A stretch of DNA of 64,000 nucleotides, from NCBI RefSeq assembly GCF_030010235.1, contig NZ_JASCRS010000006.1, positions 1 through 64,000 on the forward strand, read 5' to 3'. The stretch comes from Leucobacter sp. UT-8R-CII-1-4. Its GTDB lineage: Bacteria > Actinomycetota > Actinomycetes > Actinomycetales > Microbacteriaceae. A program made the translations under genes and the position numbers. The notes under the pieces were generated by a model that saw only the letters and a program-made list of their open reading frames with translations, had not been told where the DNA came from and did not search any database. Shown one piece after another: positions 1 to 64,000 of this stretch. Each line of letters begins with the position of its first letter. Positions within the stretch are counted from its first letter, which is position 1.

Positions 1-826
1 TCACAATGAACTCAGAGAGGTGGTCTGATTCGGCACGCACCTTGCCGGTTGCTTCGTCGTAGTACGAGGGCAGCTCGACCCAGTCTTCTGCCGAGGACTC
101 CCGGGTATACAGCTTCAGCGAAGTGAGCTCGATACCCGCGGCCGTCACTTCGTCTTCGTCGACGGCGAACCCGAGCGTGATACCCGGCGTCACCGAGGCC
201 GCCTTCTCGACACCGTGTGGGTCTTTCTCGGTGACCACCTCGGCGGGGAATGCCGTCACTTCATTGCCGTCGGATGCCTGCGCGTCGATACTTATCGCGT
301 CGCTGAAGGCGATGCCGTCAAGCTGCGCCTCGGCAGACGCCACCGCGTCGGGGCTCGCCTCACTCAATGTCAGCTGCAACTCGTCGCTGATCTTGTAGCC
401 AGAGAACTCGGCACTGACGCCAACACTTCCGGCCTCGATATTGCCCCCGGTCGCTGGCGTCAGTGTGGCTTCGGCAAACGTTTCAGGCACGTCTTGATGC
501 TCGATTACACGCCCGTGTTCGGCAAGGCCACGCCCCTGACTGTTGGCCAACGCCAACACGAGCGACCTGGTCGAACGTTTCGTACCTGCCACCTGCGCAC
601 TTTGCGCCACCGACACCGCTGCCACCTGTGGTCGTGATTCCAGCCGCCTCGGTTTCGAAGCGGCCTGCCTCGCCTCACGCACCACCCGCACGGAACGACT
701 CTGCGCCGATGCCTGCTGTAACGCCTGCGCATTCGGCGGAGCCGCCGTCACCGCAACAGCCGTCACGAACAGCAGGGTGAGCACTCTTGCGGCAACACCC
801 GCGGCCGCGGTCCTTCCCGGCCTCAC
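1..826 (-). CDS. Secreted Rhs/YD-repeat-like protein, N-terminal part (cut by window edge)
   Basis: The first 275 codons of a minus-strand gene are visible; the reading frame is open to base 1, so the C-terminus is missing. It begins with a GTG whose last two bases overlap the TGA of the upstream repeat-protein gene (GTGA overlap), so the two are probably translationally coupled. Residues 1-36 look like a signal peptide (basic start, hydrophobic LTLLFVTAVAVTAAP, cleavage near AQA). The next part is rich in Arg and Ala. From about residue 150 there are beta-rich segments such as TAFPAEVV, GITLGFAVDEDEV and WVELPSYYDEATGKV, ending in SDHLSEFIV. This pattern resembles the pre-repeat region of large actinobacterial wall or Rhs/polymorphic-toxin proteins. 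That family call is inference; YD repeats or a toxin domain would lie outside the window. Confidence 0.55.
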   Translation of the reverse strand, partial: MRPGRTAAAGVAARVLTLLFVTAVAVTAAPPNAQALQQASAQSRSVRVVREARQAASKPRRLESRPQVAAVSVAQSAQVAGTKRSTRSLVLALANSQGRGLAEHGRVIEHQDVPETFAEATLTPATGGNIEAGSVGVSAEFSGYKISDELQLTLSEASPDAVASAEAQLDGIAFSDAISIDAQASDGNEVTAFPAEVVTEKDPHGVEKAASVTPGITLGFAVDEDEVTAAGIELTSLKLYTRESSAEDWVELPSYYDEATGKVRAESDHLSEFIV

Positions 827-1575
827 GAGACCGGCATCTCTACAGAACGGGCAGCCCCCGTCATGTGCTCAACGATCCTACGCCGCCACAACAACCAGCC
901 ACCCGTGCCAAGCCCCGCAAATCCGAGCAGCAGCATCAGCCAAAACCACGGCTGACCCGTCAACGCAAGCAGCGACGGATCAACACGTTTCACACACGCC
1001 GCGAGCTGCGCCGCATCAGAAACCCCATCACCGTCATAATCCTCAAACCCAGTCGCACACGTACGCGTGCCACAGACCACAAACTCGACCCAGTCGGAGA
1101 TCCTGTCGCCGTCAGCGTCTTCAAGACTGTTTGAACAGGTGTCAGTGCCACAGACCAGACGCTCGGCATAATCGGGAATCCCGTCACCATCACGGTCTTT
1201 CGTCGCACTCGCACAGGTACGCGTGCCACACGACAGAAACTCAACCCAGTCAGCAATCCCATCGTTATCAGCGTCCTCAAGCCCCGTCGCACACGTCTTA
1301 CTGCCACAGATCGCAAGCTCAATGTCGTCGGGAATGGCATCGCCATCGGCATCGGATACCTGATCTTGACTGTGGAATGTTCGCGACAGCTCGATTGAGC
1401 TCGCCGTCAATCCCACGGCGGCGAAAGACTCCAACGAAGACTGGGGAGTTTGTTGGGTCGCCGCTTGTGCCTGAGTGGGGCCGACTAGCACAGCCGCACA
1501 GATCACGACAAGACTCAGTACGTGTGCGAAAACATTCTGGGGGCGCGAGAGCGCAACGAATCGACGTTGAGTCAC
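823..1575 (-). CDS. Exported thrombospondin type 3-like repeat protein with C-terminal anchor
   Basis: A 250-residue protein starting at GTG. Residues 1-39 form a signal peptide ending AQA-A. Residues 75-178 are four back-to-back 26-residue repeats. Each opens with a calcium-type loop (DxDxDxIxD) and closes with a cysteine pair in a CGxxTC motif. A fifth, partial repeat follows at 179-195 (DYDGDGVSD). LALTG at 203-207 precedes a hydrophobic span (about 209-228) and RRR, so it could be a sortase-like or simple membrane anchor; the 20-residue tail after RRR is long for a sortase signal. The loops match thrombospondin type 3/dockerin-style calcium binding. The paired cysteines in every repeat suggest disulfide-stapled units. 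It is coupled to the Rhs-like gene by a GTGA overlap, so the two products probably act together at the cell surface. Exact function unknown. Confidence 0.75.
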   Translation of the reverse strand: MTQRRFVALSRPQNVFAHVLSLVVICAAVLVGPTQAQAATQQTPQSSLESFAAVGLTASSIELSRTFHSQDQVSDADGDAIPDDIELAICGSKTCATGLEDADNDGIADWVEFLSCGTRTCASATKDRDGDGIPDYAERLVCGTDTCSNSLEDADGDRISDWVEFVVCGTRTCATGFEDYDGDGVSDAAQLAACVKRVDPSLLALTGQPWFWLMLLLGFAGLGTGGWLLWRRRIVEHMTGAARSVEMPVS

Positions 1576-1890
1576 GTGGGGCTTTCTGGAAAACGGGAAG
1601 TAGGTCTTGAAGACGCTCTCAACGCACCAGAAGAATCAGCTCACCCTGACTCACAAATGCCGCCATCAGAAGCGACTGTAAACGCCGCCACGCATCACTT
1701 CATACCCGAAGTGCATACACGTTATTCAGACGTTACAAAACCCGACTTTTTCAGCCAGTTAAACACTTCTGAACAGGAGTTTTCTTCACCGAGAACACGC
1801 CAATTTCACCGAACTTTGACCACACAAAACCGAAACATATCAAGAGTTTCACGCCCGTACGAAAGTAGCGTTTCCGCGGCAGAAATAACG
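1576..1890. other. Intergenic stretch without a convincing gene
   Basis: This 315-base gap lies upstream of the repeat-protein gene and downstream of priA. It is visibly richer in A and T than its surroundings. The open frames crossing it have no plausible composition or start. A weak inverted repeat (TAGCGTT at 1866-1872 and AACGCTA at 1887-1893) overlaps the priA stop codon and could be part of its transcript end. The promoter for the repeat-protein operon presumably lies here, but I cannot point to clear -35/-10 boxes. Confidence 0.5.
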
Positions 1891-4002
1891 CTAGCTATCG
1901 AAGACGCCGCGGTCATCAAATCGCAGACGTAGTGCTTCTGGATGTGCCCGGCCCGGAGCCCGCCCCGCGACCCGTGAAGAAGAACCCGCGGCGTCTGCCA
2001 CGAGAGCACCGCGCAATCGCTTCGCTACCTCGGCACCCTGTGCATAGTCAAAACGCACAATTGCGCGGAGCAGCGCGGCACCGCGCTGACCATTTGGGCC
2101 CGGGCGTTCTTGAACGGGCGTAGGCCCAAGCGTGTCAACACCGGGCAACTGACCGAGTGCTTTGAGAGCCCGATCTACCTGCTGGCGGCCACCAGTAACG
2201 CTAGCGACACGAACCGCAGGCGGGTAACGCAGCTGATGACGGTCACGCAGCTCGCTGCGCAACCACTCGTCGATGCGCCCTGTTACAAAGGCTTGCACAA
2301 CCGGGCCCGACCCGCTTGCAAGCACGCACCGGCCATCTGGCGCGGCGAGGGCGGCGGCATTTTGCCACCAGCGCATACAGTCCTCGGCGGCACGGAGCGA
2401 TTCGATACTGAGCAGTCGATCAGCATCGAGTAGCACAACAGCGTGGTATCCCCCGGCCGCTATTGGTTCAGCCCCGCGTGTGGCGACCACAAGTGCAGGC
2501 CTCGAATCGACCCGTTCATGCGGGTGGGCACCGTCACTCAGAATGACTCTGGTGCCCGGAAACTGCTTTTGAAATTGCTCCACGGTGCGCTCAGAGCCGG
2601 CACCGCGTTGCGCGAGACGCGCACTATTGCATTCGGGGCAGCGCCAAGCACTGGCGTGTTCACCGCACCACCGGCATACCGCTCGGTGCATGCCTTGAAA
2701 ACCGATCGGCCCACCACACGACTTGCACCGCGCCCGCTCACCACAGTCGTCACACACCGCAACCGGCGCATAACCGGGCACCGCAACCTGCACCAGGACT
2801 GGCCCCTTCGAAAGCCCCTCGCGAATGCTCCGCGCGGCGAACTCGGGCACTCGCCCAAAGTCGGCCTCAAGATTCTGCACCGCATCGGCCGTGATGATTC
2901 TCGTGCGCCGCGGGGGCACAGACTCAGCTTTCACATAGTTGATATCGATGAGTCGTTGCACCTCGGCGCTACGCGCATGGGCAGCAAACACAAGACCCAC
3001 TCGGTCGACAGCACTATCGTCGCCCTGCTGGTCGGCGTTGGTGACACCCGTGTCGACCGCCGCAGCAGACTCGGCGTGCTCAATCGATGCGCGCACGAGC
3101 GCTGCGTCGCGCGCGTGCACATATGGCGCGAGAGGTTCAGAGAGCAACGGATCGCCGTCGTCCCAAAGCAGAATGGCGCCAAGACGATAGGCGGGCGCAT
3201 AAATCGCCGAGCGGTTGCCGAGCACAATTCTGGGTTTTGCGTCGAGTGCACGCAAAAATGATGCGTATCGGGCGCTACCCGATTGCCGCGAATCGACCCG
3301 CACCACACCCGAGTGCCCAAGTGATGCGAGCGCATCGGCCAGCTGATCCACATCGCGATAATCAGGGGCGACGAGGATCGCGCTGCGCCCTTCGGCGTGT
3401 ACGGCGAGGGCGAGCTTCGCCAACTGCACAGCCCAGCCGCCGACCCACTCGCCTGTGCTCAAACGTTCTGGCCCGTGCGACGAGGTAATTGCGAGGCGAT
3501 CACCGTTCAGCAGCAGCTTGGCGGTTTCAGCTTCTTGCTCAGCAACTTCGGGAGCGAGGTCATCAGCACCGGGATCTGCGGCAGTGCCCGCCAAATGCTG
3601 CTTCTCTGCGCGCACCATTCGCTGGGGCAAAGCAAGTCTCAGAATGTCAGAAGCAGAGCCACCCGCGCGATCAGCGACTGCTCTGGCCACCCGCCAAAGC
3701 TGAGGCGTAAGTGCGGGTACCGGGCCGACGATGTCGGCAATCGGCTGTAATTCACCGCCAAAGTCGCTCCGTTCAGCGAATCCAACCACGTACCCGTGGC
3801 TGCGCCTATTTTGCGAACGAAACGGCACCCGCACGCGCTGGCCGACTCGCAGATCATCTGCGAGGTCGGCCGGCACGGCATAGTCGAAAAGATGGTCGAG
3901 CTGCGGTAACGCAGAATCGAGAAGCACCTGAGCGACTGGTCGCCCCTGCGCTGCTTCGGCGCGATCACTCAGATCCGTGTGCGCCGTCTCGACCGCACCC
4001 AA
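1891..4002 (-). CDS. priA: Primosomal protein PriA, helicase motifs degenerate
   Basis: A 703-residue PriA (replication restart protein N'). The N-terminal DNA-binding domain is clear (VAQVLLDSALPQLDHLFDYAVP, then GQRVRVPF). The zinc-binding region is intact, with CxxC pairs in CDDCGERARCKSCGG and further CxxC pairs in CRWCG and CPEC. The ATPase core is not: where PriA normally has its GKT Walker A there is ITSSHGPER, and the DEAH box is replaced by WDDGDP. Loss of these motifs is typical of actinobacterial PriA, usually annotated as lacking helicase activity, so it probably works as a DNA-structure-binding loader scaffold. It sits 6 bases downstream of metK and should be cotranscribed with it. 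Confidence 0.93.
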   Translation of the reverse strand: MGAVETAHTDLSDRAEAAQGRPVAQVLLDSALPQLDHLFDYAVPADLADDLRVGQRVRVPFRSQNRRSHGYVVGFAERSDFGGELQPIADIVGPVPALTPQLWRVARAVADRAGGSASDILRLALPQRMVRAEKQHLAGTAADPGADDLAPEVAEQEAETAKLLLNGDRLAITSSHGPERLSTGEWVGGWAVQLAKLALAVHAEGRSAILVAPDYRDVDQLADALASLGHSGVVRVDSRQSGSARYASFLRALDAKPRIVLGNRSAIYAPAYRLGAILLWDDGDPLLSEPLAPYVHARDAALVRASIEHAESAAAVDTGVTNADQQGDDSAVDRVGLVFAAHARSAEVQRLIDINYVKAESVPPRRTRIITADAVQNLEADFGRVPEFAARSIREGLSKGPVLVQVAVPGYAPVAVCDDCGERARCKSCGGPIGFQGMHRAVCRWCGEHASAWRCPECNSARLAQRGAGSERTVEQFQKQFPGTRVILSDGAHPHERVDSRPALVVATRGAEPIAAGGYHAVVLLDADRLLSIESLRAAEDCMRWWQNAAALAAPDGRCVLASGSGPVVQAFVTGRIDEWLRSELRDRHQLRYPPAVRVASVTGGRQQVDRALKALGQLPGVDTLGPTPVQERPGPNGQRGAALLRAIVRFDYAQGAEVAKRLRGALVADAAGSSSRVAGRAPGRAHPEALRLRFDDRGVFDS

Positions 4003-4008
4003 GAGTGC

Positions 4009-5202
4009 TTACAACCCGGCAGCTGCCCGAAGCAGCTCGACACGAGGGGTTGCCTCCCAAGTGAACTCAGGCAGGTTGCGGCCGAAGTGACCGTAGGCGC
4101 TCGTCTTTGCGTAGATCGGGCGAATCAGATCAAGGTCACGAATGATCGCTGCCGGGCGCAGGTCGAAGACCTCACGAACGGCCGCCTCGATACGTGCGAG
4201 CGGAATCGTCTCGGTGCCAAACGTCTCTACGTAGAGACCGACCGGGTGCGCGCGACCAATCGCGTAGGCAACCTGAAGCTCAGCGCGCTTCGCGAGGCCA
4301 GCGGCAACGACGTGCTTCGCTACCCAGCGCATCGCGTAAGCGGCCGAACGGTCGACCTTCGAAGGGTCTTTGCCGCTAAACGCACCGCCACCGTGACGGC
4401 TTGCGCCGCCATAGGTGTCAATGATGATCTTGCGGCCAGTGAGACCAGCGTCGCCCATTGGGCCGCCAACCACGAAGGGGCCTGCTGGGTTGATAAAGAG
4501 TTCGGCATCGCTGCTCACCAATTCGGTGCGCTCAAGCACCGGTCGAATCACTTCGCGCTCGATATCAGCACGCAGCTGATCCTGCGTAATGCGAGCCTCG
4601 TGCTGGGTCGAAAGCACAACTGCTTCGACGCTAACCGCGCGGTCGCCCTCGTAACCGATCGTGACCTGGGTTTTACCGTCTGGTCGAAGGTACGGCAGCA
4701 CGCCTGATTTGCGTACCTCAGTGAGCTTTTCAGCCATGCGGTGCGAAAGCCAGCTTGGCAGCGGGTGCAGCTCTGGCGTTTCGTCGACCGCGTAGCCGAA
4801 CATGATGCCCTGATCTCCGGCGCCCTGCAGGCTGAGTTCGTCGATTGCGCCCTCGCCCTCGCGCGCCTCAAGCGATCGCTCGACACCAGAAGCGATATCT
4901 GGCGACTGCTGTCCGATCGAAACCGAGACACCGCACGATGATGCGTCAAAGCCCATTTCGCTTGAGGTATAACCGACTTCGCGCACTGCTGCGCGCACAA
5001 TCTCGGGGATCTCGACATAGCCTTCGGTGCGAATTTCGCCAGCTACGTGCACGAGACCAGTGGTGACGAGAGTTTCAACGGCAACACGGGCGCCGGGATC
5101 GATCGTCAGAAGTGCATCAAGAATCGAATCTGAGATGCGATCGCAAATCTTGTCTGGGTGACCCTCGGTTACAGACTCCGAGGTGAAAAATCGTCTTGTC
5201 AT
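4009..5202 (-). CDS. metK: S-adenosylmethionine synthase
   Basis: A 397-residue methionine adenosyltransferase that makes SAM from methionine and ATP in the cytoplasm. Family marks are the N-terminal [16 protein letters not shown], the [12 protein letters not shown] hexapeptide region, and the glycine-rich [16 protein letters not shown]. Length is normal for the family. It is first in a two-gene unit with priA. A TAGGCT -10 box lies only 9 bases before the ATG and there is no Shine-Dalgarno sequence, so the transcript is nearly leaderless and there is no room for a SAM riboswitch. In most actinobacteria coaBC sits between rpoZ and metK; here it does not. Confidence 0.98.
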
Positions 5203-5211
5203 GATGGAATC

Positions 5212-5217
5212 AGCCTA
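5212..5217 (-). promoter_or_regulatory. Probable -10 box of metK (near-leaderless)
   Basis: TAGGCT on the minus strand lies 9 bases before the metK ATG, with no ribosome-binding site between them. Transcription would start about two or three bases before the start codon. Confidence 0.5.
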
Positions 5218-5323
5218 GCCGAGACCACCGTCAAAGGCCTGCGGAAGGCAGGATATTACTCTCCGTTGAAGCGGTATTACAGGGGGTGTTTGCGCAATTG
5301 GCAAATAAAAAGGTACGCCGAGC

Positions 5324-5368
5324 AAAAAGCAACGTCTCGGCAGGTCAATACAGACCCGCCGAGACGTT
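5324..5368 (-). terminator. Intrinsic terminator after rpoZ
   Basis: A 16-bp stem with one mismatch (5331-5346 pairing with 5353-5368) and a 6-base loop begins 8 bases after the rpoZ stop. In the minus direction it is followed by GCTTTTTGC. This separates rpoZ from metK. Confidence 0.85.
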
Positions 5369-5376
5369 GAAAGAAA

Positions 5377-5694
5377 TTACTCGCCTGCTTCTGGCAGTTC
5401 GATAGCGTCGAGTGCTGCCTCAAGCGTGTTCTCTACCGACTGGTGCACGCGTGGCTTCATCTCAAGCTTGCCTTCGGCAATCTCGTGAAGAGCAGTCGAG
5501 AGCGGCTTGTCGTCAACAGAGGCGTCTACGAGTGGGCCAACGTTGTCGAAGAGGTTGCCGTCGTGCAGATCGGTGTAGTAATCATTGATCTGACGGGCAC
5601 GCTGCGAAGCGAAGACCACGAGGGCGTACTTCGAATCAACCTTCTCGAGCAGGTCGTCGATAGGGGGGTCGATGATGCCATTCACCTGAGCCAT
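5377..5694 (-). CDS. rpoZ: DNA-directed RNA polymerase omega subunit
   Basis: A 105-residue omega subunit that helps assemble RNA polymerase by binding beta-prime. The conserved parts are [20 protein letters not shown], then [15 protein letters not shown], and a C-terminal [13 protein letters not shown] followed by the acidic tail. A good ribosome-binding site (AAGGAG) lies upstream of the ATG, and a TAGAAT -10 candidate is at 5725-5730 on the minus strand. The usual upstream partner gmk is not present. A strong terminator follows, so it appears to be transcribed alone. Confidence 0.97.
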
Positions 5695-5800
5695 GTGCTG
5701 CGTCTCCTTCTAGATAACCCCACTATTCTACCCCATTCGGTCTAGAACTTGGGCTTTACAGCCGAAGATAACGCAGCAAGTCCCCCGCGAACGCGCCGGA

Positions 5801-6457
5801 TCAGCCGAAGAGACTGCGCACAAGCACCTGCCCGTGGGCGCTGTCGAGCCTCGTCCAAGTGAGCGTTTTGGCCATCTGCACGGTCTCCTGCTCACGCAAA
5901 AAGCCCATCGATTCCGCGGCGAAGGCAGCAGCAGCGGGCAACCCAGGCAGAATTTCCGCACCCCAGACGGCGCCGCGAATCTTACGCACAAGCGCATCAC
6001 CAGGGTTATCGGGCAGCGCTTCGGCCACCCGCTCGATGCCCTGCTGCGCCACACCAGCAAGAGAGGCCCCATCGACAACGCCAGCGGGCTCCCACCCGCC
6101 AAGCGGAGGAAGCACCCCTGCCCAAGCGGCTGAAACGACCGAGTCTGGCAGATCCAGCGTTAACCCGATGATGCCCATGTGCGCGATTCGATCAAGCAGA
6201 GCCCGGCCAAGCACCGTAATATCGACAGGCTCAATCGGCTCATCGCGCAAAGAAAAAGCTCGCATGACCAGCACGACCGGCACGGTATCCATCAACCCCG
6301 CCGGCGCCTGAGTGCAACCAAAGACCGCGAGCACCGACCCACGAGAAACCAATCGAACCTCAGCCTGACCCGCCCGTTGCAGCCGTTCAAGAAAGACCTT
6401 CAAGTCATCTCGCGAAGCGTGGTCGACTAAATGTATCTGCTGAGTCACAACACTCAC
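5801..6457 (-). CDS. Uncharacterised protein, divergent from tesB
   Basis: A 218-residue protein that I do not recognise, starting at GTG. It has no signal peptide or membrane span. It is rich in Ala, Val and Leu, with alternating segments such as LVSRGSVLAVFGC, VPVVLVMRAFSL and GIIGLTLDLPDSVVSAAWAG that suggest a compact alpha/beta fold. It contains one notable Cys (about residue 48) and no obvious catalytic signature. Codon use matches its neighbours, so it is a real gene and probably a lineage-conserved hypothetical. It stands between rpoZ and the divergent thioesterase gene; that context gives no functional clue. Confidence 0.75.
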   Translation of the reverse strand: MSVVTQQIHLVDHASRDDLKVFLERLQRAGQAEVRLVSRGSVLAVFGCTQAPAGLMDTVPVVLVMRAFSLRDEPIEPVDITVLGRALLDRIAHMGIIGLTLDLPDSVVSAAWAGVLPPLGGWEPAGVVDGASLAGVAQQGIERVAEALPDNPGDALVRKIRGAVWGAEILPGLPAAAAFAAESMGFLREQETVQMAKTLTWTRLDSAHGQVLVRSLFG

Positions 6458-6544
6458 TTTAGGGCGTGTACTGTGCTCGTTCGCCGAGAGCCCAGCAATA
6501 GACTGTGCAGCACGGGAACTTCAGGGGCGAACGTCGCCGATGCC

Positions 6545-6552
6545 GAGGAGGA
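6545..6552 (+). promoter_or_regulatory. Ribosome-binding site fixing the tesB start
   Basis: GAGGAGGA lies 3 bases before ATG 6556. This favours that ATG over an in-frame ATG 17 codons upstream at 6505, which has no such site. Confidence 0.7.
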
Positions 6553-6555
6553 CGC

Positions 6556-7416
6556 ATGTCAGTAATGCCAGATCTCATCGAGATGCTTTCACTGCACGAT
6601 AGCGAGGCGCGCACGCACTACGACATCTTCACAGGGCCAGCGCTGCCTACACCCCACGGACGGTCGTTTGGCGGTCAGGTGCTCGGTCAGGCATTGGCTG
6701 CCGCTGGCGAAACGGCTGCGCTGGATCGCACAATCCACTCGATGCATGGCTACTTTTTGAGGCCTGGCGACGCTGAACAACGCATGACTTTTGAGGTTGC
6801 TCGCCTGCACGATGGCGGTTCGTTCTCAACACGTCGTGTTCAGGCGTATCAAAACGGCGAGATTCTGATGTCGCTTATCGCGTCATTCCAGACTGATGAA
6901 TCGGGCCTTGAGCACCAGAGCGATTACGATATAACGTCGATTCCTGACCCAGAGTCGCTGCCGACCGTGTGGGAAAAGTACGGTCATCTTGCCGACACCA
7001 GGGCCTCTTGGATGCTGAACCGGCCCTTTGACCTGCGCCACGTCGACAACGACATCACCGTGAGAGTCACTGAGCCAGGCAACACCATGCGCGTGTGGCT
7101 GCGCAGCCGCGACAACATCGAGGCCGGCCAGATGATTCACTCGGCAGCGCTCGCCTTTGCCAGTGATTATCTGCTCGCTGAGCCGATTCTGCGGCAGCAC
7201 TCGATTCCCTGGGCCACTCCGGGCCTCCGCGTCGCAAGCCTTGACCATGCGATGTGGTTCCACCGCCCGTTCAAGGTGGATGAGTGGCTGCTCTATGTGC
7301 TTGAGACGCCCACTTCGCAGGGCGCTCGTGGGCTGACACACGGCAAGTTCTACAACCAAGCTGGGCAGTTGGTGGCAAGCGTGTCACAGGAGTGCATGAT
7401 TCGCCCGCCCCAGTAG
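6556..7416 (+). CDS. tesB: Acyl-CoA thioesterase II (TesB family)
   Basis: A 286-residue double-hotdog thioesterase that hydrolyses medium- and long-chain acyl-CoA to free fatty acid and CoA. Diagnostic segments are GRSFGGQVLGQALAAA, then SMHGYFLRPGD near the N-terminus, ARLHDGGSFSTRRVQAYQNG, and in the second hotdog ALAFASDYLLAEPILRQH followed by SLDHAMWFHRPFKVDEWLLY. The length is typical. It is alone on the plus strand, divergent from an unknown gene, and may serve fatty-acid turnover or overflow. Confidence 0.95.
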   Translation: MSVMPDLIEMLSLHDSEARTHYDIFTGPALPTPHGRSFGGQVLGQALAAAGETAALDRTIHSMHGYFLRPGDAEQRMTFEVARLHDGGSFSTRRVQAYQNGEILMSLIASFQTDESGLEHQSDYDITSIPDPESLPTVWEKYGHLADTRASWMLNRPFDLRHVDNDITVRVTEPGNTMRVWLRSRDNIEAGQMIHSAALAFASDYLLAEPILRQHSIPWATPGLRVASLDHAMWFHRPFKVDEWLLYVLETPTSQGARGLTHGKFYNQAGQLVASVSQECMIRPPQ

Positions 7417-7545
7417 GGAAAGTTCGCGTCAACCTGGCGGCGGTCATGATTTTTTTGCTCGCAGCTCACAGCTAAGAAGTTCGCCTAATTTCTGCCGCAG
7501 TTGGTCGGGGCTGTGGATAGCGTCCCGAAATGAAACGCGGCTACC

Positions 7546-7551
7546 TAGTGT
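7546..7551 (+). promoter_or_regulatory. Leaderless -10 box of comEA
   Basis: TAGTGT is followed by exactly 6 bases and then the ATG at 7558. No Shine-Dalgarno sequence is present. Confidence 0.55.
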
Positions 7552-7557
7552 TGCCGC

Positions 7558-8427
7558 ATGAGCACACAGTTTCACCCGCCAAACCCGGGGCCGGATCCAC
7601 CCACAGCCGATCAAGCTTCACCTGATGCGCCAGGCCGATGGGCCGCACGGCTGCAAGAGATAGCCTCGGCTCAGGCTGCACAAGCGCCCGAGGCCATTCA
7701 GTGGCGAGACACACCCCCGATGTGGCAACGGATAAAACGAGCAATCTCGGTTCCTATCGCAGCTTCAGCCGTCGTGTTTCTGGCAATCCTGCTGTTCTCA
7801 ATTGGCAGCGTGTGGTTGCAGCCTCATGGGGCCGATGCTTCGTCCAGCGACTCGCAATTGAGTCCCAAAAAGAGTGCTGGTGCCCTGGGCAACACTCCCG
7901 AGGGCACCGAGAATGGGAAAAACTCCCAGGGCAAGGATCAAAGCTCATCTGGCGAAAGCATTGTTGTGCACGTCATCGGCGAGGTAGCAAAACCCGGAGT
8001 GTATAAGTTACCTGTAGGCTCACGTGCCCTCGCGGCGATCGAAGCCGCAGGCGGAGCAAACGACACGGCAGTGCTTTCGGGGCTGAATCTGGCGCGCCCG
8101 CTCAACGACGGGGAACAACTTCTCGTGCCCAACAGTGAGCAAGCGGCACTTGCCCTCTCTCACGCAGCGAATGGCGCCTCAGGCGCGACCGGAGTTAGTC
8201 CTGGCGATTCCACTGGTTCGGGCACTGGCACGGGGAAACTCGTGAATCTGAACACAGCAGACGGAGGCGCACTTGAATCGCTGCCGCACATTGGGCCTGC
8301 ACTTGCGCAAAGAATCATCGATTGGCGTGCCAGCAACGTCGCATTCAGAAGCGTTGATCAACTGCTTGAGGTGTCTGGCATCGGCGAAAAGACGTTTCAA
8401 GATCTCCGTGCATTCGTGACGGTATGA
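7558..8427 (+). CDS. comEA: Competence protein ComEA
   Basis: A 289-residue membrane-anchored DNA receptor for natural transformation. A Pro-rich cytoplasmic start is followed by one transmembrane helix (about residues 64-86, PIAASAVVFLAILLFSIGSVWL), a Ser/Gly-rich linker, an SLBB domain (about 136-190, VVHVIGEVAKPGVYKLPVG) and a C-terminal helix-hairpin-helix pair (about 222-289, VNLNTADGGALESLPHIGP and ISGIGEKT-type loops). It binds incoming double-stranded DNA outside the membrane and hands it to ComEC, whose gene overlaps it by four bases (ATGA). Confidence 0.95.
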   Translation: MSTQFHPPNPGPDPPTADQASPDAPGRWAARLQEIASAQAAQAPEAIQWRDTPPMWQRIKRAISVPIAASAVVFLAILLFSIGSVWLQPHGADASSSDSQLSPKKSAGALGNTPEGTENGKNSQGKDQSSSGESIVVHVIGEVAKPGVYKLPVGSRALAAIEAAGGANDTAVLSGLNLARPLNDGEQLLVPNSEQAALALSHAANGASGATGVSPGDSTGSGTGTGKLVNLNTADGGALESLPHIGPALAQRIIDWRASNVAFRSVDQLLEVSGIGEKTFQDLRAFVTV

Positions 8428-11015
8428 GCATGAGACCAGTTGGCGAGTGGCGACTGCTTGCTTCTGCTCTGATTACTTGGGCACTGTGCGCCTGGTCCCT
8501 ACTCACCCCCGGCCGTGGCGCACTCGTAGCCGCGGCAGCACTACTCATTGGGCTCGCACTTCTCGCAGCTCTTTATCGAAACCTCAAACGCTGCAGATCG
8601 CTTCGCGAATCACGAACAAGCATCCTCGCGACAGTGTGCCTGCTCCCCTGCGCGAGTCTCGTTCTCATTGGCAGCCAAGTGCATATCAACGAACAGGCAC
8701 GAGCCGATCCCACCTTCTTCACCGCCGCACACAACGGCACCGAGACGACATTCGACGCACAGATCGCAGGGTTTCCGCAGACCAAACGAAGCGAGTTTGG
8801 CGAGCGTTCTTGGGTTCGAATAGAAGCGATCGGCCAGCGCGGAAAAGTACCAATGCTGGTGTGGCTGAGTGACATAAACGTGTCAAAGACCTCGCTTGCG
8901 CCGGGTCTCCGAGCGACGATTACCGCCCGCCTCACCGCTCAGCCCCCAGAGTCGGCGGCGGCCTACACGGCGAACCCTACCGCGTTCGAAACAGTTTCTG
9001 CGCGCTCGCTACTGGCAGATCTGGGTGGCACCGCAGCAAGCCTTCGCCAAGGCATAATCGTGCTGGCAAAGAATCTCGATGGTGGTGAACTCCTACCCGG
9101 ATTCGCTGTTGGCGACACGTCACTGGTGCCCGAAAGCCTCGACGATGCCATGTTGCAAAGTTCACTCAGCCACCTAACAGCAGTATCCGGCGGCAACACC
9201 GGTCTCGTTATCTCCGCACTCATTTGGGCAGTCGCAAGGCTTGGCGCCGGACTACGCGTTCGCACAATCACCGCTTTTCTCGGACTTGGCATGTTTGTTG
9301 CCATCGTCGGGCCAGACGCTTCGGTGCAGCGAGCCACGGCAATGGCAGCAGTGCTGCTCGCTGGATCATTCGGCGGGAATACGCGGGCGGCCCTACCCGC
9401 ACTGGGCTTTGCCACTCTTTACCTGCTTGCGACTGACCCTTGGCAGGCGGTGCAAGCCGGGTTCGCGCTCTCGGTTGTTGCGACAGGTGGCATCTTGCTT
9501 CTTGCGCCGTCAATAGCAAAGTGGCTCAGACGCGCACTTCGTCTGCCCAAAGTACTCGCCCTCACTGTTTCAGTGGCTCTCTCAGCTCAGCTCGCTTGTG
9601 GGCCGTTTCTGCTCCTCTTGCAACCGGGCGTGCCCGCGGTCGGGGTGGTCGCAAATGTATTGGCAGCCCCTGCAGCGCCGCTAGCCACCGGCTTGGCGCT
9701 GCTCGCACTACTGCTTGGGCCGCTCTCAGCCCCCGTCGCCACCGCGACACTCTGGGCAGCCAGCGTTCCGGCACGTTGGATCGCCGCAGTTGCGACAGTG
9801 ACATCAACACTGCCAGGCGGACGGTGGAGTTGGCCGGGCGGCTGGCCCGGGGCGCTTCTATTCGCCGGGGGCGAAGCAGCCGTCTCTCTCGCCTGGTTGT
9901 TTGCCACAGGAAAAATTGGCCTGCCAGGTGGTGCACGCGCAATTCAGCGTGCGCCCTGGGCCCAGAAAACCCCCGCGCCTTTCGTTATTCGAATGATCGT
10001 CGCGATGCTCGTAAGCAGTGCTGCCGCCACCGTCACAGTTTTCACCATTGCCGCCCCCATTGCGAACAAACTTGGCGTTCCGAAAAACTGGATTGTGGTC
10101 GCCTGTGATGTCGGCCAGGGCGACGCGATTCTTGTGCGCGATCTTGACCGACCCGAAGACATCGCGCTCATCGACACAGGCAAGAATGCAGATGCGCTAC
10201 GAGATTGCCTCGACACATTTGAGGTGAAACGCATCGCACTTCTCATACTGACTCACGACGACCTCGATCACGCCGGTGCCTACCTTTCTGTACTGAACCG
10301 AGTAGACCACGCCATCATTTCGCCCGATATAGCAGGTGCGCAAAGCAAAGAACGTCAGCTACTCCGAGGACTCAATGAGGCCGGAGTGCCGTTTCGGGTA
10401 GTGAGGAACGGAGAGCAACGTCTCGGCGACGAACTCGGCCCAGATTGGGTGATCCTCTCCCCTGAAACCGAGCCGCCGCCAACATCAACGAATGCCGCGA
10501 GTATCACGATGCTTTTCCAGCTCGGGCCGGCGACCCTCCTCGCACTCGCAGACACAGGTCAAGAAGAACAGGCACGCTTGCTGCACCAAGAAAAGTTACG
10601 GGGCCACACAGTCGACATCGTAAAAGTCGCGCACCACGGCAGCCGCAATCAAGAACCAGCACTCTACAAATCGATTGCCGCAAGCTGGGGACTCATCTCA
10701 GTTGGCGCAAGTAACGGCTACGGCCACCCGACAGACGCGACCCTTTCGGCTCTGATCGAATCCGGCACGAAGCCACTTCGTACCGATCTGCACGGCAACA
10801 TCGCCATCGTGCAACGAGCTGACGGGTCGCTCGAACCCTGGCTGAGCAGAGTAGACCCGCAGCCACCGGGCGTCGCGCTCACGCAGCCGCAAGCTGCGCT
10901 CCTCACAAGAATGTCGGTACAGGACAGTAGGCTTAAGGCGTGGCAGCGGCATCAAAAACTAGCAAAGCGAAAATCGCGAAGGTCGACTTCAATGAAGCGC
11001 GACCTGCCGCCGTAG
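8424..11015 (+). CDS. comEC: Competence channel/nuclease ComEC (Rec2)
   Basis: An 863-residue polytopic protein forming the DNA uptake channel. It has N-terminal membrane spans and a soluble OB-like part, then the competence domain with many helices (LLPGFAVGDTSLVP, SHLTAVSGGNTGLVISALIW). A C-terminal metallo-beta-lactamase domain is marked by VACDVGQGDAILVRD, LTHDDLDHAGAY and VKVAHHGSRNQ, and may degrade the non-transferred strand. It overlaps comEA at its start and holA by 76 bases at its end. A complete ComEA/ComEC pair suggests transformation competence, although pilus genes are not in the window. Confidence 0.95.
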   Translation: MSMRPVGEWRLLASALITWALCAWSLLTPGRGALVAAAALLIGLALLAALYRNLKRCRSLRESRTSILATVCLLPCASLVLIGSQVHINEQARADPTFFTAAHNGTETTFDAQIAGFPQTKRSEFGERSWVRIEAIGQRGKVPMLVWLSDINVSKTSLAPGLRATITARLTAQPPESAAAYTANPTAFETVSARSLLADLGGTAASLRQGIIVLAKNLDGGELLPGFAVGDTSLVPESLDDAMLQSSLSHLTAVSGGNTGLVISALIWAVARLGAGLRVRTITAFLGLGMFVAIVGPDASVQRATAMAAVLLAGSFGGNTRAALPALGFATLYLLATDPWQAVQAGFALSVVATGGILLLAPSIAKWLRRALRLPKVLALTVSVALSAQLACGPFLLLLQPGVPAVGVVANVLAAPAAPLATGLALLALLLGPLSAPVATATLWAASVPARWIAAVATVTSTLPGGRWSWPGGWPGALLFAGGEAAVSLAWLFATGKIGLPGGARAIQRAPWAQKTPAPFVIRMIVAMLVSSAAATVTVFTIAAPIANKLGVPKNWIVVACDVGQGDAILVRDLDRPEDIALIDTGKNADALRDCLDTFEVKRIALLILTHDDLDHAGAYLSVLNRVDHAIISPDIAGAQSKERQLLRGLNEAGVPFRVVRNGEQRLGDELGPDWVILSPETEPPPTSTNAASITMLFQLGPATLLALADTGQEEQARLLHQEKLRGHTVDIVKVAHHGSRNQEPALYKSIAASWGLISVGASNGYGHPTDATLSALIESGTKPLRTDLHGNIAIVQRADGSLEPWLSRVDPQPPGVALTQPQAALLTRMSVQDSRLKAWQRHQKLAKRKSRRSTSMKRDLPP
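10928..10933 (+). promoter_or_regulatory. Leaderless -10 box of holA inside comEC
   Basis: TAGGCT lies exactly 6 bases before the holA GTG at 10940. It sits inside the 3' end of comEC and would give the replication gene its own competence-independent transcript. Confidence 0.55.
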
Positions 11016-11959
11016 TGTTAATCAGCGGGCCAGAACAGTTTCTGGCAGATCGCGCTGCTCGCACAATTCGCGAGGCACTACGCGAACGCGAAGCCGCTCT
11101 CGAGATTCACGATATTGACGCTGCAAGTTACGGCGCAGGTGAGCTTTTTACGGTGGCGAGCCCCTCGCTCTTCGCAGAGCCACGGCTGATTCGTGTAGAA
11201 GGCGTTGAAAAATCAAGCGACGCTTTTCTTGAAGACGCCAAACGCTACCTGAGCCAGCCCGCTGAAGACACCACCCTCGTGCTTCGGCACTCGAGCGGGC
11301 AGCGAGGCAAAGCGCTGCTCGATGCGGTACGCGGCGACACTGGTGCACAGCTTGGTGCGATCGAGGTCGTTTGTGCTGAAATAAAAAAAGACGCAGACCG
11401 ATTGAGCTTTGCACAGGGCGAATTTCGACGTCTCGGCGCACAAATACCGGCGACCGCTCTCCGGTCCCTCGTCGCCGCGTACCAAGGCGGACTGGGTGAG
11501 CTCGCAGGAGCCATAGAACAGCTGGTCTCAGACGTTGGCAAACGCCTCACCGATTCAGACGTAGAGCGATCCACAGAAGGCCGCGTCGAAGCCGGCGCAT
11601 TCAAGGTGGCTGATGCGGCAACCGCAGGCCGCGCAGCCGACGCACTCGTATTGCTGCGCCAGGCCCTCAGCACCGGTACCGATGCAATCCCAATGCTGGC
11701 CGCGCTCAACATGAAAGTGCGCGCAATGGCCCGGGTATACGGTGCGCGAGGCAGCGCTGGCGAACTGGCATCCACCTTCGGCATGGCACCTTGGCAAGTA
11801 GAGCGTGCACAGCGCGAAACCCGAGGCTGGACCGAAGGCGATCTCGCCCGGGCGATTGACATGGCCGCAGAGACCGAACTGGCCCTCAAAGGCGGCAGCC
11901 GCGATCCCATTTACGCGCTCGAACGCTACGTGCTCTTTGTCGCCAAGCGCGGCCGCTAA
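10940..11959 (+). CDS. holA: DNA polymerase III delta subunit
   Basis: A 339-residue clamp-loader delta subunit that opens the beta sliding clamp. The N-terminal segment AAVVLISGPEQFLADRAARTIRE, the central FAEPRLIRVEGVEKSSDAFL and the C-terminal DPIYALERYVLFVAKRGR are characteristic. The first 20 residues are basic and not conserved. GTG start: the gene overlaps comEC by 76 bases, unusually long, and a TAGGCT box six bases upstream supports this start. The comEA-comEC-holA order is widespread in Gram-positives. Confidence 0.92.
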   Translation: MAAASKTSKAKIAKVDFNEARPAAVVLISGPEQFLADRAARTIREALREREAALEIHDIDAASYGAGELFTVASPSLFAEPRLIRVEGVEKSSDAFLEDAKRYLSQPAEDTTLVLRHSSGQRGKALLDAVRGDTGAQLGAIEVVCAEIKKDADRLSFAQGEFRRLGAQIPATALRSLVAAYQGGLGELAGAIEQLVSDVGKRLTDSDVERSTEGRVEAGAFKVADAATAGRAADALVLLRQALSTGTDAIPMLAALNMKVRAMARVYGARGSAGELASTFGMAPWQVERAQRETRGWTEGDLARAIDMAAETELALKGGSRDPIYALERYVLFVAKRGR

Positions 11960-12080
11960 ACTCTCTGCACCGCTCGCGAAAACACGTACACCGATCTGCT
12001 AGTTCACTGGGGCTAGCCGCTTGCTGGGGCTAACCGCTCGCAAACCATCTCGAAGTGCACGAGACCGCAAACTAAAGACG

Positions 12081-12121
12081 TGTGCCCCGCCTAATTCGAC
12101 AGAATCAATAGGCGGGGCACA
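12081..12121. terminator. Bidirectional hairpin between convergent holA and leuS
   Basis: A perfect 13-bp stem (12081-12093 with 12109-12121, TGTGCCCCGCCTA arm). No T-run follows on either side, so it is a stem-only type of terminator. Confidence 0.65.
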
Positions 12122-12138
12122 CGATCGTGAGAAGCGAG

Positions 12139-14676
12139 TTACGGCTTCGTAGCGATGCTCACAATCTTCGGCACGCGCACGATCACATTCACGATCTGGC
12201 GATCACCGATTGCACGCTGCACCGACTGCGAGGCTCGGGCCGCGGCCTCTGCGTCAGCCTCGCTGACCGAGGCTGGCAGGGTGAGACGATCACGAACCTT
12301 GCCATCGACCTGAACGATCAGCGTAACCTCGTCTTCGACCAGCAGCGACTCGTCTGCTGACGGCCATACAGCGAGTGCAACAGTCGCCTCGTGGCCAAGC
12401 TTCGACCACATATCTTCAGCCGTGTACGGCGCAAAGAGCGAGAGGATCATCGCGATCGCCTCTGCAGATTCACGCACAGCGGGATCGGCTGCACCAGCAC
12501 CGGCATCAATGGCCTTGCGGGTAACATTCACCTGATCCATCAGGCGCGCAACCACAACGTTGAACTTATAGTTCTCAACGAGCGTTGGCGCGTCAGCGAG
12601 AAGCTTGTGCGTGTGACGGCGAAGCCCCTGATCCCCCGCAGCAAAATCTACGCCAGGCTCGCTGGCAACGTCACCGGCAACGCGCCAAGCACGCGCCAAG
12701 AACTTTGCTGAACCCTGCACCGAGACATCGGCCCAGTCGATATCGTCCTCTGGCGGGCCAGCGAATGCGAGCGTCACGCGCAGCGCGTCGGCACCGTGCG
12801 CCTTGAGCTCCGAAGCGAACTCAACGAGGTTGCCCTTCGACTTCGACATCTTGGCACCGTCCTGCAGCACCATGCCCTGGTTGAGCAGTGCACTGAATGG
12901 CTCTTCGAAGTCGAGGTAACCAAGATCGTGCAGCACCTTCGTAATGAAGCGCGAGTAAAGCAAGTGCAAGATAGCGTGCTCAACGCCGCCGGCGTACTGG
13001 TCGATCGGACCCCAAGCATTCACGAGTTTCGGATCAAACGCCTGGGTGTCGTCGTTCGCAGACAGGAAGCGCAGGAAGTACCACGAGCTGTCGACGAAAG
13101 TGTCCATGGTGTCGGGGTCACGAGTCCAGGCTTGGCCCTCAGCATCCGTGACATTCGACCATTCAGTGGCAGCGCCGAGCGGCGACGAGCCCTTTGGCTT
13201 CAGGTCAAGCCCCTCAGAAGCAGGCAGGCGAACCGGCAGCTCTTCGTGAGCGACCGGGCGCATCTCGCCCTCATTCGATTCTTCCGCACCGTGCAGAATC
13301 GGAATCGGCGTACCCCAGTAGCGCTGGCGTGAAATCAGCCAGTCGCGCAGGCGGTAGGTCTTCGCTGCACGGCCAGTGCCGCGAGCTTCAAGCACCTCAA
13401 TCGCCTTCGCGATCGCCTCGACCTTACCGAGCCCGTTCAGCTCTTCAGAGTTCACAAGCACGCCGTTGCCAGCGGTTGCCACACCCGAGACTGCAGGGTC
13501 TTCCAACACCGCGCCATCTTCATCGCGGACCTCAACCACAACCCGCACCGGCAGCTCGAATTTCAGCGCGAAGTCGAGGTCACGCTGATCGTGAGCAGGC
13601 ACAGCCATAATCGCACCGTGGCCGTAATCTGCGAGCACGTAGTCAGATGCCCACACAGGGATACGTTCGCCGTTGACCGGGTTGATCGCGAAGTGATCGA
13701 GGAAAACACCGGTCTTCTCGCGATCAGCATTCTGGCGATCGATTTCGCTCTGCTTCTGTGTGGCAGTGAGGTATGCCTCGAAAGCCTCACGCACCTCAGG
13801 TGAGGAGCTCGCCGCGAGTTCTGCAGCGAGATCACTATCTGGCGCAACGACCATGAAGGTGGCGCCGTGCAGGGTATCCGGGCGAGTCGTGAAGACTGGC
13901 ACCTTGGCGTCGCGACCCTCGATCTCGAACTCAACTTCTGCACCCTGCGAGCGACCGATCCAGTTGCGCTGCATGTTCAGCACCTTGGTTGGCCACTGGC
14001 CTTCAAGCTGATCGAGGTCGTCGAGCAAGCGATCCGCGTAATCGGTAATACGGAAGTACCACTGGGTCAGCTTCTTCTTGACGACCATGGCGCCCGAACG
14101 CTCCGAGGTGCCGTCTGAAAGCACCTGCTCGTTCGCGAGCACGGTCTGGTCTACTGGATCCCAGTTGACCCAGCTTGCCTTACGGTAGGCCAGGCCCTTC
14201 TCATACATCTTGAGGAACAGCCACTGATTCCACTTGTAGTATTCGGGGTCGCTCGTGTGCAGCACACGGCTCCAGTCGAAGCTTGGCGCGTAGAGGCGGA
14301 AGCTCGACTTCTGCTGGTCGATGTTCGCGTAGGTCCATTCGCGAGGATCGATCCCACGCTTAATAGCAGCGTTCTCAGCTGGCAGACCGAAGCTGTCCCA
14401 ACCAATCGGGTGCAGCACGTCGTAGCCGCGACCGCGCCAGTAACGCGCAAGCACATCACCGAAGCAGAACGCCTCGGCGTGGCCCATGTGAAGGTCACCT
14501 GATGGGTACGGGAACATGTCGAGCACGTACTTCTTGGGGCGCTGATCGCTCAGATCATTCGCCACCTCGAAGGGCTTCATTTCATCCCAGACGGGCAACC
14601 AGCGATCCTGAATCGCTTGGAAGTCGTAAGCCGCCGCGTCGACACCTGTCTCAGCGTTTGCCTGCTGCTCGTTCAC
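12139..14676 (-). CDS. leuS: Leucyl-tRNA synthetase
   Basis: An 845-residue class I synthetase charging tRNA-Leu. The HIGH-type motif is HMGH at residues 63-66, followed by [36 protein letters not shown]. The KMSKS motif is intact (AKMSKSKGN, about residue 610). The CP1 editing domain is present ([18 protein letters not shown] and [13 protein letters not shown]). The C-terminal domain ends in [16 protein letters not shown]. The start is GTG with GAGG just upstream. There is no T-box leader: only 53 bases separate it from pabB upstream. Length is normal for a bacterial LeuS. Confidence 0.98.
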
Positions 14677-14729
14677 TCATACCTCGAAACATCAATAATC
14701 TTGCTCGCCAGTAGCGAGCACACACTTAT

Positions 14730-16049
14730 TCAAGGATAGTCGTAATCAATCTGACGAAGTGCCGCGACGAGCGCTGCGGCTTTGAGTTCTTTTTCGTCGA
14801 GTTCGGCCTGAGGTGAGCTATCAATTGTGATGCCGCCACCCGCACCGATTCGAGCATGCTGCACGCCGTTTTCGAGTTGCCGCAATTCGACGCAGCGAAT
14901 ACTCATCGCGATTTCGGCGTCGCCATCGTCACCGAGCCAGCCAAAGCAGCCGGAATAGAGGCCGCGCGGTCCCTGCTCAAGGGTTGCAAGGATGCTCACG
15001 GCGCTGCGTTTTGGCGCTCCAGTCATCGATCCGCCCGGAAAACACGCTGCGATCGCATCGAGCGTTGAGAGCTCGGGCTTCAGTGTGCCGCGCACTGTAC
15101 TGACTAGTTGGTGCACCATTGGGTGCTGCTCGACTCTCAAGAATCCTTCAGTGTGCACCGTTCCTGGTTCGCACACCCGGTTCAAATCGTTGCGCATCAG
15201 GTCGACGATCATGAGGTTCTCCGCGCGCTCTTTCGGGTCTTCCTCGAGGTCTCTCGCGAGGATCGCATCAAGTTCATCGGTCTTGCCGCGTGGGCGGGTG
15301 CCCTTGATCGGGCTCGTAGAAATAGTGCCACCACGCTTACTCAAAAACCGTTCGGGGCTCACGCTCACCAGTGACCGGCCCTCTGCGGCGATCACTCCCC
15401 CGCGGATTCCGCCACCCGAGCCTCGCAATTCGAGGTAGAGGCGTAGCGGATCGACCGTCGTGGTTTCGTATTCGGCAATATCGGTCAGGCAGAGCACATA
15501 TGCGTCGCCCTCCGCAATGGCCGTTTTGCAGGCCAAGACGTCACTCAGGTATCGCTGATCGCTGCGCAGCCAGTTTGTACGCGTGCTCTCGGCTGGGCGA
15601 TCCACCGAGTGAGAAAAACGAGAGTTTTCACGCAGCGACCCACCGTGGGTTTGAAGCCAGGCATCGATTTCTTCGTCATTCGCGGCGGTGAGGTACGCCT
15701 GATTGTTCGCGTGGTCGAGGGTGAGCGTGACGTCCGAGCGCAGCGCGAACGCGGGAGCCGCGTCGTCTTGATGGGGCTGCAAACCGAGCAGCGCGACGCC
15801 AAATTCGTAGCTGAGCGCTACCACCCAGCCGTTGCCACTGCGTTGCTGCTCGCCCAATGCATCAAGAAATTCGCTTTCTTGCCCTGCGCTCGCCTGCAGT
15901 ACTGTGTCTGCCGCGCCGAGGTAGCTGAGGCCGTTATTTCCGTCTGGCTCTGGCGCTGATCCGTCGAGCCAATACCAGCCGCGGGCACGGGAGAGACTTC
16001 GCGCGACAGCTGCCGTGTCGCGCGGCCAGTCGATTGCGCGCACCACCAC
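14730..16049 (-). CDS. pabB: Aminodeoxychorismate synthase component I
   Basis: A 439-residue chorismate-binding enzyme that, with a glutamine amidotransferase, converts chorismate to 4-amino-4-deoxychorismate for folate. Motifs are SPERFLSKRGGTISTSPIKGTRPRGKT, AENLMIVDLMRNDLNRVCEPGTV, PGGSMTGAPKRSA and YSGCFGWLGDDGDAEIAMSIR. Anthranilate synthase (TrpE) is the main alternative. The PIKGT motif, short length and a divergent pabC favour PabB. Three GTG codons stand in tandem at the start; the outermost (16049) lies exactly six bases after a TACAGT box. Confidence 0.9.
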   Translation of the reverse strand: MVVRAIDWPRDTAAVARSLSRARGWYWLDGSAPEPDGNNGLSYLGAADTVLQASAGQESEFLDALGEQQRSGNGWVVALSYEFGVALLGLQPHQDDAAPAFALRSDVTLTLDHANNQAYLTAANDEEIDAWLQTHGGSLRENSRFSHSVDRPAESTRTNWLRSDQRYLSDVLACKTAIAEGDAYVLCLTDIAEYETTTVDPLRLYLELRGSGGGIRGGVIAAEGRSLVSVSPERFLSKRGGTISTSPIKGTRPRGKTDELDAILARDLEEDPKERAENLMIVDLMRNDLNRVCEPGTVHTEGFLRVEQHPMVHQLVSTVRGTLKPELSTLDAIAACFPGGSMTGAPKRSAVSILATLEQGPRGLYSGCFGWLGDDGDAEIAMSIRCVELRQLENGVQHARIGAGGGITIDSSPQAELDEKELKAAALVAALRQIDYDYP

Positions 16050-16055
16050 TCGTCA

Positions 16056-16061
16056 ACTGTA
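16056..16061 (-). promoter_or_regulatory. Leaderless -10 box of pabB
   Basis: TACAGT on the minus strand, 6 bases before the GTG at 16049. It helps choose among three tandem GTG codons. Confidence 0.5.
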
Positions 16062-16151
16062 TCTCGCGGCGGCAGGGCACGAGTGCCGCAGCGGCAGCGC
16101 TCACCAGAATCAGTGCTTTGTGCTTGCGGCGAGGGCTGGAATGATGGATAC

Positions 16152-16934
16152 ATGCCAAATCAGCACGAGGGATCGGCGAAACTCTTGGCCGCCGATTCGT
16201 TTCGCGTGCGTCGAAATGCACAGAGCGGCGAAGCTGAGGTGCGTGGAGGCAGGGCGCATTTGCATCGTTTTGAGCTGGCCGTAAGAGAAGCTACTGAGCA
16301 TTCTCCTTCGCTCGTGGCTTTGATAGATCGTTTTCTTGCCGACTCGGTACAACAGATTTCTGAGTTTGGCACCGGCTGGCCTCGGTTAGAGCTCTGGGGC
16401 ACGGGTTCGGACTTGAGCGCTGACAATAATGGCGATCACTTTGAGTTGCGACTCGCTCTGCGCGCGCTTCCCACGCTCGGCGCGGGTGTGGGCCTGCGCA
16501 CTGCGGTTGCTATCGGAGTGCAGCATCCGGAGCGCAAGGGGCCAAATATCGCCCGCTATGCCGAACTCAATCGCCATCTTGAGGCTGAAGCTCTTTTGCT
16601 CGATCAGCACGGTTACGTGCTTGAGGGCGCAACGACGAGCCTGCTCTGGTGGGAAGATGAGTTGCTTTGTGCAGCGCTGCCCGGTCAGCGCGTCGATTCG
16701 ATTACTGAGGCGATTGTGTTGCGCTACGCGCAGACGCAGGGCACGCAGGTGGTGCACGCGAATGCTTTGCCCGGCGATCTGGCAGCGGCCGAGGTGTGGG
16801 CGGTGAACGCGTTGCACGGTATTCGTCCGGTTACGAGGTTGAATGAGAAGCCGTTGCGAGCACCTCGCGAGGATCGCCTTCGCGAGTACACCGCTGCGCT
16901 CGATCGCAGCTGGCGCCCGCTGCGCAAAAATTAG
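16152..16934 (+). CDS. pabC: Aminodeoxychorismate lyase (class IV aminotransferase)
   Basis: A 260-residue fold-type IV PLP enzyme that would release 4-aminobenzoate and pyruvate from aminodeoxychorismate. The PLP lysine is probably the K of ERKGPNIARYAELNR. Downstream are the cofactor-binding segments VLEGATTSLLWWED and PGQRVDSITEAIVL, and the C-terminal EVWAVNALHGIRPVT. I chose ATG 16152 because the homology begins just after it; an in-frame upstream start would add 23 unconserved residues that run into the pabB promoter. It is divergent from pabB with about 100 bases between them, so they form a small p-aminobenzoate locus. Confidence 0.85.
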   Translation: MPNQHEGSAKLLAADSFRVRRNAQSGEAEVRGGRAHLHRFELAVREATEHSPSLVALIDRFLADSVQQISEFGTGWPRLELWGTGSDLSADNNGDHFELRLALRALPTLGAGVGLRTAVAIGVQHPERKGPNIARYAELNRHLEAEALLLDQHGYVLEGATTSLLWWEDELLCAALPGQRVDSITEAIVLRYAQTQGTQVVHANALPGDLAAAEVWAVNALHGIRPVTRLNEKPLRAPREDRLREYTAALDRSWRPLRKN

Positions 16935-16982
16935 CTTCGGCTGAGGTCTGCTGAAAACTCGTTCTCGACGATTCTTGAAAAA

Positions 16983-17003
16983 GTGATATCGTTTTTATAT
17001 CAC
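16983..17003 (+). promoter_or_regulatory. Inverted repeat, candidate operator of the SPFH-RHH operon
   Basis: GTGATAT (16983-16989) and ATATCAC (16997-17003) are perfect arms around a 7-base T-rich spacer, 19 bases before the SPFH start codon. Arc/MetJ-type ribbon-helix-helix repressors commonly bind short inverted repeats like this, and one is encoded in the same operon. Confidence 0.55.
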
Positions 17004-17022
17004 CAATTCAGAGGAGAAGCTG

Positions 17023-18012
17023 ATGACCACGAACCCGCCCTCAGCAGGAAGCCCAGCACCGACCGAACTTGAACCGGTCAGCACCGAACCAGTCGGCCAC
17101 GACGGCATTCGCGTAGACATTTCAGAGCGCGACGCCTGGCATATGGGCTCTGGCATCGCGATCACAGTCTTTCTCGCGAGCATCGTCGGCTTCATCCTCG
17201 GCATTGGCCTCTGCATTCGCGGCGGCGTACTCCTAGACAACGGCTCCGGCGGCGCTGGCTTCGCAACCCTACTCATTGGCATTGTGCTCGCAGTAGCCTC
17301 ATCGCTGGCCTGGGGCATGCTGACCATCGTGGCCCCCGGCCAGACCTCGGTTCGCCAATTCTTCGGCCGCTACGTCGGCACCGTTCGACGCGACGGCATC
17401 AGCCTCGTCGCGCCCTTCACCACCGGCAAAAAAATCTCGGTGCGAGTGCACAACTTCGAAACCAATGAACTCAAAGTCAACGACTCAGACGGCAACCCAA
17501 TCCACATCGCCGCCATCGTCGTGTGGCAGGTAGCCGACACCGCAAAAGCCATGTTTGCCGTCGAAGCCTACAACGAGTTCATTGAGACTCAAGCCGAAGC
17601 CGCTCTACGTCACGTCGCCACCACGCACCCCTACGACCAGGCCGGCCCAGGCGAACAGTCGCTGCGCGGCAGCACCGACGTTGTCTCGGCAGAACTAGCC
17701 GACGAGGTTGCGGCTCGAGTCGCGCTCGCAGGCCTCGAGGTACTTGAAGTGCGAATCTCATCACTCGCCTACGCTCCCGAGATCGCCCAGGCAATGCTGC
17801 AGCGCCAGCAAGCCAGCGCAATCATCGCCGCCCGAGAGAAGATCGTTGAGGGCGCCGTCACGATGGTTGAGCAGGCACTTGGCCGCCTCGAAAACGAAGG
17901 CGTTGTCGTGCTCGACGACGAACGACGCGCCCAGATGGTATCGAACCTCCTACTCGTCCTCACCAGCGAGCAGCGCGCAACACCGGTTATCAACGCTGGA
18001 TCGTTGTACTAA
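17023..18012 (+). CDS. SPFH/Band 7 domain membrane protein
   Basis: A 329-residue stomatin/prohibitin-family protein. After a Pro-rich start there are two hydrophobic spans (about residues 45-68, GIAITVFLASIVGFILGIGLCI, and 80-104). An SPFH domain follows, marked by VAPGQTSVRQFFGRYVGTVRRDGISLVAPF, then VRVHNFETNELKVNDSDGNPIHI, and ends in a helical, coiled-coil-prone part (EIAQAMLQRQQASAIIAAREKIVEGA). Such proteins organise membrane microdomains or scaffold proteases. A strong GAGGAGAAG ribosome-binding site precedes the ATG. The next gene encodes a small ribbon-helix-helix protein 17 bases downstream, and a palindrome lies in the promoter. Confidence 0.9.
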   Translation: MTTNPPSAGSPAPTELEPVSTEPVGHDGIRVDISERDAWHMGSGIAITVFLASIVGFILGIGLCIRGGVLLDNGSGGAGFATLLIGIVLAVASSLAWGMLTIVAPGQTSVRQFFGRYVGTVRRDGISLVAPFTTGKKISVRVHNFETNELKVNDSDGNPIHIAAIVVWQVADTAKAMFAVEAYNEFIETQAEAALRHVATTHPYDQAGPGEQSLRGSTDVVSAELADEVAARVALAGLEVLEVRISSLAYAPEIAQAMLQRQQASAIIAAREKIVEGAVTMVEQALGRLENEGVVVLDDERRAQMVSNLLLVLTSEQRATPVINAGSLY

Positions 18013-18029
18013 ATCCGTACCGAAGCACC

Positions 18030-18257
18030 ATGACCACTGAAAACTCAGAGCAAGGCTCAAGCCGCGGCAGCAGAAAACAACTGCTGCTACGACTCGACCC
18101 AGCTGTGCACGCGGCGGTCGCCAAATGGGCAGCCGACGATATTCGCTCGGTCAATGCACAAATCGAAGTAATACTGCGCAAAGCGCTCATCGATGCCGGC
18201 CGCGATCCGCGCCCGGCGCCCATGCGTGGCCGAGGTAGACCACCGAAAGAGTCATAG
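18030..18257 (+). CDS. Small Arc-type ribbon-helix-helix protein
   Basis: A 75-residue protein. The core KQLLLRLDPAVHAAVAKWAADDIRSVNAQIEVILRKALID fits the ribbon-helix-helix (Arc/MetJ) fold: a beta strand with basic and polar residues, then two helices joined by a turn ending in SVNAQIE. The N-terminus is disordered and the C-terminus (RGRGRPPKES) is AT-hook-like. No toxin partner is nearby, so an antitoxin role is unlikely. Cotranscription with the SPFH gene suggests an autorepressor of that operon, acting at the GTGATAT palindrome (inference). Confidence 0.85.
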   Translation: MTTENSEQGSSRGSRKQLLLRLDPAVHAAVAKWAADDIRSVNAQIEVILRKALIDAGRDPRPAPMRGRGRPPKES

Positions 18258-18272
18258 CGTCAACACCAAAAC

Positions 18273-18308
18273 GAGAATCAGGACGGGCCAACGCCCGTCC
18301 TGATTCTC
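18273..18308. terminator. Bidirectional hairpin between the RHH gene and cydC
   Basis: A perfect 16-bp stem (18273-18288 with 18293-18308) with a 4-base loop. On the minus strand it is followed by GTTTTGG; on the plus strand only by ATTTC. It ends the SPFH operon and probably also the convergent cyd operon. Confidence 0.75.
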
Positions 18309-18364
18309 ATTTCAAACGCCCCTGGATTCAAACCAGAGGCCACGCGCCTTCCACCTCAAACCAG

Positions 18365-20026
18365 CTAGAGAGCGAAACGAGAAACCGGCACACCCTCTGG
18401 CAGCTCAGTGTGCGTAATCAACACCACCGCCCGATCCCCCGGCAACGCACCAAGCAAATCAACCAGCAGACGATCGGCAACCTGACGATCAACTCCAGCC
18501 GTGGGCTCATCAAGAATCACCACCGGGAAATCGGCAAGGATCGCACGCGCAAGCGCGATCCGCTGCGCCTGACCCCCTGAGACGAGCGCACCCCGTTCAC
18601 CAACTCGGGCGTCAAGACCGCCGCGCTCAAGAGCCCACTCGGCAAGCCCCACCCGATCGAGCACCGCAAGCAACTCATCGTCGCTCGCCGTATCGTGCGC
18701 AAATTTAAGGTTCTGACGCAGATCTGCATCAAAAAGATGCGGCTGCTGCTCGATCAAGCCAACCACAGAACGAATCGACGCCTCGGTGGTGTCGCGAGCC
18801 TCAACACCGCGGATCTTGTAGCTGCCCTGATGTTCGAGCAGTCGAACAAGTGCGAGAGCAAGCGTCGACTTACCCGCACCACTCTCGCCAGTAATCACAA
18901 GCGTCTCACCCGCACGAACATCAAAACTCACGCCGCTCACCGCCGGAGTGTGTGCACCAGGATGTCGCACCGAAAGCTCGCGCACAGAAAGGGACGGCAC
19001 AGCCGGATCATCAGAGAACTCAGGTGCCACCCCAATAAAAGGTGCGGGAATCTCTGCGGGCAGCGGCGACTCCGTGAGGTCGGCCACTCGACGAGCACTC
19101 GCGAGAACCGTGCGCCTTGCGACAAGAGCAGCTGGCACCTGAGCGAAAACTTCAAACACAGCAGCCGGCACAATCACTGCGGCGGCGAAAAGCGGCGCAG
19201 AAAGCCCACCACCACCCGCCTGAAGCGAAGGAGACACCGCGAGCAGCACCAGCACAGACGTCACACCCGACGCAAGAGAAAGCAGTGCCGCGGTGAGTCC
19301 GGCAGAGCGCACCCTGGTTGATTGCGCATCGGCTAGGCGATTCTCAGCTTCGGAGATCCTCGCCCGCTGCAGCTCAAGACCACCAAACGCCGCAAGCACC
19401 TCAGCCGAAGCGAAACGCTCAAGCAGCGCATCCGAAAGGTCTCCGCGCGCCACGGCAAGCTTGCGATCACTCTCAGCAGAAACTCGGGCCGAAAGCCAAG
19501 CGCTCAGCGCACCGGCAACCACGAGCATAATCGCGAGGATCAACGCCGCTAGTGGCGCAATGATTGCAAGCACCACAAGACTCAGCAACACAACAATCAT
19601 GCTGACAATAAACGGCTGCCGCACACGCAACGGCTCATCTTGCAGTTGATCGACATCGTCGACAAAAGCGGTGAGCACGTCGCCGCGGCGGCGCGACTCG
19701 ATCGCGCCAGGCACACGCGGGATCAGCGCTTCAAAGGTCTCTGAACGAAGCACTGCAAGCTGCGAGAGCGCCGCGTCGTGGCTCGCAAGACGCTCCGCAT
19801 AACGAAACGCTGCACGCCCAATCGCGAAAGCTCGCACACCGACAATCGCGAAAGTGAGGTGCAGAATCGGCGGCTGCTCACCCGACTTCACAATCAGCCA
19901 CATGCTGAGGCCAAGCAAACCAACCACACAAAGGTCGGCAAACACGCCAAGCGTCAGCCCCAGAGTCGCCTGTTTTGTCGCGGGAACGGCACGTCGAATG
20001 ACCCGTGTTATCTGATCAGAATTCAC
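18365..20026 (-). CDS. cydC: Thiol-reductant ABC exporter subunit CydC
   Basis: A 553-residue half-transporter: six membrane helices, then an ATPase with Walker A GESGAGKST, Q-loop LIEQQPHLFD, signature LVSGGQAQR and Walker B VVILDEP. With CydD it exports cysteine or glutathione-type thiols (in actinobacteria the substrate may differ) and is needed to assemble cytochrome bd. It overlaps cydD by four bases (ATGA) and is the last gene of the operon. The identification rests on position and on the paired half-transporter layout. Confidence 0.93.
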   Translation of the reverse strand: MNSDQITRVIRRAVPATKQATLGLTLGVFADLCVVGLLGLSMWLIVKSGEQPPILHLTFAIVGVRAFAIGRAAFRYAERLASHDAALSQLAVLRSETFEALIPRVPGAIESRRRGDVLTAFVDDVDQLQDEPLRVRQPFIVSMIVVLLSLVVLAIIAPLAALILAIMLVVAGALSAWLSARVSAESDRKLAVARGDLSDALLERFASAEVLAAFGGLELQRARISEAENRLADAQSTRVRSAGLTAALLSLASGVTSVLVLLAVSPSLQAGGGGLSAPLFAAAVIVPAAVFEVFAQVPAALVARRTVLASARRVADLTESPLPAEIPAPFIGVAPEFSDDPAVPSLSVRELSVRHPGAHTPAVSGVSFDVRAGETLVITGESGAGKSTLALALVRLLEHQGSYKIRGVEARDTTEASIRSVVGLIEQQPHLFDADLRQNLKFAHDTASDDELLAVLDRVGLAEWALERGGLDARVGERGALVSGGQAQRIALARAILADFPVVILDEPTAGVDRQVADRLLVDLLGALPGDRAVVLITHTELPEGVPVSRFAL

Positions 20027-21696
20027 GCGGGCACTCCAATATTCACGACGCGGTCAGCACTGTCGATGAGCGCAGCACGGTGACTAATCAGCAGGACAGC
20101 CCGTCCGCTGGCAGCCTCCGCTTTCAGCACCTCGGCGATTCTCATTTCGCTTGCAGTGTCAAGAGCCGAACTTGGCTCGTCAAATACCAGGGCGCCGGCA
20201 TCGGTGCGCCAACCGCGATACAGCGCACGCGCAATGGCAACCCGCTGCGCTTGACCCCCCGAGAGCCCCGCACCCTGCGCACCGAGCGAATAGTCAGCCA
20301 AGATGTTCTCAAGGCCCACCGTTTCGAGTGCGCGAGCAACCAAAGCATCGTCTATCGAACTATCGCCAAGTGCGACGTTTTCAGCAACGGTGCCCTGCAA
20401 GAGACCCGGCCGCTGCCCGGCCCACGAAACATCAACCGGCCTACTCACCATGCCCTGAGCTGGCGAGATGAACCCGAGCAAACTTGCCACAAGTGAACTC
20501 TTACCAGAGCCAGAAGGACCAACGAGCGCGACAACCTCACCCGACTGCACTTCAAAACTCATCGGCCCGACCGTGTGCGGGCCCCGCCTCAACTGAACTT
20601 CGTCGAACACGATACCGGCAGATACAGGCACACTCTGCACAGGCTGAGCCGTGCCGTTTTTCGCATCGGCAGCGGCAGAGTCAGCTGCCTCAGCGGGCTC
20701 GGCCTCGATCAATTCAAAGACCTGCTCAGCAGCGGCAAGCCCCTCAGTAGAAGCGTGGAAGGCCGTGCCAACAGCGCGGATCGGAATAAACGCCTCCGGG
20801 AGAAGAAGCAGCACAAACAAGCCAAGTGCAAGCGAGAACTCACCGGTGACGAGCCTCGTACCAACCGTGACCGCAACAAGGGCAATCGAAAAAGTACCCG
20901 CAAGGTCGAGCACAAAGCCAGAGAGGAAGGTGACTCGCAGCACCTGCATAGTTCGGCTGCGATATTCGCCAGTCTCACGACGGATGCGATTGACCTGGCG
21001 ATCCTCGCGACGAAAAATTTTCAAGGTGCTGAGACCCTCAACCACGTCGAGGAACGAGCGTGAAAGATGCTGCAGCTGATCCCACTGTTTTTGCTGCACA
21101 CCCTTGGTGGCCAGCCCGATCAAAATCATGAACACAGGGATCACCGGGAACACGATGACCACCACGAGACCGCTCACTGGGTCAGCCAAGAATACGGCGA
21201 GCACCAGCAGCGGTGTCGCGCACATCGTCAAAATGAGTTGCGGCAAATACCCCGAGAAATACCCGTCGAGGGCGTCGAGACCGCGCCCGAGCACAGTGGC
21301 CCCGCTCGCGTCAGAACGGGTGGCAAGCGCCTCGGGCGAACGCTGATCGATGGCGTCGAGAGCGGCGGCACGCAATTGCGCTTTCACCTGCACAGCGCCA
21401 CGAGCAGCAAGCGCATCCATTGCCCATGAAGAGGCAGAACGCACAATCAGTGCGAGTACGGCAACAATAACCAGCCACGGCAGCATGTCTGCCGAGTAGG
21501 CGTGGTCTGAAATCTGTCCGGCCGCGCCGCCCTTGCCATCGAGCACAGGAAGCACCAGCACAGCGAGAGACTGTGCGATGCACCAGCACCAGGTAATGAT
21601 GGCAAGGGTACGCAGTACACCGAAGAGCCCCCCGACGCCGAGTACGGTGCGTGCACCGCGAGCGTAACGCAGGAGTCTCGGGTCGAGGGGCTTCAT
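20023..21696 (-). CDS. cydD: Thiol-reductant ABC exporter subunit CydD
   Basis: A 557-residue half-transporter. The transmembrane part includes GLATKGVQQKQWDQLQHLSRSFLDVVEGLSTLKIF, typical of CydD. The nucleotide-binding domain has Walker A GPSGSGKSS, signature LSGGQAQR and Walker B LVFDEPSSALD. An Ala/Glu-rich linker of about 30 residues lies between the two domains. It is placed 10 bases after cydB and overlaps cydC. Many bacteria fuse cydD and cydC; here they are separate. Confidence 0.94.
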   Translation of the reverse strand: MKPLDPRLLRYARGARTVLGVGGLFGVLRTLAIITWCWCIAQSLAVLVLPVLDGKGGAAGQISDHAYSADMLPWLVIVAVLALIVRSASSWAMDALAARGAVQVKAQLRAAALDAIDQRSPEALATRSDASGATVLGRGLDALDGYFSGYLPQLILTMCATPLLVLAVFLADPVSGLVVVIVFPVIPVFMILIGLATKGVQQKQWDQLQHLSRSFLDVVEGLSTLKIFRREDRQVNRIRRETGEYRSRTMQVLRVTFLSGFVLDLAGTFSIALVAVTVGTRLVTGEFSLALGLFVLLLLPEAFIPIRAVGTAFHASTEGLAAAEQVFELIEAEPAEAADSAAADAKNGTAQPVQSVPVSAGIVFDEVQLRRGPHTVGPMSFEVQSGEVVALVGPSGSGKSSLVASLLGFISPAQGMVSRPVDVSWAGQRPGLLQGTVAENVALGDSSIDDALVARALETVGLENILADYSLGAQGAGLSGGQAQRVAIARALYRGWRTDAGALVFDEPSSALDTASEMRIAEVLKAEAASGRAVLLISHRAALIDSADRVVNIGVPA

Positions 21697-21706
21697 CTGA
21701 TCTATC

Positions 21707-22753
21707 TTATGACGCTACGGCCGCAACAGGCTCATCCGCGGGGATGTGCTCGCGCGAAAGGCGCTTTCGGAAGATCCAGTAGGTCCACGCTTGGTAAGCA
21801 AGCACGAGTGGCAAAGTAAACACGGCAACCCAAGTCATCAATTCGAGGGTTTTCTGAGAACTTGCTGCACCAGCGATGCTCATCGAGTACGCGGGATCGA
21901 TAGTTGAGATCATCAGGTTCGGGAAGAGAGCCATGAAGATCGTGAGCAGTGCGAAGGCAATGGTCAGTGCGTTGAACGTAAACGCCCAACCTTCGCGACC
22001 CACCAGGTTGAATACGATGCCAGCGACCAGGGCAACTGCGGCGAGTACTGCGAGCAGCAGCACGATACCGAAGTTTGGATCGCCAACGCGCATCAGCACG
22101 GTCCAGACCAGGAACGCAGCGGCGACCACTACGGTCACAATGCCCACCTTGGTTGCCAGGGCGCGCGCACGGTCACGCATATCACCCATGGTTTTCAGCG
22201 CGATAAAGACGAGACCGTGTGTGAAGCAGAGCAGTGTGACAGCGAGACCACCGAGCAGACCGTAGGGATTCAGCAGGGTGAGCAGCGTACCTTCGTAGAC
22301 CCAGCCACCGGTTTCGAGCGGCGCAATCGGTAGACCCTGCACCAGGTTCGCAAAAGCGGTACCCCAGAGCAGCGGTGGCAGCAGCGAGCCCCAGAAGATG
22401 AAGCGGTCAAACCAACCGGTCCACTTTGGTCCCTTGCCTTGGTGACGGTACTCGAACGAGACACCGCGCAAGATAAGGGCAACGAGGATCAGCAACAGTG
22501 CGAGGTAGAAACCAGAGAACATGGTGGCGTACCACTCTGGGAATGCTGCGAAGAGGCAGGCGCCAGCAACAATGAGCCAGGTCTCGTTCAGGTCCCATAC
22601 CGGACCGATCGTGTTGATGATGAGTCGCCTATCGACGTTGTCTTTGCCGAGGAACGGTAACGCCATTCCTACGCCAAAGTCGAAGCCGTCAAGTACGAAG
22701 TAGCCGATCAGCAGTACGCCGACGACGAGGAACCAAACAATAGTGAGATCCAT
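21707..22753 (-). CDS. cydB: Cytochrome bd oxidase subunit II
   Basis: A 348-residue integral membrane subunit with about nine hydrophobic helices. The N-terminal IVWFLVVGVLLIGYFVLDGFDFGVG and RRLIINTIGPVWDLNETWLI are the CydB hallmarks. It forms the bd-type terminal oxidase with CydA, used at low oxygen or under stress. It begins 11 bases after cydA in the same operon and has a clear ribosome-binding site (AGGAGG). Confidence 0.97.
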   Translation of the reverse strand: MDLTIVWFLVVGVLLIGYFVLDGFDFGVGMALPFLGKDNVDRRLIINTIGPVWDLNETWLIVAGACLFAAFPEWYATMFSGFYLALLLILVALILRGVSFEYRHQGKGPKWTGWFDRFIFWGSLLPPLLWGTAFANLVQGLPIAPLETGGWVYEGTLLTLLNPYGLLGGLAVTLLCFTHGLVFIALKTMGDMRDRARALATKVGIVTVVVAAAFLVWTVLMRVGDPNFGIVLLLAVLAAVALVAGIVFNLVGREGWAFTFNALTIAFALLTIFMALFPNLMISTIDPAYSMSIAGAASSQKTLELMTWVAVFTLPLVLAYQAWTYWIFRKRLSREHIPADEPVAAVAS

Positions 22754-22764
22754 TTCAATTCCTC

Positions 22765-24216
22765 CTAATAGACCGTCGCGAGCTGGGTGTGATCAACGTC
22801 GTCACCTTCGCTGCCCTCGGGCGCATCAACCTCGGGCGGGCCGGCTTGGACTGCCTTAAGGATGAGCTTGAATTCAACAACTGCGAGGCCACCGTAGACC
22901 AGCGTGAATACGATGAGTGAGACCAGCACGGCCCAGCCTGGCACTCCAGGAGATACCGCGGATTCGGTCGTCATCACCCCGAATACGATCCATGGCTGGC
23001 GACCCATCTCGGTGAAGACCCAGCCCACGAGCGAGGCGATCATCGGAATTGGTGCGGTCCAGATTGCGACCTTCCACGCCCAAGCTGGCACGTCGCGGTT
23101 CTTGCGGGTGATCCAGAGACCAACGATCGAGACCAGAGTTGCGATAGCGCCAAGGCCGATCATCCAACGGAACGCCCAGTAGGTAACCCAAATAACAGGC
23201 ATGAACATGCCATCAGTTGGGCAGGTGAGCATCGATGAGTCTGCACCGCAGTACAGTTCGGTGTACTCGGACTGCAGGTTTCGAATACCTTCAACCTCGC
23301 TTGTAAAGTCGCCGTTTGAAAGGAACGAGAGCAGGTACGGGATGCGGATCGAGAAAATCTCGTGGAAGCCGTCGGGTGTGCCGAGGCTGAAGATCGAGAA
23401 CGAAGCATCTGCGCCTGACGCGTTTTCGTAGAGCGCTTCTGCCGCGGCCATCTTCATTGGCTGGGTCTGGGTCATTACCATGCCGAGCGAGTGACCGGTG
23501 AGGCCGACGCCCATGAATGCAAGGATGTTTGCCCAGAGACCAAAGCGAAGGCTGGAACGCATCTCATCAACGTACTGGTTACGCTTCAGGTGCCAAGCAG
23601 CTACCGCAACCATAACTGTTGCGCCAAACATGATGGACGCAAAGATGGTGTGCGGGAACTGCCAGAGAGCAACTGGGTTCGTAAGCACCGCCATAATGTC
23701 GGTGAGTTCAGCGCGTTGGGTGTCTGGGTTCAGTTCGTAGCCAACAGGGTTCTGCATGAACGCGTTTGCCGCGAGGATGAAGTATGCCGAGAGCATCGTT
23801 GCGATCGATGTCGCCCAGATGGTCGCGAGGTGGACCTTCTTTGGGAGCTTGTCCCAGCCGAAGATCCAAAGGCCGATGAAGGTCGCCTCTAGGAAGAATG
23901 CGATCAGGCCTTCCATAGCAAGCGGAGCACCGAAGATGTCGCCCACAAATCGTGAGTAGTTTGACCAGTTCATACCGAACTGGAACTCCTGCACGATACC
24001 GGTGACCACACCCATCGCGAAGTTGATGAGGAAGACCTTGCCGTAGAGCTTGGTCAGGCGAAGGTACTTCACCTTGCCGGTACGAACCCACGCTGTCTGC
24101 AGAATTGCGACCAGAAAGCTGAGCCCGATAGTAAGCGGGACAAACAGGAAGTGATATAGCGTCGTAAGCCCAAATTGCCAGCGGGCCAGCGTCAACGCAT
24201 CTAAGAATTCGTTCAC
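22765..24216 (-). CDS. cydA: Cytochrome bd oxidase subunit I
   Basis: A 483-residue quinol-oxidising subunit carrying haems b558, b595 and d. The N-terminal haem-ligand His lies in LYHFLFVPLTIGL. Other marks are QEFQFGMNWSNYSRFVGDIFG, HSLGMVMTQ, and the quinol-loop motif GRQPWIVFGVM. The Q-loop is of the short type usual in Gram-positives. The start is GTG with GGAGAA upstream. This is the first gene of cydABDC. Three 22-base direct repeats lie about 160 bases upstream and could be regulator sites. Confidence 0.98.
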   Translation of the reverse strand: MNEFLDALTLARWQFGLTTLYHFLFVPLTIGLSFLVAILQTAWVRTGKVKYLRLTKLYGKVFLINFAMGVVTGIVQEFQFGMNWSNYSRFVGDIFGAPLAMEGLIAFFLEATFIGLWIFGWDKLPKKVHLATIWATSIATMLSAYFILAANAFMQNPVGYELNPDTQRAELTDIMAVLTNPVALWQFPHTIFASIMFGATVMVAVAAWHLKRNQYVDEMRSSLRFGLWANILAFMGVGLTGHSLGMVMTQTQPMKMAAAEALYENASGADASFSIFSLGTPDGFHEIFSIRIPYLLSFLSNGDFTSEVEGIRNLQSEYTELYCGADSSMLTCPTDGMFMPVIWVTYWAFRWMIGLGAIATLVSIVGLWITRKNRDVPAWAWKVAIWTAPIPMIASLVGWVFTEMGRQPWIVFGVMTTESAVSPGVPGWAVLVSLIVFTLVYGGLAVVEFKLILKAVQAGPPEVDAPEGSEGDDVDHTQLATVY

Positions 24217-24371
24217 GAGTTCTCCAAAGGTGTCGGGCGCACGCCTATATCAGTACGCACTCCCATAAGAGCTCCGTTGAAGGCTGGTAATACCTTGCGG
24301 ATCTACCGGTTTTTGCCGGTCAACAGCCATTTTATCTATTCTGTACGTTTGCCGCTAATATTTTTCGACGT

Positions 24372-24435
24372 GAAGTAAAACCTCATTCGCGCCGAAGTGA
24401 AACCTCACTCGTGCCGAAGTAAAACCTCACTGAAT
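24372..24435. repeat. Three tandem 22-bp direct repeats upstream of cydA
   Basis: GAAGTRAAACCTCAYT begins at 24372, 24394 and 24416, an exact 22-base period. Each copy is itself an imperfect palindrome; the middle copy is exact, AGTGA-AACC-TCACT. A spacing of about two helical turns puts the three sites on the same face of the DNA, as expected for cooperative binding of a dimeric regulator. Confidence 0.75.
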
Positions 24436-24519
24436 TCGCCATGCCGATCGCCCAATAGAAAATGTGGCTTCACTTTCCGCCACTCCACATAGGCAACAGT
24501 CGCAGAAAATCAACTCCCC

Positions 24520-24525
24520 TAGACT
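24520..24525 (+). promoter_or_regulatory. Leaderless -10 box of the App1-like gene
   Basis: TAGACT is followed by exactly 6 bases and then the GTG at 24532, with no ribosome-binding site. Confidence 0.6.
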
Positions 24526-24531
24526 GGTCTG

Positions 24532-25614
24532 GTGACGGAAGCCAGAAGACCCGACAGTCGACCGAAGTTTGCGGCGCGACTCGATGACTGGGTCCACCGC
24601 TACCGGGAGCGCAGCGCAGTAAAGCGCGGGCGAACACCCGGCGTGATTCCCTATATCGGGTACGGCTCAACCGAGTGGGTGCGTGTGCTCGGCCGAGTGC
24701 TCTACATGCCAAGCTCTAACGGCACAAGCGGCACCGATCAAGACGACACTTCTTTTCAGCCCGTGGTCGCCCAAGTCTCCAGAGTTCGTGGCTGGCGCAG
24801 TTTCATGAGCGTGCACGTGCCCTACTACCCAGTTCGGGTGCTCATCGACGGCCATCCGGTAACGGAAGTTGCTTCAGATCGCGGCGGCGTGATTGATCAC
24901 GTTATCCCAGTAAAGCTCGCTCCCGGCTGGCACACCATTAGCCTGCAGGCCAGCGGCGCAAGGTCAGAGCATTCCGTAGAAGCGCACTCACCTGTTTACG
25001 TGGTCGACCCAGAAGCGAACTTCGGGCTGATCAGCGACGTTGACGACACCATTTTGAACACAGCATTGCCAAAACCAATGGTCGCGGCTTGGAACAGCTT
25101 TGTCGTCGACGAGCACGCACGTACCTCAACGCCAGGGATGCCGGTGCTCTACGACCATCTGCTCGCAAAGCACCCCGGCGCGCCCGTCATCTATCTTTCG
25201 ACAGGTGCCTGGAACGTGGCGCCCGCGCTAACTCGCTTCCTTGAGCGCAATCTGTACCCCATCGGTTCACTGCTCCTCACCGACTGGGGGCCAACAACTG
25301 ATCGCTGGTTCCGCAGCGGAAAAGAGCACAAGACTCGCGAACTCGCGCGGCTTGCACGCGAATTTCCGCACATGAAGTGGGTCCTTGTCGGCGATGACGG
25401 CCAGCACGACGAAGAGCTCTATCAACGATTTGCGACTGCACATCCAGAGAATGTTGTGGCCGTAATGATTCGGCAGCTCTCAGTCGGGCAAGCAGTGCTC
25501 GCTGGCGGGCGCTCAAAAGCTCGATTGCATCGCAGTGTGAGCGGTGTGCCTTGGGTATACGGCCCCGACGGCGCTACTCTGCACAAAGAACTCCGGGCAC
25601 TGGGCATTCTCTAG
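24532..25614 (+). CDS. App1-type phosphatidate phosphatase (DUF2183)
   Basis: A 360-residue HAD-like phosphatase. The catalytic motif DxDDT is at GLISDVDDTILNTALPKPM (about residues 165-183). Downstream are PVIYLSTGAWNVAPALTRFL, then LLTDWGPTTDRWFRSG, and KWVLVGDDGQHDEELY, matching the catalytic domain of the App1/DUF2183 family. The N-terminal half forms beta-rich segments (VHVPYYPVRVLIDGHPV). No signal peptide is seen, so it is cytosolic or peripheral. The likely substrate is phosphatidic acid or a related phospholipid (family knowledge). It is monocistronic, with its own leaderless promoter and a strong terminator. Confidence 0.9.
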   Translation: MTEARRPDSRPKFAARLDDWVHRYRERSAVKRGRTPGVIPYIGYGSTEWVRVLGRVLYMPSSNGTSGTDQDDTSFQPVVAQVSRVRGWRSFMSVHVPYYPVRVLIDGHPVTEVASDRGGVIDHVIPVKLAPGWHTISLQASGARSEHSVEAHSPVYVVDPEANFGLISDVDDTILNTALPKPMVAAWNSFVVDEHARTSTPGMPVLYDHLLAKHPGAPVIYLSTGAWNVAPALTRFLERNLYPIGSLLLTDWGPTTDRWFRSGKEHKTRELARLAREFPHMKWVLVGDDGQHDEELYQRFATAHPENVVAVMIRQLSVGQAVLAGGRSKARLHRSVSGVPWVYGPDGATLHKELRALGIL

Positions 25615-25637
25615 ATCACCCTCATTGCGACGGCAAC

Positions 25638-25667
25638 AAAAAGGGCGGTATCTCTACCGCCCTTTTT
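25638..25667. terminator. Bidirectional intrinsic terminator
   Basis: An AAAAAGGGCGGTA arm (25638-25650) pairs with TACCGCCCTTTTT (25655-25667) around a 4-base loop. T-runs occur in both directions, so it serves the App1-like gene and the convergent yceI-like gene. Confidence 0.9.
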
Positions 25668-25717
25668 CTATTCACGATTTGACCCTCCGTGAGAACACAG
25701 AAGAACCGTTATGGCAA

Positions 25718-26278
25718 TTAGCCTTCCTGAAGTGCAGCCTGCACGTCAAGAGTGATCGTAACGTCGGTGCCGAGCAGCAGGCCACCGGTCTCAAGTGGAG
25801 CGTTCCACTGCACGCCAAAGTCTTCGCGGTTCACCACGGTGGTTGCAGTGAAGCCCGCCTTGAAGTTGCCGTACGCGTCTGCACCAAAGCCACCGAACTC
25901 GAAGGCGAATGTAACTGGCTTGGTTACACCGCGCAGGGTCAGATCGCCGTCAACCGCGAAATCGCTGCCGTTCTGGCGAACGCCAGTGCTCTTGAAGGTG
26001 AATTCTGGGAATTCTTCCGCTGCGAAAAAGTCACCCGTGCGCAAGTGACCATCACGATCCGCCTGATTGGTGTTGATCGATGCGACCTCAACGGTCGCCT
26101 CGACGGTCGAGTCAAGTGGGTTTTCAGCGGTCACGATGGTGCCACCGAAGCGCTCGAACTTGCCCTTCACCTTGCTGATTGCAAGGTGGCGAACCGAGAA
26201 GCTCACCTCTGAGTGGGTCTGGTCGATCACCCAGGTGCCAGCACGGTAACCAGGAATCTGTTCTGCGGTAATAGTCAT
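25718..26278 (-). CDS. YceI-family lipid-binding protein
   Basis: A 186-residue lipocalin-like YceI protein with the family signature GTWVIDQTHSEVSFSVRHLAISKVKGKFERFGGTI near the N-terminus (read in overlapping pieces), followed by ADRDGHLRTGDFFAAEEFPEF and LTLRGVTKPVTFAFEF. YceI proteins bind polyisoprenoid or amide lipids. There is no signal peptide, as in many actinobacterial members, so it is probably cytoplasmic. I chose ATG 26278, preceded by AAAGGA; a longer frame would add 28 unrelated residues across the promoter. A perfect 16-bp palindrome lies about 50 bases upstream. Confidence 0.92.
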   Translation of the reverse strand: MTITAEQIPGYRAGTWVIDQTHSEVSFSVRHLAISKVKGKFERFGGTIVTAENPLDSTVEATVEVASINTNQADRDGHLRTGDFFAAEEFPEFTFKSTGVRQNGSDFAVDGDLTLRGVTKPVTFAFEFGGFGADAYGNFKAGFTATTVVNREDFGVQWNAPLETGGLLLGTDVTITLDVQAALQEG

Positions 26279-26327
26279 AAGTTTTATCCTTTGCGAAATG
26301 GCGGGGGTTCCATATTCAGCTTGACCG

Positions 26328-26343
26328 CAATGAAATTTCATTG
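26328..26343. promoter_or_regulatory. Perfect 16-bp palindrome upstream of yceI-like gene
   Basis: CAATGAAATTTCATTG is its own reverse complement. It lies 50 bases before the yceI-like ATG, next to a second TTGAAA element on the minus strand. The form resembles MarR-type operators, although no MarR gene is adjacent. Confidence 0.5.
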
Positions 26344-26409
26344 AGGTTTCAACTAAATTCACTGTATCAGAAATTTACTTGAAGGTGAAAGTATTTCTTC
26401 GAATTACCT

Positions 26410-26428
26410 CAGTGTTCACTGAACGCTG
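26410..26428. promoter_or_regulatory. Near-perfect 19-bp inverted repeat upstream of the RpiR gene
   Basis: CAGTGTTCA and TGAACGCTG arms read towards each other with one mismatched pair besides the centre. It lies 104 bases before the RpiR start and could be an autoregulatory site. Confidence 0.35.
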
Positions 26429-26531
26429 GATCGCCGCGCGCCACAAACTAACCACACTCAAAAGCGCGACACGACACCTGAAACCACACCAGCACGTATC
26501 CATTCACTTGGGTGTGCTAAAAACATCGATC

Positions 26532-27395
26532 ATGAACACCAATGTTGCGGCCCCACCCCTCGGCGGCACCCGCGCGCTTCTGCAATCACTGATTCCGTCA
26601 CTCGTGCCGAGTGAACGCCGAGTAGCTCAAGCCTGCATTGATGATGCCGATCAGATCACCAACATGTCAGTTGCAGAACTCGCAAAACACACCGAAACTT
26701 CACCTGCCACAGTCGTGCGCGCCTGCAAGAGAATGGGCTTTCGGGGCTACCAGCACCTTCGCGAGCTCTTACTCCGAGATCAGGCAGCGGCCACCCCGAG
26801 CAACAACCGGCCAAGCTTCCAACACCCCGTGGCCAACCTCTTCACGCAGGCCATCGAAGAAATAGACGGTGCCCTCGGTTCTCTCGACCTGCTCGCCTTT
26901 GACGCAGCCGCAGAGTCGATTCGCAATTGCAACAGACTACTCATCGTCGGCAATGGCGCCTCACTCGCACCGGCCCAATCAATCGCACTGCACTTCCTCG
27001 TGAGCGGCAAGGTATGTGAAAGCCCTGCAGATATTGTCACTCAGCACGTCTCTGCAAAACTCCTCAAACCCGGTGATGTCTGCCTAGCAGTAAGCGACAG
27101 CGGAATGAATGCATTCACACTCCGCTCTGCGGCTTTGGCCACCGAAAACGGCGCGACGCTCGTGGCAATCACCAGCTTCGGCAAATCCGACCTCGCCGAG
27201 CTGGCCGACCACGCACTGATCGCCGGCGCTGGCGCACGCAGTTGGACAGAACGAACCGTGCCAGCAAACATTGTGCAGATGCTCCTGCTCACGGTACTGC
27301 ACGCCGCAGCGCTCGATGAGCTCCCAGGCACACGCGCCGCTCGCGCCGACGCACTCGACGAGGTTCACAACATGGTGCTGCCCGAGCACGAATAG
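26532..27395 (+). CDS. RpiR/MurR-family transcriptional regulator
   Basis: A 287-residue regulator. The N-terminal RpiR helix-turn-helix is LVPSERRVAQACIDDADQITNMSVAELAKHTETSPATVVRACKRMGF in overlapping pieces (about residues 23-75). The C-terminal SIS domain (about 125-260) contains LLIVGNGASLAPAQSIALHFL and AVSDSGMNAFTLRSAALATENGATLVAITSF, the fold that binds phosphosugars. Start ATG 26532 was chosen because the upstream 51 in-frame codons look non-coding. It precedes and probably controls the ABC/phosphatase operon. The effector is likely a sugar phosphate (family knowledge). Confidence 0.92.
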   Translation: MNTNVAAPPLGGTRALLQSLIPSLVPSERRVAQACIDDADQITNMSVAELAKHTETSPATVVRACKRMGFRGYQHLRELLLRDQAAATPSNNRPSFQHPVANLFTQAIEEIDGALGSLDLLAFDAAAESIRNCNRLLIVGNGASLAPAQSIALHFLVSGKVCESPADIVTQHVSAKLLKPGDVCLAVSDSGMNAFTLRSAALATENGATLVAITSFGKSDLAELADHALIAGAGARSWTERTVPANIVQMLLLTVLHAAALDELPGTRAARADALDEVHNMVLPEHE

Positions 27396-27498
27396 TCGCT
27401 CGATCCAGAATCGACACGATCAGTTCGTTCGCTTGATCCCGTCGATTCGCCCTCTCGATCCCAGCCGTTCACATTCTCGGCCCACCCTTGAATCGAAC

Positions 27499-27526
27499 GT
27501 TTCCTGAAAATCCCGAATCAGGAAAC
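27499..27526. promoter_or_regulatory. Inverted repeat, candidate RpiR operator
   Basis: GTTTCCTGA (27499-27507) and TCAGGAAAC (27518-27526) are perfect 9-base arms around a 10-base spacer, 21 bases before the ATPase start codon. It is well placed to block the operon promoter. Confidence 0.5.
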
Positions 27527-27547
27527 CCGATTCCCTGGAGGTGGCCG

Positions 27548-28726
27548 ATGGCCCGTCTCGTGCTCGAAGAGATCACCAGAAGTTTTGGCGACTTCATTGC
27601 AACCGATCACATTTCTCTCGACATCGAAGATGGTGATTTTCTCGTCCTGCTAGGCCCCTCGGGCTGCGGCAAAACCACCCTGCTTCGAATGATCGCTGGC
27701 CTACTTGAACCCACAAGCGGCAGCATCAGCATCGACGGCGAAGACGTGACCGCCCTCCCGGCACGCAAGCGCGACCTAGCAATGGTGTTTCAGAGCTACG
27801 CGCTCTATCCACACCTGTCGGTTGAAAAGAACCTCGCTTTCCCCCTCAAAATTCGCAAGACACCCAAAGCCGAAATCGCAAGCCGAGTTCGCGCCGCGGC
27901 AGAAGCGGTAGAAATTGCCCACCTTCTCGACCGCAAACCAAAAGAACTCTCCGGCGGCCAGCGACAGCGAGTAGCAGTAGCACGAGCACTCGTTCGAGAA
28001 CCCAAGGCCTTTCTGATGGATGAGCCACTCTCAAACCTCGACGCAAAGCTGCGCACCGCAACCCGACGCGAACTCGCAGAACTTCACCGCAAGCTCGGTG
28101 CGACATTCATCTACGTCACCCATGACCAAGTTGAAGCGATGACCATGGCAACAAAGATCGCTCTCCTCAACAACGGCAGAGTCGAACAGTTTGGCACCCC
28201 AGCTGAACTGTATGACACACCAAGCTCTGTGTTCGCGGCCGGGTTCCTCGGCTCCCCCGCCATGAACCTGCTCGACGCCACACTCACCACCACAGACAGC
28301 AAAATTTCAGTCTTCGCTCCGGGCCTCGAAGCAGTGCTGTGGCACGGCACCACCGAAGAGCGAGAATGCGTCGTCGGCGTACGACCTGAACATCTTACGG
28401 TGCACGAGAGCGGCGTACCCGAAGCCGTACCAACTGCCGGCATCGCACTGCGCGGCACCGTGGAACTGGTTGAAAACCTCGGCCGAGAGCAACTTGTGCA
28501 CTGTGTCATCGGAGAAGCACGCGTCACCGTTGCGTGCGACCGGGCCGCACAGTGGGTCGTTGCTCAGCAAGTCGTTCTCACTGCGCCAATCGAACGCGTG
28601 CACCTCTTTGACCGCGCAAGCGGTTACCGCCTCGAATGGCAGCCGGAAGCTGTTTCTGCGCCGCTTCCGCTGAGCGCTCTCGACGCCGAACTCAGCGCCG
28701 CGCAATCTGCGCCGACCACAGCCTAA
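27548..28726 (+). CDS. ABC importer ATPase, MalK/UgpC type
   Basis: A 392-residue ATPase with Walker A GPSGCGKTT, Q-loop VFQSYALYPHLSVEKNLAFPL, signature LSGGQRQR, Walker B AFLMDEPLSNLD and H-loop VTHDQVEAMTMA. A C-terminal OB-type regulatory domain (about 240-370, VVGVRPEHLTVHESG) marks the carbohydrate/glycerol-phosphate importers. ATG 27548 is preceded by TGGAGGTGG; a longer frame would start 20 codons earlier. It is the first gene of the importer operon. One ATPase would drive both permeases further downstream. Confidence 0.93.
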   Translation: MARLVLEEITRSFGDFIATDHISLDIEDGDFLVLLGPSGCGKTTLLRMIAGLLEPTSGSISIDGEDVTALPARKRDLAMVFQSYALYPHLSVEKNLAFPLKIRKTPKAEIASRVRAAAEAVEIAHLLDRKPKELSGGQRQRVAVARALVREPKAFLMDEPLSNLDAKLRTATRRELAELHRKLGATFIYVTHDQVEAMTMATKIALLNNGRVEQFGTPAELYDTPSSVFAAGFLGSPAMNLLDATLTTTDSKISVFAPGLEAVLWHGTTEERECVVGVRPEHLTVHESGVPEAVPTAGIALRGTVELVENLGREQLVHCVIGEARVTVACDRAAQWVVAQQVVLTAPIERVHLFDRASGYRLEWQPEAVSAPLPLSALDAELSAAQSAPTTA

Positions 28727-28778
28727 ATCCTCAGTTCTTCCTCTCCCCACACTCACCCCTTCCGAAAGGATCCCTCCC

Positions 28779-30131
28779 ATGCGTCTCCGACGTAATGTAG
28801 CCGCCACCACGGCAGCCCTAGTAGCAGCCGCCACGCTCGTTTCTTGCGCCTCCGGCGCAGGCGGCGAGCAGACCGCCGCTTCGATCGTCCCTGAGCTCAG
28901 CAAGGATCAGGAAGTTGAAATCGTTTTCGAAAGCTACAACCTGATGCAGGCCGGAGCCTGGACAGATACCGTCAACCAGCTCCTCGAGGAGTTCCAGGCC
29001 GAACACCCAAACATTACGGTCAAGGCGCAGCCACCACAGGGCGACAGCACAAGCAATGTGTATGTCGGCAGCATTCAGACGCAGCTCCTCGCAGGCAAAG
29101 CACCTGATCTTGCACAGATCACCTTCGATTCACTCGACTTCGCAGTGAATCAGCTCGGCGCAAAGCCAATCTCTGATCTTGTCAGCAACGAAGAGCTTGA
29201 AGAAGCCTTCGGCGGCGAAAATCCAATGCACCCGAACGCAAAGGTGCTTGCCGATTGGAACGGTAAAACCGTGGGTATGCCCTACGTGTTCTCGACCCCT
29301 GTGCTTTTTTACAATGCAGACATGCTCGCACAAGCGGGGGTAACCAACCCTGACTTCAGCACCTGGGATTCAGTTGAAAAGATTGCAGCGCAGGTAAGCG
29401 CTCAAACCGGGAAGCCATCACTCGATATTGCGTGCGTTGCAAAGGGTGGTAACTGGTGCATGCAGGCACTCTTTAAGTCAAACGGCGCAGAGGTTCTTTC
29501 ACAGGATCGCACAACCATCGAGTTTGGTTCAGCTGAAGCGCAGGCCACGGTGGAGCGATTTGCAGAGATGACAGAGGCCGGAGTGCTCCGCTCTGCATCG
29601 AGTACTTCGTCAATGGAAGGCCTACCAAAGGGCGACACCGCAATGGTGCTCACCACTTCCGCCCTACAAGGCATGTTCATGGCCGGCGCTTCGGCAGGCG
29701 GCTGGAAGCTCGACGCTGCCCCAATGCCCGCATTTCCTGGCAAAGAGGCAATGCCGGTGAACTCAGGTTCAGCCCTATTCGTGCTCAGCGATGATCCAGC
29801 GAAGCAACGTGCTTCCTGGGAACTCGCAAAGTTCCTTACCAGCGATCGCGCCTACGAACTGATTTCGAGCAAGATCGGCTACCTGCCGCTTCGCACCGGC
29901 CTAGTTGAGGAGGGCGGCTCGCTGCACGAGTGGGCCCAGGCGAATCCCCTAATCCAGCCAAACCTCGACCAGCTCGACCAGATGCAGCCCTGGGTCTCAT
30001 ACCCCGGCAACAACTTCGTTCAGGTCGACGATATTCTCGGCACCGCAATCGAAGAGGTCGTCTTCTACGGCAAACCCGCCGAAGAGACCATGACCGAAGC
30101 GCAGAAGCGCGCACAGGAGCTGATCAAGTAA
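28779..30131 (+). CDS. Solute-binding lipoprotein of the UgpB/MalE type
   Basis: A 450-residue extracellular binding protein. The lipoprotein signal ends in LVSC (Cys at about residue 23). The mature part has the family-1 pattern: QEVEIVFESYNLMQ, NQLLEEFQAEHPNITVKAQPP, LLAGKAPDLAQITFDSLDF, VGMPYVFSTPVLFYNADMLAQAGV and FVLSDDPAKQRASWELAKFL. The AGKAPDLAQ and vanishing-substrate segments recall UgpB (glycerol-3-phosphate), though the ligand cannot be read from sequence. Its TAA stop overlaps the ATG of the phosphatase gene (TAATG). Confidence 0.92.
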   Translation: MRLRRNVAATTAALVAAATLVSCASGAGGEQTAASIVPELSKDQEVEIVFESYNLMQAGAWTDTVNQLLEEFQAEHPNITVKAQPPQGDSTSNVYVGSIQTQLLAGKAPDLAQITFDSLDFAVNQLGAKPISDLVSNEELEEAFGGENPMHPNAKVLADWNGKTVGMPYVFSTPVLFYNADMLAQAGVTNPDFSTWDSVEKIAAQVSAQTGKPSLDIACVAKGGNWCMQALFKSNGAEVLSQDRTTIEFGSAEAQATVERFAEMTEAGVLRSASSTSSMEGLPKGDTAMVLTTSALQGMFMAGASAGGWKLDAAPMPAFPGKEAMPVNSGSALFVLSDDPAKQRASWELAKFLTSDRAYELISSKIGYLPLRTGLVEEGGSLHEWAQANPLIQPNLDQLDQMQPWVSYPGNNFVQVDDILGTAIEEVVFYGKPAEETMTEAQKRAQELIK

Positions 30132-30871
30132 TGATTGCTGCAACCGCTTCTCAGCCGCTCCAGGTCGAGGGTACACACAACTTTCGAAGCGCAGGCGGAT
30201 ACGCCACATCAGAAAGCCTCATTCGAGCGAATGGGCTGTTCCGCTCAGATGCGCTGCACCGACTCAGTGAAGTTGGCCAACGTCAGCTTGCCGAACACGG
30301 CATTGTGCGCGTCATTGACCTGCGAGATCGAAACGAACTCGCGCACGCACCCAACGCAATCGGCGGTGTTACTACCGAATCTGTGCACCACCCCATCTTC
30401 GATGCCGACGGGTTACCCAGTGGATTCGGGCCAACCTCGATCAGCGAGGTGTATCGGTACATGGTTGAGGAGCGCACCGAGCGAATCGTGGGTGCCGTTC
30501 GACTCATCGCCGATGCTCCCGAAGGTGGCGTGCTTGTGCACTGCACCGCAGGCAAAGATCGCACCGGCATCGTCGTGGCATCGGCCCTCACCGCCGTCGG
30601 AGTCTCGCGTGAGCAGGTAATTGCCGACTACGCGTCGAGCGGCCAGAATCTCTCGGGTGAATGGGCCGAGCAGATGCTCGCCTCGGCGACCGAGCGGTTC
30701 GGTGAGCTCGATGAGAACACTCGTGAATTGATGGTGGCAAGCCCGGCTGCCGCTATCGACGAGACCTTGAATCTGATCGAGGATCGCTTCGGGAGTGTCG
30801 AGCAGATGCTACTCAGCAACGGTTTTGACGACGCCGCACTTCTGCGCTTGCAACACCGCCTCGTTGCCTGA
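30131..30871 (+). CDS. PtpB/LipA-like tyrosine or phosphoinositide phosphatase
   Basis: A 246-residue cysteine phosphatase with the P-loop HCTAGKDRTG at residues 137-146 (C138, R144; CX5R). HCxxGKDR is the signature of the mycobacterial PtpB and Listeria LipA family, which act on phosphotyrosine and on phosphoinositides. The family's N-terminal NFRSAGGY and VRVIDLRDRNELAHAP are also present. No signal peptide is seen, so it acts in the cytosol. It sits between the binding protein and a phosphodiesterase, overlapping the former by one base. The setting favours removing a phosphate from an imported organic phosphate (inference) rather than signalling. Confidence 0.9.
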   Translation: MIAATASQPLQVEGTHNFRSAGGYATSESLIRANGLFRSDALHRLSEVGQRQLAEHGIVRVIDLRDRNELAHAPNAIGGVTTESVHHPIFDADGLPSGFGPTSISEVYRYMVEERTERIVGAVRLIADAPEGGVLVHCTAGKDRTGIVVASALTAVGVSREQVIADYASSGQNLSGEWAEQMLASATERFGELDENTRELMVASPAAAIDETLNLIEDRFGSVEQMLLSNGFDDAALLRLQHRLVA

Positions 30872-30991
30872 AACAACACCTCGTTACCTGAACACCGCTT
30901 CGTCGCCTGACAACCGGCGGCAAGACAACCTCACTCTCTTTCTTTCAGCACGAAGTCGCAATCACGGCTTCAAACCCCAAAAGGAGCAGCC

Positions 30992-31906
30992 ATGTCTGCA
31001 TCATCATTTCCAGAGCCTCAGCATCCAGAAGCTGAGCACTTCATTCTTCACCTGAGCGACACCCACTTCGTAGGCGGCACCGATCTGCTTCACGGCGCGG
31101 TCGACAGCGACGCAAATCTGAAGCGGCTCTTCCGTGACTTTGCCGAAACCCAGGCACGACCCGAAGCCATAGTGTTCACCGGCGACCTCGCCGACACCGG
31201 TGACGCCGATGCTTACCGCAGGCTACGCGCGCTCGTCGAGCCGGCAGCCGCTGAGATTGGCGCTCAGGTGATCTGGGTCATGGGCAATCACGACACCCGC
31301 ACCCCGTTTCGCAAAGAATTGCTCGACAGTGATGCTGGCGAGGAGAGCGTTGACATGGTCTACGACGTCAACGGACTCCGCGTAATTGCCCTCGATTCAA
31401 CCGTGCCAGGCCAGCACTATGGTGAGATTAGCGAGGCCCAGTATGAGTGGCTGGCGGAGGTGCTTGACGCACCAGCGCCACACGGCAGCATCATTGCTCT
31501 GCACCACCCGCCAGTGCCGAGCCTGCTTGAGCCAATCTCTTTCGTTGAGCTTCGCGATCAGGCACGCTTTGGCGAAGCCATTCGGGGCACCGATGTTCGC
31601 GCAGTTCTTGGCGGGCACCTGCATTTCAATACCTTCAGCGAAATTGGCGGCGTTCCAGTATCGGTTGCTTCAGCTACCTGTTACACGCAGGATCTGAATG
31701 TCGCAAAGGGTGGAATGCGGGGCCAGAACGGGGCCCAGGGCTTCAACCTGGTGCACCTCTACGAAGACCGTGTAATGCATACCGTCGTGCCAATCGGAGA
31801 GTTCTCGACCGTCTACGAAATGACCTCGAAGCAGCTTGCCGCGTTCTCACGCATGAGCGAGGCCGAGGTTGCCGAGGCAATGGCGAAGCACAGCAAGAAG
31901 CACTAG
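30992..31906 (+). CDS. Calcineurin-like metallophosphoesterase (phosphodiesterase)
   Basis: A 304-residue binuclear metal phosphoesterase of the CpdA/GpdQ type. Metal ligands are D23 and H25 (LSDTHF), D65 (TGDLADTGD), N99-H100-D101 (GNHD), H171 (ALHHPP) and H209/H211 (GGHLH). Members cleave cyclic nucleotides, glycerophosphodiesters or similar compounds. No signal peptide: cytosolic. AAAAGGAGCAGCC precedes the ATG. It is embedded in the importer operon, so it most likely processes the imported phosphodiester before or alongside the neighbouring phosphatase (inference). Confidence 0.93.
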   Translation: MSASSFPEPQHPEAEHFILHLSDTHFVGGTDLLHGAVDSDANLKRLFRDFAETQARPEAIVFTGDLADTGDADAYRRLRALVEPAAAEIGAQVIWVMGNHDTRTPFRKELLDSDAGEESVDMVYDVNGLRVIALDSTVPGQHYGEISEAQYEWLAEVLDAPAPHGSIIALHHPPVPSLLEPISFVELRDQARFGEAIRGTDVRAVLGGHLHFNTFSEIGGVPVSVASATCYTQDLNVAKGGMRGQNGAQGFNLVHLYEDRVMHTVVPIGEFSTVYEMTSKQLAAFSRMSEAEVAEAMAKHSKKH

Positions 31907-31988
31907 CTCCCGTTTGGTGGTGGTCGCCCTCCCGGCGGCCGCCACCAGCGGGCACTCACCACTCCCACTTTGCAGATCGGAATGACGG

Positions 31989-32963
31989 TTGTTTACCGAA
32001 GTACTCCCGCAATCGAAGAGCGCACAAAACAGTGCCTCAGCGGCTCCGCCCGAAGACGAAAATAAGCTCACCCGCCGCAAGGCCCGCGGATTTCAGTTCG
32101 CACCCTACCTCTATGTGCTGCCGGCGGTGGCGCTCCTCATCGTCTGGACCTATGCGCCACTGTTGCAGACCGTGGAGCTTTCGTTCTACGACTGGAACAT
32201 GCTGCCTACCCAGCCGAAGGTTCCGGTTGGCTTCGATAATTATGTTGAGGTCATCACCCTGCCCGAGCTGCAGCAGGCGCTCCTGAACACCGTGCTCTAC
32301 ATTGCCGGGTTCCTTTTGCTGTCAGTTGCACTGCCGGTCGTTTTCGCTCTGATTTCTCGACGCGTCGCAGGCAAAGCGAAGACCATCTACCAGGCGCTCA
32401 TCTTTGTTCCGTTTCTGGTCACTCCGGTTGCAACGAGTGCGATTTGGCGCTGGCTCTTTGCTCCAGAGGGCGGCACCATTCCCGCGGTGGCACGTTTCTT
32501 CGGTGTCGAAATGGGCGACGTCTTTCGAGACCCGAACTCATCCATGCTTGCGGTAATGGTGATTGTTGGCTGGCAGATGCTCGGTTTTGGGGTACTTGTC
32601 GTGTCGGCAGGGTTGGCAGGGATCAGCCCTGACTACGCACACGCAGCTGGAGTTGATGGCGCGACCGAACGACAGATCACCTGGCGAATCACGCTGCCGC
32701 TTCTGTCGCCCTCGCTCGTGTTCCTCTCACTTATGACCATTCTGCTTTCTGCTCAGTGGACCTTCCCGATCATTGATCTTGCAACCCAGGGCGGGCCAAG
32801 CGGATCATCAACCAATATTTACTATTTGCTCTATCAATTTGGCTTCCGCAACTTCGATGCAGGATTGTCGTCAGCCGCAGGCGTGCTGTTCTTCATTGGT
32901 TTTGGCATCATCGCGTTCATCTTCGTAGAGCTCACCGAGAAGCTCAGCTTTCACGACAACTAA
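31989..32963 (+). CDS. ABC importer permease, MalF/UgpA type
   Basis: A 324-residue permease with six membrane helices after a charged cytoplasmic start. The coupling EAA-type loop is YAHAAGVDGATERQITWRITLPLLSPSL. The extracytoplasmic part contains FDNYVEVITLPELQQALLNT. The start is TTG with a weak CGGA upstream; no better in-frame codon precedes the first helix. The gene lies after the phosphodiesterase, an unusual interleaving of importer and enzyme genes in one operon. Confidence 0.9.
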   Translation: MFTEVLPQSKSAQNSASAAPPEDENKLTRRKARGFQFAPYLYVLPAVALLIVWTYAPLLQTVELSFYDWNMLPTQPKVPVGFDNYVEVITLPELQQALLNTVLYIAGFLLLSVALPVVFALISRRVAGKAKTIYQALIFVPFLVTPVATSAIWRWLFAPEGGTIPAVARFFGVEMGDVFRDPNSSMLAVMVIVGWQMLGFGVLVVSAGLAGISPDYAHAAGVDGATERQITWRITLPLLSPSLVFLSLMTILLSAQWTFPIIDLATQGGPSGSSTNIYYLLYQFGFRNFDAGLSSAAGVLFFIGFGIIAFIFVELTEKLSFHDN

Positions 32964-32972
32964 GGCTGCATC

Positions 32973-33875
32973 ATGGCATTCACGCTTGTTTCTCAATACC
33001 AGCTCCCCAGTACGGGAGCGCATTCAAATCTCGATACCGCGGCGGCCACGCTAGCGAAAGCGCGAAGCAAACGACGCTTGGGCTTAATTCCCGCCCTCGT
33101 GTTACTCACGGTGCTTGCGATTATCTCGATCTTTCCGATCTATTGGATGTTCGTCACAGCGTTTCGACCGAGTGAAGAAATGCTTTCTACGAACCCATTG
33201 CCCGGGCCATTTAGTCTCGAAAACTTTGAGTACGTCTGGAACACCATCCCGATCCTTGGAATGCTCGGCAACACCTTCGCTATGGCTCTCGGCCTCGCGT
33301 TCGGACAATTGATGATCGCGATCCTCGCTTCATATGGCTTCTCAAGGTGGAACTTCAGGGGCCAGAAGATCCTCTTTCTCCTCTTTGTGGGCTCCTGGCT
33401 TGTTCCCTTTCAGGTCACGATGATTCCCAACTACGTGTTGATTTCACGGATGGGTCTATTGAACACGGTGCTCGGTGTCGTGGTACCGCAGCTCGCCGCT
33501 GCATTCGCGGTGATGATGCTGAAGCAGCACTTTGATTCATTTCCACGTGAGCTCTACGAAGCTTCCGATATGGACGGCCGCGGATCGTGGCGCACGCTGT
33601 GGGAGGTCGTCATCCCAAATCTTCGGCCTGCCCTCGCGGCACTTGGCATCATGCTCTTTATTAGCGCGTGGAACGAGTACCTGTGGCCATCTTTGATTCT
33701 GCGGCAGTCTGATGCACTGATTCAGGTTGGTATTCGCAGCTTCCTTGGTGCTGAAGGCAATAACTGGGGCGCAGTCATGGCGGCGAGTGCCCTCGCCTGT
33801 CTACCGATTTTCTTGATCTACATTTTCTTGCAGCGCTATGTCGTTGATGCGTTTGTGAGATCGGGTCTGAAGTAA
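32973..33875 (+). CDS. ABC importer permease, MalG/UgpE type
   Basis: A 300-residue permease with six helices. It has the MalG-type start of the membrane domain (LVLLTVLAIISIFPIYWMFVTAFRP) and the EAA loop YEASDMDGRGSWRTLWEVVIPNLRPALA. The extracytoplasmic segment SLENFEYVWNTIPI is typical of sugar/glycerol-phosphate permeases. It completes the importer and is followed directly by a very long hairpin. Confidence 0.92.
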   Translation: MAFTLVSQYQLPSTGAHSNLDTAAATLAKARSKRRLGLIPALVLLTVLAIISIFPIYWMFVTAFRPSEEMLSTNPLPGPFSLENFEYVWNTIPILGMLGNTFAMALGLAFGQLMIAILASYGFSRWNFRGQKILFLLFVGSWLVPFQVTMIPNYVLISRMGLLNTVLGVVVPQLAAAFAVMMLKQHFDSFPRELYEASDMDGRGSWRTLWEVVIPNLRPALAALGIMLFISAWNEYLWPSLILRQSDALIQVGIRSFLGAEGNNWGAVMAASALACLPIFLIYIFLQRYVVDAFVRSGLK

Positions 33876-33880
33876 TCACA

Positions 33881-33934
33881 AACGTGAGCGGGGCGCTCAA
33901 CCTTAAAATTCTGGTTGAGCGCCCCGCTCACGTT
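33881..33934. terminator. Very long hairpin ending the importer operon
   Basis: A perfect 22-bp stem (33881-33902 with 33913-33934) and a 10-base loop, just after the last permease. No T-run follows. The convergent nei-like gene ends 42 bases further on, so it can serve both. Confidence 0.75.
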
Positions 33935-33975
33935 CACTACCTAGCACGCATTACCGATGGCGTCTTCGAAGCGGC

Positions 33976-34980
33976 CTAACTCTGGCAGCCAGCACACCAA
34001 TACAGTTTGCGATTGCCCATTTCTTCGAGCGTAATATTCGTGCCACAGCGTTTGCAGGGTGTTCCCTCAAGTTTGTAGACCCAGTGCCGCTCATCACGAT
34101 CACGCAGCGCCAGTTCGTAGGCTTTGCCCTCGAGACCGTCGATTGTGATCATTTGACCAACAGTGATCCCGACATCAAGCAAGTGCGCCCAATCGTCCCA
34201 AAGCACTTCAAGCGTTGAGCGCGAAATCGTGTTCGCCGGTGTGTGCGGATCAATCCCGGCACGAAAGAGCAGCTCAGCACGATACACATTGCCGATACCT
34301 GCAAGCACAGATTGATCCATCAGCACCAGGCCAATTGGCGTGCGCTTGGCGATGGCCCGGTCAATGAATCGATCACGCTCTGCCGTCGTGTTTGCATTCG
34401 CAGGGTCTGGCCCCAGCCGCTGCAGCACCTTATTGACGCCCTCCGGGGTCAACACTTCGCAGGCGGTCGGCCCGCGAAGGTCGGCGCACACGGTATCTGT
34501 CAGCAGGCGAACTCGCACCTGCCCGACCGGTTCCGGCGGAAACGCGCGATCGTCTTCGCTTTCTTTGTCGTGCTCAGCCATGCGCACGCGTGCGCGACGC
34601 GGCGCACCAATTGAGGCGACCGAATCCTCGCCCTCGTTATCGATCGGTGCAGCACCACTTGGCCGGGAGTGCTCCCCCGTTTGGCCAAGCTTCGAATGGC
34701 CGGGGGTGTAGCCATGAATTTGAATCGTTGGATCGACCCGCACATCACCCGCAAAATCCCAGGCGCCATAGATGCCAAGATGAACTCGCAGCCAATCGCG
34801 CTCCTCAAATTCAAGGAACATCTGTTTGCCGACTGCACGAGCATCGGTCATGATCTGACCGTTCAGTTGCTCCGCGCCCTCAGCAAAACGACCCTGCGGG
34901 CTCGTGATTTCGGCGCTTTTACCTACGAAGTTGGCAGCAAATTGCCGCGCAATTCGATGTACGGAATGCCCCTCAGGCAT
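33976..34980 (-). CDS. nei: Endonuclease VIII-like DNA glycosylase (Nei2 type)
   Basis: A 334-residue Fpg/Nei glycosylase/AP lyase for oxidised bases. The catalytic Pro2-Glu3 is in MPEGHSVHRIA. The helix-two-turn-helix is DQSVLAGIGNVYRAELLFRAGIDP. A four-cysteine zinc finger closes the protein (CKRCG ... CAGC). Between the N-terminal beta domain and the rest lies a polar, disordered-looking insert of about 55 residues (after VDPTIQIHGYTPG, to DDRAFPPEP) that compact Nei proteins lack. It begins 2 bases after rpiB. Confidence 0.93.
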   Translation of the reverse strand: MPEGHSVHRIARQFAANFVGKSAEITSPQGRFAEGAEQLNGQIMTDARAVGKQMFLEFEERDWLRVHLGIYGAWDFAGDVRVDPTIQIHGYTPGHSKLGQTGEHSRPSGAAPIDNEGEDSVASIGAPRRARVRMAEHDKESEDDRAFPPEPVGQVRVRLLTDTVCADLRGPTACEVLTPEGVNKVLQRLGPDPANANTTAERDRFIDRAIAKRTPIGLVLMDQSVLAGIGNVYRAELLFRAGIDPHTPANTISRSTLEVLWDDWAHLLDVGITVGQMITIDGLEGKAYELALRDRDERHWVYKLEGTPCKRCGTNITLEEMGNRKLYWCAGCQS

Positions 34981-34982
34981 GG

Positions 34983-35477
34983 TTAGACGTCTGCTCCAAC
35001 GTACTTGCCCTCAATTGCGCCGGTGCGCTCGTATTCACCAAGCTGTGAGATACGGCGAACGTGGCGCTCATCACCCGGGAAGGGGGTCGCGATAAAAAGA
35101 TCGATGAAGCGGATCGCTTCGTCGACCGAATGCTGACGAGCGCCAATAGAGATGACGTTTGCATTGTTGTGCTCACGAGCGAGCTCGGCGGTTGAATCGT
35201 TCCAGACGAGTGCGGCGCGAATGCCCTCAACCTTGTTCGCAGCCATCTGCTCACCGTTACCCGAACCGCCAAAAACAACGCCGAGCGCCTGCACGCCGTT
35301 GGATTCGTCCTGTGCGACGCCAAGAGCAGCATTGATGCAGAACGATGGGTAGTCGTCGAGCGCATCGTATTCCTGTGGGCCGTGGTCGATCACCTCGTGC
35401 CCCTGCTCACGCAGATGCTGCTGCAACTGCTGGCTGAATTCGAGACCTGCGTGATCGGTAGCAACGTGAATGCGCAT
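34983..35477 (-). CDS. rpiB: Ribose-5-phosphate isomerase B
   Basis: A 164-residue RpiB/LacAB-family isomerase interconverting ribose-5-P and ribulose-5-P. Marks are MRIHVATDHAGLEFSQQL, VVFGGSGNGEQMAANKVEGIRAALVWN, and AREHNNANVISIGARQH. A TAGGAT box lies 9 bases before the ATG. It forms a two-gene unit with the nei-like gene. Confidence 0.95.
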   Translation of the reverse strand: MRIHVATDHAGLEFSQQLQQHLREQGHEVIDHGPQEYDALDDYPSFCINAALGVAQDESNGVQALGVVFGGSGNGEQMAANKVEGIRAALVWNDSTAELAREHNNANVISIGARQHSVDEAIRFIDLFIATPFPGDERHVRRISQLGEYERTGAIEGKYVGADV

Positions 35478-35486
35478 AATGCTCCC

Positions 35487-35492
35487 ATCCTA
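35487..35492 (-). promoter_or_regulatory. Probable -10 box of rpiB (near-leaderless)
   Basis: TAGGAT on the minus strand lies 9 bases before the rpiB ATG. Confidence 0.4.
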
Positions 35493-35515
35493 GCTGCCCG
35501 CGTATGCTGCCGTGC

Positions 35516-35563
35516 CTTCCCGTCACCCTGCGGTCGCGAAGCAGATCGCAGGGTGACGGGAAG
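35516..35563 (-). terminator. Long hairpin after the nitroreductase-like gene
   Basis: A perfect 17-bp stem (35516-35532 with 35547-35563) and 14-base loop. It lies 16 bases after the stop of the upstream minus-strand gene and has no T-run. Confidence 0.65.
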
Positions 35564-35579
35564 AGAGCCGCGGCGGAGC

Positions 35580-36182
35580 TTAGAACTGCGGGCCGACGGT
35601 GCGGCCGCGCTTGAGTTCGTAGAAGCCGGGAACGCTCGCGGCAGCGCGAATGCCGTCCCACAGCTGAAGCGCCAGATCCCCCGTTGGAGCGGGCGTCACT
35701 ACTGGACCGAAGAACGCGACACCATCGATCGAAATAATCGGAACGCCCACATTTGGTCCGGCAATGTCGAGTGCGTGCGCGGTGTTTTCACGCAGAACGG
35801 CATCAAATCGTTCGTCGTCGGCAGCAAGATCGAGCTGACCGCTGAAATCTACCTCGCCGAGCGACTCGGTAATAATGGCATCCCAATCCTCACGGTCACC
35901 AGGATGAATTCGTGTGCCGAAAGCGGTGTAGAGCTTGCCGACCACATCTGGCCCATAGAGTTCTTCGGCGGCAACGGCAACGCGGCCCATACGCTGGCCC
36001 TGCTTCATGCCTTCGGCGTGATCGCCAGGGTCATTGCCTTCGTTAATGATTGCAAGGCTCACTGGATGCCAAGCAACCTCGAAACCGCGAACTTCCGCGA
36101 CTTCAGAAATCCATCGGCTGGTCATCCAGCACCAAGGACAAATCGGGTCAAACCAGAACTCTACTTTTGGCTGTGCACTCAT
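35580..36182 (-). CDS. DsbA-fold mycothiol-dependent nitroreductase (Rv2466c family)
   Basis: A 200-residue thioredoxin-fold protein. The N-terminal KVEFWFDPICPWCWMTSRWI carries a CPWC redox centre and matches the Mycobacterium Rv2466c family, which reduces nitro compounds and disulfides using mycothiol. The alpha-helical insert includes VAVAAEELYGPDVVGKLYTAFG, and the cis-Pro loop is NVGVPIISIDG. No signal peptide: cytosolic. The ATG lies exactly six bases after a TAGGCT box, so the transcript is probably leaderless. This gene supports a mycothiol-making actinobacterial host. Confidence 0.88.
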   Translation of the reverse strand: MSAQPKVEFWFDPICPWCWMTSRWISEVAEVRGFEVAWHPVSLAIINEGNDPGDHAEGMKQGQRMGRVAVAAEELYGPDVVGKLYTAFGTRIHPGDREDWDAIITESLGEVDFSGQLDLAADDERFDAVLRENTAHALDIAGPNVGVPIISIDGVAFFGPVVTPAPTGDLALQLWDGIRAAASVPGFYELKRGRTVGPQF

Positions 36183-36188
36183 AGGGCC

Positions 36189-36194
36189 AGCCTA
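36189..36194 (-). promoter_or_regulatory. Leaderless -10 box of the nitroreductase-like gene
   Basis: TAGGCT on the minus strand, exactly 6 bases before the ATG at 36182. Confidence 0.55.
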
Positions 36195-36386
36195 GACCGC
36201 GAATCTGCGCCACAGCTAGTGAGTTACGGGGCAAGACACCAAACGGCTCAGCCCAGGGCGAACAGGGCAATTGCGAGGGCAATATCGAGGCTCAGATCAG
36301 TTCTCAGGCATAAGGTTGATTCATCATCATTTCGCTGTGCGGCCGACACAATCGACCGCCGTCAACCTCTACACGATGGAGATGCA

Positions 36387-38969
36387 GTGCCAGGAACAAA
36401 CCTCACCCGCGCCGAAGCCCAACAGCGCGCAGCAACGATCAGTACTCAGAGCTATGAAATCGCGCTCGACCTGACCCGCGGTGCAGAGCACTTCGGCGCC
36501 GAAACCACCGTTCGATTCACTGGCACCCCGGGCGCTGATACCTTTATCGACGTCATTGCAGCAGCAGTGCACAGTGTCACACTGAATGGCCGCTCGCTCG
36601 ATCCTGCAGAGGTTTTTGCAGACTCACGCATCACGCTGCCCGGGCTTGAGGCCGACAACGTGCTGACAATCGTGAGCGATCAGATTTACATGAACACCGG
36701 TGAGGGCCTGCACCGCTTTGTTGATCCTGCTGATGGTGAGGTCTACCTCTACTCACAGTTCGAGGTGCCAGATTCGCGCCGCATGTACCCGGTGTTTGAG
36801 CAGCCTGATCTCAAGGCCACCTTCCAATTCACCGTTACCGCGCCAGCGCGTTGGCACGTGGTGAGCAACCAGTCGACTCCTGAACCGGTTGCTGCCGGTG
36901 AGGTTGAGAATGCGCTCGGCACCGGCACGACCGAGCAGGTAGCGACCTGGTCGTTCGCACCAACTCCAATCATGTCGAGCTACATCACCGCGCTGATCAC
37001 CGGCCCCTACCGTGTAGTGCGAAGTGAACTCACCAATGCTGCTGGCCGTACCATTCCGCTCGGTGTGTTCTGCCGTGAATCGCTCGGCGAGTACCTCGAT
37101 GCCGACTACATCTTTGAGAAGACCCGGCAGGGATTTGAGTTTTTCGAGCGCGAATTCGGTTACCCGTACCCATTCGAAAAGTACGATCAGTTGTTTGTAC
37201 CCGAGTACAACATGGGCGCGATGGAGAACATTGGCGCAGTTACCTTCACCGAGTCGTACGTGTTCCGCAGCCAGGTGACCGACGCGATGCGCGAGCGCCG
37301 CGTGATCACCATTCTGCACGAGCTTGCACACATGTGGTTCGGCGATCTGGTCACCATGCGCTGGTGGAATGATCTCTGGTTGAACGAGTCGTTCGCCGAG
37401 TACATGTCGACCCTTGGCGTTGCCGAGGCAACCGAGTGGAGCGACTGCTGGACCACCTTTGTTGCCAGCGAAAAGTCGTGGGCCTACCGTCAGGATCAGC
37501 TGCCATCGACGCACCCCATCGTTGCCGAGATTCGTGACCTCGAAGACGTCATGGTGAACTTTGACGGAATTACCTACGCGAAGGGTGCCTCCGTATTGAA
37601 GCAACTCGTCGCGTGGGTTGGCCGCAAGCCCTTTATGCAGGGTGTACACGAGTACTTCATGAAGCATGAATACAGCAACACCGAGCTGACTGATCTGCTC
37701 ACCGAGCTTGAGACTCAGAGCGGTCGCGACCTGAGTGACTGGTCGAAAAAATGGCTTGAGACCGCTGGCGTCAATACGCTTCGCCCGACTTTCGAGCTTG
37801 ACGCCGAAGGTAACTACGCAAGTTTTGCTATCGATCAGACCGCGATCGAAGAGTACCCAACTTTGCGACCACACCGAATTGCTGTTGGTCTCTACGAACT
37901 GCGAGATGGCGCGCTCGTGCGTACCCAGCGCTTGGAGCTCGATGTTGATGGAGCGCGCACCGAGGTTGCTGAGCTTGTCGGGGTGAAACAGCCAGATCTG
38001 CTGCTGCTCAATGACGACGACCTGAGCTACACCAAGATTCGTCTTGACGATCGTTCCCTCGAGACCGCGGCGGCGCACCTCGGCGGTTTTGAGAGTTCGT
38101 TGGCGCGTTCGCTCGTCTGGGGCACCCTTTGGGACCAGACTCGCGACGCTGAGCTGCCAGCTTCGCGCTTTGTCGATATCGTGCTCGCGCACATTTCGAC
38201 CGAAACGAACTCGACTGTGCTTCGCACCCTAATTGGCCAGCTGATTCTTTCAGCCTCAAGCTACGTGGTGCCGGAGCGTCGCGCAGAGACTCTCGAGCGT
38301 GTGGCAGACGGGTTCCTCGCGCTTGCGCTTGAGGCAGCTCCGGGCAGCGATCTTGAGTTCCAGTTCGTGAAGGCGTTCGCGCAGCTTGCTTCGACGCCGG
38401 ATCAGCTCGACTCTGTGCTTGAGATTCTTGAAGAGCGTTCGGCGCTCAAGGGCCTCGACATCGACACCGATCTTGGTTGGGAATTGCTGATTTCACTTGC
38501 CGCAGGCGGCCGTGCCACCGCGGAGGAGATTGACGCGGCTCTGGCCGACGATCGCACCGCAAGCGGCAACCAGTCTGCTGCGCACGCCCGCGCGGCGTTG
38601 CCGACTGCTGCAGATAAGCAGCGCGCATGGGCTTCAGTCTTTGACGAGGCTGGCCTGCCGAACGCCATCGTTCGCGCCAGTGGTCTTGGCTTCTTGCGGG
38701 CGCACGATCCGGCGCTCTTGACTCCGTTCATTGCACCGTTCTTCGATTCGCTGCTGGGCATCTGGGAGAGCCGTAGTCACGCGATCGTTGAGGAGATTGT
38801 TGACGGCTTCTACCCGTCTCCGCTGGCCAACGAAGCGCTGCGCGCGGCTACCGCTGCTTGGCTTGAAGCGAACCCGAGCGCTGCCCCAGCGCTGCGCCGC
38901 ATGATCGTTGAGCACCTTGCAGGTGTTGATCGCGCGCTCGCAGCTCAGGCAGCTGACGCGAAGGCCTAA
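36387..38969 (+). CDS. pepN: Aminopeptidase N (M1 family)
   Basis: An 860-residue zinc aminopeptidase that trims peptides in the cytosol. The exopeptidase motif GAMEN is at residues 277-281. Zinc site HELAH is at 311-315, with the third ligand E334 (HExxH-x18-E). The C-terminal ERAP1-like helical domain is complete. A frame open for about 330 codons upstream is spurious; I chose GTG 36387 because homology starts at TRAEAQQRAATISTQSYEIALDL, with GGAGA upstream and a TACACG box 11 bases before. The TAA stop overlaps the mscS ATG (TAATG). Confidence 0.95.
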   Translation: MPGTNLTRAEAQQRAATISTQSYEIALDLTRGAEHFGAETTVRFTGTPGADTFIDVIAAAVHSVTLNGRSLDPAEVFADSRITLPGLEADNVLTIVSDQIYMNTGEGLHRFVDPADGEVYLYSQFEVPDSRRMYPVFEQPDLKATFQFTVTAPARWHVVSNQSTPEPVAAGEVENALGTGTTEQVATWSFAPTPIMSSYITALITGPYRVVRSELTNAAGRTIPLGVFCRESLGEYLDADYIFEKTRQGFEFFEREFGYPYPFEKYDQLFVPEYNMGAMENIGAVTFTESYVFRSQVTDAMRERRVITILHELAHMWFGDLVTMRWWNDLWLNESFAEYMSTLGVAEATEWSDCWTTFVASEKSWAYRQDQLPSTHPIVAEIRDLEDVMVNFDGITYAKGASVLKQLVAWVGRKPFMQGVHEYFMKHEYSNTELTDLLTELETQSGRDLSDWSKKWLETAGVNTLRPTFELDAEGNYASFAIDQTAIEEYPTLRPHRIAVGLYELRDGALVRTQRLELDVDGARTEVAELVGVKQPDLLLLNDDDLSYTKIRLDDRSLETAAAHLGGFESSLARSLVWGTLWDQTRDAELPASRFVDIVLAHISTETNSTVLRTLIGQLILSASSYVVPERRAETLERVADGFLALALEAAPGSDLEFQFVKAFAQLASTPDQLDSVLEILEERSALKGLDIDTDLGWELLISLAAGGRATAEEIDAALADDRTASGNQSAAHARAALPTAADKQRAWASVFDEAGLPNAIVRASGLGFLRAHDPALLTPFIAPFFDSLLGIWESRSHAIVEEIVDGFYPSPLANEALRAATAAWLEANPSAAPALRRMIVEHLAGVDRALAAQAADAKA

Positions 38970-39865
38970 TGATGAGTGAGTTCCTGGGGGCTGTTGGGGC
39001 CTTTTTCGCCGAGTACCAGATCGTCTGGCGGATCCTCTTGGTGATTGGGCTTTGCCTCGTCGCCAATTGGATGCTGCGGGTGGTGCTTGGCCGCGCGGTG
39101 CGCGGTGTCGTGCGCGGCGTGAAAAAGGCGCAGGACGTAGACAGCACTCAGGAACTCGCCGCCGGCCCATACATTAATGCGCGTGCTGTGCAGCGCACCC
39201 GTACGCTGGGCACATTCGGCCGCAACATTATTAACTGGGGCACGGTTATTGCCGCGTTCTTCTTGATTTTGCTGCAGTTTAATGTCGACCCAGCAACGGT
39301 GATTACTTCGGCTGGTTTTATCGCGGCAGGCCTCGCCTTTGGTGCGCAAAACGTGGTGAAAGACATTCTGAACGGCCTGTTTATGGTCTCAGAGGACCAA
39401 ATGGGGGTTGGTGACCTCGTAACGATCGGCGAGGTGACCGGCACTGTTGAAGACGTCGGTATCCGCGTGACGCAGGTGCGCGCGATGGACGGCACACTCT
39501 GGTTTGTACGCAATGGCGAAATCTTGACTCTGGGCAACGCTTCGCAGGGTTGGGGTCGCGCCATCATCGACATTACGGTGTCAAGCGACGAAGATCTTGC
39601 GCTGGTTGAGCGCACGGCTCTTGAGAGCGCGAGCGAGCTCTTGCGTTCGGCGCAGTTTGCGCGCAGGGTGACTGGCGAGCCAGAGATTCTGGGACTTGAG
39701 AGTGTGTATGGCGACCGGGCCACGCTGCGACTCACGGTGCGCACGAGGCCCGAGGCGCAGTATTCGGTGCAGCGCGAGTTGCGCGCACTGATCAGGAAGA
39801 ACTTTGAAGAGCAGGGCATTCGCCTGGCGAATGAGTTGCCGCGAAATCTAGGGGGATCACTTTGA
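38969..39865 (+). CDS. MscS-family mechanosensitive channel
   Basis: A 298-residue small-conductance channel. Helices span about residues 18-38 and 85-104, and the pore-lining helix is VITSAGFIAAGLAFGAQNVVKDILNGLFM. The beta domain follows (VGDLVTIGEVTGTVEDVGIRVTQVRAMDGTLWFVRNGEI in overlapping pieces). It would release solutes under hypo-osmotic stress. It overlaps pepN at its start and the globin gene (TTGA) at its end, making a three-gene coupled run. Confidence 0.93.
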   Translation: MMSEFLGAVGAFFAEYQIVWRILLVIGLCLVANWMLRVVLGRAVRGVVRGVKKAQDVDSTQELAAGPYINARAVQRTRTLGTFGRNIINWGTVIAAFFLILLQFNVDPATVITSAGFIAAGLAFGAQNVVKDILNGLFMVSEDQMGVGDLVTIGEVTGTVEDVGIRVTQVRAMDGTLWFVRNGEILTLGNASQGWGRAIIDITVSSDEDLALVERTALESASELLRSAQFARRVTGEPEILGLESVYGDRATLRLTVRTRPEAQYSVQRELRALIRKNFEEQGIRLANELPRNLGGSL

Positions 39866-40386
39866 CCGAGCAGGCTTCGCCACTTTCAGGGGCCGAGGAT
39901 CGCCAGCGGCTCGCGGCACAGCAGCACGTAGCCGCTACGGCGGCCGCGGAGCAAAGCGCACCGGCACCAAATCTCACACTGCGCAGTGGCGAGCACGGCG
40001 CTGCCCTCAGCGACACGCTCTGGCAGCAGGTCGGCGGCACCCCCACTTTTGAATTGATCGTGCATCACTTTTATCAAGGTGTGCGAAATGATCCGCTTTT
40101 GGCCCCGATGTACCCTCAAGACGATTGGGAAGGCTCAGAGTGGCGATTGCGCGCTTTTCTTGAGCAGTACTGGGGTGGCCCTGGCACCTATTCAGAACAG
40201 CGCGGCCATCCTCGTCTTCGTATGCGGCACATGCCGTTTGCTGTGTCGCCGAAGGCAAAGGAACACTGGCTGATGCACATGCACGCGGCTCTTGACCAGG
40301 CGGCTCTGCCCCCGATGCATGACGTAGCTTTCCGAGATTACATCGAGCGTGCAGCGCTGGCTATGGTGAATACCTTCGACGAGTAG
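39862..40386 (+). CDS. Group II truncated haemoglobin (GlbO type)
   Basis: A 174-residue protein. The globin core begins near residue 55 (TFELIVHHFYQGVRNDPLLAPMYP), with Tyr at B10 in HHFYQ and Trp at G8 in EHWLMHM. The proximal histidine is likely in GHPRLRMRHMPF. The first 50 residues are Ala/Gln-rich and not part of the globin fold. The TTG start overlaps the mscS stop (TTGA) and follows AGGGGGATCAC. Such globins handle oxygen or nitric oxide; linkage to pepN is common in actinobacteria. Confidence 0.92.
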   Translation: MTEQASPLSGAEDRQRLAAQQHVAATAAAEQSAPAPNLTLRSGEHGAALSDTLWQQVGGTPTFELIVHHFYQGVRNDPLLAPMYPQDDWEGSEWRLRAFLEQYWGGPGTYSEQRGHPRLRMRHMPFAVSPKAKEHWLMHMHAALDQAALPPMHDVAFRDYIERAALAMVNTFDE

Positions 40387-40622
40387 TAGTTGTCTGTGCC
40401 TTCGGTTGCATTTCATGCGCAGTCTCGGCTTTTTTGGCCATGCGTCTGAAGTTTGACCTGAGGTAACGAACAGATCACAATCACTGCTTTTCACCCCCGA
40501 AAGGGGGTAGCGTCAGGAGTGGTCTACGGTTCACTCAATGGCGAGAGCTCCGATAGATCACTTCACCCCTGACACTCCTCCACTGACTCCCGATTGGTGC
40601 CTCAGCAGCGGCGAGAGAACGT

Positions 40623-41183
40623 TCAACCAGCAGGGGTTTCTACCGGCGAGTGCGACCAGCCATCCTCCCCTAGCAAATAATCAATGCGGGTGTGCTGACG
40701 ATCTTCCCTGGCCTGCATAAACTCGAACTCATCTGGCACAAGCGCATAACGCTGCCAATCCTCATTTGGCACACCGGCATAGCTCGGACGACCAGCCCAA
40801 TCGGCCTGCGAAATCTCCTCGCTCAACGCAACCGCGTTACCAGTGATCCGCACCTGTCGACCGGTTTCACGCCAAAAGAACACAAACGAGATACGTGGAT
40901 TCGCAGCAATCTCTTGACCCTTGCGAGAGCTTCGATGCGTTGAAAAATGATACCCATCGGCATCAATGTCTTTCACGATGAGTGTGCGACCCACCGGAGT
41001 GCCGTCAGCACGCGTCGTGAGCATAGTCATTGCATGCGGCTGACGCGCCCCACCAGCAATGGCCGCTTCGAGCCAATCCAGAAAAAGCTCGTGCGGAGAA
41101 TCAGGCAAGTCTGATTCAAGCAGCACCGGAAGCTCAGCCGGAAAAGCGGGGAGTTCTCTGAGTCGTGATTCAAGCTCGCTCAT
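40623..41183 (-). CDS. pdxH: Pyridoxamine 5'-phosphate oxidase-like flavoprotein
   Basis: A 186-residue FMN-binding split-barrel protein. HAMTMLTTRADGTPVGRTLIVKDIDADGYHFSTH, then SSRKGQEIAANPRISFVFFW and RQVRITGNAVALS, follow the PdxH pattern, and EFEFMQAREDRQHTRIDY matches its RxHxR region. The final conserved dimerisation motif of true PdxH (RLxP) is replaced by HSPVETPAG, so substrate specificity may differ. The ATG is exactly six bases after a TAAGGT box. A likely PLP-salvage enzyme, but other PNPOx-family oxidases are possible. Confidence 0.82.
   Translation of the reverse strand: MSELESRLRELPAFPAELPVLLESDLPDSPHELFLDWLEAAIAGGARQPHAMTMLTTRADGTPVGRTLIVKDIDADGYHFSTHRSSRKGQEIAANPRISFVFFWRETGRQVRITGNAVALSEEISQADWAGRPSYAGVPNEDWQRYALVPDEFEFMQAREDRQHTRIDYLLGEDGWSHSPVETPAG
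41090..41095 (-). other. Codon within pdxH-like gene (no separate element)
   Basis: Nothing distinct is seen here; the leaderless promoter of this gene is at 41190-41195. Confidence 0.05.
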
Positions 41184-41189
41184 ACTTCT

Positions 41190-41195
41190 ACCTTA
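41190..41195 (-). promoter_or_regulatory. Leaderless -10 box of the pdxH-like gene
   Basis: TAAGGT on the minus strand, exactly 6 bases before the ATG at 41183. Confidence 0.5.
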
Positions 41196-41228
41196 GAAGC
41201 ATGAGCGAGCCCAGCGCGATATGCCCGC

Positions 41229-42452
41229 TCAGAGTTCTCGTGAAACTCGCTGCGATCCAGCTTGGAAAACCCGCAGCACCCGATCAGCAAAACCATCGAA
41301 ATCGAATGGATCGCCATCAACCACGATCACGTCAGCGCGCATGCCAACCTCAATACGACCACGGTCACCTAACCCAAGCAACTCAGCAGCAGAAATCGTG
41401 GCAGCCTCAATAACCTCGTGTGGCTCAAGGCCTGCCTCTTCCATCAGCGAAAGCTCAGCGAGGCTGTATTCATGCGGAAACACACCCGCATCAGTCCCCA
41501 TAGCGATACGCACACCAGCGTTCACCGCCTTGCGCACATTCACCATGTGCTGAGTGACCGCATCGCTCGCTTTCTGCTTCACCGTCGGAGAAACCTTCGC
41601 GCCGCCATCAATAGCTCGCAGCAGCGCAACCGGCGCGATCAGGGTAGGCACGAGCCAGGTGCCACGCTCAAGCATTGCATCCCAGCACTCATCTGTCGCG
41701 TAGATACCGTGCTCAACTGAGCGGACGCCACCGCGAACAGCGTTCAACACGCCAGCCGGGCCCTGGGCGTGAGCCATGACACCAAGACCAGTCACGGCCG
41801 CTTCGCGCACGCACATCTCAATCTCATCCATAGCAAACTGGCTGTGGCGAGGATCATCAGACGGTGAGAGCACGCCACCCGTAGTGCAGATCTTGATCAC
41901 ATCGGCACCCGCGCGCTGAAGCTCACGAACACGGGTACGCATCTCTTCAGGCCCGTTCACAATACCGCTCGGGCGACCCGGCGTCGCCGGCATCAGCGAA
42001 AGGTCGACGCCACACGGACTCATACCGTCAGAATGCCCACCGGTCTGACCGAGGATCGTGACCGCGGTGAGCACCTGAGGGCCCTCAATAAGACCCGTTG
42101 CAAGCGCGTGCTTGAGCCCCTGATCAGCGCCGCCAGCATCACGAACCGTGGTGATCCCACGCTCAAGAGTCTCACGCAACACCTTCGTGGCCCGGTAATA
42201 CGGAGTCGAATAAGGCTCATGCAAGCGCTGCATCTCGTCGACGCCATCAACCAGCAAATGCACATGGCTATCGATAAGCCCCGGCAGCACAGCCTTACCG
42301 TTGAGCTCCACAACCTCGTCAACGCGATCGTCACTCGGGTCGATCCGATCAGCAATCTCAAGAATGCCCTCTGCCGAGATCAGCAAATCTGCACGGCGCA
42401 GCTTCGAAGTTCCGACAAATAGATTTCCTCCACGAAGCAGTGTGGTGGTCAC
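41229..42452 (-). CDS. Metal-dependent amidohydrolase
   Basis: A 407-residue amidohydrolase-superfamily enzyme resembling the Xaa-Pro dipeptidase/imidazolonepropionase-like clade. Metal motifs are HVH in LIDSHVHLLVDG, a probable carboxylated Lys in DVIKICTTGGVLS, His in VMAHAQG and SVEHGIYA, and Asp in MGTDAGVFPH. Family landmarks GGHSDGMSP and GADVIKI are present. The substrate cannot be read; such enzymes often hydrolyse acylated amino acids or proline dipeptides. I chose GTG 42452, preceded by AAAGGGGGA; the frame extends 23 codons further without support. No transporter is adjacent. Confidence 0.88.
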   Translation of the reverse strand: MTTTLLRGGNLFVGTSKLRRADLLISAEGILEIADRIDPSDDRVDEVVELNGKAVLPGLIDSHVHLLVDGVDEMQRLHEPYSTPYYRATKVLRETLERGITTVRDAGGADQGLKHALATGLIEGPQVLTAVTILGQTGGHSDGMSPCGVDLSLMPATPGRPSGIVNGPEEMRTRVRELQRAGADVIKICTTGGVLSPSDDPRHSQFAMDEIEMCVREAAVTGLGVMAHAQGPAGVLNAVRGGVRSVEHGIYATDECWDAMLERGTWLVPTLIAPVALLRAIDGGAKVSPTVKQKASDAVTQHMVNVRKAVNAGVRIAMGTDAGVFPHEYSLAELSLMEEAGLEPHEVIEAATISAAELLGLGDRGRIEVGMRADVIVVDGDPFDFDGFADRVLRVFQAGSQRVSREL

Positions 42453-42588
42453 AGTGATTCCCCCTTTGGAATTTGACTTGCAGGTTCGCACATCGCCTTT
42501 TCTTGCGAGTGTACGCAACACTAATCGGTGGTTGATTGTGACGATTCACCGAACGCTCTACGCAAAACTGGTGGGTCGACCAAACTTG

Positions 42589-45500
42589 CTATCCAAGCGC
42601 CTCGATCAACACCTTCGCCTTACGCTTCACCGCAGCAGAACGAGTGGTGTCGCCAATTTCAACAAGACCCGCCCAGCCGGCTTCGCTCTCAAGCATCTGC
42701 CCCCGAGCAGCAGCAGCTCGCAGCACGGGAGCAAACTCAATCGCGATGTCGATGATCCGTACGAGCCAGCGCGGTGGTGTCGTACCGAGCGTGCTCGCGT
42801 GCGCAATCGACCGGGTCAACACCGGATAAAACGCCGATAGGAGCTCGGGATAACGTGAAAGCTGCCTCACCATCAGGTAGGGGTTAAAGTCGGCTTCGGC
42901 GAGCATCAGGCTCGTAGTATCGGCCATTCGAGTCGGCCCAAGCAGGCCGTTCTCAACCGCAGCACCGAAGTAGTACATCTCAGGGTCAGCTTGCTGCTGC
43001 GTGGCGAAAAACAGCACCATAAGTGAGCGCGAGAGCACGGGAGGCGCTTCGCGCCGGTAGCGCTCTGAGATCTCAACAAGCCGGCCAGACTCCGCATCAA
43101 ATTCAAGCCACTTTTGGTCGCCAAGGCTCGCCCGGCCTTCCATCCCAAGACCATACGTCCACGAGCTCTCGAATTGGCACTCCGTACCATCACCCAGAGT
43201 AAGGTGCACCACCATTACACTGCCGCGCTTCGTTTGCACCGCCTCATATTTCAGGATCGCGCCATCATCAATAGACGCTGGATCGCCAGTCGCCTGCCAA
43301 GCCTCAGCGAACTCGGTATCGCTCATCTCTGCCGGCGTAGCCAGCACGCCCGGTGATCCAGCGTTGCCCCCAGGACTCGCGACCATTGCTGTTTCAGGCA
43401 AAATCGACACGAGGGCGCGAGCTGCAGCAACCGCCTTCGATGAGCCCGTTCGGGACGCAATCGCGCGCACGCCTGGCAATGCCATTGTGTCGCTGCCCGC
43501 GAGGCCCGCGTCAACCGCAAGCTGCACCTCAGGCAGCATCAACTGAAGCAGCTCAATCGCTTCAGTGACACCGGGCGCGATGCGGCTTTGTTCCGAACTG
43601 ATCTGCACCACGTCTGCCACAAGCGGCCAGATAAGCGAAAGCATGCCGTTTTCGGCGAGTTCTTGCCAATTGCGCACTCGGGACGCGATTGACGAAATCG
43701 AACCGCCCCACACAAATTGTCGCGCGTCAGCAATTCCAGGCACGAGGGTGCCATGCTGCCAAGCCGCAATGGCCGCCTCAATGTCTCCGCTGCGCTCTTC
43801 AGAGAAGCTCAGCAGCGCAGAAGAAGGCACCACACCGTTTGGTGCCTTGCGATTTATCGCCGCTCCAGGCTGCCGCCACTCAAGTTCACTCTCTGCCCAA
43901 TTCGGAAACTCGGTGATTGTGATGTTGCGGCCGATCCGTCGATCAGGAAGATCAGCGCTACCGCTCAACTCCGCAATCGAAGGCAGCTCTTTAGCGAACC
44001 CATCGCTATCAAAACCCGGGTGTTCGTAAGGCTTCGAGAGCACAGTACCCAGCACATCACCGACATTCCGCCGCAACACTGTACCGTCTTGCAACACAAT
44101 ACGGACCGGCGAGGCGGCAAGCTTCGCCCGAAGAGTCACATCGAGAGAGTCACGGTCAAGGCGCGACAGCATCAGCTGCAAGTCAGCTTCTGAAACCGCA
44201 GCGTCGGCTTCAACATAGCGGTCAAGTCGTGCAGCGAGGTCGGCTCCATCGACACGAAAATCTTGCCAGGTAGGAGTAGAAAGCAGAATCGGAACCTCAC
44301 CGAGACGCAAAAAGACTGCGGCGGCGCGGGCTCGCACAACCGACTCAACGTGAGCGTTTTTGCCCGCCGAGGCCGGCTGATCCGCGCCAATCATAGTTTC
44401 TCCGCGCACCCATCCGCGCACCGGGTGCAGCACCGCTTCCCACCGCCTCGGTACACCGCGCAACGCCTCGCGGGCCGCGGCTGGGTCTTCGCGCGCGACC
44501 GCGTTGGCAGTCGCCAGGAAACGCTCACCAGCAAGCGTCAACGACTCATTGTTCGCGGCAAGCAGCTCAGAGGTGAGTGCAGTGAGTTCTTCTGCGCCGG
44601 ATCGCCCCTCCGCAAGGCGCGGCACTGCGGCGAGCGCTGGGGTCGCCTGCCAAAGGCCGCGCGCACCGGGAACAGGTTCTTCTTTGAGGGCTTGTGCGTC
44701 GAGTTGCCACGTGTCTTTGAGCTGCGCTGCTAGGGCTGCGAGCTTCTTGTCTTTGGCGTTCAGTAGCGGTGCGAGTGTTTCGGCGATTATCGTTTTGGTC
44801 TCGTCGCCTGGTTGCGCTGCCTGCATTGCGGCGGTGAGGACGGCCGCTTTCGCTTTGGTGCTTTTTGCGTTGAGTCCGATCAGTATGACCTGGGCGGTGA
44901 GTTCGTCGTCTGTGGCGCTCAGCAGTGTGGGTGTGAAGAGGTGGATGAGTGCGTCTTCACCGAAGCTCAGTACCGAGGCAAGTACACTCGCGTGTTCGAG
45001 CAGGAACGCTTCGTCTGCAGCGAGGTCGTTCGTGAGCACCTCAGCGAATGTTTTGCGGTCTATGGGGCGCTGGGCTGCTTCCATCGCGTAGAGGGTGAGT
45101 TCTTGTGCTTCACTCTGTTCGAGGTAACCTGCATCGACTGTGTGTTTGATCAGCCCTGACCAGTCGCCCGAGGTGCTCACTCCGCCGCGCAGCACGGCCC
45201 GTAGGTGTTCGGCGAGGCGTGGTGTGATTTCTGTTAACGGGACTTGAGCGCTGCGCGCGAGTGCTTCGGCTTCGCGGCGAGCTATCGGGTCGAGATTTTG
45301 TTTTGGGGTGCTCACTTCGAACGCTGCGAAGCTTTGGATCGCCCAGTTTTGTAGGTAGTCGGTGTCTGTGGGCAGGGGCGCTTCTGGCAGTTGGTTGAGG
45401 GCGCTCGTGATGGCTGGAGTGTAGCGGGAGCCGGCGCGGCGCAGTGCGGTGAACTGTGTGAGGAACTCTGCACCGCGAGCGGCCAGCAGCTTGGCTTGCG

Positions 45501-45807
45501 ACTCTACGGCGAGCGCGACCGGATAGACCTCGAATGCGCGGCGGGCTGGCACGCCGAGACGAATGGTGTAGACCCCGAGCAGGCAGGGGTCTACGTCTAT
45601 GGTGCTCACCCATCCCCAGGAGTCTTCAGCTATTTCTGCGAAGTTGCCCCACTCCCCTTTGGCGAGGCCTGCCTTTGCGGTCTTCTGCTGGGCGTTGTCG
45701 CCTAGGGGCAACGCCATGAGGTCGTCTTCTCTGCTCGCTTCATGCCAGCCGAGTTCTTTGAAGATTGCGAGTGATTTATCGAGTGCCGTCAGTGCTTCGG
45801 GGCTCAT
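42589..45807 (-). CDS. 1072-residue protein of unknown function, coupled to SWIM protein (DUF6493-like)
   Basis: A large, mostly helical soluble protein without a signal peptide or membrane span. The N-terminus (ALTALDKSLAIFKELGWHEA) is followed by long Ala/Leu-rich helical arrays (about 230-480, AEVLTNDLAADEAFLLEHASVL) that look like HEAT-type repeats, and a C-terminal mixed alpha/beta part (GDGTECQFESSWTYGLGMEG). I tentatively link it to the DUF6493 family found next to SWIM proteins in actinobacteria. ATG 45807 overlaps the SWIM gene stop by four bases (ATGA), so the two are coupled. Base composition of the gene switches abruptly near 44,690. No catalytic motif recognised. Confidence 0.8.
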   Translation of the reverse strand: MSPEALTALDKSLAIFKELGWHEASREDDLMALPLGDNAQQKTAKAGLAKGEWGNFAEIAEDSWGWVSTIDVDPCLLGVYTIRLGVPARRAFEVYPVALAVESQAKLLAARGAEFLTQFTALRRAGSRYTPAITSALNQLPEAPLPTDTDYLQNWAIQSFAAFEVSTPKQNLDPIARREAEALARSAQVPLTEITPRLAEHLRAVLRGGVSTSGDWSGLIKHTVDAGYLEQSEAQELTLYAMEAAQRPIDRKTFAEVLTNDLAADEAFLLEHASVLASVLSFGEDALIHLFTPTLLSATDDELTAQVILIGLNAKSTKAKAAVLTAAMQAAQPGDETKTIIAETLAPLLNAKDKKLAALAAQLKDTWQLDAQALKEEPVPGARGLWQATPALAAVPRLAEGRSGAEELTALTSELLAANNESLTLAGERFLATANAVAREDPAAAREALRGVPRRWEAVLHPVRGWVRGETMIGADQPASAGKNAHVESVVRARAAAVFLRLGEVPILLSTPTWQDFRVDGADLAARLDRYVEADAAVSEADLQLMLSRLDRDSLDVTLRAKLAASPVRIVLQDGTVLRRNVGDVLGTVLSKPYEHPGFDSDGFAKELPSIAELSGSADLPDRRIGRNITITEFPNWAESELEWRQPGAAINRKAPNGVVPSSALLSFSEERSGDIEAAIAAWQHGTLVPGIADARQFVWGGSISSIASRVRNWQELAENGMLSLIWPLVADVVQISSEQSRIAPGVTEAIELLQLMLPEVQLAVDAGLAGSDTMALPGVRAIASRTGSSKAVAAARALVSILPETAMVASPGGNAGSPGVLATPAEMSDTEFAEAWQATGDPASIDDGAILKYEAVQTKRGSVMVVHLTLGDGTECQFESSWTYGLGMEGRASLGDQKWLEFDAESGRLVEISERYRREAPPVLSRSLMVLFFATQQQADPEMYYFGAAVENGLLGPTRMADTTSLMLAEADFNPYLMVRQLSRYPELLSAFYPVLTRSIAHASTLGTTPPRWLVRIIDIAIEFAPVLRAAAARGQMLESEAGWAGLVEIGDTTRSAAVKRKAKVLIEALG

Positions 45808-47237
45808 GTCGGTTGTTGTCCTTCTGCGTGACGTTCGCGGCTGGGCCGGGTGAGCATGTTCGGTGCTGCGTTTGAGTCTGCGGCGCTCTGAGTGTGCTCG
45901 CTGAGTTCTACTGCGAGCGCGTGAGCACAGGGTCCTCGGCTGGTTCCGTGTCGCGCAAACCAGACGCAGGTGCAGCTGAGCCCCTGTGTCGTTTCTCGTA
46001 CCATGTGTGTGCTGGAGCCGGCGTTGACGATCCAACGCTCATGATCTCGTTGCACGCCCCCAGGCTGCGTGAGGATACTGCGCGCTCGTACGAGCCTGGG
46101 GTTGTCTCGGTCAACCCGTTCTGGGTTATCGGGTAGCTCGCGATGAAAGTAAACCTGTTCGCGAAGGTCCCAGCCCACACGGCCCGAGGCGGCAAGCACC
46201 GCGAGCGCTTCTTGAGTGTCGCTCGGTGAGAGTGCGGCTGCGTTGCTGAGTGCCGCGACGTCAATGCGGGGGTCGAATGAGAGCAGTGCAGAGAGTGTGG
46301 CCGCGTGTTCTTGCACGTCGGGGGTCGCTAGCGAGGCGAGCAGCGCACCTTCGCCCGAATACCCGCGAGAAGCGTTTGGGGTGAGCGTGATCAGCATCCG
46401 GGCGTGCGGTAGCTCTAGTTCGAAAGCGGATCCCCCCTCATGCTGAGGAGTGTCGACCGTATTGGGTTCGCCTTTCGGCGAGGTGCCATACACGGTGAGC
46501 GCTTGCGCTTGGGTGAGGAGGCGCTTGAGTGCGGACAAACGGTTTAGCCCACTCACAAAGACTGCGTTGCCCTGTTTTCTTGTGGCGACTTTAATTCCGC
46601 TTGGGGTCTGTGTGAGCCAGCCGTCACGGCCAAGTCCGGTTGCTGGTGGCAGGGCTGCGATGAAGGCTCGAGCTTGGGCTGCGGGGACGGTGAACCTCGG
46701 TTCAAGTGCGGTGTGTAGTTCGGCGGCGTTGCCGAGTGCGCGCACCCAACGGTCTGGCATTCGTACTGGCCGCTCGCTGTGTGCATCGCTGGGTGTTGCT
46801 GCTAAGAGCCCGTCGTTGCCGACGTTGAGGTGAAAGAGTTCGGTGCTTGCCACGTTTGCGAGTACGCGGCGCATGTCTGGGCCGATATCGACGTTGGTGG
46901 TTCCGGTGGCAATTTCTCCCCCGTCGAGTCCTGTGCCGAGTAGATCGAAACGTGCGTAGACTCCGTTGTCTGCTGAGAATACTTCTGCACGCAGTCGGTC
47001 GCCGTGCGCGGTGAGCACGGGATCGCGCATCTCGCTGGGCACCGGTTGGAAATAGCGGGTGGCTGCAATGTCTGCGAGCGTGAGTAGGCCCTGCGCGACC
47101 ACCCTTGGCGCAGTCGCAAACCCGTGAAAAAAGCTCGGTGTTTCGTCGAGGCCGTTTGGGGTGAGCGCTGGAGCGAGTGCAAGATCGAGGGCCGACTCCG
47201 AGCCGGTTGAAGCCAACGTGTACGCCCGAGCATTCAT
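45804..47237 (-). CDS. SWIM zinc-finger protein
   Basis: A 477-residue protein. Its C-terminal half holds a SWIM finger, CxCx(n)CxH, seen as LSCTCVWFARHGTSRGPCAHALAVEL (in two pieces: CTCVW, then CAHAL) near residues 430-450. SWIM domains bind DNA or proteins. The preceding 400 residues are not recognisable: beta-rich segments (TPSGIKVATRKQGNAVFVSGL) and a winged-helix-like part (DPRIDVAALSNAAALSPSDTQEALAVLAASGRVGWD). The ATG is six bases after a TAGGAT box. Its stop overlaps the large downstream gene. In other bacteria SWIM genes occur with MoxR ATPase and VWA genes; none is present here. Confidence 0.85.
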   Translation of the reverse strand: MNARAYTLASTGSESALDLALAPALTPNGLDETPSFFHGFATAPRVVAQGLLTLADIAATRYFQPVPSEMRDPVLTAHGDRLRAEVFSADNGVYARFDLLGTGLDGGEIATGTTNVDIGPDMRRVLANVASTELFHLNVGNDGLLAATPSDAHSERPVRMPDRWVRALGNAAELHTALEPRFTVPAAQARAFIAALPPATGLGRDGWLTQTPSGIKVATRKQGNAVFVSGLNRLSALKRLLTQAQALTVYGTSPKGEPNTVDTPQHEGGSAFELELPHARMLITLTPNASRGYSGEGALLASLATPDVQEHAATLSALLSFDPRIDVAALSNAAALSPSDTQEALAVLAASGRVGWDLREQVYFHRELPDNPERVDRDNPRLVRARSILTQPGGVQRDHERWIVNAGSSTHMVRETTQGLSCTCVWFARHGTSRGPCAHALAVELSEHTQSAADSNAAPNMLTRPSRERHAEGQQPT

Positions 47238-47243
47238 GAGAAA

Positions 47244-47249
47244 ATCCTA
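47244..47249 (-). promoter_or_regulatory. Leaderless -10 box of the SWIM operon
   Basis: TAGGAT on the minus strand, exactly 6 bases before the ATG at 47237. Confidence 0.55.
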
Positions 47250-47468
47250 GCAAGTGGCCATAATGTCCTCGCTGGGACGTTGGCCGGAATTCTGCAGAAG
47301 TTGAGCGCCGTTCGGGCTCGGTGGAGCTAGGCCATGACCGCAATCGGGCCTCAATAGTGCTTCAGTCGCGCTTCACCTCAGCGCGATCTGGGCGCACCTC
47401 GTGCGTATGCCAGATATACAGCGTGCTGAATTCGCCCAGCCCCAACGGACTGATACTCTTGAACCCGC

Positions 47469-47541
47469 GCCTCCGTAGCTCAGGGGATAGAGCAGCGGCC
47501 TTCTAATCCGCTGGTCGTAGGTTCGAATCCTACCGGGGGCA
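47469..47541 (+). tRNA. tRNA-Arg (anticodon TCT)
   Basis: A 73-base cloverleaf. The acceptor stem GCCTCCG pairs with CGGGGGC with one G-U. The anticodon loop CTTCTAA carries TCT at 47502-47504. The T-arm has the standard GTTCGAATCC. Discriminator base is A; CCA is not encoded. The anticodon stem closes with a C-T mismatch at positions 31-39. CTTTTTC follows at once and may end the transcript. Confidence 0.95.
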
Positions 47542-47574
47542 CTTTTTCACACAATAACTCGGCGTAGCCCCGAA

Positions 47575-50043
47575 CTACACCTGCTCGATCAAGTGCACCA
47601 GTTCGGCTCGGTTTTTCGCACCGAGCTTTTTCAGCGCGTTCGAGATGTGGTTTTCAACGGTGCGCCTACTGAGGCTCAACCGTTCCGCGATCTCAGGGTT
47701 CGACATGCTTGAGGCGAGCCGCGCAACTTCGAGTTCGCGTTTGCTTAGGAGTGCGCGCTGCTTTTCGATCACGAACTCTGGCTGGGGTACTTCTTCCTGC
47801 ACCAGGGAGAAAAGCGCGGCACTCAATTCGTTGTTACTCTCGCGCTCCGCTCTGCGCGCAGCAGAAGCTACCAGCCGTGACAGTAGCGCGTGGTCGTGAT
47901 GGTTTGGTGCTTCAGCAAGCACCGCCGTTGCAAGTTCAAGGTCGTTCGCCACCAGGGCATTGGCCAGCTTTATCGGACGGCGATACACCGTCTCGTCCGC
48001 GAAGGCTTCGGCTTCGGTGAGCGCGGCAACCACTGGCGCGCTGAATTCGAAGCTCAATACTGCGAAAGACATTTGAATCGCGCCAACGTTGTAACCGCGG
48101 TCGGTCCGAATTTTGATGGCTGCCGCCACTGCGATGTCTCTTTCCGGCGTGATCTTCTGCATTCCGGGTTCAGCCGACATCATGATCTCGATGATGTCCA
48201 AACCGATCCCCAAGAATGGGCCGGGGGCTGAAGACAGCTGTGCGGCTGTGCGCACGAGGTCATCTCGCAATGCCGCCTGTCCACGGAAGTGTGCCGACAT
48301 GGCCTGCAGGTTCAGCATGGCCGCGTAGATCGGGGTCATGGTCAGTCGAGGCCTGCCAATCACCAGACCCTCTTCGATAGCATCATTCGCGGCATCGGTA
48401 TCACCGAGATAAAAGTGAATGACTGCTGAAATGTAGGAGAGTGTCGCGAACATCGGTCGGTCAAAGGTGGCCCGTGCGACGTCACGCTCAGTGTGTACAA
48501 ATTCGAGCGCCGAATCGGGGTTGCCCTTCAATAGTTCTTGCATGCCGAAGAGATATGCATAGAGATAGCGCAACTGTCCGTTGCGGTGCAGCTCATGAAT
48601 TGCCTCGTCTGCTTCAGTGACCAGACCTCGCATCACTGCCCCCGACGCCCTCACAGCGACCGAGAACCCATATGGGTCATTTGCTACTTCAAAGTCTGAT
48701 GGCGGAGCCCCGGCCCCGTTGAGTGCACCCATCAATTCCCAGATGGATTCTGCTGTACCGGAAAGGTGCGGTGAAAAGAGCGCAAGGGTGTCAAGGTGTT
48801 TGCGCGCGCCGACAGAGTCTTCTTCAACGACAAGGGTCCAGGCCACGAGTTGCACATAGAACTCGAACTCATCGGAGTTGGGGTCGCGCAGTGTTGCCCG
48901 GGTTTCGGTGACTACGCGCTCGATTCTCGAGGCCTCAGAGCTTAGTCCGAGTGCTTCACGCAGGTACTGGGAGGCGTCGGCTGCGGTTCGCGAAGCATTC
49001 CATGCGGCGTAGAGCGGCTTGAGTACTTGATCTGCGTGGTCCGAGAACGAGCGCGCGAGGAGCGCATGATCGCTGCTGTGTGGGTGAAACGGCGAGGCAG
49101 AATGTGAATCCTGTGAAGCCGAGTCTTCGGTGTACAGAATACGTTCAGGTGCCCCACGGAACCTGTCAGCAAAGATTGGTGGCCACACCTGCAGCCGGGT
49201 TTCGTTGACGCCTTCGGCAAGGGCCAAATATCCCTGTGATAGGCCGCGTTCAATCAACTCAAGCGAATGAGCCGAGACGAGCGATTCAAGCGATCTCGGA
49301 CCTGACCAGCTCAGTGCTCGCATGAGTGAGCGCAATGCCGCATCGTCGTAGCCAAGCAGTGAATCGACAAAGGGAATCAGGTCATCTGACCAGAGAGATT
49401 GGCCTGCCAATCGCCAGATGCCTTCAACCTGGTGCAGGAGCCCACGGTCGCGAGCTCCCTCGATGATGGCTGCGGCGACGCCGACCACACCTCCCGATTT
49501 GGCATACACACGCACGACTGCGCCGGGGGCAATCGGGCCACCGAGCAGTTCACGCATCACCATGCCGGTGGCGGTGAGGTCAAGCGGAGGCAGACGGAGT
49601 ACCCGCTCGGGCCACACTGCCGGGAAGTCTTCTTCTCTGCCGCATCCCTGCAAGACGCTCACCACTACTCGCAATGAGAGCCTGTTTCGAATCTCATGCA
49701 GTGCGCGCAAACTCACCGAGTCGGCCAAATGTACATCATCGATAAGCAGGATGCTTGCCGATGAGATCCTCTCGCAGATCTCGTCTATTGAATCGCCAAG
49801 GCCCCGATGTTTCCGGCCAAGGCCAATCGCTGCGCGCAACTCCTCAAGCACTCTGCCCGGTTGCAACTGCGCAAGGGAATCTCCCTGAGTCAGGATCACT
49901 TCAAAGCCTGAAGCCTCGGCGTCAACCGCGATCTGTCTGATGAGGGTACTTCTGCCACTTTGATGCGAACCTACGATTCGCAGGTTCCTTTCGTTGCGCA
50001 GCGTCTCGCGCGCAGCCATCAATTCTTCTCTGTACAGAAACAT
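47575..50043 (-). CDS. Large LuxR-family regulator (LAL type)
   Basis: An 822-residue regulator. An N-terminal AAA/STAND ATPase domain (residues 1-300) has Walker A-like GSHQSGRST, where the usual Lys is replaced by Arg, and Walker B SILLIDDVH. A central TPR-like helical array (about 330-740) follows. The C-terminal LuxR helix-turn-helix is SKRELEVARLASSMSNPEIAERLSLSRRTVENHISNALKKLG in pieces. GGGGGA lies upstream of the ATG. LAL regulators switch on catabolic or secondary-metabolite genes in response to a ligand. It sits downstream of, and in the same direction as, the leucine-rich wall protein gene, from which a terminator separates it. Confidence 0.92.
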   Translation of the reverse strand: MFLYREELMAARETLRNERNLRIVGSHQSGRSTLIRQIAVDAEASGFEVILTQGDSLAQLQPGRVLEELRAAIGLGRKHRGLGDSIDEICERISSASILLIDDVHLADSVSLRALHEIRNRLSLRVVVSVLQGCGREEDFPAVWPERVLRLPPLDLTATGMVMRELLGGPIAPGAVVRVYAKSGGVVGVAAAIIEGARDRGLLHQVEGIWRLAGQSLWSDDLIPFVDSLLGYDDAALRSLMRALSWSGPRSLESLVSAHSLELIERGLSQGYLALAEGVNETRLQVWPPIFADRFRGAPERILYTEDSASQDSHSASPFHPHSSDHALLARSFSDHADQVLKPLYAAWNASRTAADASQYLREALGLSSEASRIERVVTETRATLRDPNSDEFEFYVQLVAWTLVVEEDSVGARKHLDTLALFSPHLSGTAESIWELMGALNGAGAPPSDFEVANDPYGFSVAVRASGAVMRGLVTEADEAIHELHRNGQLRYLYAYLFGMQELLKGNPDSALEFVHTERDVARATFDRPMFATLSYISAVIHFYLGDTDAANDAIEEGLVIGRPRLTMTPIYAAMLNLQAMSAHFRGQAALRDDLVRTAAQLSSAPGPFLGIGLDIIEIMMSAEPGMQKITPERDIAVAAAIKIRTDRGYNVGAIQMSFAVLSFEFSAPVVAALTEAEAFADETVYRRPIKLANALVANDLELATAVLAEAPNHHDHALLSRLVASAARRAERESNNELSAALFSLVQEEVPQPEFVIEKQRALLSKRELEVARLASSMSNPEIAERLSLSRRTVENHISNALKKLGAKNRAELVHLIEQV

Positions 50044-50169
50044 CCAGCAGTCCCCCGGTCAGCTTTGGCATGTTTGGCTTAAGTATGTGTCATAACGCTG
50101 GATCAACGCAGGATTTACGATCAAATAATTGTTCTTAAAATCTCACCTGTCGCGATTTTCAGGCAGACA

Positions 50170-50212
50170 AAAATCGTCGGCGACCCCGCTACCGGGTGCC
50201 GCCGACGATTTT
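50170..50212 (-). terminator. Intrinsic terminator after the LRR protein gene
   Basis: A 13-bp stem (50170-50182 with 50200-50212) begins 9 bases after the stop of the LRR gene. In the minus direction it is followed by a T-run (CGATTTTTGTC). Confidence 0.88.
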
Positions 50213-50220
50213 CGAACTTA

Positions 50221-51816
50221 CTAGTTCTGAGTGGCTCGCCGCCTTAGGTGCTGCGTTACCAACACAATCGCAGCGCCGAGCACGCTCAGCGTGAGGGCGA
50301 CAACACCGAAGGCCCACGGCGAATCAGCACCGGTGTTCACCAGCGGTGGTGTCACTCCGCCGGTGGTCGGCGGGCCAGGTTTCACAGGAGGTTCCGGCTT
50401 TACGGTCTTTGCCCCCACGTGAATCGTGTATTCGCGATCGAGCGTATTGCCGTGGCGGTCGGTGGCACGCACGGTGAAACTGAAATCGCCTTGCTCGCTC
50501 GGTGTCCCGCTGAGCTGGCCTTTTTCCCCAAGGCTCAACCCTGGTACTTCCCCCACGAGCAGGCTGTAGCCAGCGCCGTTCGTGTCTTCAATAAACCCCG
50601 GTGTCGTACTAAATACAAAGTTATATAGGGCCTCAAGCGATCCGTCGCCGGGCGTTTGGTTCGTAAAGTCTGCTCGCGCCACCGAGTAGTCAACGGTGGC
50701 AGAGAATGCTGGGCCGTTTGGCACTACTGCCTGCGATAGGTAGACCTCAAGCTTCTGCGAGTCTTCGGCGATTCCGCTCCAAGTTGCGCCTTCTCCGTCG
50801 GCCGTCGGCGTGGCGAGATCGACCACACGTTGGCGCTCACCAAACGGCATCTTGAAGAGCGAGACCACATCACTTCTGGTGTATTCGCTCGCGCCGCTCG
50901 GCACCAGAGCTTCACCACCGGTAACGGTCTGCGCGTTGAACCCGACGGTTGAGATGTTTGGCCAGGTCTCGAGCATGGAGAGGTCGGTGACATGGTTTCG
51001 ATTCACGTTGAGGAGACGAAGATTTTCTTTTCCACGCAACGGTTCGAGTGAAGAGATTTGGGCGCTCTGCGCACCGATTGTTGCGATCCGGGTGAGCGGT
51101 GTCAGTGGTTCAAGATCAGAAATTTCAGTGTTCTGAAAGTTCAGATCGTAGAGGCCAACGCTCTCGCGAATCGGATCAAGCGAAGTCACCTTGGTGTAGG
51201 CAAGCTGGAGCCAAAGCAGCGAGGTGTTTCCGCGCAGTGGTTCGAGTGTGTCAATCTCAGTCCAATTCACTTCAAGCCAGTTCAGTTCCGGCATATTCTG
51301 CAGTGGCGAGATATCTGAGATCGGGTTGCGGCTCACGGTGATCTGGCGCATCTGTGTGAGCCCACGAATCGGCTCCAACGACGAAATCTCGTTACCGTCG
51401 ATGTACAGCAGATCTAGATTTGAAGCGTCTTCAAGACCACTGAGGTCGGTAATTCCAACGTTTTTTGCGGTGAGAGAACGCAGCTTGCGCAGGTCTCCCT
51501 TGGTGAGGCCGCTCGGCGACGTCTTCAGCGCTTTTGCAATCTCGCGCTTCAGTACCTCGTCGGGAATCACTGCCAGTTCAGAATCGTCTGGTTGAACGGC
51601 GCGCGGCAATGGGCGTACCGTGCCGTCAGGTGTGGTTTCGCCGAGTCCGCTGCTTGCGTCGACCGGAATATCGATAAGACCGACGGCTTCGGCTGGTGCG
51701 GCGGCGGCGCCAATCAGTGCCGGTGCCAACATTAGGGCACCGACCACCATGGCAGCTATACGGCTGCCTGGCCTGGTGGTCTCGGTCTCACTTCGCCTCA
51801 TGCTTTTCGGCCTCAT
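50221..51816 (-). CDS. Internalin-like leucine-rich repeat cell-wall protein
   Basis: A 531-residue surface protein. It has a signal peptide (about 1-44, ending AEA-V), an internalin-type cap (VIPDEVLKREIAKALKTSPSGLTKGDL), then eight 22-residue leucine-rich repeats (about 110-290) of the LxxLxxxxxxIxxLxPLxxxxx kind. After that are beta-rich, Ig-like parts (PGLSLGEKGQLSGTPSEQGDFSFTVRATDRHG in pieces), a Pro-rich stalk, and a sorting-type end: LVNTG, a 20-residue hydrophobic span, and RRR. LVNTG is a variant of LPxTG. It probably binds a protein or sugar ligand at the cell surface. A near-perfect palindrome lies in its upstream region. Confidence 0.9.
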   Translation of the reverse strand: MRPKSMRRSETETTRPGSRIAAMVVGALMLAPALIGAAAAPAEAVGLIDIPVDASSGLGETTPDGTVRPLPRAVQPDDSELAVIPDEVLKREIAKALKTSPSGLTKGDLRKLRSLTAKNVGITDLSGLEDASNLDLLYIDGNEISSLEPIRGLTQMRQITVSRNPISDISPLQNMPELNWLEVNWTEIDTLEPLRGNTSLLWLQLAYTKVTSLDPIRESVGLYDLNFQNTEISDLEPLTPLTRIATIGAQSAQISSLEPLRGKENLRLLNVNRNHVTDLSMLETWPNISTVGFNAQTVTGGEALVPSGASEYTRSDVVSLFKMPFGERQRVVDLATPTADGEGATWSGIAEDSQKLEVYLSQAVVPNGPAFSATVDYSVARADFTNQTPGDGSLEALYNFVFSTTPGFIEDTNGAGYSLLVGEVPGLSLGEKGQLSGTPSEQGDFSFTVRATDRHGNTLDREYTIHVGAKTVKPEPPVKPGPPTTGGVTPPLVNTGADSPWAFGVVALTLSVLGAAIVLVTQHLRRRATQN

Positions 51817-51854
51817 ACCTCTTCAGCGCAATTCACCCGGCTGGCAAATTACTC

Positions 51855-51872
51855 GTATTGGTATACCAACAC
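51855..51872. promoter_or_regulatory. 18-bp near-perfect palindrome upstream of the LRR gene
   Basis: The core TTGGTATACCAA is perfect (51858-51869), and extending it three bases each way costs one mismatch pair. It lies 42 bases before the LRR start codon, suited to a repressor or activator dimer. Confidence 0.5.
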
Positions 51873-51966
51873 GGCAAATACCCGCTGGGTGCGAGGAGAC
51901 AAGCCGCGGGAGGCTTTTGAAGAGCTTTGAGTGAGCAGATTGAGTTATTTAGGTGAGCGAGTTTTT

Positions 51967-52018
51967 ACGTTGGATCGCCCGGCGAGAGCAGCGTTCTGCC
52001 CTGCGGGCGATCCAACGT
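51967..52018 (-). terminator. Long hairpin after the DHA2 exporter gene
   Basis: A perfect 15-bp stem (51967-51981 with 52004-52018) lies 38 bases after the exporter stop. In the minus direction it is followed by A's, not T's, so it is a stem-only terminator candidate. Confidence 0.6.
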
Positions 52019-52056
52019 TTTGGCCAGCGTAGCGCGGCCGCTAGAACGCAAGGTGT

Positions 52057-53619
52057 TTAGTGTTCAGCCTCGGTCACGTCGGTGCCCTTTGGCGTCAAGA
52101 AGAACACGAACGCGGCGACGGCCAGCATCATGAATCCGCCTGCGTAGCCAACCACCTGCAGCGAGCGGTTGAAGGCTTCTGCAGCGCTTTCGGCGAGCTG
52201 CGGCAGCCCCGCTTCGTTCGAGATGGCCATGGCCGCGCCAAGCGACTCTTTCGCGTCGCCGAGCAACCCCTGCTCGATCCCCTGCATTGCTGGGTCGACC
52301 GACAACTGGAATCGGTAGATCAGCGCCGAAATCGATCCGAGGATCGCTACGCCGATTGTCGCACCAAGCTCGTATGAGGTTTCTTCGAGAGCACCGGCGT
52401 TGCCTGCTTTTTCAACGGGCGAACCCATCATGATCATGGCCGAGCCGATGGCGAGTGATCCGGTGCCCGCGCCGACAAGGGTCATCGCGATTTCCACTCC
52501 GATCAGATCAAGGTTGTCTCCGAGCAGACCGATGTAGAGCATGCCGAAGCCTGCAAGTCCAAGACCGCCGGCGAGCACGGCTCGCGCGCCGATTGCTCGC
52601 GCCAGTGCAGGTGCTGCCATCGATGCGATTGCACCGGCGACGGCGACTGGCATCAGACGCACGCCGGCTTCAATGGGGCTGGCGCCGTCGATGAGCTGCA
52701 GCCACTGGGCGATCAGCAAGAGGGCTGCAACCATTGAGAAGGTGGTGCCGAGCGCGGCGACGATACCTGCAGAGAATGGCCGGCTCTTGAAGAGCGTGAG
52801 GTCGAGTAGCGGTGATTCGCTGCGCAGGCAGCGGCGAACGAACCAAGTCAGCAAGATGGCGGCACCGACTGTGGCAGCCCAGGCCTCTGGCACGGCAAAG
52901 CTTGCCTGCTTGCCAAATTGTTTGATTGCCCAGACCAGCAAGATCATGCCGCCGAAGGAGAGCAGCGCAGCGAGTGCGTCCCAGCGTCCGGGGTTGCTCA
53001 CGCGCGATTCCGGCAGGAAGAAGAATCCGGCCAGCATGGCGGCAGCCATCAGTGGCACGTTCACGAGGAACGCTGCGTGCCAGGAGAAATGTTCAAGGAG
53101 GAAACCACCGACGAGGGGGCCGACTGCGGCGCCGAGTCCGGAGACAGCTGCCCAGATGCCGAGAGCGGTTGCGCGTTCTTTCGCGTCGGTGAAGATAATT
53201 CGAATCAGCGACAGAGTTGTTGGCATGATCATGGCACCGCCAACGCCGAGAAACGCGCGGATGGCGATCACTGATTCTGCCGTGGTGGCAAAGAGCACGA
53301 GCAATGACGCAACAGAGAAGATTGCATATCCGAGCATGAGCATGCGTTTGCGACCCCATCGGTCGGCAATGGCTGCCCAAGACACCAGTAGGCCTGCCAG
53401 TACGAGCGAGTAGATGTCGATGATCCACAGTTGCTGTTCGGCGGTGGGGTGTAGCTCGGCGGCGAGATCTGGCAGCGCAATGTTCAAGATGGTCATGTCC
53501 ATCGTGATCACGAGCAAGCTGGCGGTGAGCACAGCGAGGGCTGCCCAGCGGCGGGCCTTTGAAAGTTGTGGGGCGCGCCCCACGGTGTTGGCGTTCATTT
53601 CTTCCTGCATCAGAATCAT
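52057..53619 (-). CDS. MFS multidrug exporter, DHA2 (EmrB/QacA) type
   Basis: A 520-residue transporter with about 14 membrane helices. DHA2 marks: LLVITMDMTILNIALPDLAAELH in helix 1, LVSWAAIADRWGRKRMLMLG (motif A), and GLGAAVGPLVGGFLLEHFSWHAAFLVNVP (motif C, helix 5). ATG 53619 lies six bases after a TACTAA box; ATG 53598 with AGGA upstream is an alternative. It is divergent from a TetR gene, with a palindrome between them, the usual arrangement for a drug-inducible pump. Confidence 0.92.
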   Translation of the reverse strand: MILMQEEMNANTVGRAPQLSKARRWAALAVLTASLLVITMDMTILNIALPDLAAELHPTAEQQLWIIDIYSLVLAGLLVSWAAIADRWGRKRMLMLGYAIFSVASLLVLFATTAESVIAIRAFLGVGGAMIMPTTLSLIRIIFTDAKERATALGIWAAVSGLGAAVGPLVGGFLLEHFSWHAAFLVNVPLMAAAMLAGFFFLPESRVSNPGRWDALAALLSFGGMILLVWAIKQFGKQASFAVPEAWAATVGAAILLTWFVRRCLRSESPLLDLTLFKSRPFSAGIVAALGTTFSMVAALLLIAQWLQLIDGASPIEAGVRLMPVAVAGAIASMAAPALARAIGARAVLAGGLGLAGFGMLYIGLLGDNLDLIGVEIAMTLVGAGTGSLAIGSAMIMMGSPVEKAGNAGALEETSYELGATIGVAILGSISALIYRFQLSVDPAMQGIEQGLLGDAKESLGAAMAISNEAGLPQLAESAAEAFNRSLQVVGYAGGFMMLAVAAFVFFLTPKGTDVTEAEH

Positions 53620-53634
53620 CAAAAATTAGTAACA

Positions 53635-53646
53635 GTACATTTGTAC
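53635..53646. promoter_or_regulatory. Palindrome between exporter and TetR genes
   Basis: GTACA-TT-TGTAC is a perfect inverted repeat in the divergent promoter region. It lies just upstream of both candidate -10 boxes, a likely TetR operator. Confidence 0.5.
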
Positions 53647-53652
53647 CATATG

Positions 53653-53658
53653 TATGAT
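53653..53658 (+). promoter_or_regulatory. Probable -10 box of the tetR gene
   Basis: TATGAT lies 9 bases before ATG 53668, so the transcript would be nearly leaderless. This favours ATG 53668 over the in-frame ATG at 53650. Confidence 0.45.
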
Positions 53659-53667
53659 GGTGGCGAT

Positions 53668-54279
53668 ATGACTAGTGAGCAACAAACCGGAAAACCAGTC
53701 GCAAACGACGCGGTGCCAACCGGTCGCCATGATCCCGAGGGGCGCAGGCGGCAAATCGTGCATGCCGCCGCGGCACTGATTCCAGAAGTTGGCCTCGCCA
53801 AACTCACGCACCGCCGCGTAGCCGAGCGTGCCGGAGTCTCACTCGGCGCCACCACCCGCTACTTCGCCAACCTCGAAGAACTGCGCGTCGCAGCGCTCAC
53901 CGAAATGTCAGAGGTGCTCGAACACGACCTCGCCACCACCCGCGAACGCTTTGAACGCGACGGAGTCTCCCCCGAAACACTTACCGACGACATCTGCGAA
54001 TTTCTTGCCGAGCACGAACTTGTGCGCATCTCGATTGAGCTCGTCGTCGCAGCAAATGCTGACCCCACACTTCGCCCACTCGCAAACCTGTGGAGCGAAG
54101 GCATCGTCAAACTCCTTACCCCCTCACTCGGCGAGGCAGTAGCTAGAGGCATCGTCCTGATCATGGACGGCGCAACAATGAACGCCTCAGTCAACGAAAC
54201 CCCGCTCTCGCGCGAACAACTCAGCAGCATCTTCGCCGCGATCTTGGCCGGCGCTGAGAAGCCCGAGCGCGCGAAATAA
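53668..54279 (+). CDS. TetR-family regulator of the DHA2 exporter
   Basis: A 203-residue repressor. The N-terminal TetR helix-turn-helix is RRRQIVHAAAALIPEVGLAKLTHRRVAERAGVSLGATTRYF in pieces (about residues 25-65), followed by a helical ligand-binding domain (to residue 200). It is divergent from the exporter across a 48-base gap holding the GTACA palindrome, so it very likely represses the pump and itself. Confidence 0.9.
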   Translation: MTSEQQTGKPVANDAVPTGRHDPEGRRRQIVHAAAALIPEVGLAKLTHRRVAERAGVSLGATTRYFANLEELRVAALTEMSEVLEHDLATTRERFERDGVSPETLTDDICEFLAEHELVRISIELVVAANADPTLRPLANLWSEGIVKLLTPSLGEAVARGIVLIMDGATMNASVNETPLSREQLSSIFAAILAGAEKPERAK

Positions 54280-54331
54280 CTCGGCAGCGTACAGCGTGGA
54301 ACGCAGCACAGCCTTAGCGCCCGAAAGGGCC

Positions 54332-54337
54332 TAGACT
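54332..54337 (+). promoter_or_regulatory. Leaderless -10 box of the MFS gene
   Basis: TAGACT is followed by exactly 6 bases and the GTG at 54344, the same layout as at 24520. Confidence 0.6.
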
Positions 54338-54343
54338 CGTAAG

Positions 54344-55564
54344 GTGACAAAGCCCGCCAAAACAAAGCTTCCCTTCGAAGTCTGGGCATTGGTCGCCGGT
54401 GGATTCGCGGTCGCCCTTGGATACGGCGTGGTCGCGCCAGCAATCCCCCAGTTTGCTCTCGAATTTGGCGTCTCAAACTTTGCGGCATCGGCAATTGTCA
54501 GTGCATTCGCGCTGATGCGTCTGGTGAGCGCTCCGTTTGCAGGCTGGGCAGTTGCCAGAATGGGCGAACGCCGCACCTACACGATCGGCATTTTGATTGT
54601 CGCTGGATCAACCGGCGCCGCGGCTCTCGCCGCGAACTACACGCAGTTTGTCGCCTTGCGCGCTGCCGGCGGAATCGGCTCCACACTTTTCACCGTCGCC
54701 GCCACTGCACTGCTGGCAAAGGTCAGCCCCGTCGAATCACGTGGACGGGTGGCGAGCCTCAATGCCGCCGGCTTTTTGCTCGGTGGCCTCTTTGGCCCGG
54801 TGCTCGGTGGCGCGGTTGCCGCGTTCGGCTTGCGGGCTCCCTTCGTTTTCTACTTCCTCACCCTGGTGGCTGCCGCGATTATTGTGGCAATTGCCCTGCG
54901 CGGATCACACGCCGCGGGCAGCCCACAGGCGCGCGCCGGAACAGCTGGACAGAACGGTAGCAGCGGCGAAGAGGCAGAGCTCACACTTCGCCAGGCGTTC
55001 AGCATTCCTCAGTTTCGGGTACTGCTGTTTTCGGTCTTCAGCTTCGGCTGGTCATCGTTTGGCGTGCGCGTTTCTATCATTCCGCTGCTTGTCGCGGTAA
55101 GTTTTGGTGGCGACGCGACAATGGCCGCGTGGATTCTCGCCGCTTACGCGCTCGGCAACGCGGTGTTCATCTTCCCTGCGGGTCGCTGGAACGACAGCGT
55201 TGGGCGCAAACCAATGCTGATCATCGGCCTGATCGTGCTTACCGCGAGTTACGCAGTGATGGGTTTCGCGCCCTCACTTGTCGCGCTCGCGGTGGTCATG
55301 CTCTTTGCTGGCGCTGGATCGGCCCTCGCAAACCCGGGCCAACAGGCGGTGCTGGCCGATGTGCTGGCGCGCAGACGCGGCGGTAATGTCGTGGCCGCCT
55401 ATTCGATGTCGAGCGACCTCGGCGGCGTGCTCGGTCCGGCGATTGCAGGCGCGATTGTTGATGCCGCAGGCTTTGGTTGGGCGTTTGCCCTCACCGCTGC
55501 ACTCTTGGCGGCGGCCGGTGCCTTTTGGTGCTTCACCACTGACTCGCGAAAGATCACGGCTTAG
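54344..55564 (+). CDS. MFS transporter, 12-helix drug-exporter type
   Basis: A 406-residue transporter with about 12 helices in two halves. It has FGVSNFAASAIVSAFALMRLVSAPFAGWAVARMGERRTY in pieces (motif A region), GGIGSTLFTVAATALLAKVSPVESRGR, and GGLFGPVLGGAVAAFG (motif C, typical of antiporters). A polar loop near residues 185-215 joins the halves. The second half ends with FTTDSRKITA. Substrate unknown. It has its own leaderless promoter, so it is not part of the TetR unit although it follows it. Confidence 0.9.
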   Translation: MTKPAKTKLPFEVWALVAGGFAVALGYGVVAPAIPQFALEFGVSNFAASAIVSAFALMRLVSAPFAGWAVARMGERRTYTIGILIVAGSTGAAALAANYTQFVALRAAGGIGSTLFTVAATALLAKVSPVESRGRVASLNAAGFLLGGLFGPVLGGAVAAFGLRAPFVFYFLTLVAAAIIVAIALRGSHAAGSPQARAGTAGQNGSSGEEAELTLRQAFSIPQFRVLLFSVFSFGWSSFGVRVSIIPLLVAVSFGGDATMAAWILAAYALGNAVFIFPAGRWNDSVGRKPMLIIGLIVLTASYAVMGFAPSLVALAVVMLFAGAGSALANPGQQAVLADVLARRRGGNVVAAYSMSSDLGGVLGPAIAGAIVDAAGFGWAFALTAALLAAAGAFWCFTTDSRKITA

Positions 55565-55589
55565 TCGCCCTCTGACACTGTCGCACTGC

Positions 55590-55647
55590 GTGGCTCTTCC
55601 GTGATCCTGCGATCCACTAGGTGGCCGCAGAATCACGGAAGAGCCAC
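55590..55647. terminator. Long bidirectional hairpin between MFS gene and def
   Basis: A 22-bp stem with one mismatch (55590-55611 with 55626-55647) between convergent genes. There is no T-run on either side. Confidence 0.7.
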
Positions 55648-55687
55648 AGTCGCAGGGCGGTAGAAGGCCGTGCGTAACGGAAAGGGC

Positions 55688-56251
55688 CTAGCCCTCGAGG
55701 TCGTCGATGCCGGGGGTCCAGCTCAGGCCGGGCTTGCCCCAACCGTTCTTGCGCTCAGCTTTCTGTGCGCCGCGGTTTTCGGGGTGCACCAGGCGATCAA
55801 CATAGAGTAGCCCGTTCAGGTGATCAAATTCGTGCTGCATGATGCGCGCGAACCAGCCACTAGCTTCAAACTCAAACGGCTTTCCGTCGATGTCTTGGGC
55901 GCGTAGCAGCGCACGCGGTGAACGGCGAAGCGCGAAACGCTCGCCTGGGAACGAGAGGCAACCCTCGAGTTCCTCTTCACCTGGCAGACCAGGCTCAAGC
56001 GGCGCGATCCAGAGTTCTGGGTTGATTGCCACGCCTCGGTGCGGGGCTTCGTCTTGATCTTCGTACATCCACACAAAGATGCGCTTGCCGATGCCCACCT
56101 GGGGTGCGGCGAGGCCGACACCTGGCGCTGCCTCACAAGTTTCAAACATGTCATCGACGAGGGCACGCAGCGCGTCGTCGAATTCGGTTACGGGAGCCGC
56201 GTCAGTATGCAGTACGGGCTCACCACAGATCACGATTGGAAGAATTGCCAT
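55688..56251 (-). CDS. def: Peptide deformylase
   Basis: A 187-residue metalloenzyme that removes the N-formyl group from new proteins. The three motifs are intact: GVGLAAPQVG, EGCLSFPG and HEFDHLNG. It is not next to fmt here. It begins 5 bases after a TetR gene and may be cotranscribed, but a TACACT box 7 bases before its ATG (overlapping the TetR stop region) could give it its own transcript. The C-terminus extends slightly beyond the fold (GKPGLSWTPGIDDLEG). Confidence 0.96.
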   Translation of the reverse strand: MAILPIVICGEPVLHTDAAPVTEFDDALRALVDDMFETCEAAPGVGLAAPQVGIGKRIFVWMYEDQDEAPHRGVAINPELWIAPLEPGLPGEEELEGCLSFPGERFALRRSPRALLRAQDIDGKPFEFEASGWFARIMQHEFDHLNGLLYVDRLVHPENRGAQKAERKNGWGKPGLSWTPGIDDLEG

Positions 56252-56256
56252 AACAA

Positions 56257-56826
56257 TCAGTGTATTAGCGCGAGCGACAGCTGATCGCCAAAGCTACCTC
56301 TGGTGACTCCGGCGTCAACCCAACCAAGCAGTGCGCTCACGAGCATTGCGGTGGTCGCAGCTGCCTGGGACCGCAGCACGACTGGGGCTGGGCGATCCAG
56401 CGCGGAATATTGCTGTTCGAGATAGCGCTGAAACAGTGTGTTTAAGCCGAGCACTCGGCTCGCACCGCTTGCGGTGAGGTCTTCGGCGGCTTCAAGCAGT
56501 CGGTAGTTTTGCAGCGCCCACGGAATCTGCTGGCTGCTCAAGCCCTCGGCAAATTTCAACAGCGTTTCGCGAAGCTGCGGTGGATCGCCTGCCGCGAGAG
56601 CAGCTTCGAGGTGTGCGCGCAGTGAGGCGATCAGCGCGTCTGTCTCTAACCAAAACAGCTCAGCCTTTGACGAAAAGCAATTGAAGAAGGTGGCTCGGCT
56701 GAAGCCTGCGGTTCTCGCGATCTGTTCAACGGTGGTGTTGCGGTAGCCGCGGTGCTGGAACAGTTCGAATGCCGCTTCTTGGAGCAGTGCTTGTGATGCT
56801 CGTTTTGGCCTGCCTGCCGACGCCAT
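56257..56826 (-). CDS. TetR-family regulator next to the peptide ABC operon
   Basis: A 189-residue repressor. The helix-turn-helix FELFQHRGYRNTTVEQIARTAGFSRATFFNCF (about residues 18-49) is typical of the family; the rest is a helical effector-binding domain. It is divergent from a peptide-type ABC importer over a 71-base gap that holds a 23-bp palindrome. It probably represses that operon and itself. It is directly followed by def in the same direction. Confidence 0.9.
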   Translation of the reverse strand: MASAGRPKRASQALLQEAAFELFQHRGYRNTTVEQIARTAGFSRATFFNCFSSKAELFWLETDALIASLRAHLEAALAAGDPPQLRETLLKFAEGLSSQQIPWALQNYRLLEAAEDLTASGASRVLGLNTLFQRYLEQQYSALDRPAPVVLRSQAAATTAMLVSALLGWVDAGVTRGSFGDQLSLALIH

Positions 56827-56860
56827 TTGGGCCCCATTTCAGAAATATTCACCAACTGAA

Positions 56861-56883
56861 TTATTAGACTGAGTCTAATAATA
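56861..56883. promoter_or_regulatory. 23-bp perfect palindrome, candidate TetR operator
   Basis: Perfect 11-base arms (ATTATTAGACT and AGTCTAATAAT) around one central base, between the divergent TetR and ABC genes. It ends 14 bases before the binding-protein GTG and would cover its promoter. Confidence 0.7.
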
Positions 56884-56897
56884 TACGATGAGTTCTC

Positions 56898-58532
56898 GTG
56901 AGCCTACATAAGAAGAACCCGAAGTGGATCGCCCTCGCGGCCCTCGCCGCTGTCATCCTGCCGCTAGCCGCCTGCTCGGCTGGCCCGCAGTCCGGCGCGG
57001 GGCCTCGCGACACCCTCGTTTACGCGACCGGCGATGCCGAACCCGACTGCCTAGACCCCCACGTTGGCGGCAACTATCCGCAGGCGCTCCTGGCCACGCA
57101 AGTACTCGAATCGCTCGTCTCCCTAAACGAGAAGGGCGAGATCGTGCCCTGGCTTGCAAGCGAATGGAGCACCAGCGAAGACGGGCTCAGCTGGGATTTC
57201 ACTCTCGACCCAGCCGCCACCTTCACCGATGGCACCCCGGTCGACGCAGCAGCAGTCAAGGCCAACATTGAACACCTGCAGAACCCAGACACCGGTTCCT
57301 CGACCGGATACCTGGCGGTGCAGCAAATCGAAAGTGTCGAGGTCGTCTCACCTGAACTCGCCAGGTTCCACCTCAGCCGCCCCGATGCCGCGCTCCTTGA
57401 ATCCCTCGCACAGCCCTGGGTCGCGATCCAGTCGCCAGCGGGCATCGAAAGAGGCAAAGAAGCGAATTGCCTCGCCCCCATCGGCTCAGGCCCGTTTGTC
57501 GTGAGTAGCTGGACCAAGCAGGACCGCATTGTGCTTGAGCGCAACGCAGACTACGCAACTGCGCCAACTGGTTTTGAGGTCGCGGGTGACGACGCTCCCG
57601 CAGAGCTAATCTGGCGTTTCATTCCCGACGCCACCGCACGCTTCGCAGCCCTACAAAGCGGTGAGGTCGACGTCATCGACAACCCCCTCCCCGACCAGAT
57701 CACTACGGCAAGCAACGACCAGGGGCTCGCGCACCTCAACGCCCCACGCCCCGGCGCGAGCAACCGCCTCGAGCTCAATAGCGGCCAAGCACCGTTCGAC
57801 GACATTCGGGTGCGCGAAGCGTTTATTGCCGCGGCAGATGTAAACCCCGGCATCGATTCGCTCTTTGAAGGCGCGGCCAAGCGCTCCTACAGTGCACTCT
57901 CAAGCGTTGAGCCACTCGGTATCGAAAGCCCCGACGCCTACAAATATGACCTAGAACGCGCAAACGCGCTGCTCGATGAGGCAGGCTGGACCGAGCGAAA
58001 CAGTGAAGGCGTGCGCAGCAAAGACGGCAACCCGCTCACTCTGCGCTTTCCAGTAACCGGCGCACAATCCACTCAGGCAGAGCAGGCACTCTTTGAGCAG
58101 ATCCAGGCGTCTGCGTCCGAGGCTGGCTTCGATGTGCAGATTTCGCTGCTCGACCTCGGTGCCTGGTATGGCGCTCTGGGCGCCCACGAGTACGAACTCG
58201 TCAGCGCCCCCTACACGAAGATCGGCCCAGACGTGCTGCGCTTCCTGTTCCACAGCGACGCCACCGTGCCTGCGCCAAGCGGCTACTTCGCTAACCACGC
58301 AATGATCAAAAATCCGGAGCTTGACGCTCTGCTTGACACAGTCGGCAGTGAACAAGACCCCACGAAGCGCGCGGCTGCCGCCAATCAAGCGCAACAAATC
58401 ATCGCCAATCAACAGGTAATTCTCCCCATCTACGATCAGCAAAATCACTTCCTGTACCGCGCAGACCTCAACGACTTCCGGGCACTACCTACTGTGAGCA
58501 CTCCCTGGCTCGGTGAGGTTGTCGCCGGTTGA
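56898..58532 (+). CDS. Peptide/nickel-type ABC binding lipoprotein
   Basis: A 544-residue SBP_bac_5 protein. The signal ends in the lipobox LAAC (Cys about residue 28). It has TGDAEPDCLDPHVGGNYPQALLATQVLESLVSLNEKGEIVPWLASEWS in pieces, then the family signature LASEWSTSEDGLSWDFTLDPAATFTDGTPV. Length is normal for DppA/OppA. The ligand (peptide, nickel or other) cannot be read. GTG 56898 was chosen; the ATG at 56888 is in another frame. The TGA overlaps the TTG of the next gene. Confidence 0.93.
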   Translation: MSLHKKNPKWIALAALAAVILPLAACSAGPQSGAGPRDTLVYATGDAEPDCLDPHVGGNYPQALLATQVLESLVSLNEKGEIVPWLASEWSTSEDGLSWDFTLDPAATFTDGTPVDAAAVKANIEHLQNPDTGSSTGYLAVQQIESVEVVSPELARFHLSRPDAALLESLAQPWVAIQSPAGIERGKEANCLAPIGSGPFVVSSWTKQDRIVLERNADYATAPTGFEVAGDDAPAELIWRFIPDATARFAALQSGEVDVIDNPLPDQITTASNDQGLAHLNAPRPGASNRLELNSGQAPFDDIRVREAFIAAADVNPGIDSLFEGAAKRSYSALSSVEPLGIESPDAYKYDLERANALLDEAGWTERNSEGVRSKDGNPLTLRFPVTGAQSTQAEQALFEQIQASASEAGFDVQISLLDLGAWYGALGAHEYELVSAPYTKIGPDVLRFLFHSDATVPAPSGYFANHAMIKNPELDALLDTVGSEQDPTKRAAAANQAQQIIANQQVILPIYDQQNHFLYRADLNDFRALPTVSTPWLGEVVAG

Positions 58533-59485
58533 TCACCCTTCGAATCGTGCTTGCACGAGTTGCTGGCGCCGCGGCGGTAATGTTTACCGTCGCGACGCTG
58601 GCGTTTGTCGCACTGCAATTGATTCCCGGCGACCCTGCCGAGGCGGCGCTTGGCGGCCCCGGCAGCCAAGCAAGCGCAGCGGCACTCGAGGCCGCACGGG
58701 TCGAATTTGGTCTTGACCGGCCGATCCTCGCGCAGTACTTCGATTTTCTCTGGCGGCTTTTACAGGGCGACCTCGGCACTTCGTACTCGCAAAAGATCCC
58801 GGTAAGCCAAGTGCTTACTGCCGCAATAGTGCCGACCCTCTCACTCACCGCCCTCTCGCTCGCGATCGCCTGGCTTCTCGCACTTGGCAGTGTGTATATC
58901 GCAAGCGGTCATTCAAAGCTTGGCAAGGCGATCACGACGGCACTCGATCTCCTTGCCGCCGCTGTGCCCAACTTCTGGCTAGCGAGCCTGCTGGTATTGC
59001 TTTTTACTGGTGTGCTTGGCTGGCTACCAGCAGTGAGCACGGGCGGCTTCAACGGCATCATTCTGCCTGCCGTTGCGCTCGCACTGCCGACCGCCGGTTT
59101 TATTGCGCAGGTTTGTCGCACCGGTGTTGAACAGGCTCGCGATGCGGCTTTCGTCGAGAGCGCACGGGCTCGTGGCGAAAGCGAGTCAGGCATACGACTG
59201 CGGCACATTCTGCGGCACGGCGTTGTGCCCGGCCTCAATATGAGCGCCTGGTCACTCGGCTCACTGCTGGGTGGCGCCGCCGTGATCGAGGTGATTTTTG
59301 CGAGGCCCGGGCTCGGCCGCACCCTGGTCAGTGCAGTTACTGTGCGCGACATTCCCGTTGTGCTCGGCGTAGTGCTATTCGCGGCACTCGCCTACGTACT
59401 CGTGAACCTCATTACTGACCTCACCGTGGCAAGGGTTGATCCTCGCACCGAAGCCCGCTTACAGCAGGCGGTGGCGAATGCTTAA
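58529..59485 (+). CDS. ABC permease, DppB type
   Basis: A 318-residue permease. The N-terminal helix leads into LIPGDPAEAALGGPGSQASAAALEAARVEFGLDRPI, the DppB/OppB hallmark, in pieces. Six helices follow; the EAA loop is DAAFVESARARGESESGIRLRHILRHGVVPGL. A TTG start overlaps the binding-protein stop (TTGA). Cotranscribed with its partners. Confidence 0.93.
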   Translation: MITLRIVLARVAGAAAVMFTVATLAFVALQLIPGDPAEAALGGPGSQASAAALEAARVEFGLDRPILAQYFDFLWRLLQGDLGTSYSQKIPVSQVLTAAIVPTLSLTALSLAIAWLLALGSVYIASGHSKLGKAITTALDLLAAAVPNFWLASLLVLLFTGVLGWLPAVSTGGFNGIILPAVALALPTAGFIAQVCRTGVEQARDAAFVESARARGESESGIRLRHILRHGVVPGLNMSAWSLGSLLGGAAVIEVIFARPGLGRTLVSAVTVRDIPVVLGVVLFAALAYVLVNLITDLTVARVDPRTEARLQQAVANA

Positions 59486-60308
59486 GGCAACGCAGCGTTT
59501 TGGCCTCTCAGGCTGGTTGAGCCTCGCCATGCTCGCAGTCTTTGCTCTCTGCTTTGCCGCACCAGGGCTGCTCTCTCCGCACGGGCCACTCGAAATCGAG
59601 GCGAGCAACGCTTTCGCACCGCCCTCGCTCACGCACCTCTTCGGAACTGACGACTCCGGCCGAGACATTCTGAGCCGGGTCATTCACGGCACCCGAGACT
59701 CTCTCACGATCGGCGTTGTGGCGACGCTCTGCGGGCTGTTCGCGGGCCTGGCACTCGGCACTCTTGCCGGTGGCTCCGAGCGTCGCGCACTTGGCCCACT
59801 TCGATACGCGGTGGATCGCCTCATCGAAGCCCTCTTCGCCTTTCCGGGCTTGCTGCTCGCGCTGCTGTTGATCGCGGTGCGCGGCCCCGGTGTCAGTTCA
59901 GTAATCATTGCTGTTGCCATTTCGACCGCACCCGGCTTCGCACGAATGGTGCGCGGCGGGATTCGTCAGGCGCTCGGCTCGGGCTCTGTCGAAGCCGCAC
60001 GCCTGCAGGGTGACGGCACTCTTCGTGTTTGGCGCACCCTGGTGCTGCCAGAAACCATGCGCCCCGTGCTGGTGCTCGCTACCCTCGGTATCGGCCATGC
60101 GGTGATCCTGGCCGCCGCACTCGGGTTTCTCGGTCTTGGCACTCCGCCACCAACTCCAGAATGGGGCGCGATGCTCAACGCTGGCCGGCCGTACCTCATG
60201 CGCGCCTGGTGGATGACGTTTTTCCCAGGCCTTGCAATCGTGTTGATCGGAGTTGCTTGCACGGTGCTTGGCCGTTCAATCGAGCGTAGAAATGAGGTGC
60301 TGCGATGA
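59478..60308 (+). CDS. ABC permease, DppC type
   Basis: A 276-residue permease. The DppC signature is ASNAFAPPSLTHLFGTDDSGRDILSRVIHGTRDSLTIG in pieces. The EAA loop is GSVEAARLQGDGTLRVWRTLVLPETMRPV. ATG 59478 overlaps the end of the dppB-like gene by 8 bases; an earlier in-frame ATG would overlap by 50 bases. It overlaps the ATPase gene (ATGA). Confidence 0.92.
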   Translation: MLKATQRFGLSGWLSLAMLAVFALCFAAPGLLSPHGPLEIEASNAFAPPSLTHLFGTDDSGRDILSRVIHGTRDSLTIGVVATLCGLFAGLALGTLAGGSERRALGPLRYAVDRLIEALFAFPGLLLALLLIAVRGPGVSSVIIAVAISTAPGFARMVRGGIRQALGSGSVEAARLQGDGTLRVWRTLVLPETMRPVLVLATLGIGHAVILAAALGFLGLGTPPPTPEWGAMLNAGRPYLMRAWWMTFFPGLAIVLIGVACTVLGRSIERRNEVLR

Positions 60309-61972
60309 TCACGCCGCTGCTTGAACTACGCGATTTATCGATCACTTTTCCCGGCGGCGAGCGCGCCGCAGTCGATGGGGTGAGCTTTGCTCTTGAAGCG
60401 GGGCAGTGCGTGGCTCTCGTTGGCGAGAGCGGATCGGGTAAGTCCCTGACAGCTCGTGCGGCGCTTGGCCTATTGCCGCGCTATGCACAGCGGCGAGGCG
60501 AGATCCTGTTGCGCGGAGAGGCTGCTCCCCCAGCGCAGAGCGCCGAGTGGAACTCGATTCGTGGCGCCAAAGCTGGTTTTGTTCCGCAAGATGCGCTTGG
60601 CGCGTTAGACCCGCTCCGCCGAATCGAGCATGAGGTTGGTGACGCGTTGCGCCTGCACCGTATCGGCGGCACGGTGGATCGCCGCTCACGCGTGGTAGCT
60701 GCTCTTGAGGAGGCAGGTATGCCCGAGGCCGGGTCCCGGTTGCGGCTGCGTTCTGACCAGCTCAGTGGTGGGCTTCGCCAGCGTGCGCTGATCGCTTCGG
60801 CGCTAGTTGCCGATCCAGCGCTCATCGTTGCTGATGAGCCGACTACCGCACTTGATGCGGCGCATCGTGATCGTGTGCTGAAGGTACTGCGTTCTCGAGT
60901 AGACGCGGGAGCCGGGGCGCTGGTGATTAGTCACGATTTGACTGCGGTGCGTGAGGTTGCCGATCTGGTGCTGGTGATGCGTACGGGCCGGGTGGTTGAG
61001 GCCGGTACCCCTGATGAGGTGTTTGCCTCCCCTCGCCACAGCTTCACTCGCGAGTTGCTTGCAGCTTCTCCCGCCACGAAGCCACGTGGGGAACGTTTGC
61101 TCCCCTCGGCTGTCGGTGTAGGGCGTGCGAGCAACAGTGCAGCGGCAGTGGTCACCCGTGCAGCGGCTGTGAACGCCAGCGCAGCACCGGTGAGCGCTGT
61201 GGCTCAGCGATCCAGCGCCGAATCTCTCGGCGCACCCCGGCTTGAACTGCGTGAGGTGACCGCAAACTATGCGGGACGAGCGGCTTCGAACGAGCCCGAG
61301 GTGTTGCAAAGCCTCTCGTTTAGTGTGTTCGAGGGTGAGACTGTTGGCCTGCTTGGGTCCAGTGGCAGCGGCAAAACCACGCTGTTGCGTGTTGCTCTCG
61401 GATTGCACCGGGTTTCTGCGGGGCAGGTGCTGATCGATGGTGTTGATCGCGCGGTCGCTCCTCGGGCTGAGCAGCGAGTGCTGCGCCGAAAGCTCGCTCT
61501 CGTGCCGCAGGATCCACTCGCCGCCTTCCCCCGCGGGCAGAGTGCTGGCGCTATCCTCGTTGACGCTTTTCGCGCGGCGGGTGTGCCCCGCGCTTCGCGT
61601 TTTGCACACGCTGAGCGTATTGCCGATGAGGTTGGTCTTGCCAGTTCAACGCTTCGGCAGAACGCGGCTACTCTCTCTGGTGGTCAGCGGCAGCGCCTCG
61701 CCATTGCTCGGGCTCTTGCCGCCGAGCCCGAGCTGTTGCTGCTTGATGAGCCCGTATCGGCGCTTGATTTGACGGTTCAGGCGCGTGTGCTTGATCTGCT
61801 TGATGAGTTGCAGCGCCGTCATGGCACCGCGTACCTTTTTGTTTCGCATGACCGTGACGTGGTGCGGCATATGAGTGATCGAGTGCTTGTGCTCAGTGAC
61901 GGGAACACCAGAGGTTCGAATGATCCCGATAGCTCGTCAACGCTCGCACATCATTCGGTGACGGTAGACTGA
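60305..61972 (+). CDS. Fused double ABC ATPase, DppD-DppF type
   Basis: A 555-residue protein with two complete ATPase domains. Domain 1 (about 5-250): Walker A GESGSGKSL, signature LSGGLRQR, Walker B ALIVADEPT. Domain 2 (about 315-545): Walker A GSSGSGKTT, signature LSGGQRQR, Walker B LLLLDEPVSALD. The linker is Ala/Ser-rich. Both domains look active. In many bacteria these are two genes; here one polypeptide powers the importer. The Cys-rich C-terminal iron-sulfur motif of some DppD proteins is absent. Confidence 0.93.
   Translation: MITPLLELRDLSITFPGGERAAVDGVSFALEAGQCVALVGESGSGKSLTARAALGLLPRYAQRRGEILLRGEAAPPAQSAEWNSIRGAKAGFVPQDALGALDPLRRIEHEVGDALRLHRIGGTVDRRSRVVAALEEAGMPEAGSRLRLRSDQLSGGLRQRALIASALVADPALIVADEPTTALDAAHRDRVLKVLRSRVDAGAGALVISHDLTAVREVADLVLVMRTGRVVEAGTPDEVFASPRHSFTRELLAASPATKPRGERLLPSAVGVGRASNSAAAVVTRAAAVNASAAPVSAVAQRSSAESLGAPRLELREVTANYAGRAASNEPEVLQSLSFSVFEGETVGLLGSSGSGKTTLLRVALGLHRVSAGQVLIDGVDRAVAPRAEQRVLRRKLALVPQDPLAAFPRGQSAGAILVDAFRAAGVPRASRFAHAERIADEVGLASSTLRQNAATLSGGQRQRLAIARALAAEPELLLLDEPVSALDLTVQARVLDLLDELQRRHGTAYLFVSHDRDVVRHMSDRVLVLSDGNTRGSNDPDSSSTLAHHSVTVD
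61965..61970 (+). promoter_or_regulatory. Probable -10 box of orn
   Basis: TAGACT overlaps the end of the ABC ATPase gene. Unlike the leaderless genes, it leaves a short leader of about 22 bases with an AGGAG site (61991-61995) before the orn ATG. Confidence 0.45.
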
Positions 61973-61999
61973 TGCCTTCCCACCTGTGTTAGGAGCCTC

Positions 62000-62635
62000 A
62001 TGTCGAATACCCCAGCCCCCCAACTGGTCTGGATCGACTGCGAGATGACTGGACTCGACGTTGACAACGACGGTCTGTGCGAAATTGCCGTCATTGTGAC
62101 CGACTTCGAGTTGAAGCCGTTGCACCCTGGTTTCGAGGTCGTGATTAATCCCGGCGCCGAAGCTCTTGCACAGATGAACGACTTTGTTCGGGGTATGCAC
62201 GAGAGCTCGGGGCTTCTGCCAAAGATCGAGCACGGAGTCTCGGTCGCAGAGGCCGAACAGCAGGTGATCGAATATTTGGCGAAACATGTGATGCCTGGTC
62301 GTCGCCCCCTGGTCGCGGGCAACACTATTGGCATGGATCGCCGCTTCATGTCGAAGTACATGCCGCTGCTCGAAGAGAAGCTGCACTACCGCAGTGTCGA
62401 CGTGTCGACCATTAAAGAGCTTTCGCGCCAGTGGTACCCGGCAGCGTTTTTTGCGGCACCTGCAAAGCGTGGCGGTCATCGTGCACTCGCCGACATCGCT
62501 GAATCGATCCAAGAGCTTGCCTACTTCCGCAACGCTGTCCTGGTTGCCCAGCCCGGACCAGATAAGCCAAGCGCTGAAGCACTCGCAGCCGAGGCGAGCG
62601 ACGTGTACGCGCCGTTCGTCGACGGCACTGCGTAA
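62000..62635 (+). CDS. orn: Oligoribonuclease
   Basis: A 211-residue DEDDh 3'-5' exonuclease that degrades very short RNAs, including pGpG from c-di-GMP turnover. Motifs: VWIDCEMTGLD (Asp, Glu), AGNTIGMDRRFM (Asp) and HRALADIAESIQEL (His, Asp). Orn is typical of proteobacteria and actinobacteria. AGGAG lies 5 bases before the ATG. Confidence 0.97.
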   Translation: MSNTPAPQLVWIDCEMTGLDVDNDGLCEIAVIVTDFELKPLHPGFEVVINPGAEALAQMNDFVRGMHESSGLLPKIEHGVSVAEAEQQVIEYLAKHVMPGRRPLVAGNTIGMDRRFMSKYMPLLEEKLHYRSVDVSTIKELSRQWYPAAFFAAPAKRGGHRALADIAESIQELAYFRNAVLVAQPGPDKPSAEALAAEASDVYAPFVDGTA

Positions 62636-62665
62636 CCGCGCACTCTCGTAACCGCATTTCCGCGA

Positions 62666-63631
62666 GTGAGCACAGCAACAACAGCACCGACTGGTGGTTT
62701 TCGACTTTCTCAGCATGAACTTGCCCTGATAGGCATCACTGTGCTGTGGGGCAGCACCTTCCTCGTCATTCACACGGCGATGAACTTCTCCGGCCCCATG
62801 TTCTTCGTCGGCATGCGCTTTTTGGTGGCTGGGCTCGCTGCTGCCGCCATTTTCTGGCGATGGCTACGTGGGATCACCCTGCTCGAACTTGGCGCCGGTG
62901 TTGCAATTGGTGCCGCCCTCGCGCTGGGTTATGGGTTGCAGACCATCGGTTTGCAAACCATTTCAAGCAGCATGTCGGGCTTTATCACGGCCTTCTACGT
63001 GCCACTCGTTCCGCTGATGCAATGGGCATTTTTGCGCAAGCCTCCCGGCAAAATGAGCCTGATTGGCGCCGGGCTCGCATTTGCCGGCCTCATTGTGCTC
63101 GGCGGCCCGGGTGCAGCAGGCTTCAATTTTGGTTTTGGCGAGTGGGCCACCGTCGCTGCGGCGGTAGCCTGCGCTGTCGAGGTCATTCTGATCAGCGCCT
63201 TCGCTTCAAAACGTGTCGAGTTTCGGCGTGTGACTGTCGTGCAACTGCTGGCAACGAGTGGTTTTGCGTTTCTCGCGATGCCGTTGACGGGTGAGACAGC
63301 GCCAGAGTTCGACTTGCGTTGGCTGATTCCTGCGGTAGCACTCGGTCTTGCCAGCATGCTCATTCAGCTCACCATGAACTGGGCGCAGCGACACGTCAGC
63401 GCCACGAGAGCAACCATCATCTATTCGGCAGAACCAGTCTGGGCTGGTGTGATTGGCGCGATTGCCGGCGATCAGCTGCCATGGTTTGCCTTTGTCGGTG
63501 CGGCCCTAATTATTACTGGTGTGCTGGTGAGTGAGATTAAGCCCAACCGCAAGCAGCTCGTGCAACCCGACGAAAGCGCCGAGTATTCACCCGTCTCGCC
63601 GCCCGGCGATCCAACGCCTACCGACTCGTAA
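62666..63631 (+). CDS. EamA-family (DMT) transporter
   Basis: A 321-residue protein with ten membrane helices in two EamA halves. It has ITVLWGSTFLVIHTAMNFSGPMFFVGMRFLVAG in pieces, GYGLQTIGLQTISSSMSGFITAFYVPLVPL, and a second half ending IAGDQLPWFAFVGAALIITGVLVSEI. Likely exports amino acids or metabolites (family). The start is GTG. A polar tail of 25 residues follows the last helix. The next gene begins 12 bases downstream. Confidence 0.9.
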   Translation: MSTATTAPTGGFRLSQHELALIGITVLWGSTFLVIHTAMNFSGPMFFVGMRFLVAGLAAAAIFWRWLRGITLLELGAGVAIGAALALGYGLQTIGLQTISSSMSGFITAFYVPLVPLMQWAFLRKPPGKMSLIGAGLAFAGLIVLGGPGAAGFNFGFGEWATVAAAVACAVEVILISAFASKRVEFRRVTVVQLLATSGFAFLAMPLTGETAPEFDLRWLIPAVALGLASMLIQLTMNWAQRHVSATRATIIYSAEPVWAGVIGAIAGDQLPWFAFVGAALIITGVLVSEIKPNRKQLVQPDESAEYSPVSPPGDPTPTDS

Positions 63632-63643
63632 CTGGAGCCAAGC

Positions 63644-64000
63644 GTGCAGCCACTCACCCCACACCGTCGCCGCATGGCGCTCTTTACGCTCGCCCTCGGC
63701 GGTTTTGCGATAGGCGTCACTGAGTTCGCCACGATGGGTGTGTTGCCCAACATTGCCGAGGATCTGCTGCCAGGTTTCACCGCGAACCCCGCACAGGGCA
63801 TTTCGCAAGCGGGGATCATCATTTCGCTCTATGCGCTCGGCGTGGTGATTGGCGCTCCCGTCATCACAGCACTGGCAGCGCGCGCCTCACAAACCACTCT
63901 CGTGTACTGGCTGCTTGGTGCTTTCGTGCTTGGTTCGATTGCCTCGGCGCTCGCGCCAACATTTGAGACGCTTGCGGTAGCCAGGCTGCTCGCGGGGCTG
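63644..64000 (+). CDS. MFS transporter (AraJ/YdhP-like), N-terminal part cut by window edge
   Basis: 119 codons are visible, open to the window end. GTG 63644 is preceded by TGGAG. Helix 1 is MALFTLALGGFAIGVTEFATMGVLPNIAEDLLP in pieces, typical of sugar-efflux/drug MFS pumps. Then helix 2 (GIIISLYALGVVIGAPVITALAARA) and helix 3 (YWLLGAFVLGSIASALAP). Probably cotranscribed with the EamA gene. Confidence 0.88.
   Translation, partial: MQPLTPHRRRMALFTLALGGFAIGVTEFATMGVLPNIAEDLLPGFTANPAQGISQAGIIISLYALGVVIGAPVITALAARASQTTLVYWLLGAFVLGSIASALAPTFETLAVARLLAGL

Follow-up and report, generated by a model that had tools for sequence, protein, structure and literature searches.

Architecture of the SWIM-BIG locus

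The window, the whole 64,000-nucleotide stretch of the Leucobacter genome that was analyzed, carries two overlapping genes on the reverse strand, encoding a SWIM zinc-finger protein and a giant partner protein, termed BIG. The module and its surroundings comprise the following features.

42589..45807, (-) strand: BIG gene, 1072 aa from ATG
45804..45807, (-) strand: ATGA junction, 4-nt overlap of the SWIM stop and the BIG start
45804..47237, (-) strand: SWIM gene, 477 aa, matched by the PADLOC profile SWIM_XIII (PDLC02972) at E 5.7e-35
47244..47249, (-) strand: TAGGAT, candidate -10 box 6 nt upstream of the SWIM ATG
47469..47542, (+) strand: tRNA-Arg(tct), a neighbor adjoining the module and no part of it

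As the original prediction had read, a CxC...CxH SWIM protein ends on a stop codon that overlaps the start of the giant gene. The SWIM stop lies within ATGA or GTGA in 18 of 19 compared loci, with the NCBI annotation setting the BIG start of one locus (L076) 62 nt further downstream and the sole exception (L068) being a broken gene whose end position was guessed. Since A or G precedes a TGA stop with about even chance, the weight of this count lies in the BIG frame opening at that point.

A single leaderless promoter had also been proposed for the pair. A sigma-70 scan returned no promoter on the (-) strand of the module. In 11/25 loci, a TANNNT box lies 6-8 nt upstream of the SWIM start codon, against 0.05 expected per locus, these loci being related and hence not independent. 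Together with the TAGGAT positioned 6 nt before the ATG, this recurrence makes a leaderless start plausible, although the AGGA inside TAGGAT could alternatively serve as a weak ribosome-binding site. With regard to an msr-msd ncRNA of the retron kind, an Rfam search of positions 40000-50500 matched the tRNA alone; a model for type XIII ncRNA is not known to exist.

Sequence and predicted fold of the two proteins

The SWIM finger is C-terminal, and its zinc ligands (C422, C424, C437, and H439) are invariant in 31/31 sequences. The Pfam SWIM model (PF04434, cut-off 19.6 bits) scores above the cut-off in a genome scan (21.9 bits) and slightly below it in a protein scan of the same gene (18.2 bits). 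The N-terminal domain is also conserved, including invariant residues D72, P73, E85, S88, and D117. Residues ~305-360 possibly form a winged-helix-like region; in one relative, DprA_WH (0.0016) and HTH_24 (0.047) matches were obtained, both below cut-off. PDB searches with the single sequence gave chance-level matches, and a profile search gave a GGDEF protein (0.085) and three regulator chains (0.44-0.82). An AlphaFold model of SWIM predicted from a single sequence has a mean pLDDT of 32.9, too low to be informative. Neither protein is matched by NCBIfam, and no catalytic domain is recognized in either.

BIG had been described as a helical, motif-poor giant, a description that is mostly right but overlooks a DUF7824 match at residues 508-556 (6e-7, 29.9 bits against a cut-off of 27.5) and a weakly modeled strand-rich stretch at ~850-914 (pLDDT <50). 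DUF6493 and DUF7825 are not reported in the window protein at E up to 1, and are reported in several relatives in the alignment. A C-terminal extension begins at ~residue 830 and is missing from many relatives. The BIG model contains a predicted ARM/HEAT solenoid within ~residues 145-375, with pLDDT 73-86 over residues 221-370. It matches ARM-repeat structures at Z 10-11 and rmsd 2.8-3.9 over ~135 residues, a Z of ~11 falling within the repeat chance level. Foldseek with this model returned no PDB match at E <=0.001 (best 5.4e-3); PDB sequence searches gave chance-level matches from the single sequence (best E 0.031) and none by profile. Across 120 locus pairs, SWIM is more conserved than BIG in 119, with mean identities of 49 and 30 %, respectively.

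Comparison with type XIII retrons

A type XIII retron combines PADLOC SWIM_XIII with WGR_XIII or HEAT-ARM_XIII and with RT_XIII. The paper defining the type is reportedly that of Mestre et al. in 2020. One such arrangement is present at a Methylobacterium locus (L072), where consecutive genes match WGR_XIII (1.3e-251), SWIM_XIII (4.8e-213), and RT_XIII (6.6e-176). With the SWIM protein of this locus as query, phmmer recovers the window SWIM at 6e-14 along with the SWIMs of 18 other stretches; the SWIM of one further stretch (L027) is not recovered at E 0.01. PMC11953036 mentions a PADLOC match to 'retron type XIII' in Variovorax.

The module resembles these retrons in its homologous SWIM protein and in a large repeat-type partner encoded by a neighboring, overlapping gene. 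It differs in gene order (SWIM-BIG vs WGR-SWIM-RT) and in reverse transcriptase content: the retron locus carries RT_XIII, whereas RVT_1 has 0 matches in the host genome (92.96 % complete), on which ground a full type XIII retron was rejected. Outside L072, no RT homologue was found in 26 further stretches, six of which (L001, L032, L033, L034, L069, and L070) are without the pair, nor in 17 corynebacterial stretches; neither the window nor its sibling loci gave one. The partners differ as well. WGR_XIII and HEAT-ARM_XIII profiles match 0/22 BIG family members, and hhalign of BIG against one WGR_XIII protein gives a probability of 0.6 %, so BIG was rejected as a sequence homologue of the retron WGR/HEAT-ARM proteins and sequence sharing is limited to the SWIM half. 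A solenoid fold common to BIG and the retron WGR/HEAT-ARM partner is possible. In the SWIM tree, the one RT-bearing relative examined (L072) forms a very long branch. One hhalign comparison was set aside as evidence, since the SWIM of the RT locus was itself among the sequences aligned.

Conserved pairing and genomic sites

SWIM and BIG occur together in 9/54 genomes of the genus, with BIG following SWIM in all nine SWIM-bearing genomes. Of 396 genomes drawn from the phylum, the eight with a strong SWIM match are also the eight with a strong BIG match, and there the two are adjacent; under independent draws this coincidence has a probability of 7e-17, the eight genomes belonging to five genera and the profiles being built partly from the same loci. 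With no MoxR beside the pair in the neighborhoods scanned, these counts support the stand-alone two-gene module of the original prediction, and the conserved pairing without MoxR across actinobacteria that it had named beforehand is found in both genus and phylum. The possible sensing of DNA or protein damage that it also suggested stays conjectural. Some BIG genes have no nearby SWIM gene, and one SWIM gene has no BIG. The host genome contains one BIG match. Plasmids of alpha- and betaproteobacteria carry the pair too, and a BIG partner accompanies SWIM in 6/9 plasmid SWIM records. A search of 50,697 phage records with a Streptomyces-type SWIM query returned no relatives, and of 20 pattern matches to SWIM in viral contigs, none was confirmed.

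Eight species of the genus hold the pair at a stable chromosomal position, in the order trpB-SWIM-BIG-fmt. Empty trpB-fmt sites are also seen, and the window site beside tRNA-Arg(tct) differs from that in the other species of the genus, giving two chromosomal sites for the pair within one genus. In four genomes of another genus (g27, Streptomyces-like by guess), the pair has like neighbors (PhoD, a PLP enzyme, GntR, and EamA, four members each). Such stable placement among housekeeping genes, in eight species of the one genus and four genomes of the other, fits a regulator as well as a defense gene. The pair might form a complex of an ordinary kind, serving regulation or stress, in which SWIM would be a winged-helix regulator joined to a large HEAT scaffold, inherited vertically with frequent loss and having no conflict role. 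The winged-helix-like region of SWIM agrees with this, but the patchy distribution in genus and phylum, the plasmid-borne copies, the two insertion sites, the fast divergence of BIG, and a SWIM family held in common with an RT_XIII locus do not, and we regard such a complex as unlikely.

BIG arrays in corynebacteria

Tandem arrays of distant BIG paralogues were found in G469 and G495 only, two genomes of one corynebacterial genus, whereas the host has a single BIG. G469 contains 38 BIG ORFs, fragments included (31 of at least 740 aa), and its SWIM gene does not adjoin any BIG gene; G495 contains 27 in 340 kb, fragments included (16 of at least 740 aa). The paralogues have best within-genome matches of ~26-63 %, with one partial pair at 79 %. 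In some corynebacteria, BIG has multiplied, against a single SWIM copy found. In the part of G495 from 2.116 to 2.216 Mb, the 32 other ORFs include, as raw counts, ankyrin (3), DUF4241 (3), Imm-NTF2 (2), and HNH (1) proteins; PADLOC profiles match three of these ORFs as PDC-M72A and one as an Argonaute-type protein. Transposase genes also lie among the G495 BIG ORFs. Near solitary or array-end BIG genes in eight stretches, SUKH (SMI1_KNR4) was found in 3/46 proteins, a raw count from a scan covering 46 of 56 listed neighbors.

These arrays could point to a toxin-immunity module, in which BIG solenoids would be immunity proteins binding incoming or self-made toxins, and SWIM, as an adaptor or regulator, would be an accessory that stayed with the founding BIG copy. 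PMC3482391 uses the term polyimmunity loci for immunity paralogues, often only distantly related, that stand in tandem arrays, and names Imm-HEAT, Imm-Ank, and Imm-NTF2. The runs of distant BIG paralogues resemble loci so defined, as does the company of ankyrin, Imm-NTF2, and HNH genes in G495; the window BIG, unlike them, is single and tied to SWIM. The ankyrin, DUF4241, Imm-NTF2, HNH, and SUKH counts point the same way. No toxin gene was matched to any BIG gene, and most genomes have one BIG copy, which goes with SWIM, unlike plain immunity genes. Typical immunity proteins are, moreover, far smaller than BIG, and on balance the immunity reading appears doubtful.

MoxR/VWA systems and prior naming

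The pair had been predicted to lack MoxR/VWA partners. For MoxR this stands, with none found in 27 stretches (phmmer, host MoxR query, E 1e-5); for VWA, no match is among the first 25 of the 62 Pfam families found in 64 neighbors. The 17 corynebacterial stretches contain one weak AAA match (3e-7), with the closest BIG gene ~45 kb away. MoxR/VWA genes at other places in the genome, if consistently part of the set, had been named as evidence against the prediction; the host's one AAA_3 (MoxR-type) match lies on another contig, in an unrelated operon beside genes read from sequence as DUF58 and transglutaminase-like. A SWIM finger with a large helical partner is a general resemblance to MoxR/VWA/SWIM systems, but descent by reduction from them is very improbable and was rejected, given that no MoxR was found beside the pair in the stretches searched, that the host MoxR operon is unrelated, and that SWIM belongs to the SWIM_XIII family, whose profile is silent on the SWIM protein of the E. 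coli control genome although PF04434 matches it. MoxR-vWA ternary conflict systems are likewise multi-gene, with rapidly evolving partners, and widespread in actinobacteria (PMC7159879); they differ in that the text searched contains no word starting with SWIM, and no MoxR occurs in the neighborhoods studied here.

The suggestion of an undescribed system survives in part. The SWIM half is represented in the PADLOC defense library, and NCBI has names for both families: plasmids of Diaphorobacter, Asticcacaulis, and Streptomyces carry a gene annotated 'SWIM zinc finger family protein' followed, as in the window, by one annotated 'DUF6493 family protein', the genes overlapping, as annotated, in Diaphorobacter and Asticcacaulis. 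In contrast to these, the window BIG is divergent, with the DUF7824 stretch alone above the Pfam cut-off. A search of a literature library found no paper on DUF6493, DUF7824, DUF7825, WHSWIM, or type XIII retron proteins.

A proposed stand-alone conflict module

The two genes overlap and co-occur in two phyla, and their SWIM protein is homologous to that of an RT_XIII-bearing locus. Our preferred reading, held tentatively and at somewhat short of even confidence, is a stand-alone winged-helix SWIM/solenoid module that would act in biological conflict, with a SWIM half that type XIII retrons also possess and no need of an RT. SWIM_XIII homology, the missing RT, the pairing, BIG diversification, mobility between two sites and onto plasmids, BIG expansion, and the solenoid model all argue for it.

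In such a conflict module, SWIM and BIG would form one complex at a fixed ratio set by the overlapping stop and start. SWIM, with invariant acidic residues in its N-terminal domain, a possible winged helix, and zinc finger, would bind nucleic acid and is probably the effector half, and BIG would be a fast-evolving alpha-solenoid that keeps SWIM inactive or aims it. As the diversifying recognition part, BIG may recognize a changing partner, such as a toxin or a protein of a phage. The place of BIG would be taken in type XIII retrons by another solenoid (WGR or HEAT-ARM) together with RT-made msDNA; here BIG would do the job of both alone. In some corynebacteria, multiplied BIG genes may supply a repertoire to the one SWIM copy found.

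A broader and rather unlikely extension is a bacterial recognition repertoire, in which one invariant winged-helix SWIM effector would serve diversified giant solenoid receptors, each for a different invader protein, with one receptor in most genomes and dozens in some corynebacteria; type XIII retrons would then be the branch where reverse-transcribed DNA took over sensing. A defense finder requiring an RT would presumably report the present locus as a lone SWIM_XIII match. Here SWIM, one half of a retron type that is still poorly understood, is separated from the RT, so that its role becomes testable without RT or msDNA, and the partner repertoires that occur naturally in this two-gene module, present in two phyla, could help to tell the recognition half from the effector half.

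A SWIM protein related to that of a reverse transcriptase locus

The pair consists of two minus-strand genes whose stop and start overlap in an ATGA (42589-47237), as the original prediction correctly described.

45804-47237, minus strand, 477-aa SWIM zinc-finger protein (SWIM)
42589-45807, minus strand, 1072-aa giant partner (BIG)

A tRNA-Arg gene lies ~230 nt upstream of the pair on the opposite strand. The upstream neighbour (47575-50043) encodes an 822-aa LuxR-type (GerE) regulator with, judging by its sequence, an apparent N-terminal ATPase part.

The Pfam SWIM finger is marginal in a protein scan of the window SWIM (18.2 bits) and above cut-off in a genome scan (21.9 bits), where it is the sole match in the 3.0-Mb genome. 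Its zinc ligands, C422, C424, C437, and H439, are invariant in 31/31 sequences compared. PADLOC assigns the protein to SWIM_XIII (E 5.7e-35), in which we take "XIII" to denote retron type XIII. Querying plasmid records with the SWIM of a relative (L062) led to a Methylobacterium bullatum locus, L072, where three consecutive genes match WGR_XIII (1.3e-251), SWIM_XIII (4.8e-213), and RT_XIII (6.6e-176), identifying it as a reverse transcriptase (RT)-bearing locus. Using the L072 SWIM as a phmmer query retrieved the window SWIM at 6e-14 plus 18 other stretches, and did not retrieve the SWIM of locus L027. At the sequence level, the comparison shows that the window SWIM and its counterpart in an RT locus are homologous. 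The SWIM_XIII profile also matches in the control genome of Methanosarcina acetivorans.

The N-terminal block of the SWIM family is conserved, with invariant D72, P73, E85, S88, G112, and D117. Weak matches to DprA_WH (0.0016) and HTH_24 (0.047) in a relative, and of the same columns to three regulator chains (E 0.44-0.82), hint at a possible winged helix between this block and the finger. One SWIM open frame (L064 7830-10307, G277) spans 825 aa, with ~400 residues preceding the SWIM-family part, possibly a fusion or a misplaced start.

BIG is a predicted solenoid

Only DUF7824 passes the Pfam cut-off in the window BIG; its relatives carry DUF6493, DUF7824, and DUF7825 with varying completeness, and NCBI names the plasmid members "DUF6493 family protein". 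The AlphaFold model of BIG, built with six sequences, is weak overall (pLDDT 57.9), with residues 221-370 reaching 73-86. ARM repeats match this better-modeled part with Z of 10-11 and 2.8-3.9 Å over ~135 residues. Because Foldseek returned no match to the model at E 0.001 or better, and because such Z scores can be common for repeats, we claim a modeled solenoid rather than kinship. The retron WGR and HEAT-ARM profiles matched 0 of 22 BIG family members. Two species of the genus encode BIG in two ORFs (L029 7951-11714, G035; L031 7796-11319, G003), with a 4-nt overlap in one and a frame change in the other, reflecting fission or sequence error.

SWIM and BIG co-occur as neighbors

Within the genus, SWIM is present in 9/54 genomes and is directly followed by BIG in all nine (in two ORFs in G035 and G003). 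Two further genomes have a BIG match without SWIM; in G026 this BIG runs to the contig end, and the G014 match is weak and partial (3.1e-4). An even draw of 396 genomes across the phylum, the host's included, placed strong BIG (E < 1e-30) and strong SWIM (E < 1e-100) matches in the same eight genomes of five genera, adjoining in 8/8 (both fragmentary in G117). The chance of this overlap under independent draws is 7e-17, a value weakened by kinship and by profiles made from these loci. Weaker matches from these searches (G407; G281, G373, and an additional match in G159) were disregarded. The SWIM_XIII scan, independent of the loci found here, returned the same eight genomes and short C-terminal matches in G129, whose protein reads as a helicase, and G344.

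Among nine plasmid records with SWIM, BIG is adjacent in six (both genes broken in L170); the other three are the RT locus, a plasmid whose DUF6493 gene lies apart from SWIM, and a fragment. ATGA or GTGA occurs at the SWIM stop in 18/19 loci. DUF6493 genes also occur solitary. The order is reversed, with BIG directly abutting the following SWIM, in L130, L131, and L134 (G504, G518, and G664); the RT-bearing locus likewise places its large repeat gene first.

An RVT_1 search of the host genome gave no match. An RT homologue is present in one of 27 stretches, L072 (L001, L032, L033, L034, L069, and L070 lack the pair), and in none of 17 corynebacterial stretches. The proposal of a stand-alone two-gene module without MoxR partners is supported: the 27 stretches contain no MoxR, and the host AAA_3 gene sits in a different operon from the pair. 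The only AAA match in the 17 corynebacterial stretches is weak (3e-7), and the closest BIG gene lies ~45 kb away from it.

The predicted leaderless promoter is plausible. A TANNNT box 6-8 nt upstream of the start, present in 11/25 loci (background, 0.049 per locus), is consistent with the leaderless transcription of actinobacteria. A sigma-70 scan found no promoter on the pair's strand. This count left out L064 and L066 (unsure starts), L031, L068, L072, later plasmid loci, and four corynebacterial loci.

Genomic sites and mobility

In the remaining eight species of the genus that carry the module, SWIM and BIG lie between a trpB-like gene (named from sequence) and fmt. This site was sampled in 12 genomes (11 of the 45 without SWIM and the host's own): the two genes adjoin in nine, the host among them, and no trpB lies beside fmt in three. 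The host trpB-fmt site carries no insert; therefore, the window copy, by the tRNA-Arg, occupies a second site. Plasmid copies were found in Actinomycetes, Alpha-, and Betaproteobacteria. One of them, the Diaphorobacter plasmid pair (L073 5202-7780), has an integrase gene just upstream, a VapC/Phd-type toxin-antitoxin pair nearby, and two tandem DUF6493 genes.

BIG diversifies and expands into arrays

In pairwise comparisons of 16 loci, identity is higher for SWIM than for BIG in 119/120 pairs (means 49 versus 30%; correlation 0.90). The related-locus search returned one locus, a tandem array of BIG genes in a Corynebacterium MAG (G469), whose sampled stretches (L080-L091) hold 38 BIG ORFs; 31 of these reach 740 aa or more. 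Whole-genome search of G469 found one SWIM, not adjacent to a BIG gene; at this locus (C39, L077 25-1143), a 372-aa ORF overlaps SWIM, and the BIG profile does not match it. In G495, of the same genus (3.39-Mb contig; 340 kb taken), 27 BIG ORFs, of which 16 reach 740 aa or more, lie within 145 kb, with one SWIM in the array region.

2071190-2215490 of G495 C1, BIG array (L102-L118)

The best within-genome BIG matches are ~26-63% identical, with one partial pair at 79%. Counterparts of 84-96% exist in the G495 stretch for 18/38 G469 ORFs; therefore, much of the array is older than the split of the two species. The 32 other ORFs at 2.116-2.216 Mb of G495 include ankyrin (3), DUF4241 (3), Imm-NTF2 (2), HNH (1), and transposase (1) matches, and DUF6138 and hexapeptide genes are also mixed into the array. 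PADLOC matched PDC-M72A in three neighbors and an Argonaute-type profile in one. The array with its neighbors recalls polyimmunity loci (PMC3482391).

BIG occurs in 18/201 genomes of that corynebacterial genus. Thirteen besides G469 were opened and four left unopened; SWIM lies inside the stretch in 12/13, and G618 has BIG only. These 12 comprise SWIM-BIG (7, two with 250-360-nt gaps), BIG-SWIM (3), divergent (1), and inside-array (1) arrangements.

Proposed function

Gene overlap, co-occurrence, SWIM homology to the RT-locus SWIM, faster BIG change, and repertoire expansion are observed. We propose that SWIM and BIG would form one complex, in which SWIM would be the conserved nucleic-acid-binding effector and BIG a variable scaffold for recognition and control. 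The module may take part in phage or toxin conflicts; as rival explanations, it could serve toxin immunity or plain regulation. The surprising points are the homology of SWIM to its RT-locus counterpart and the BIG repertoire.
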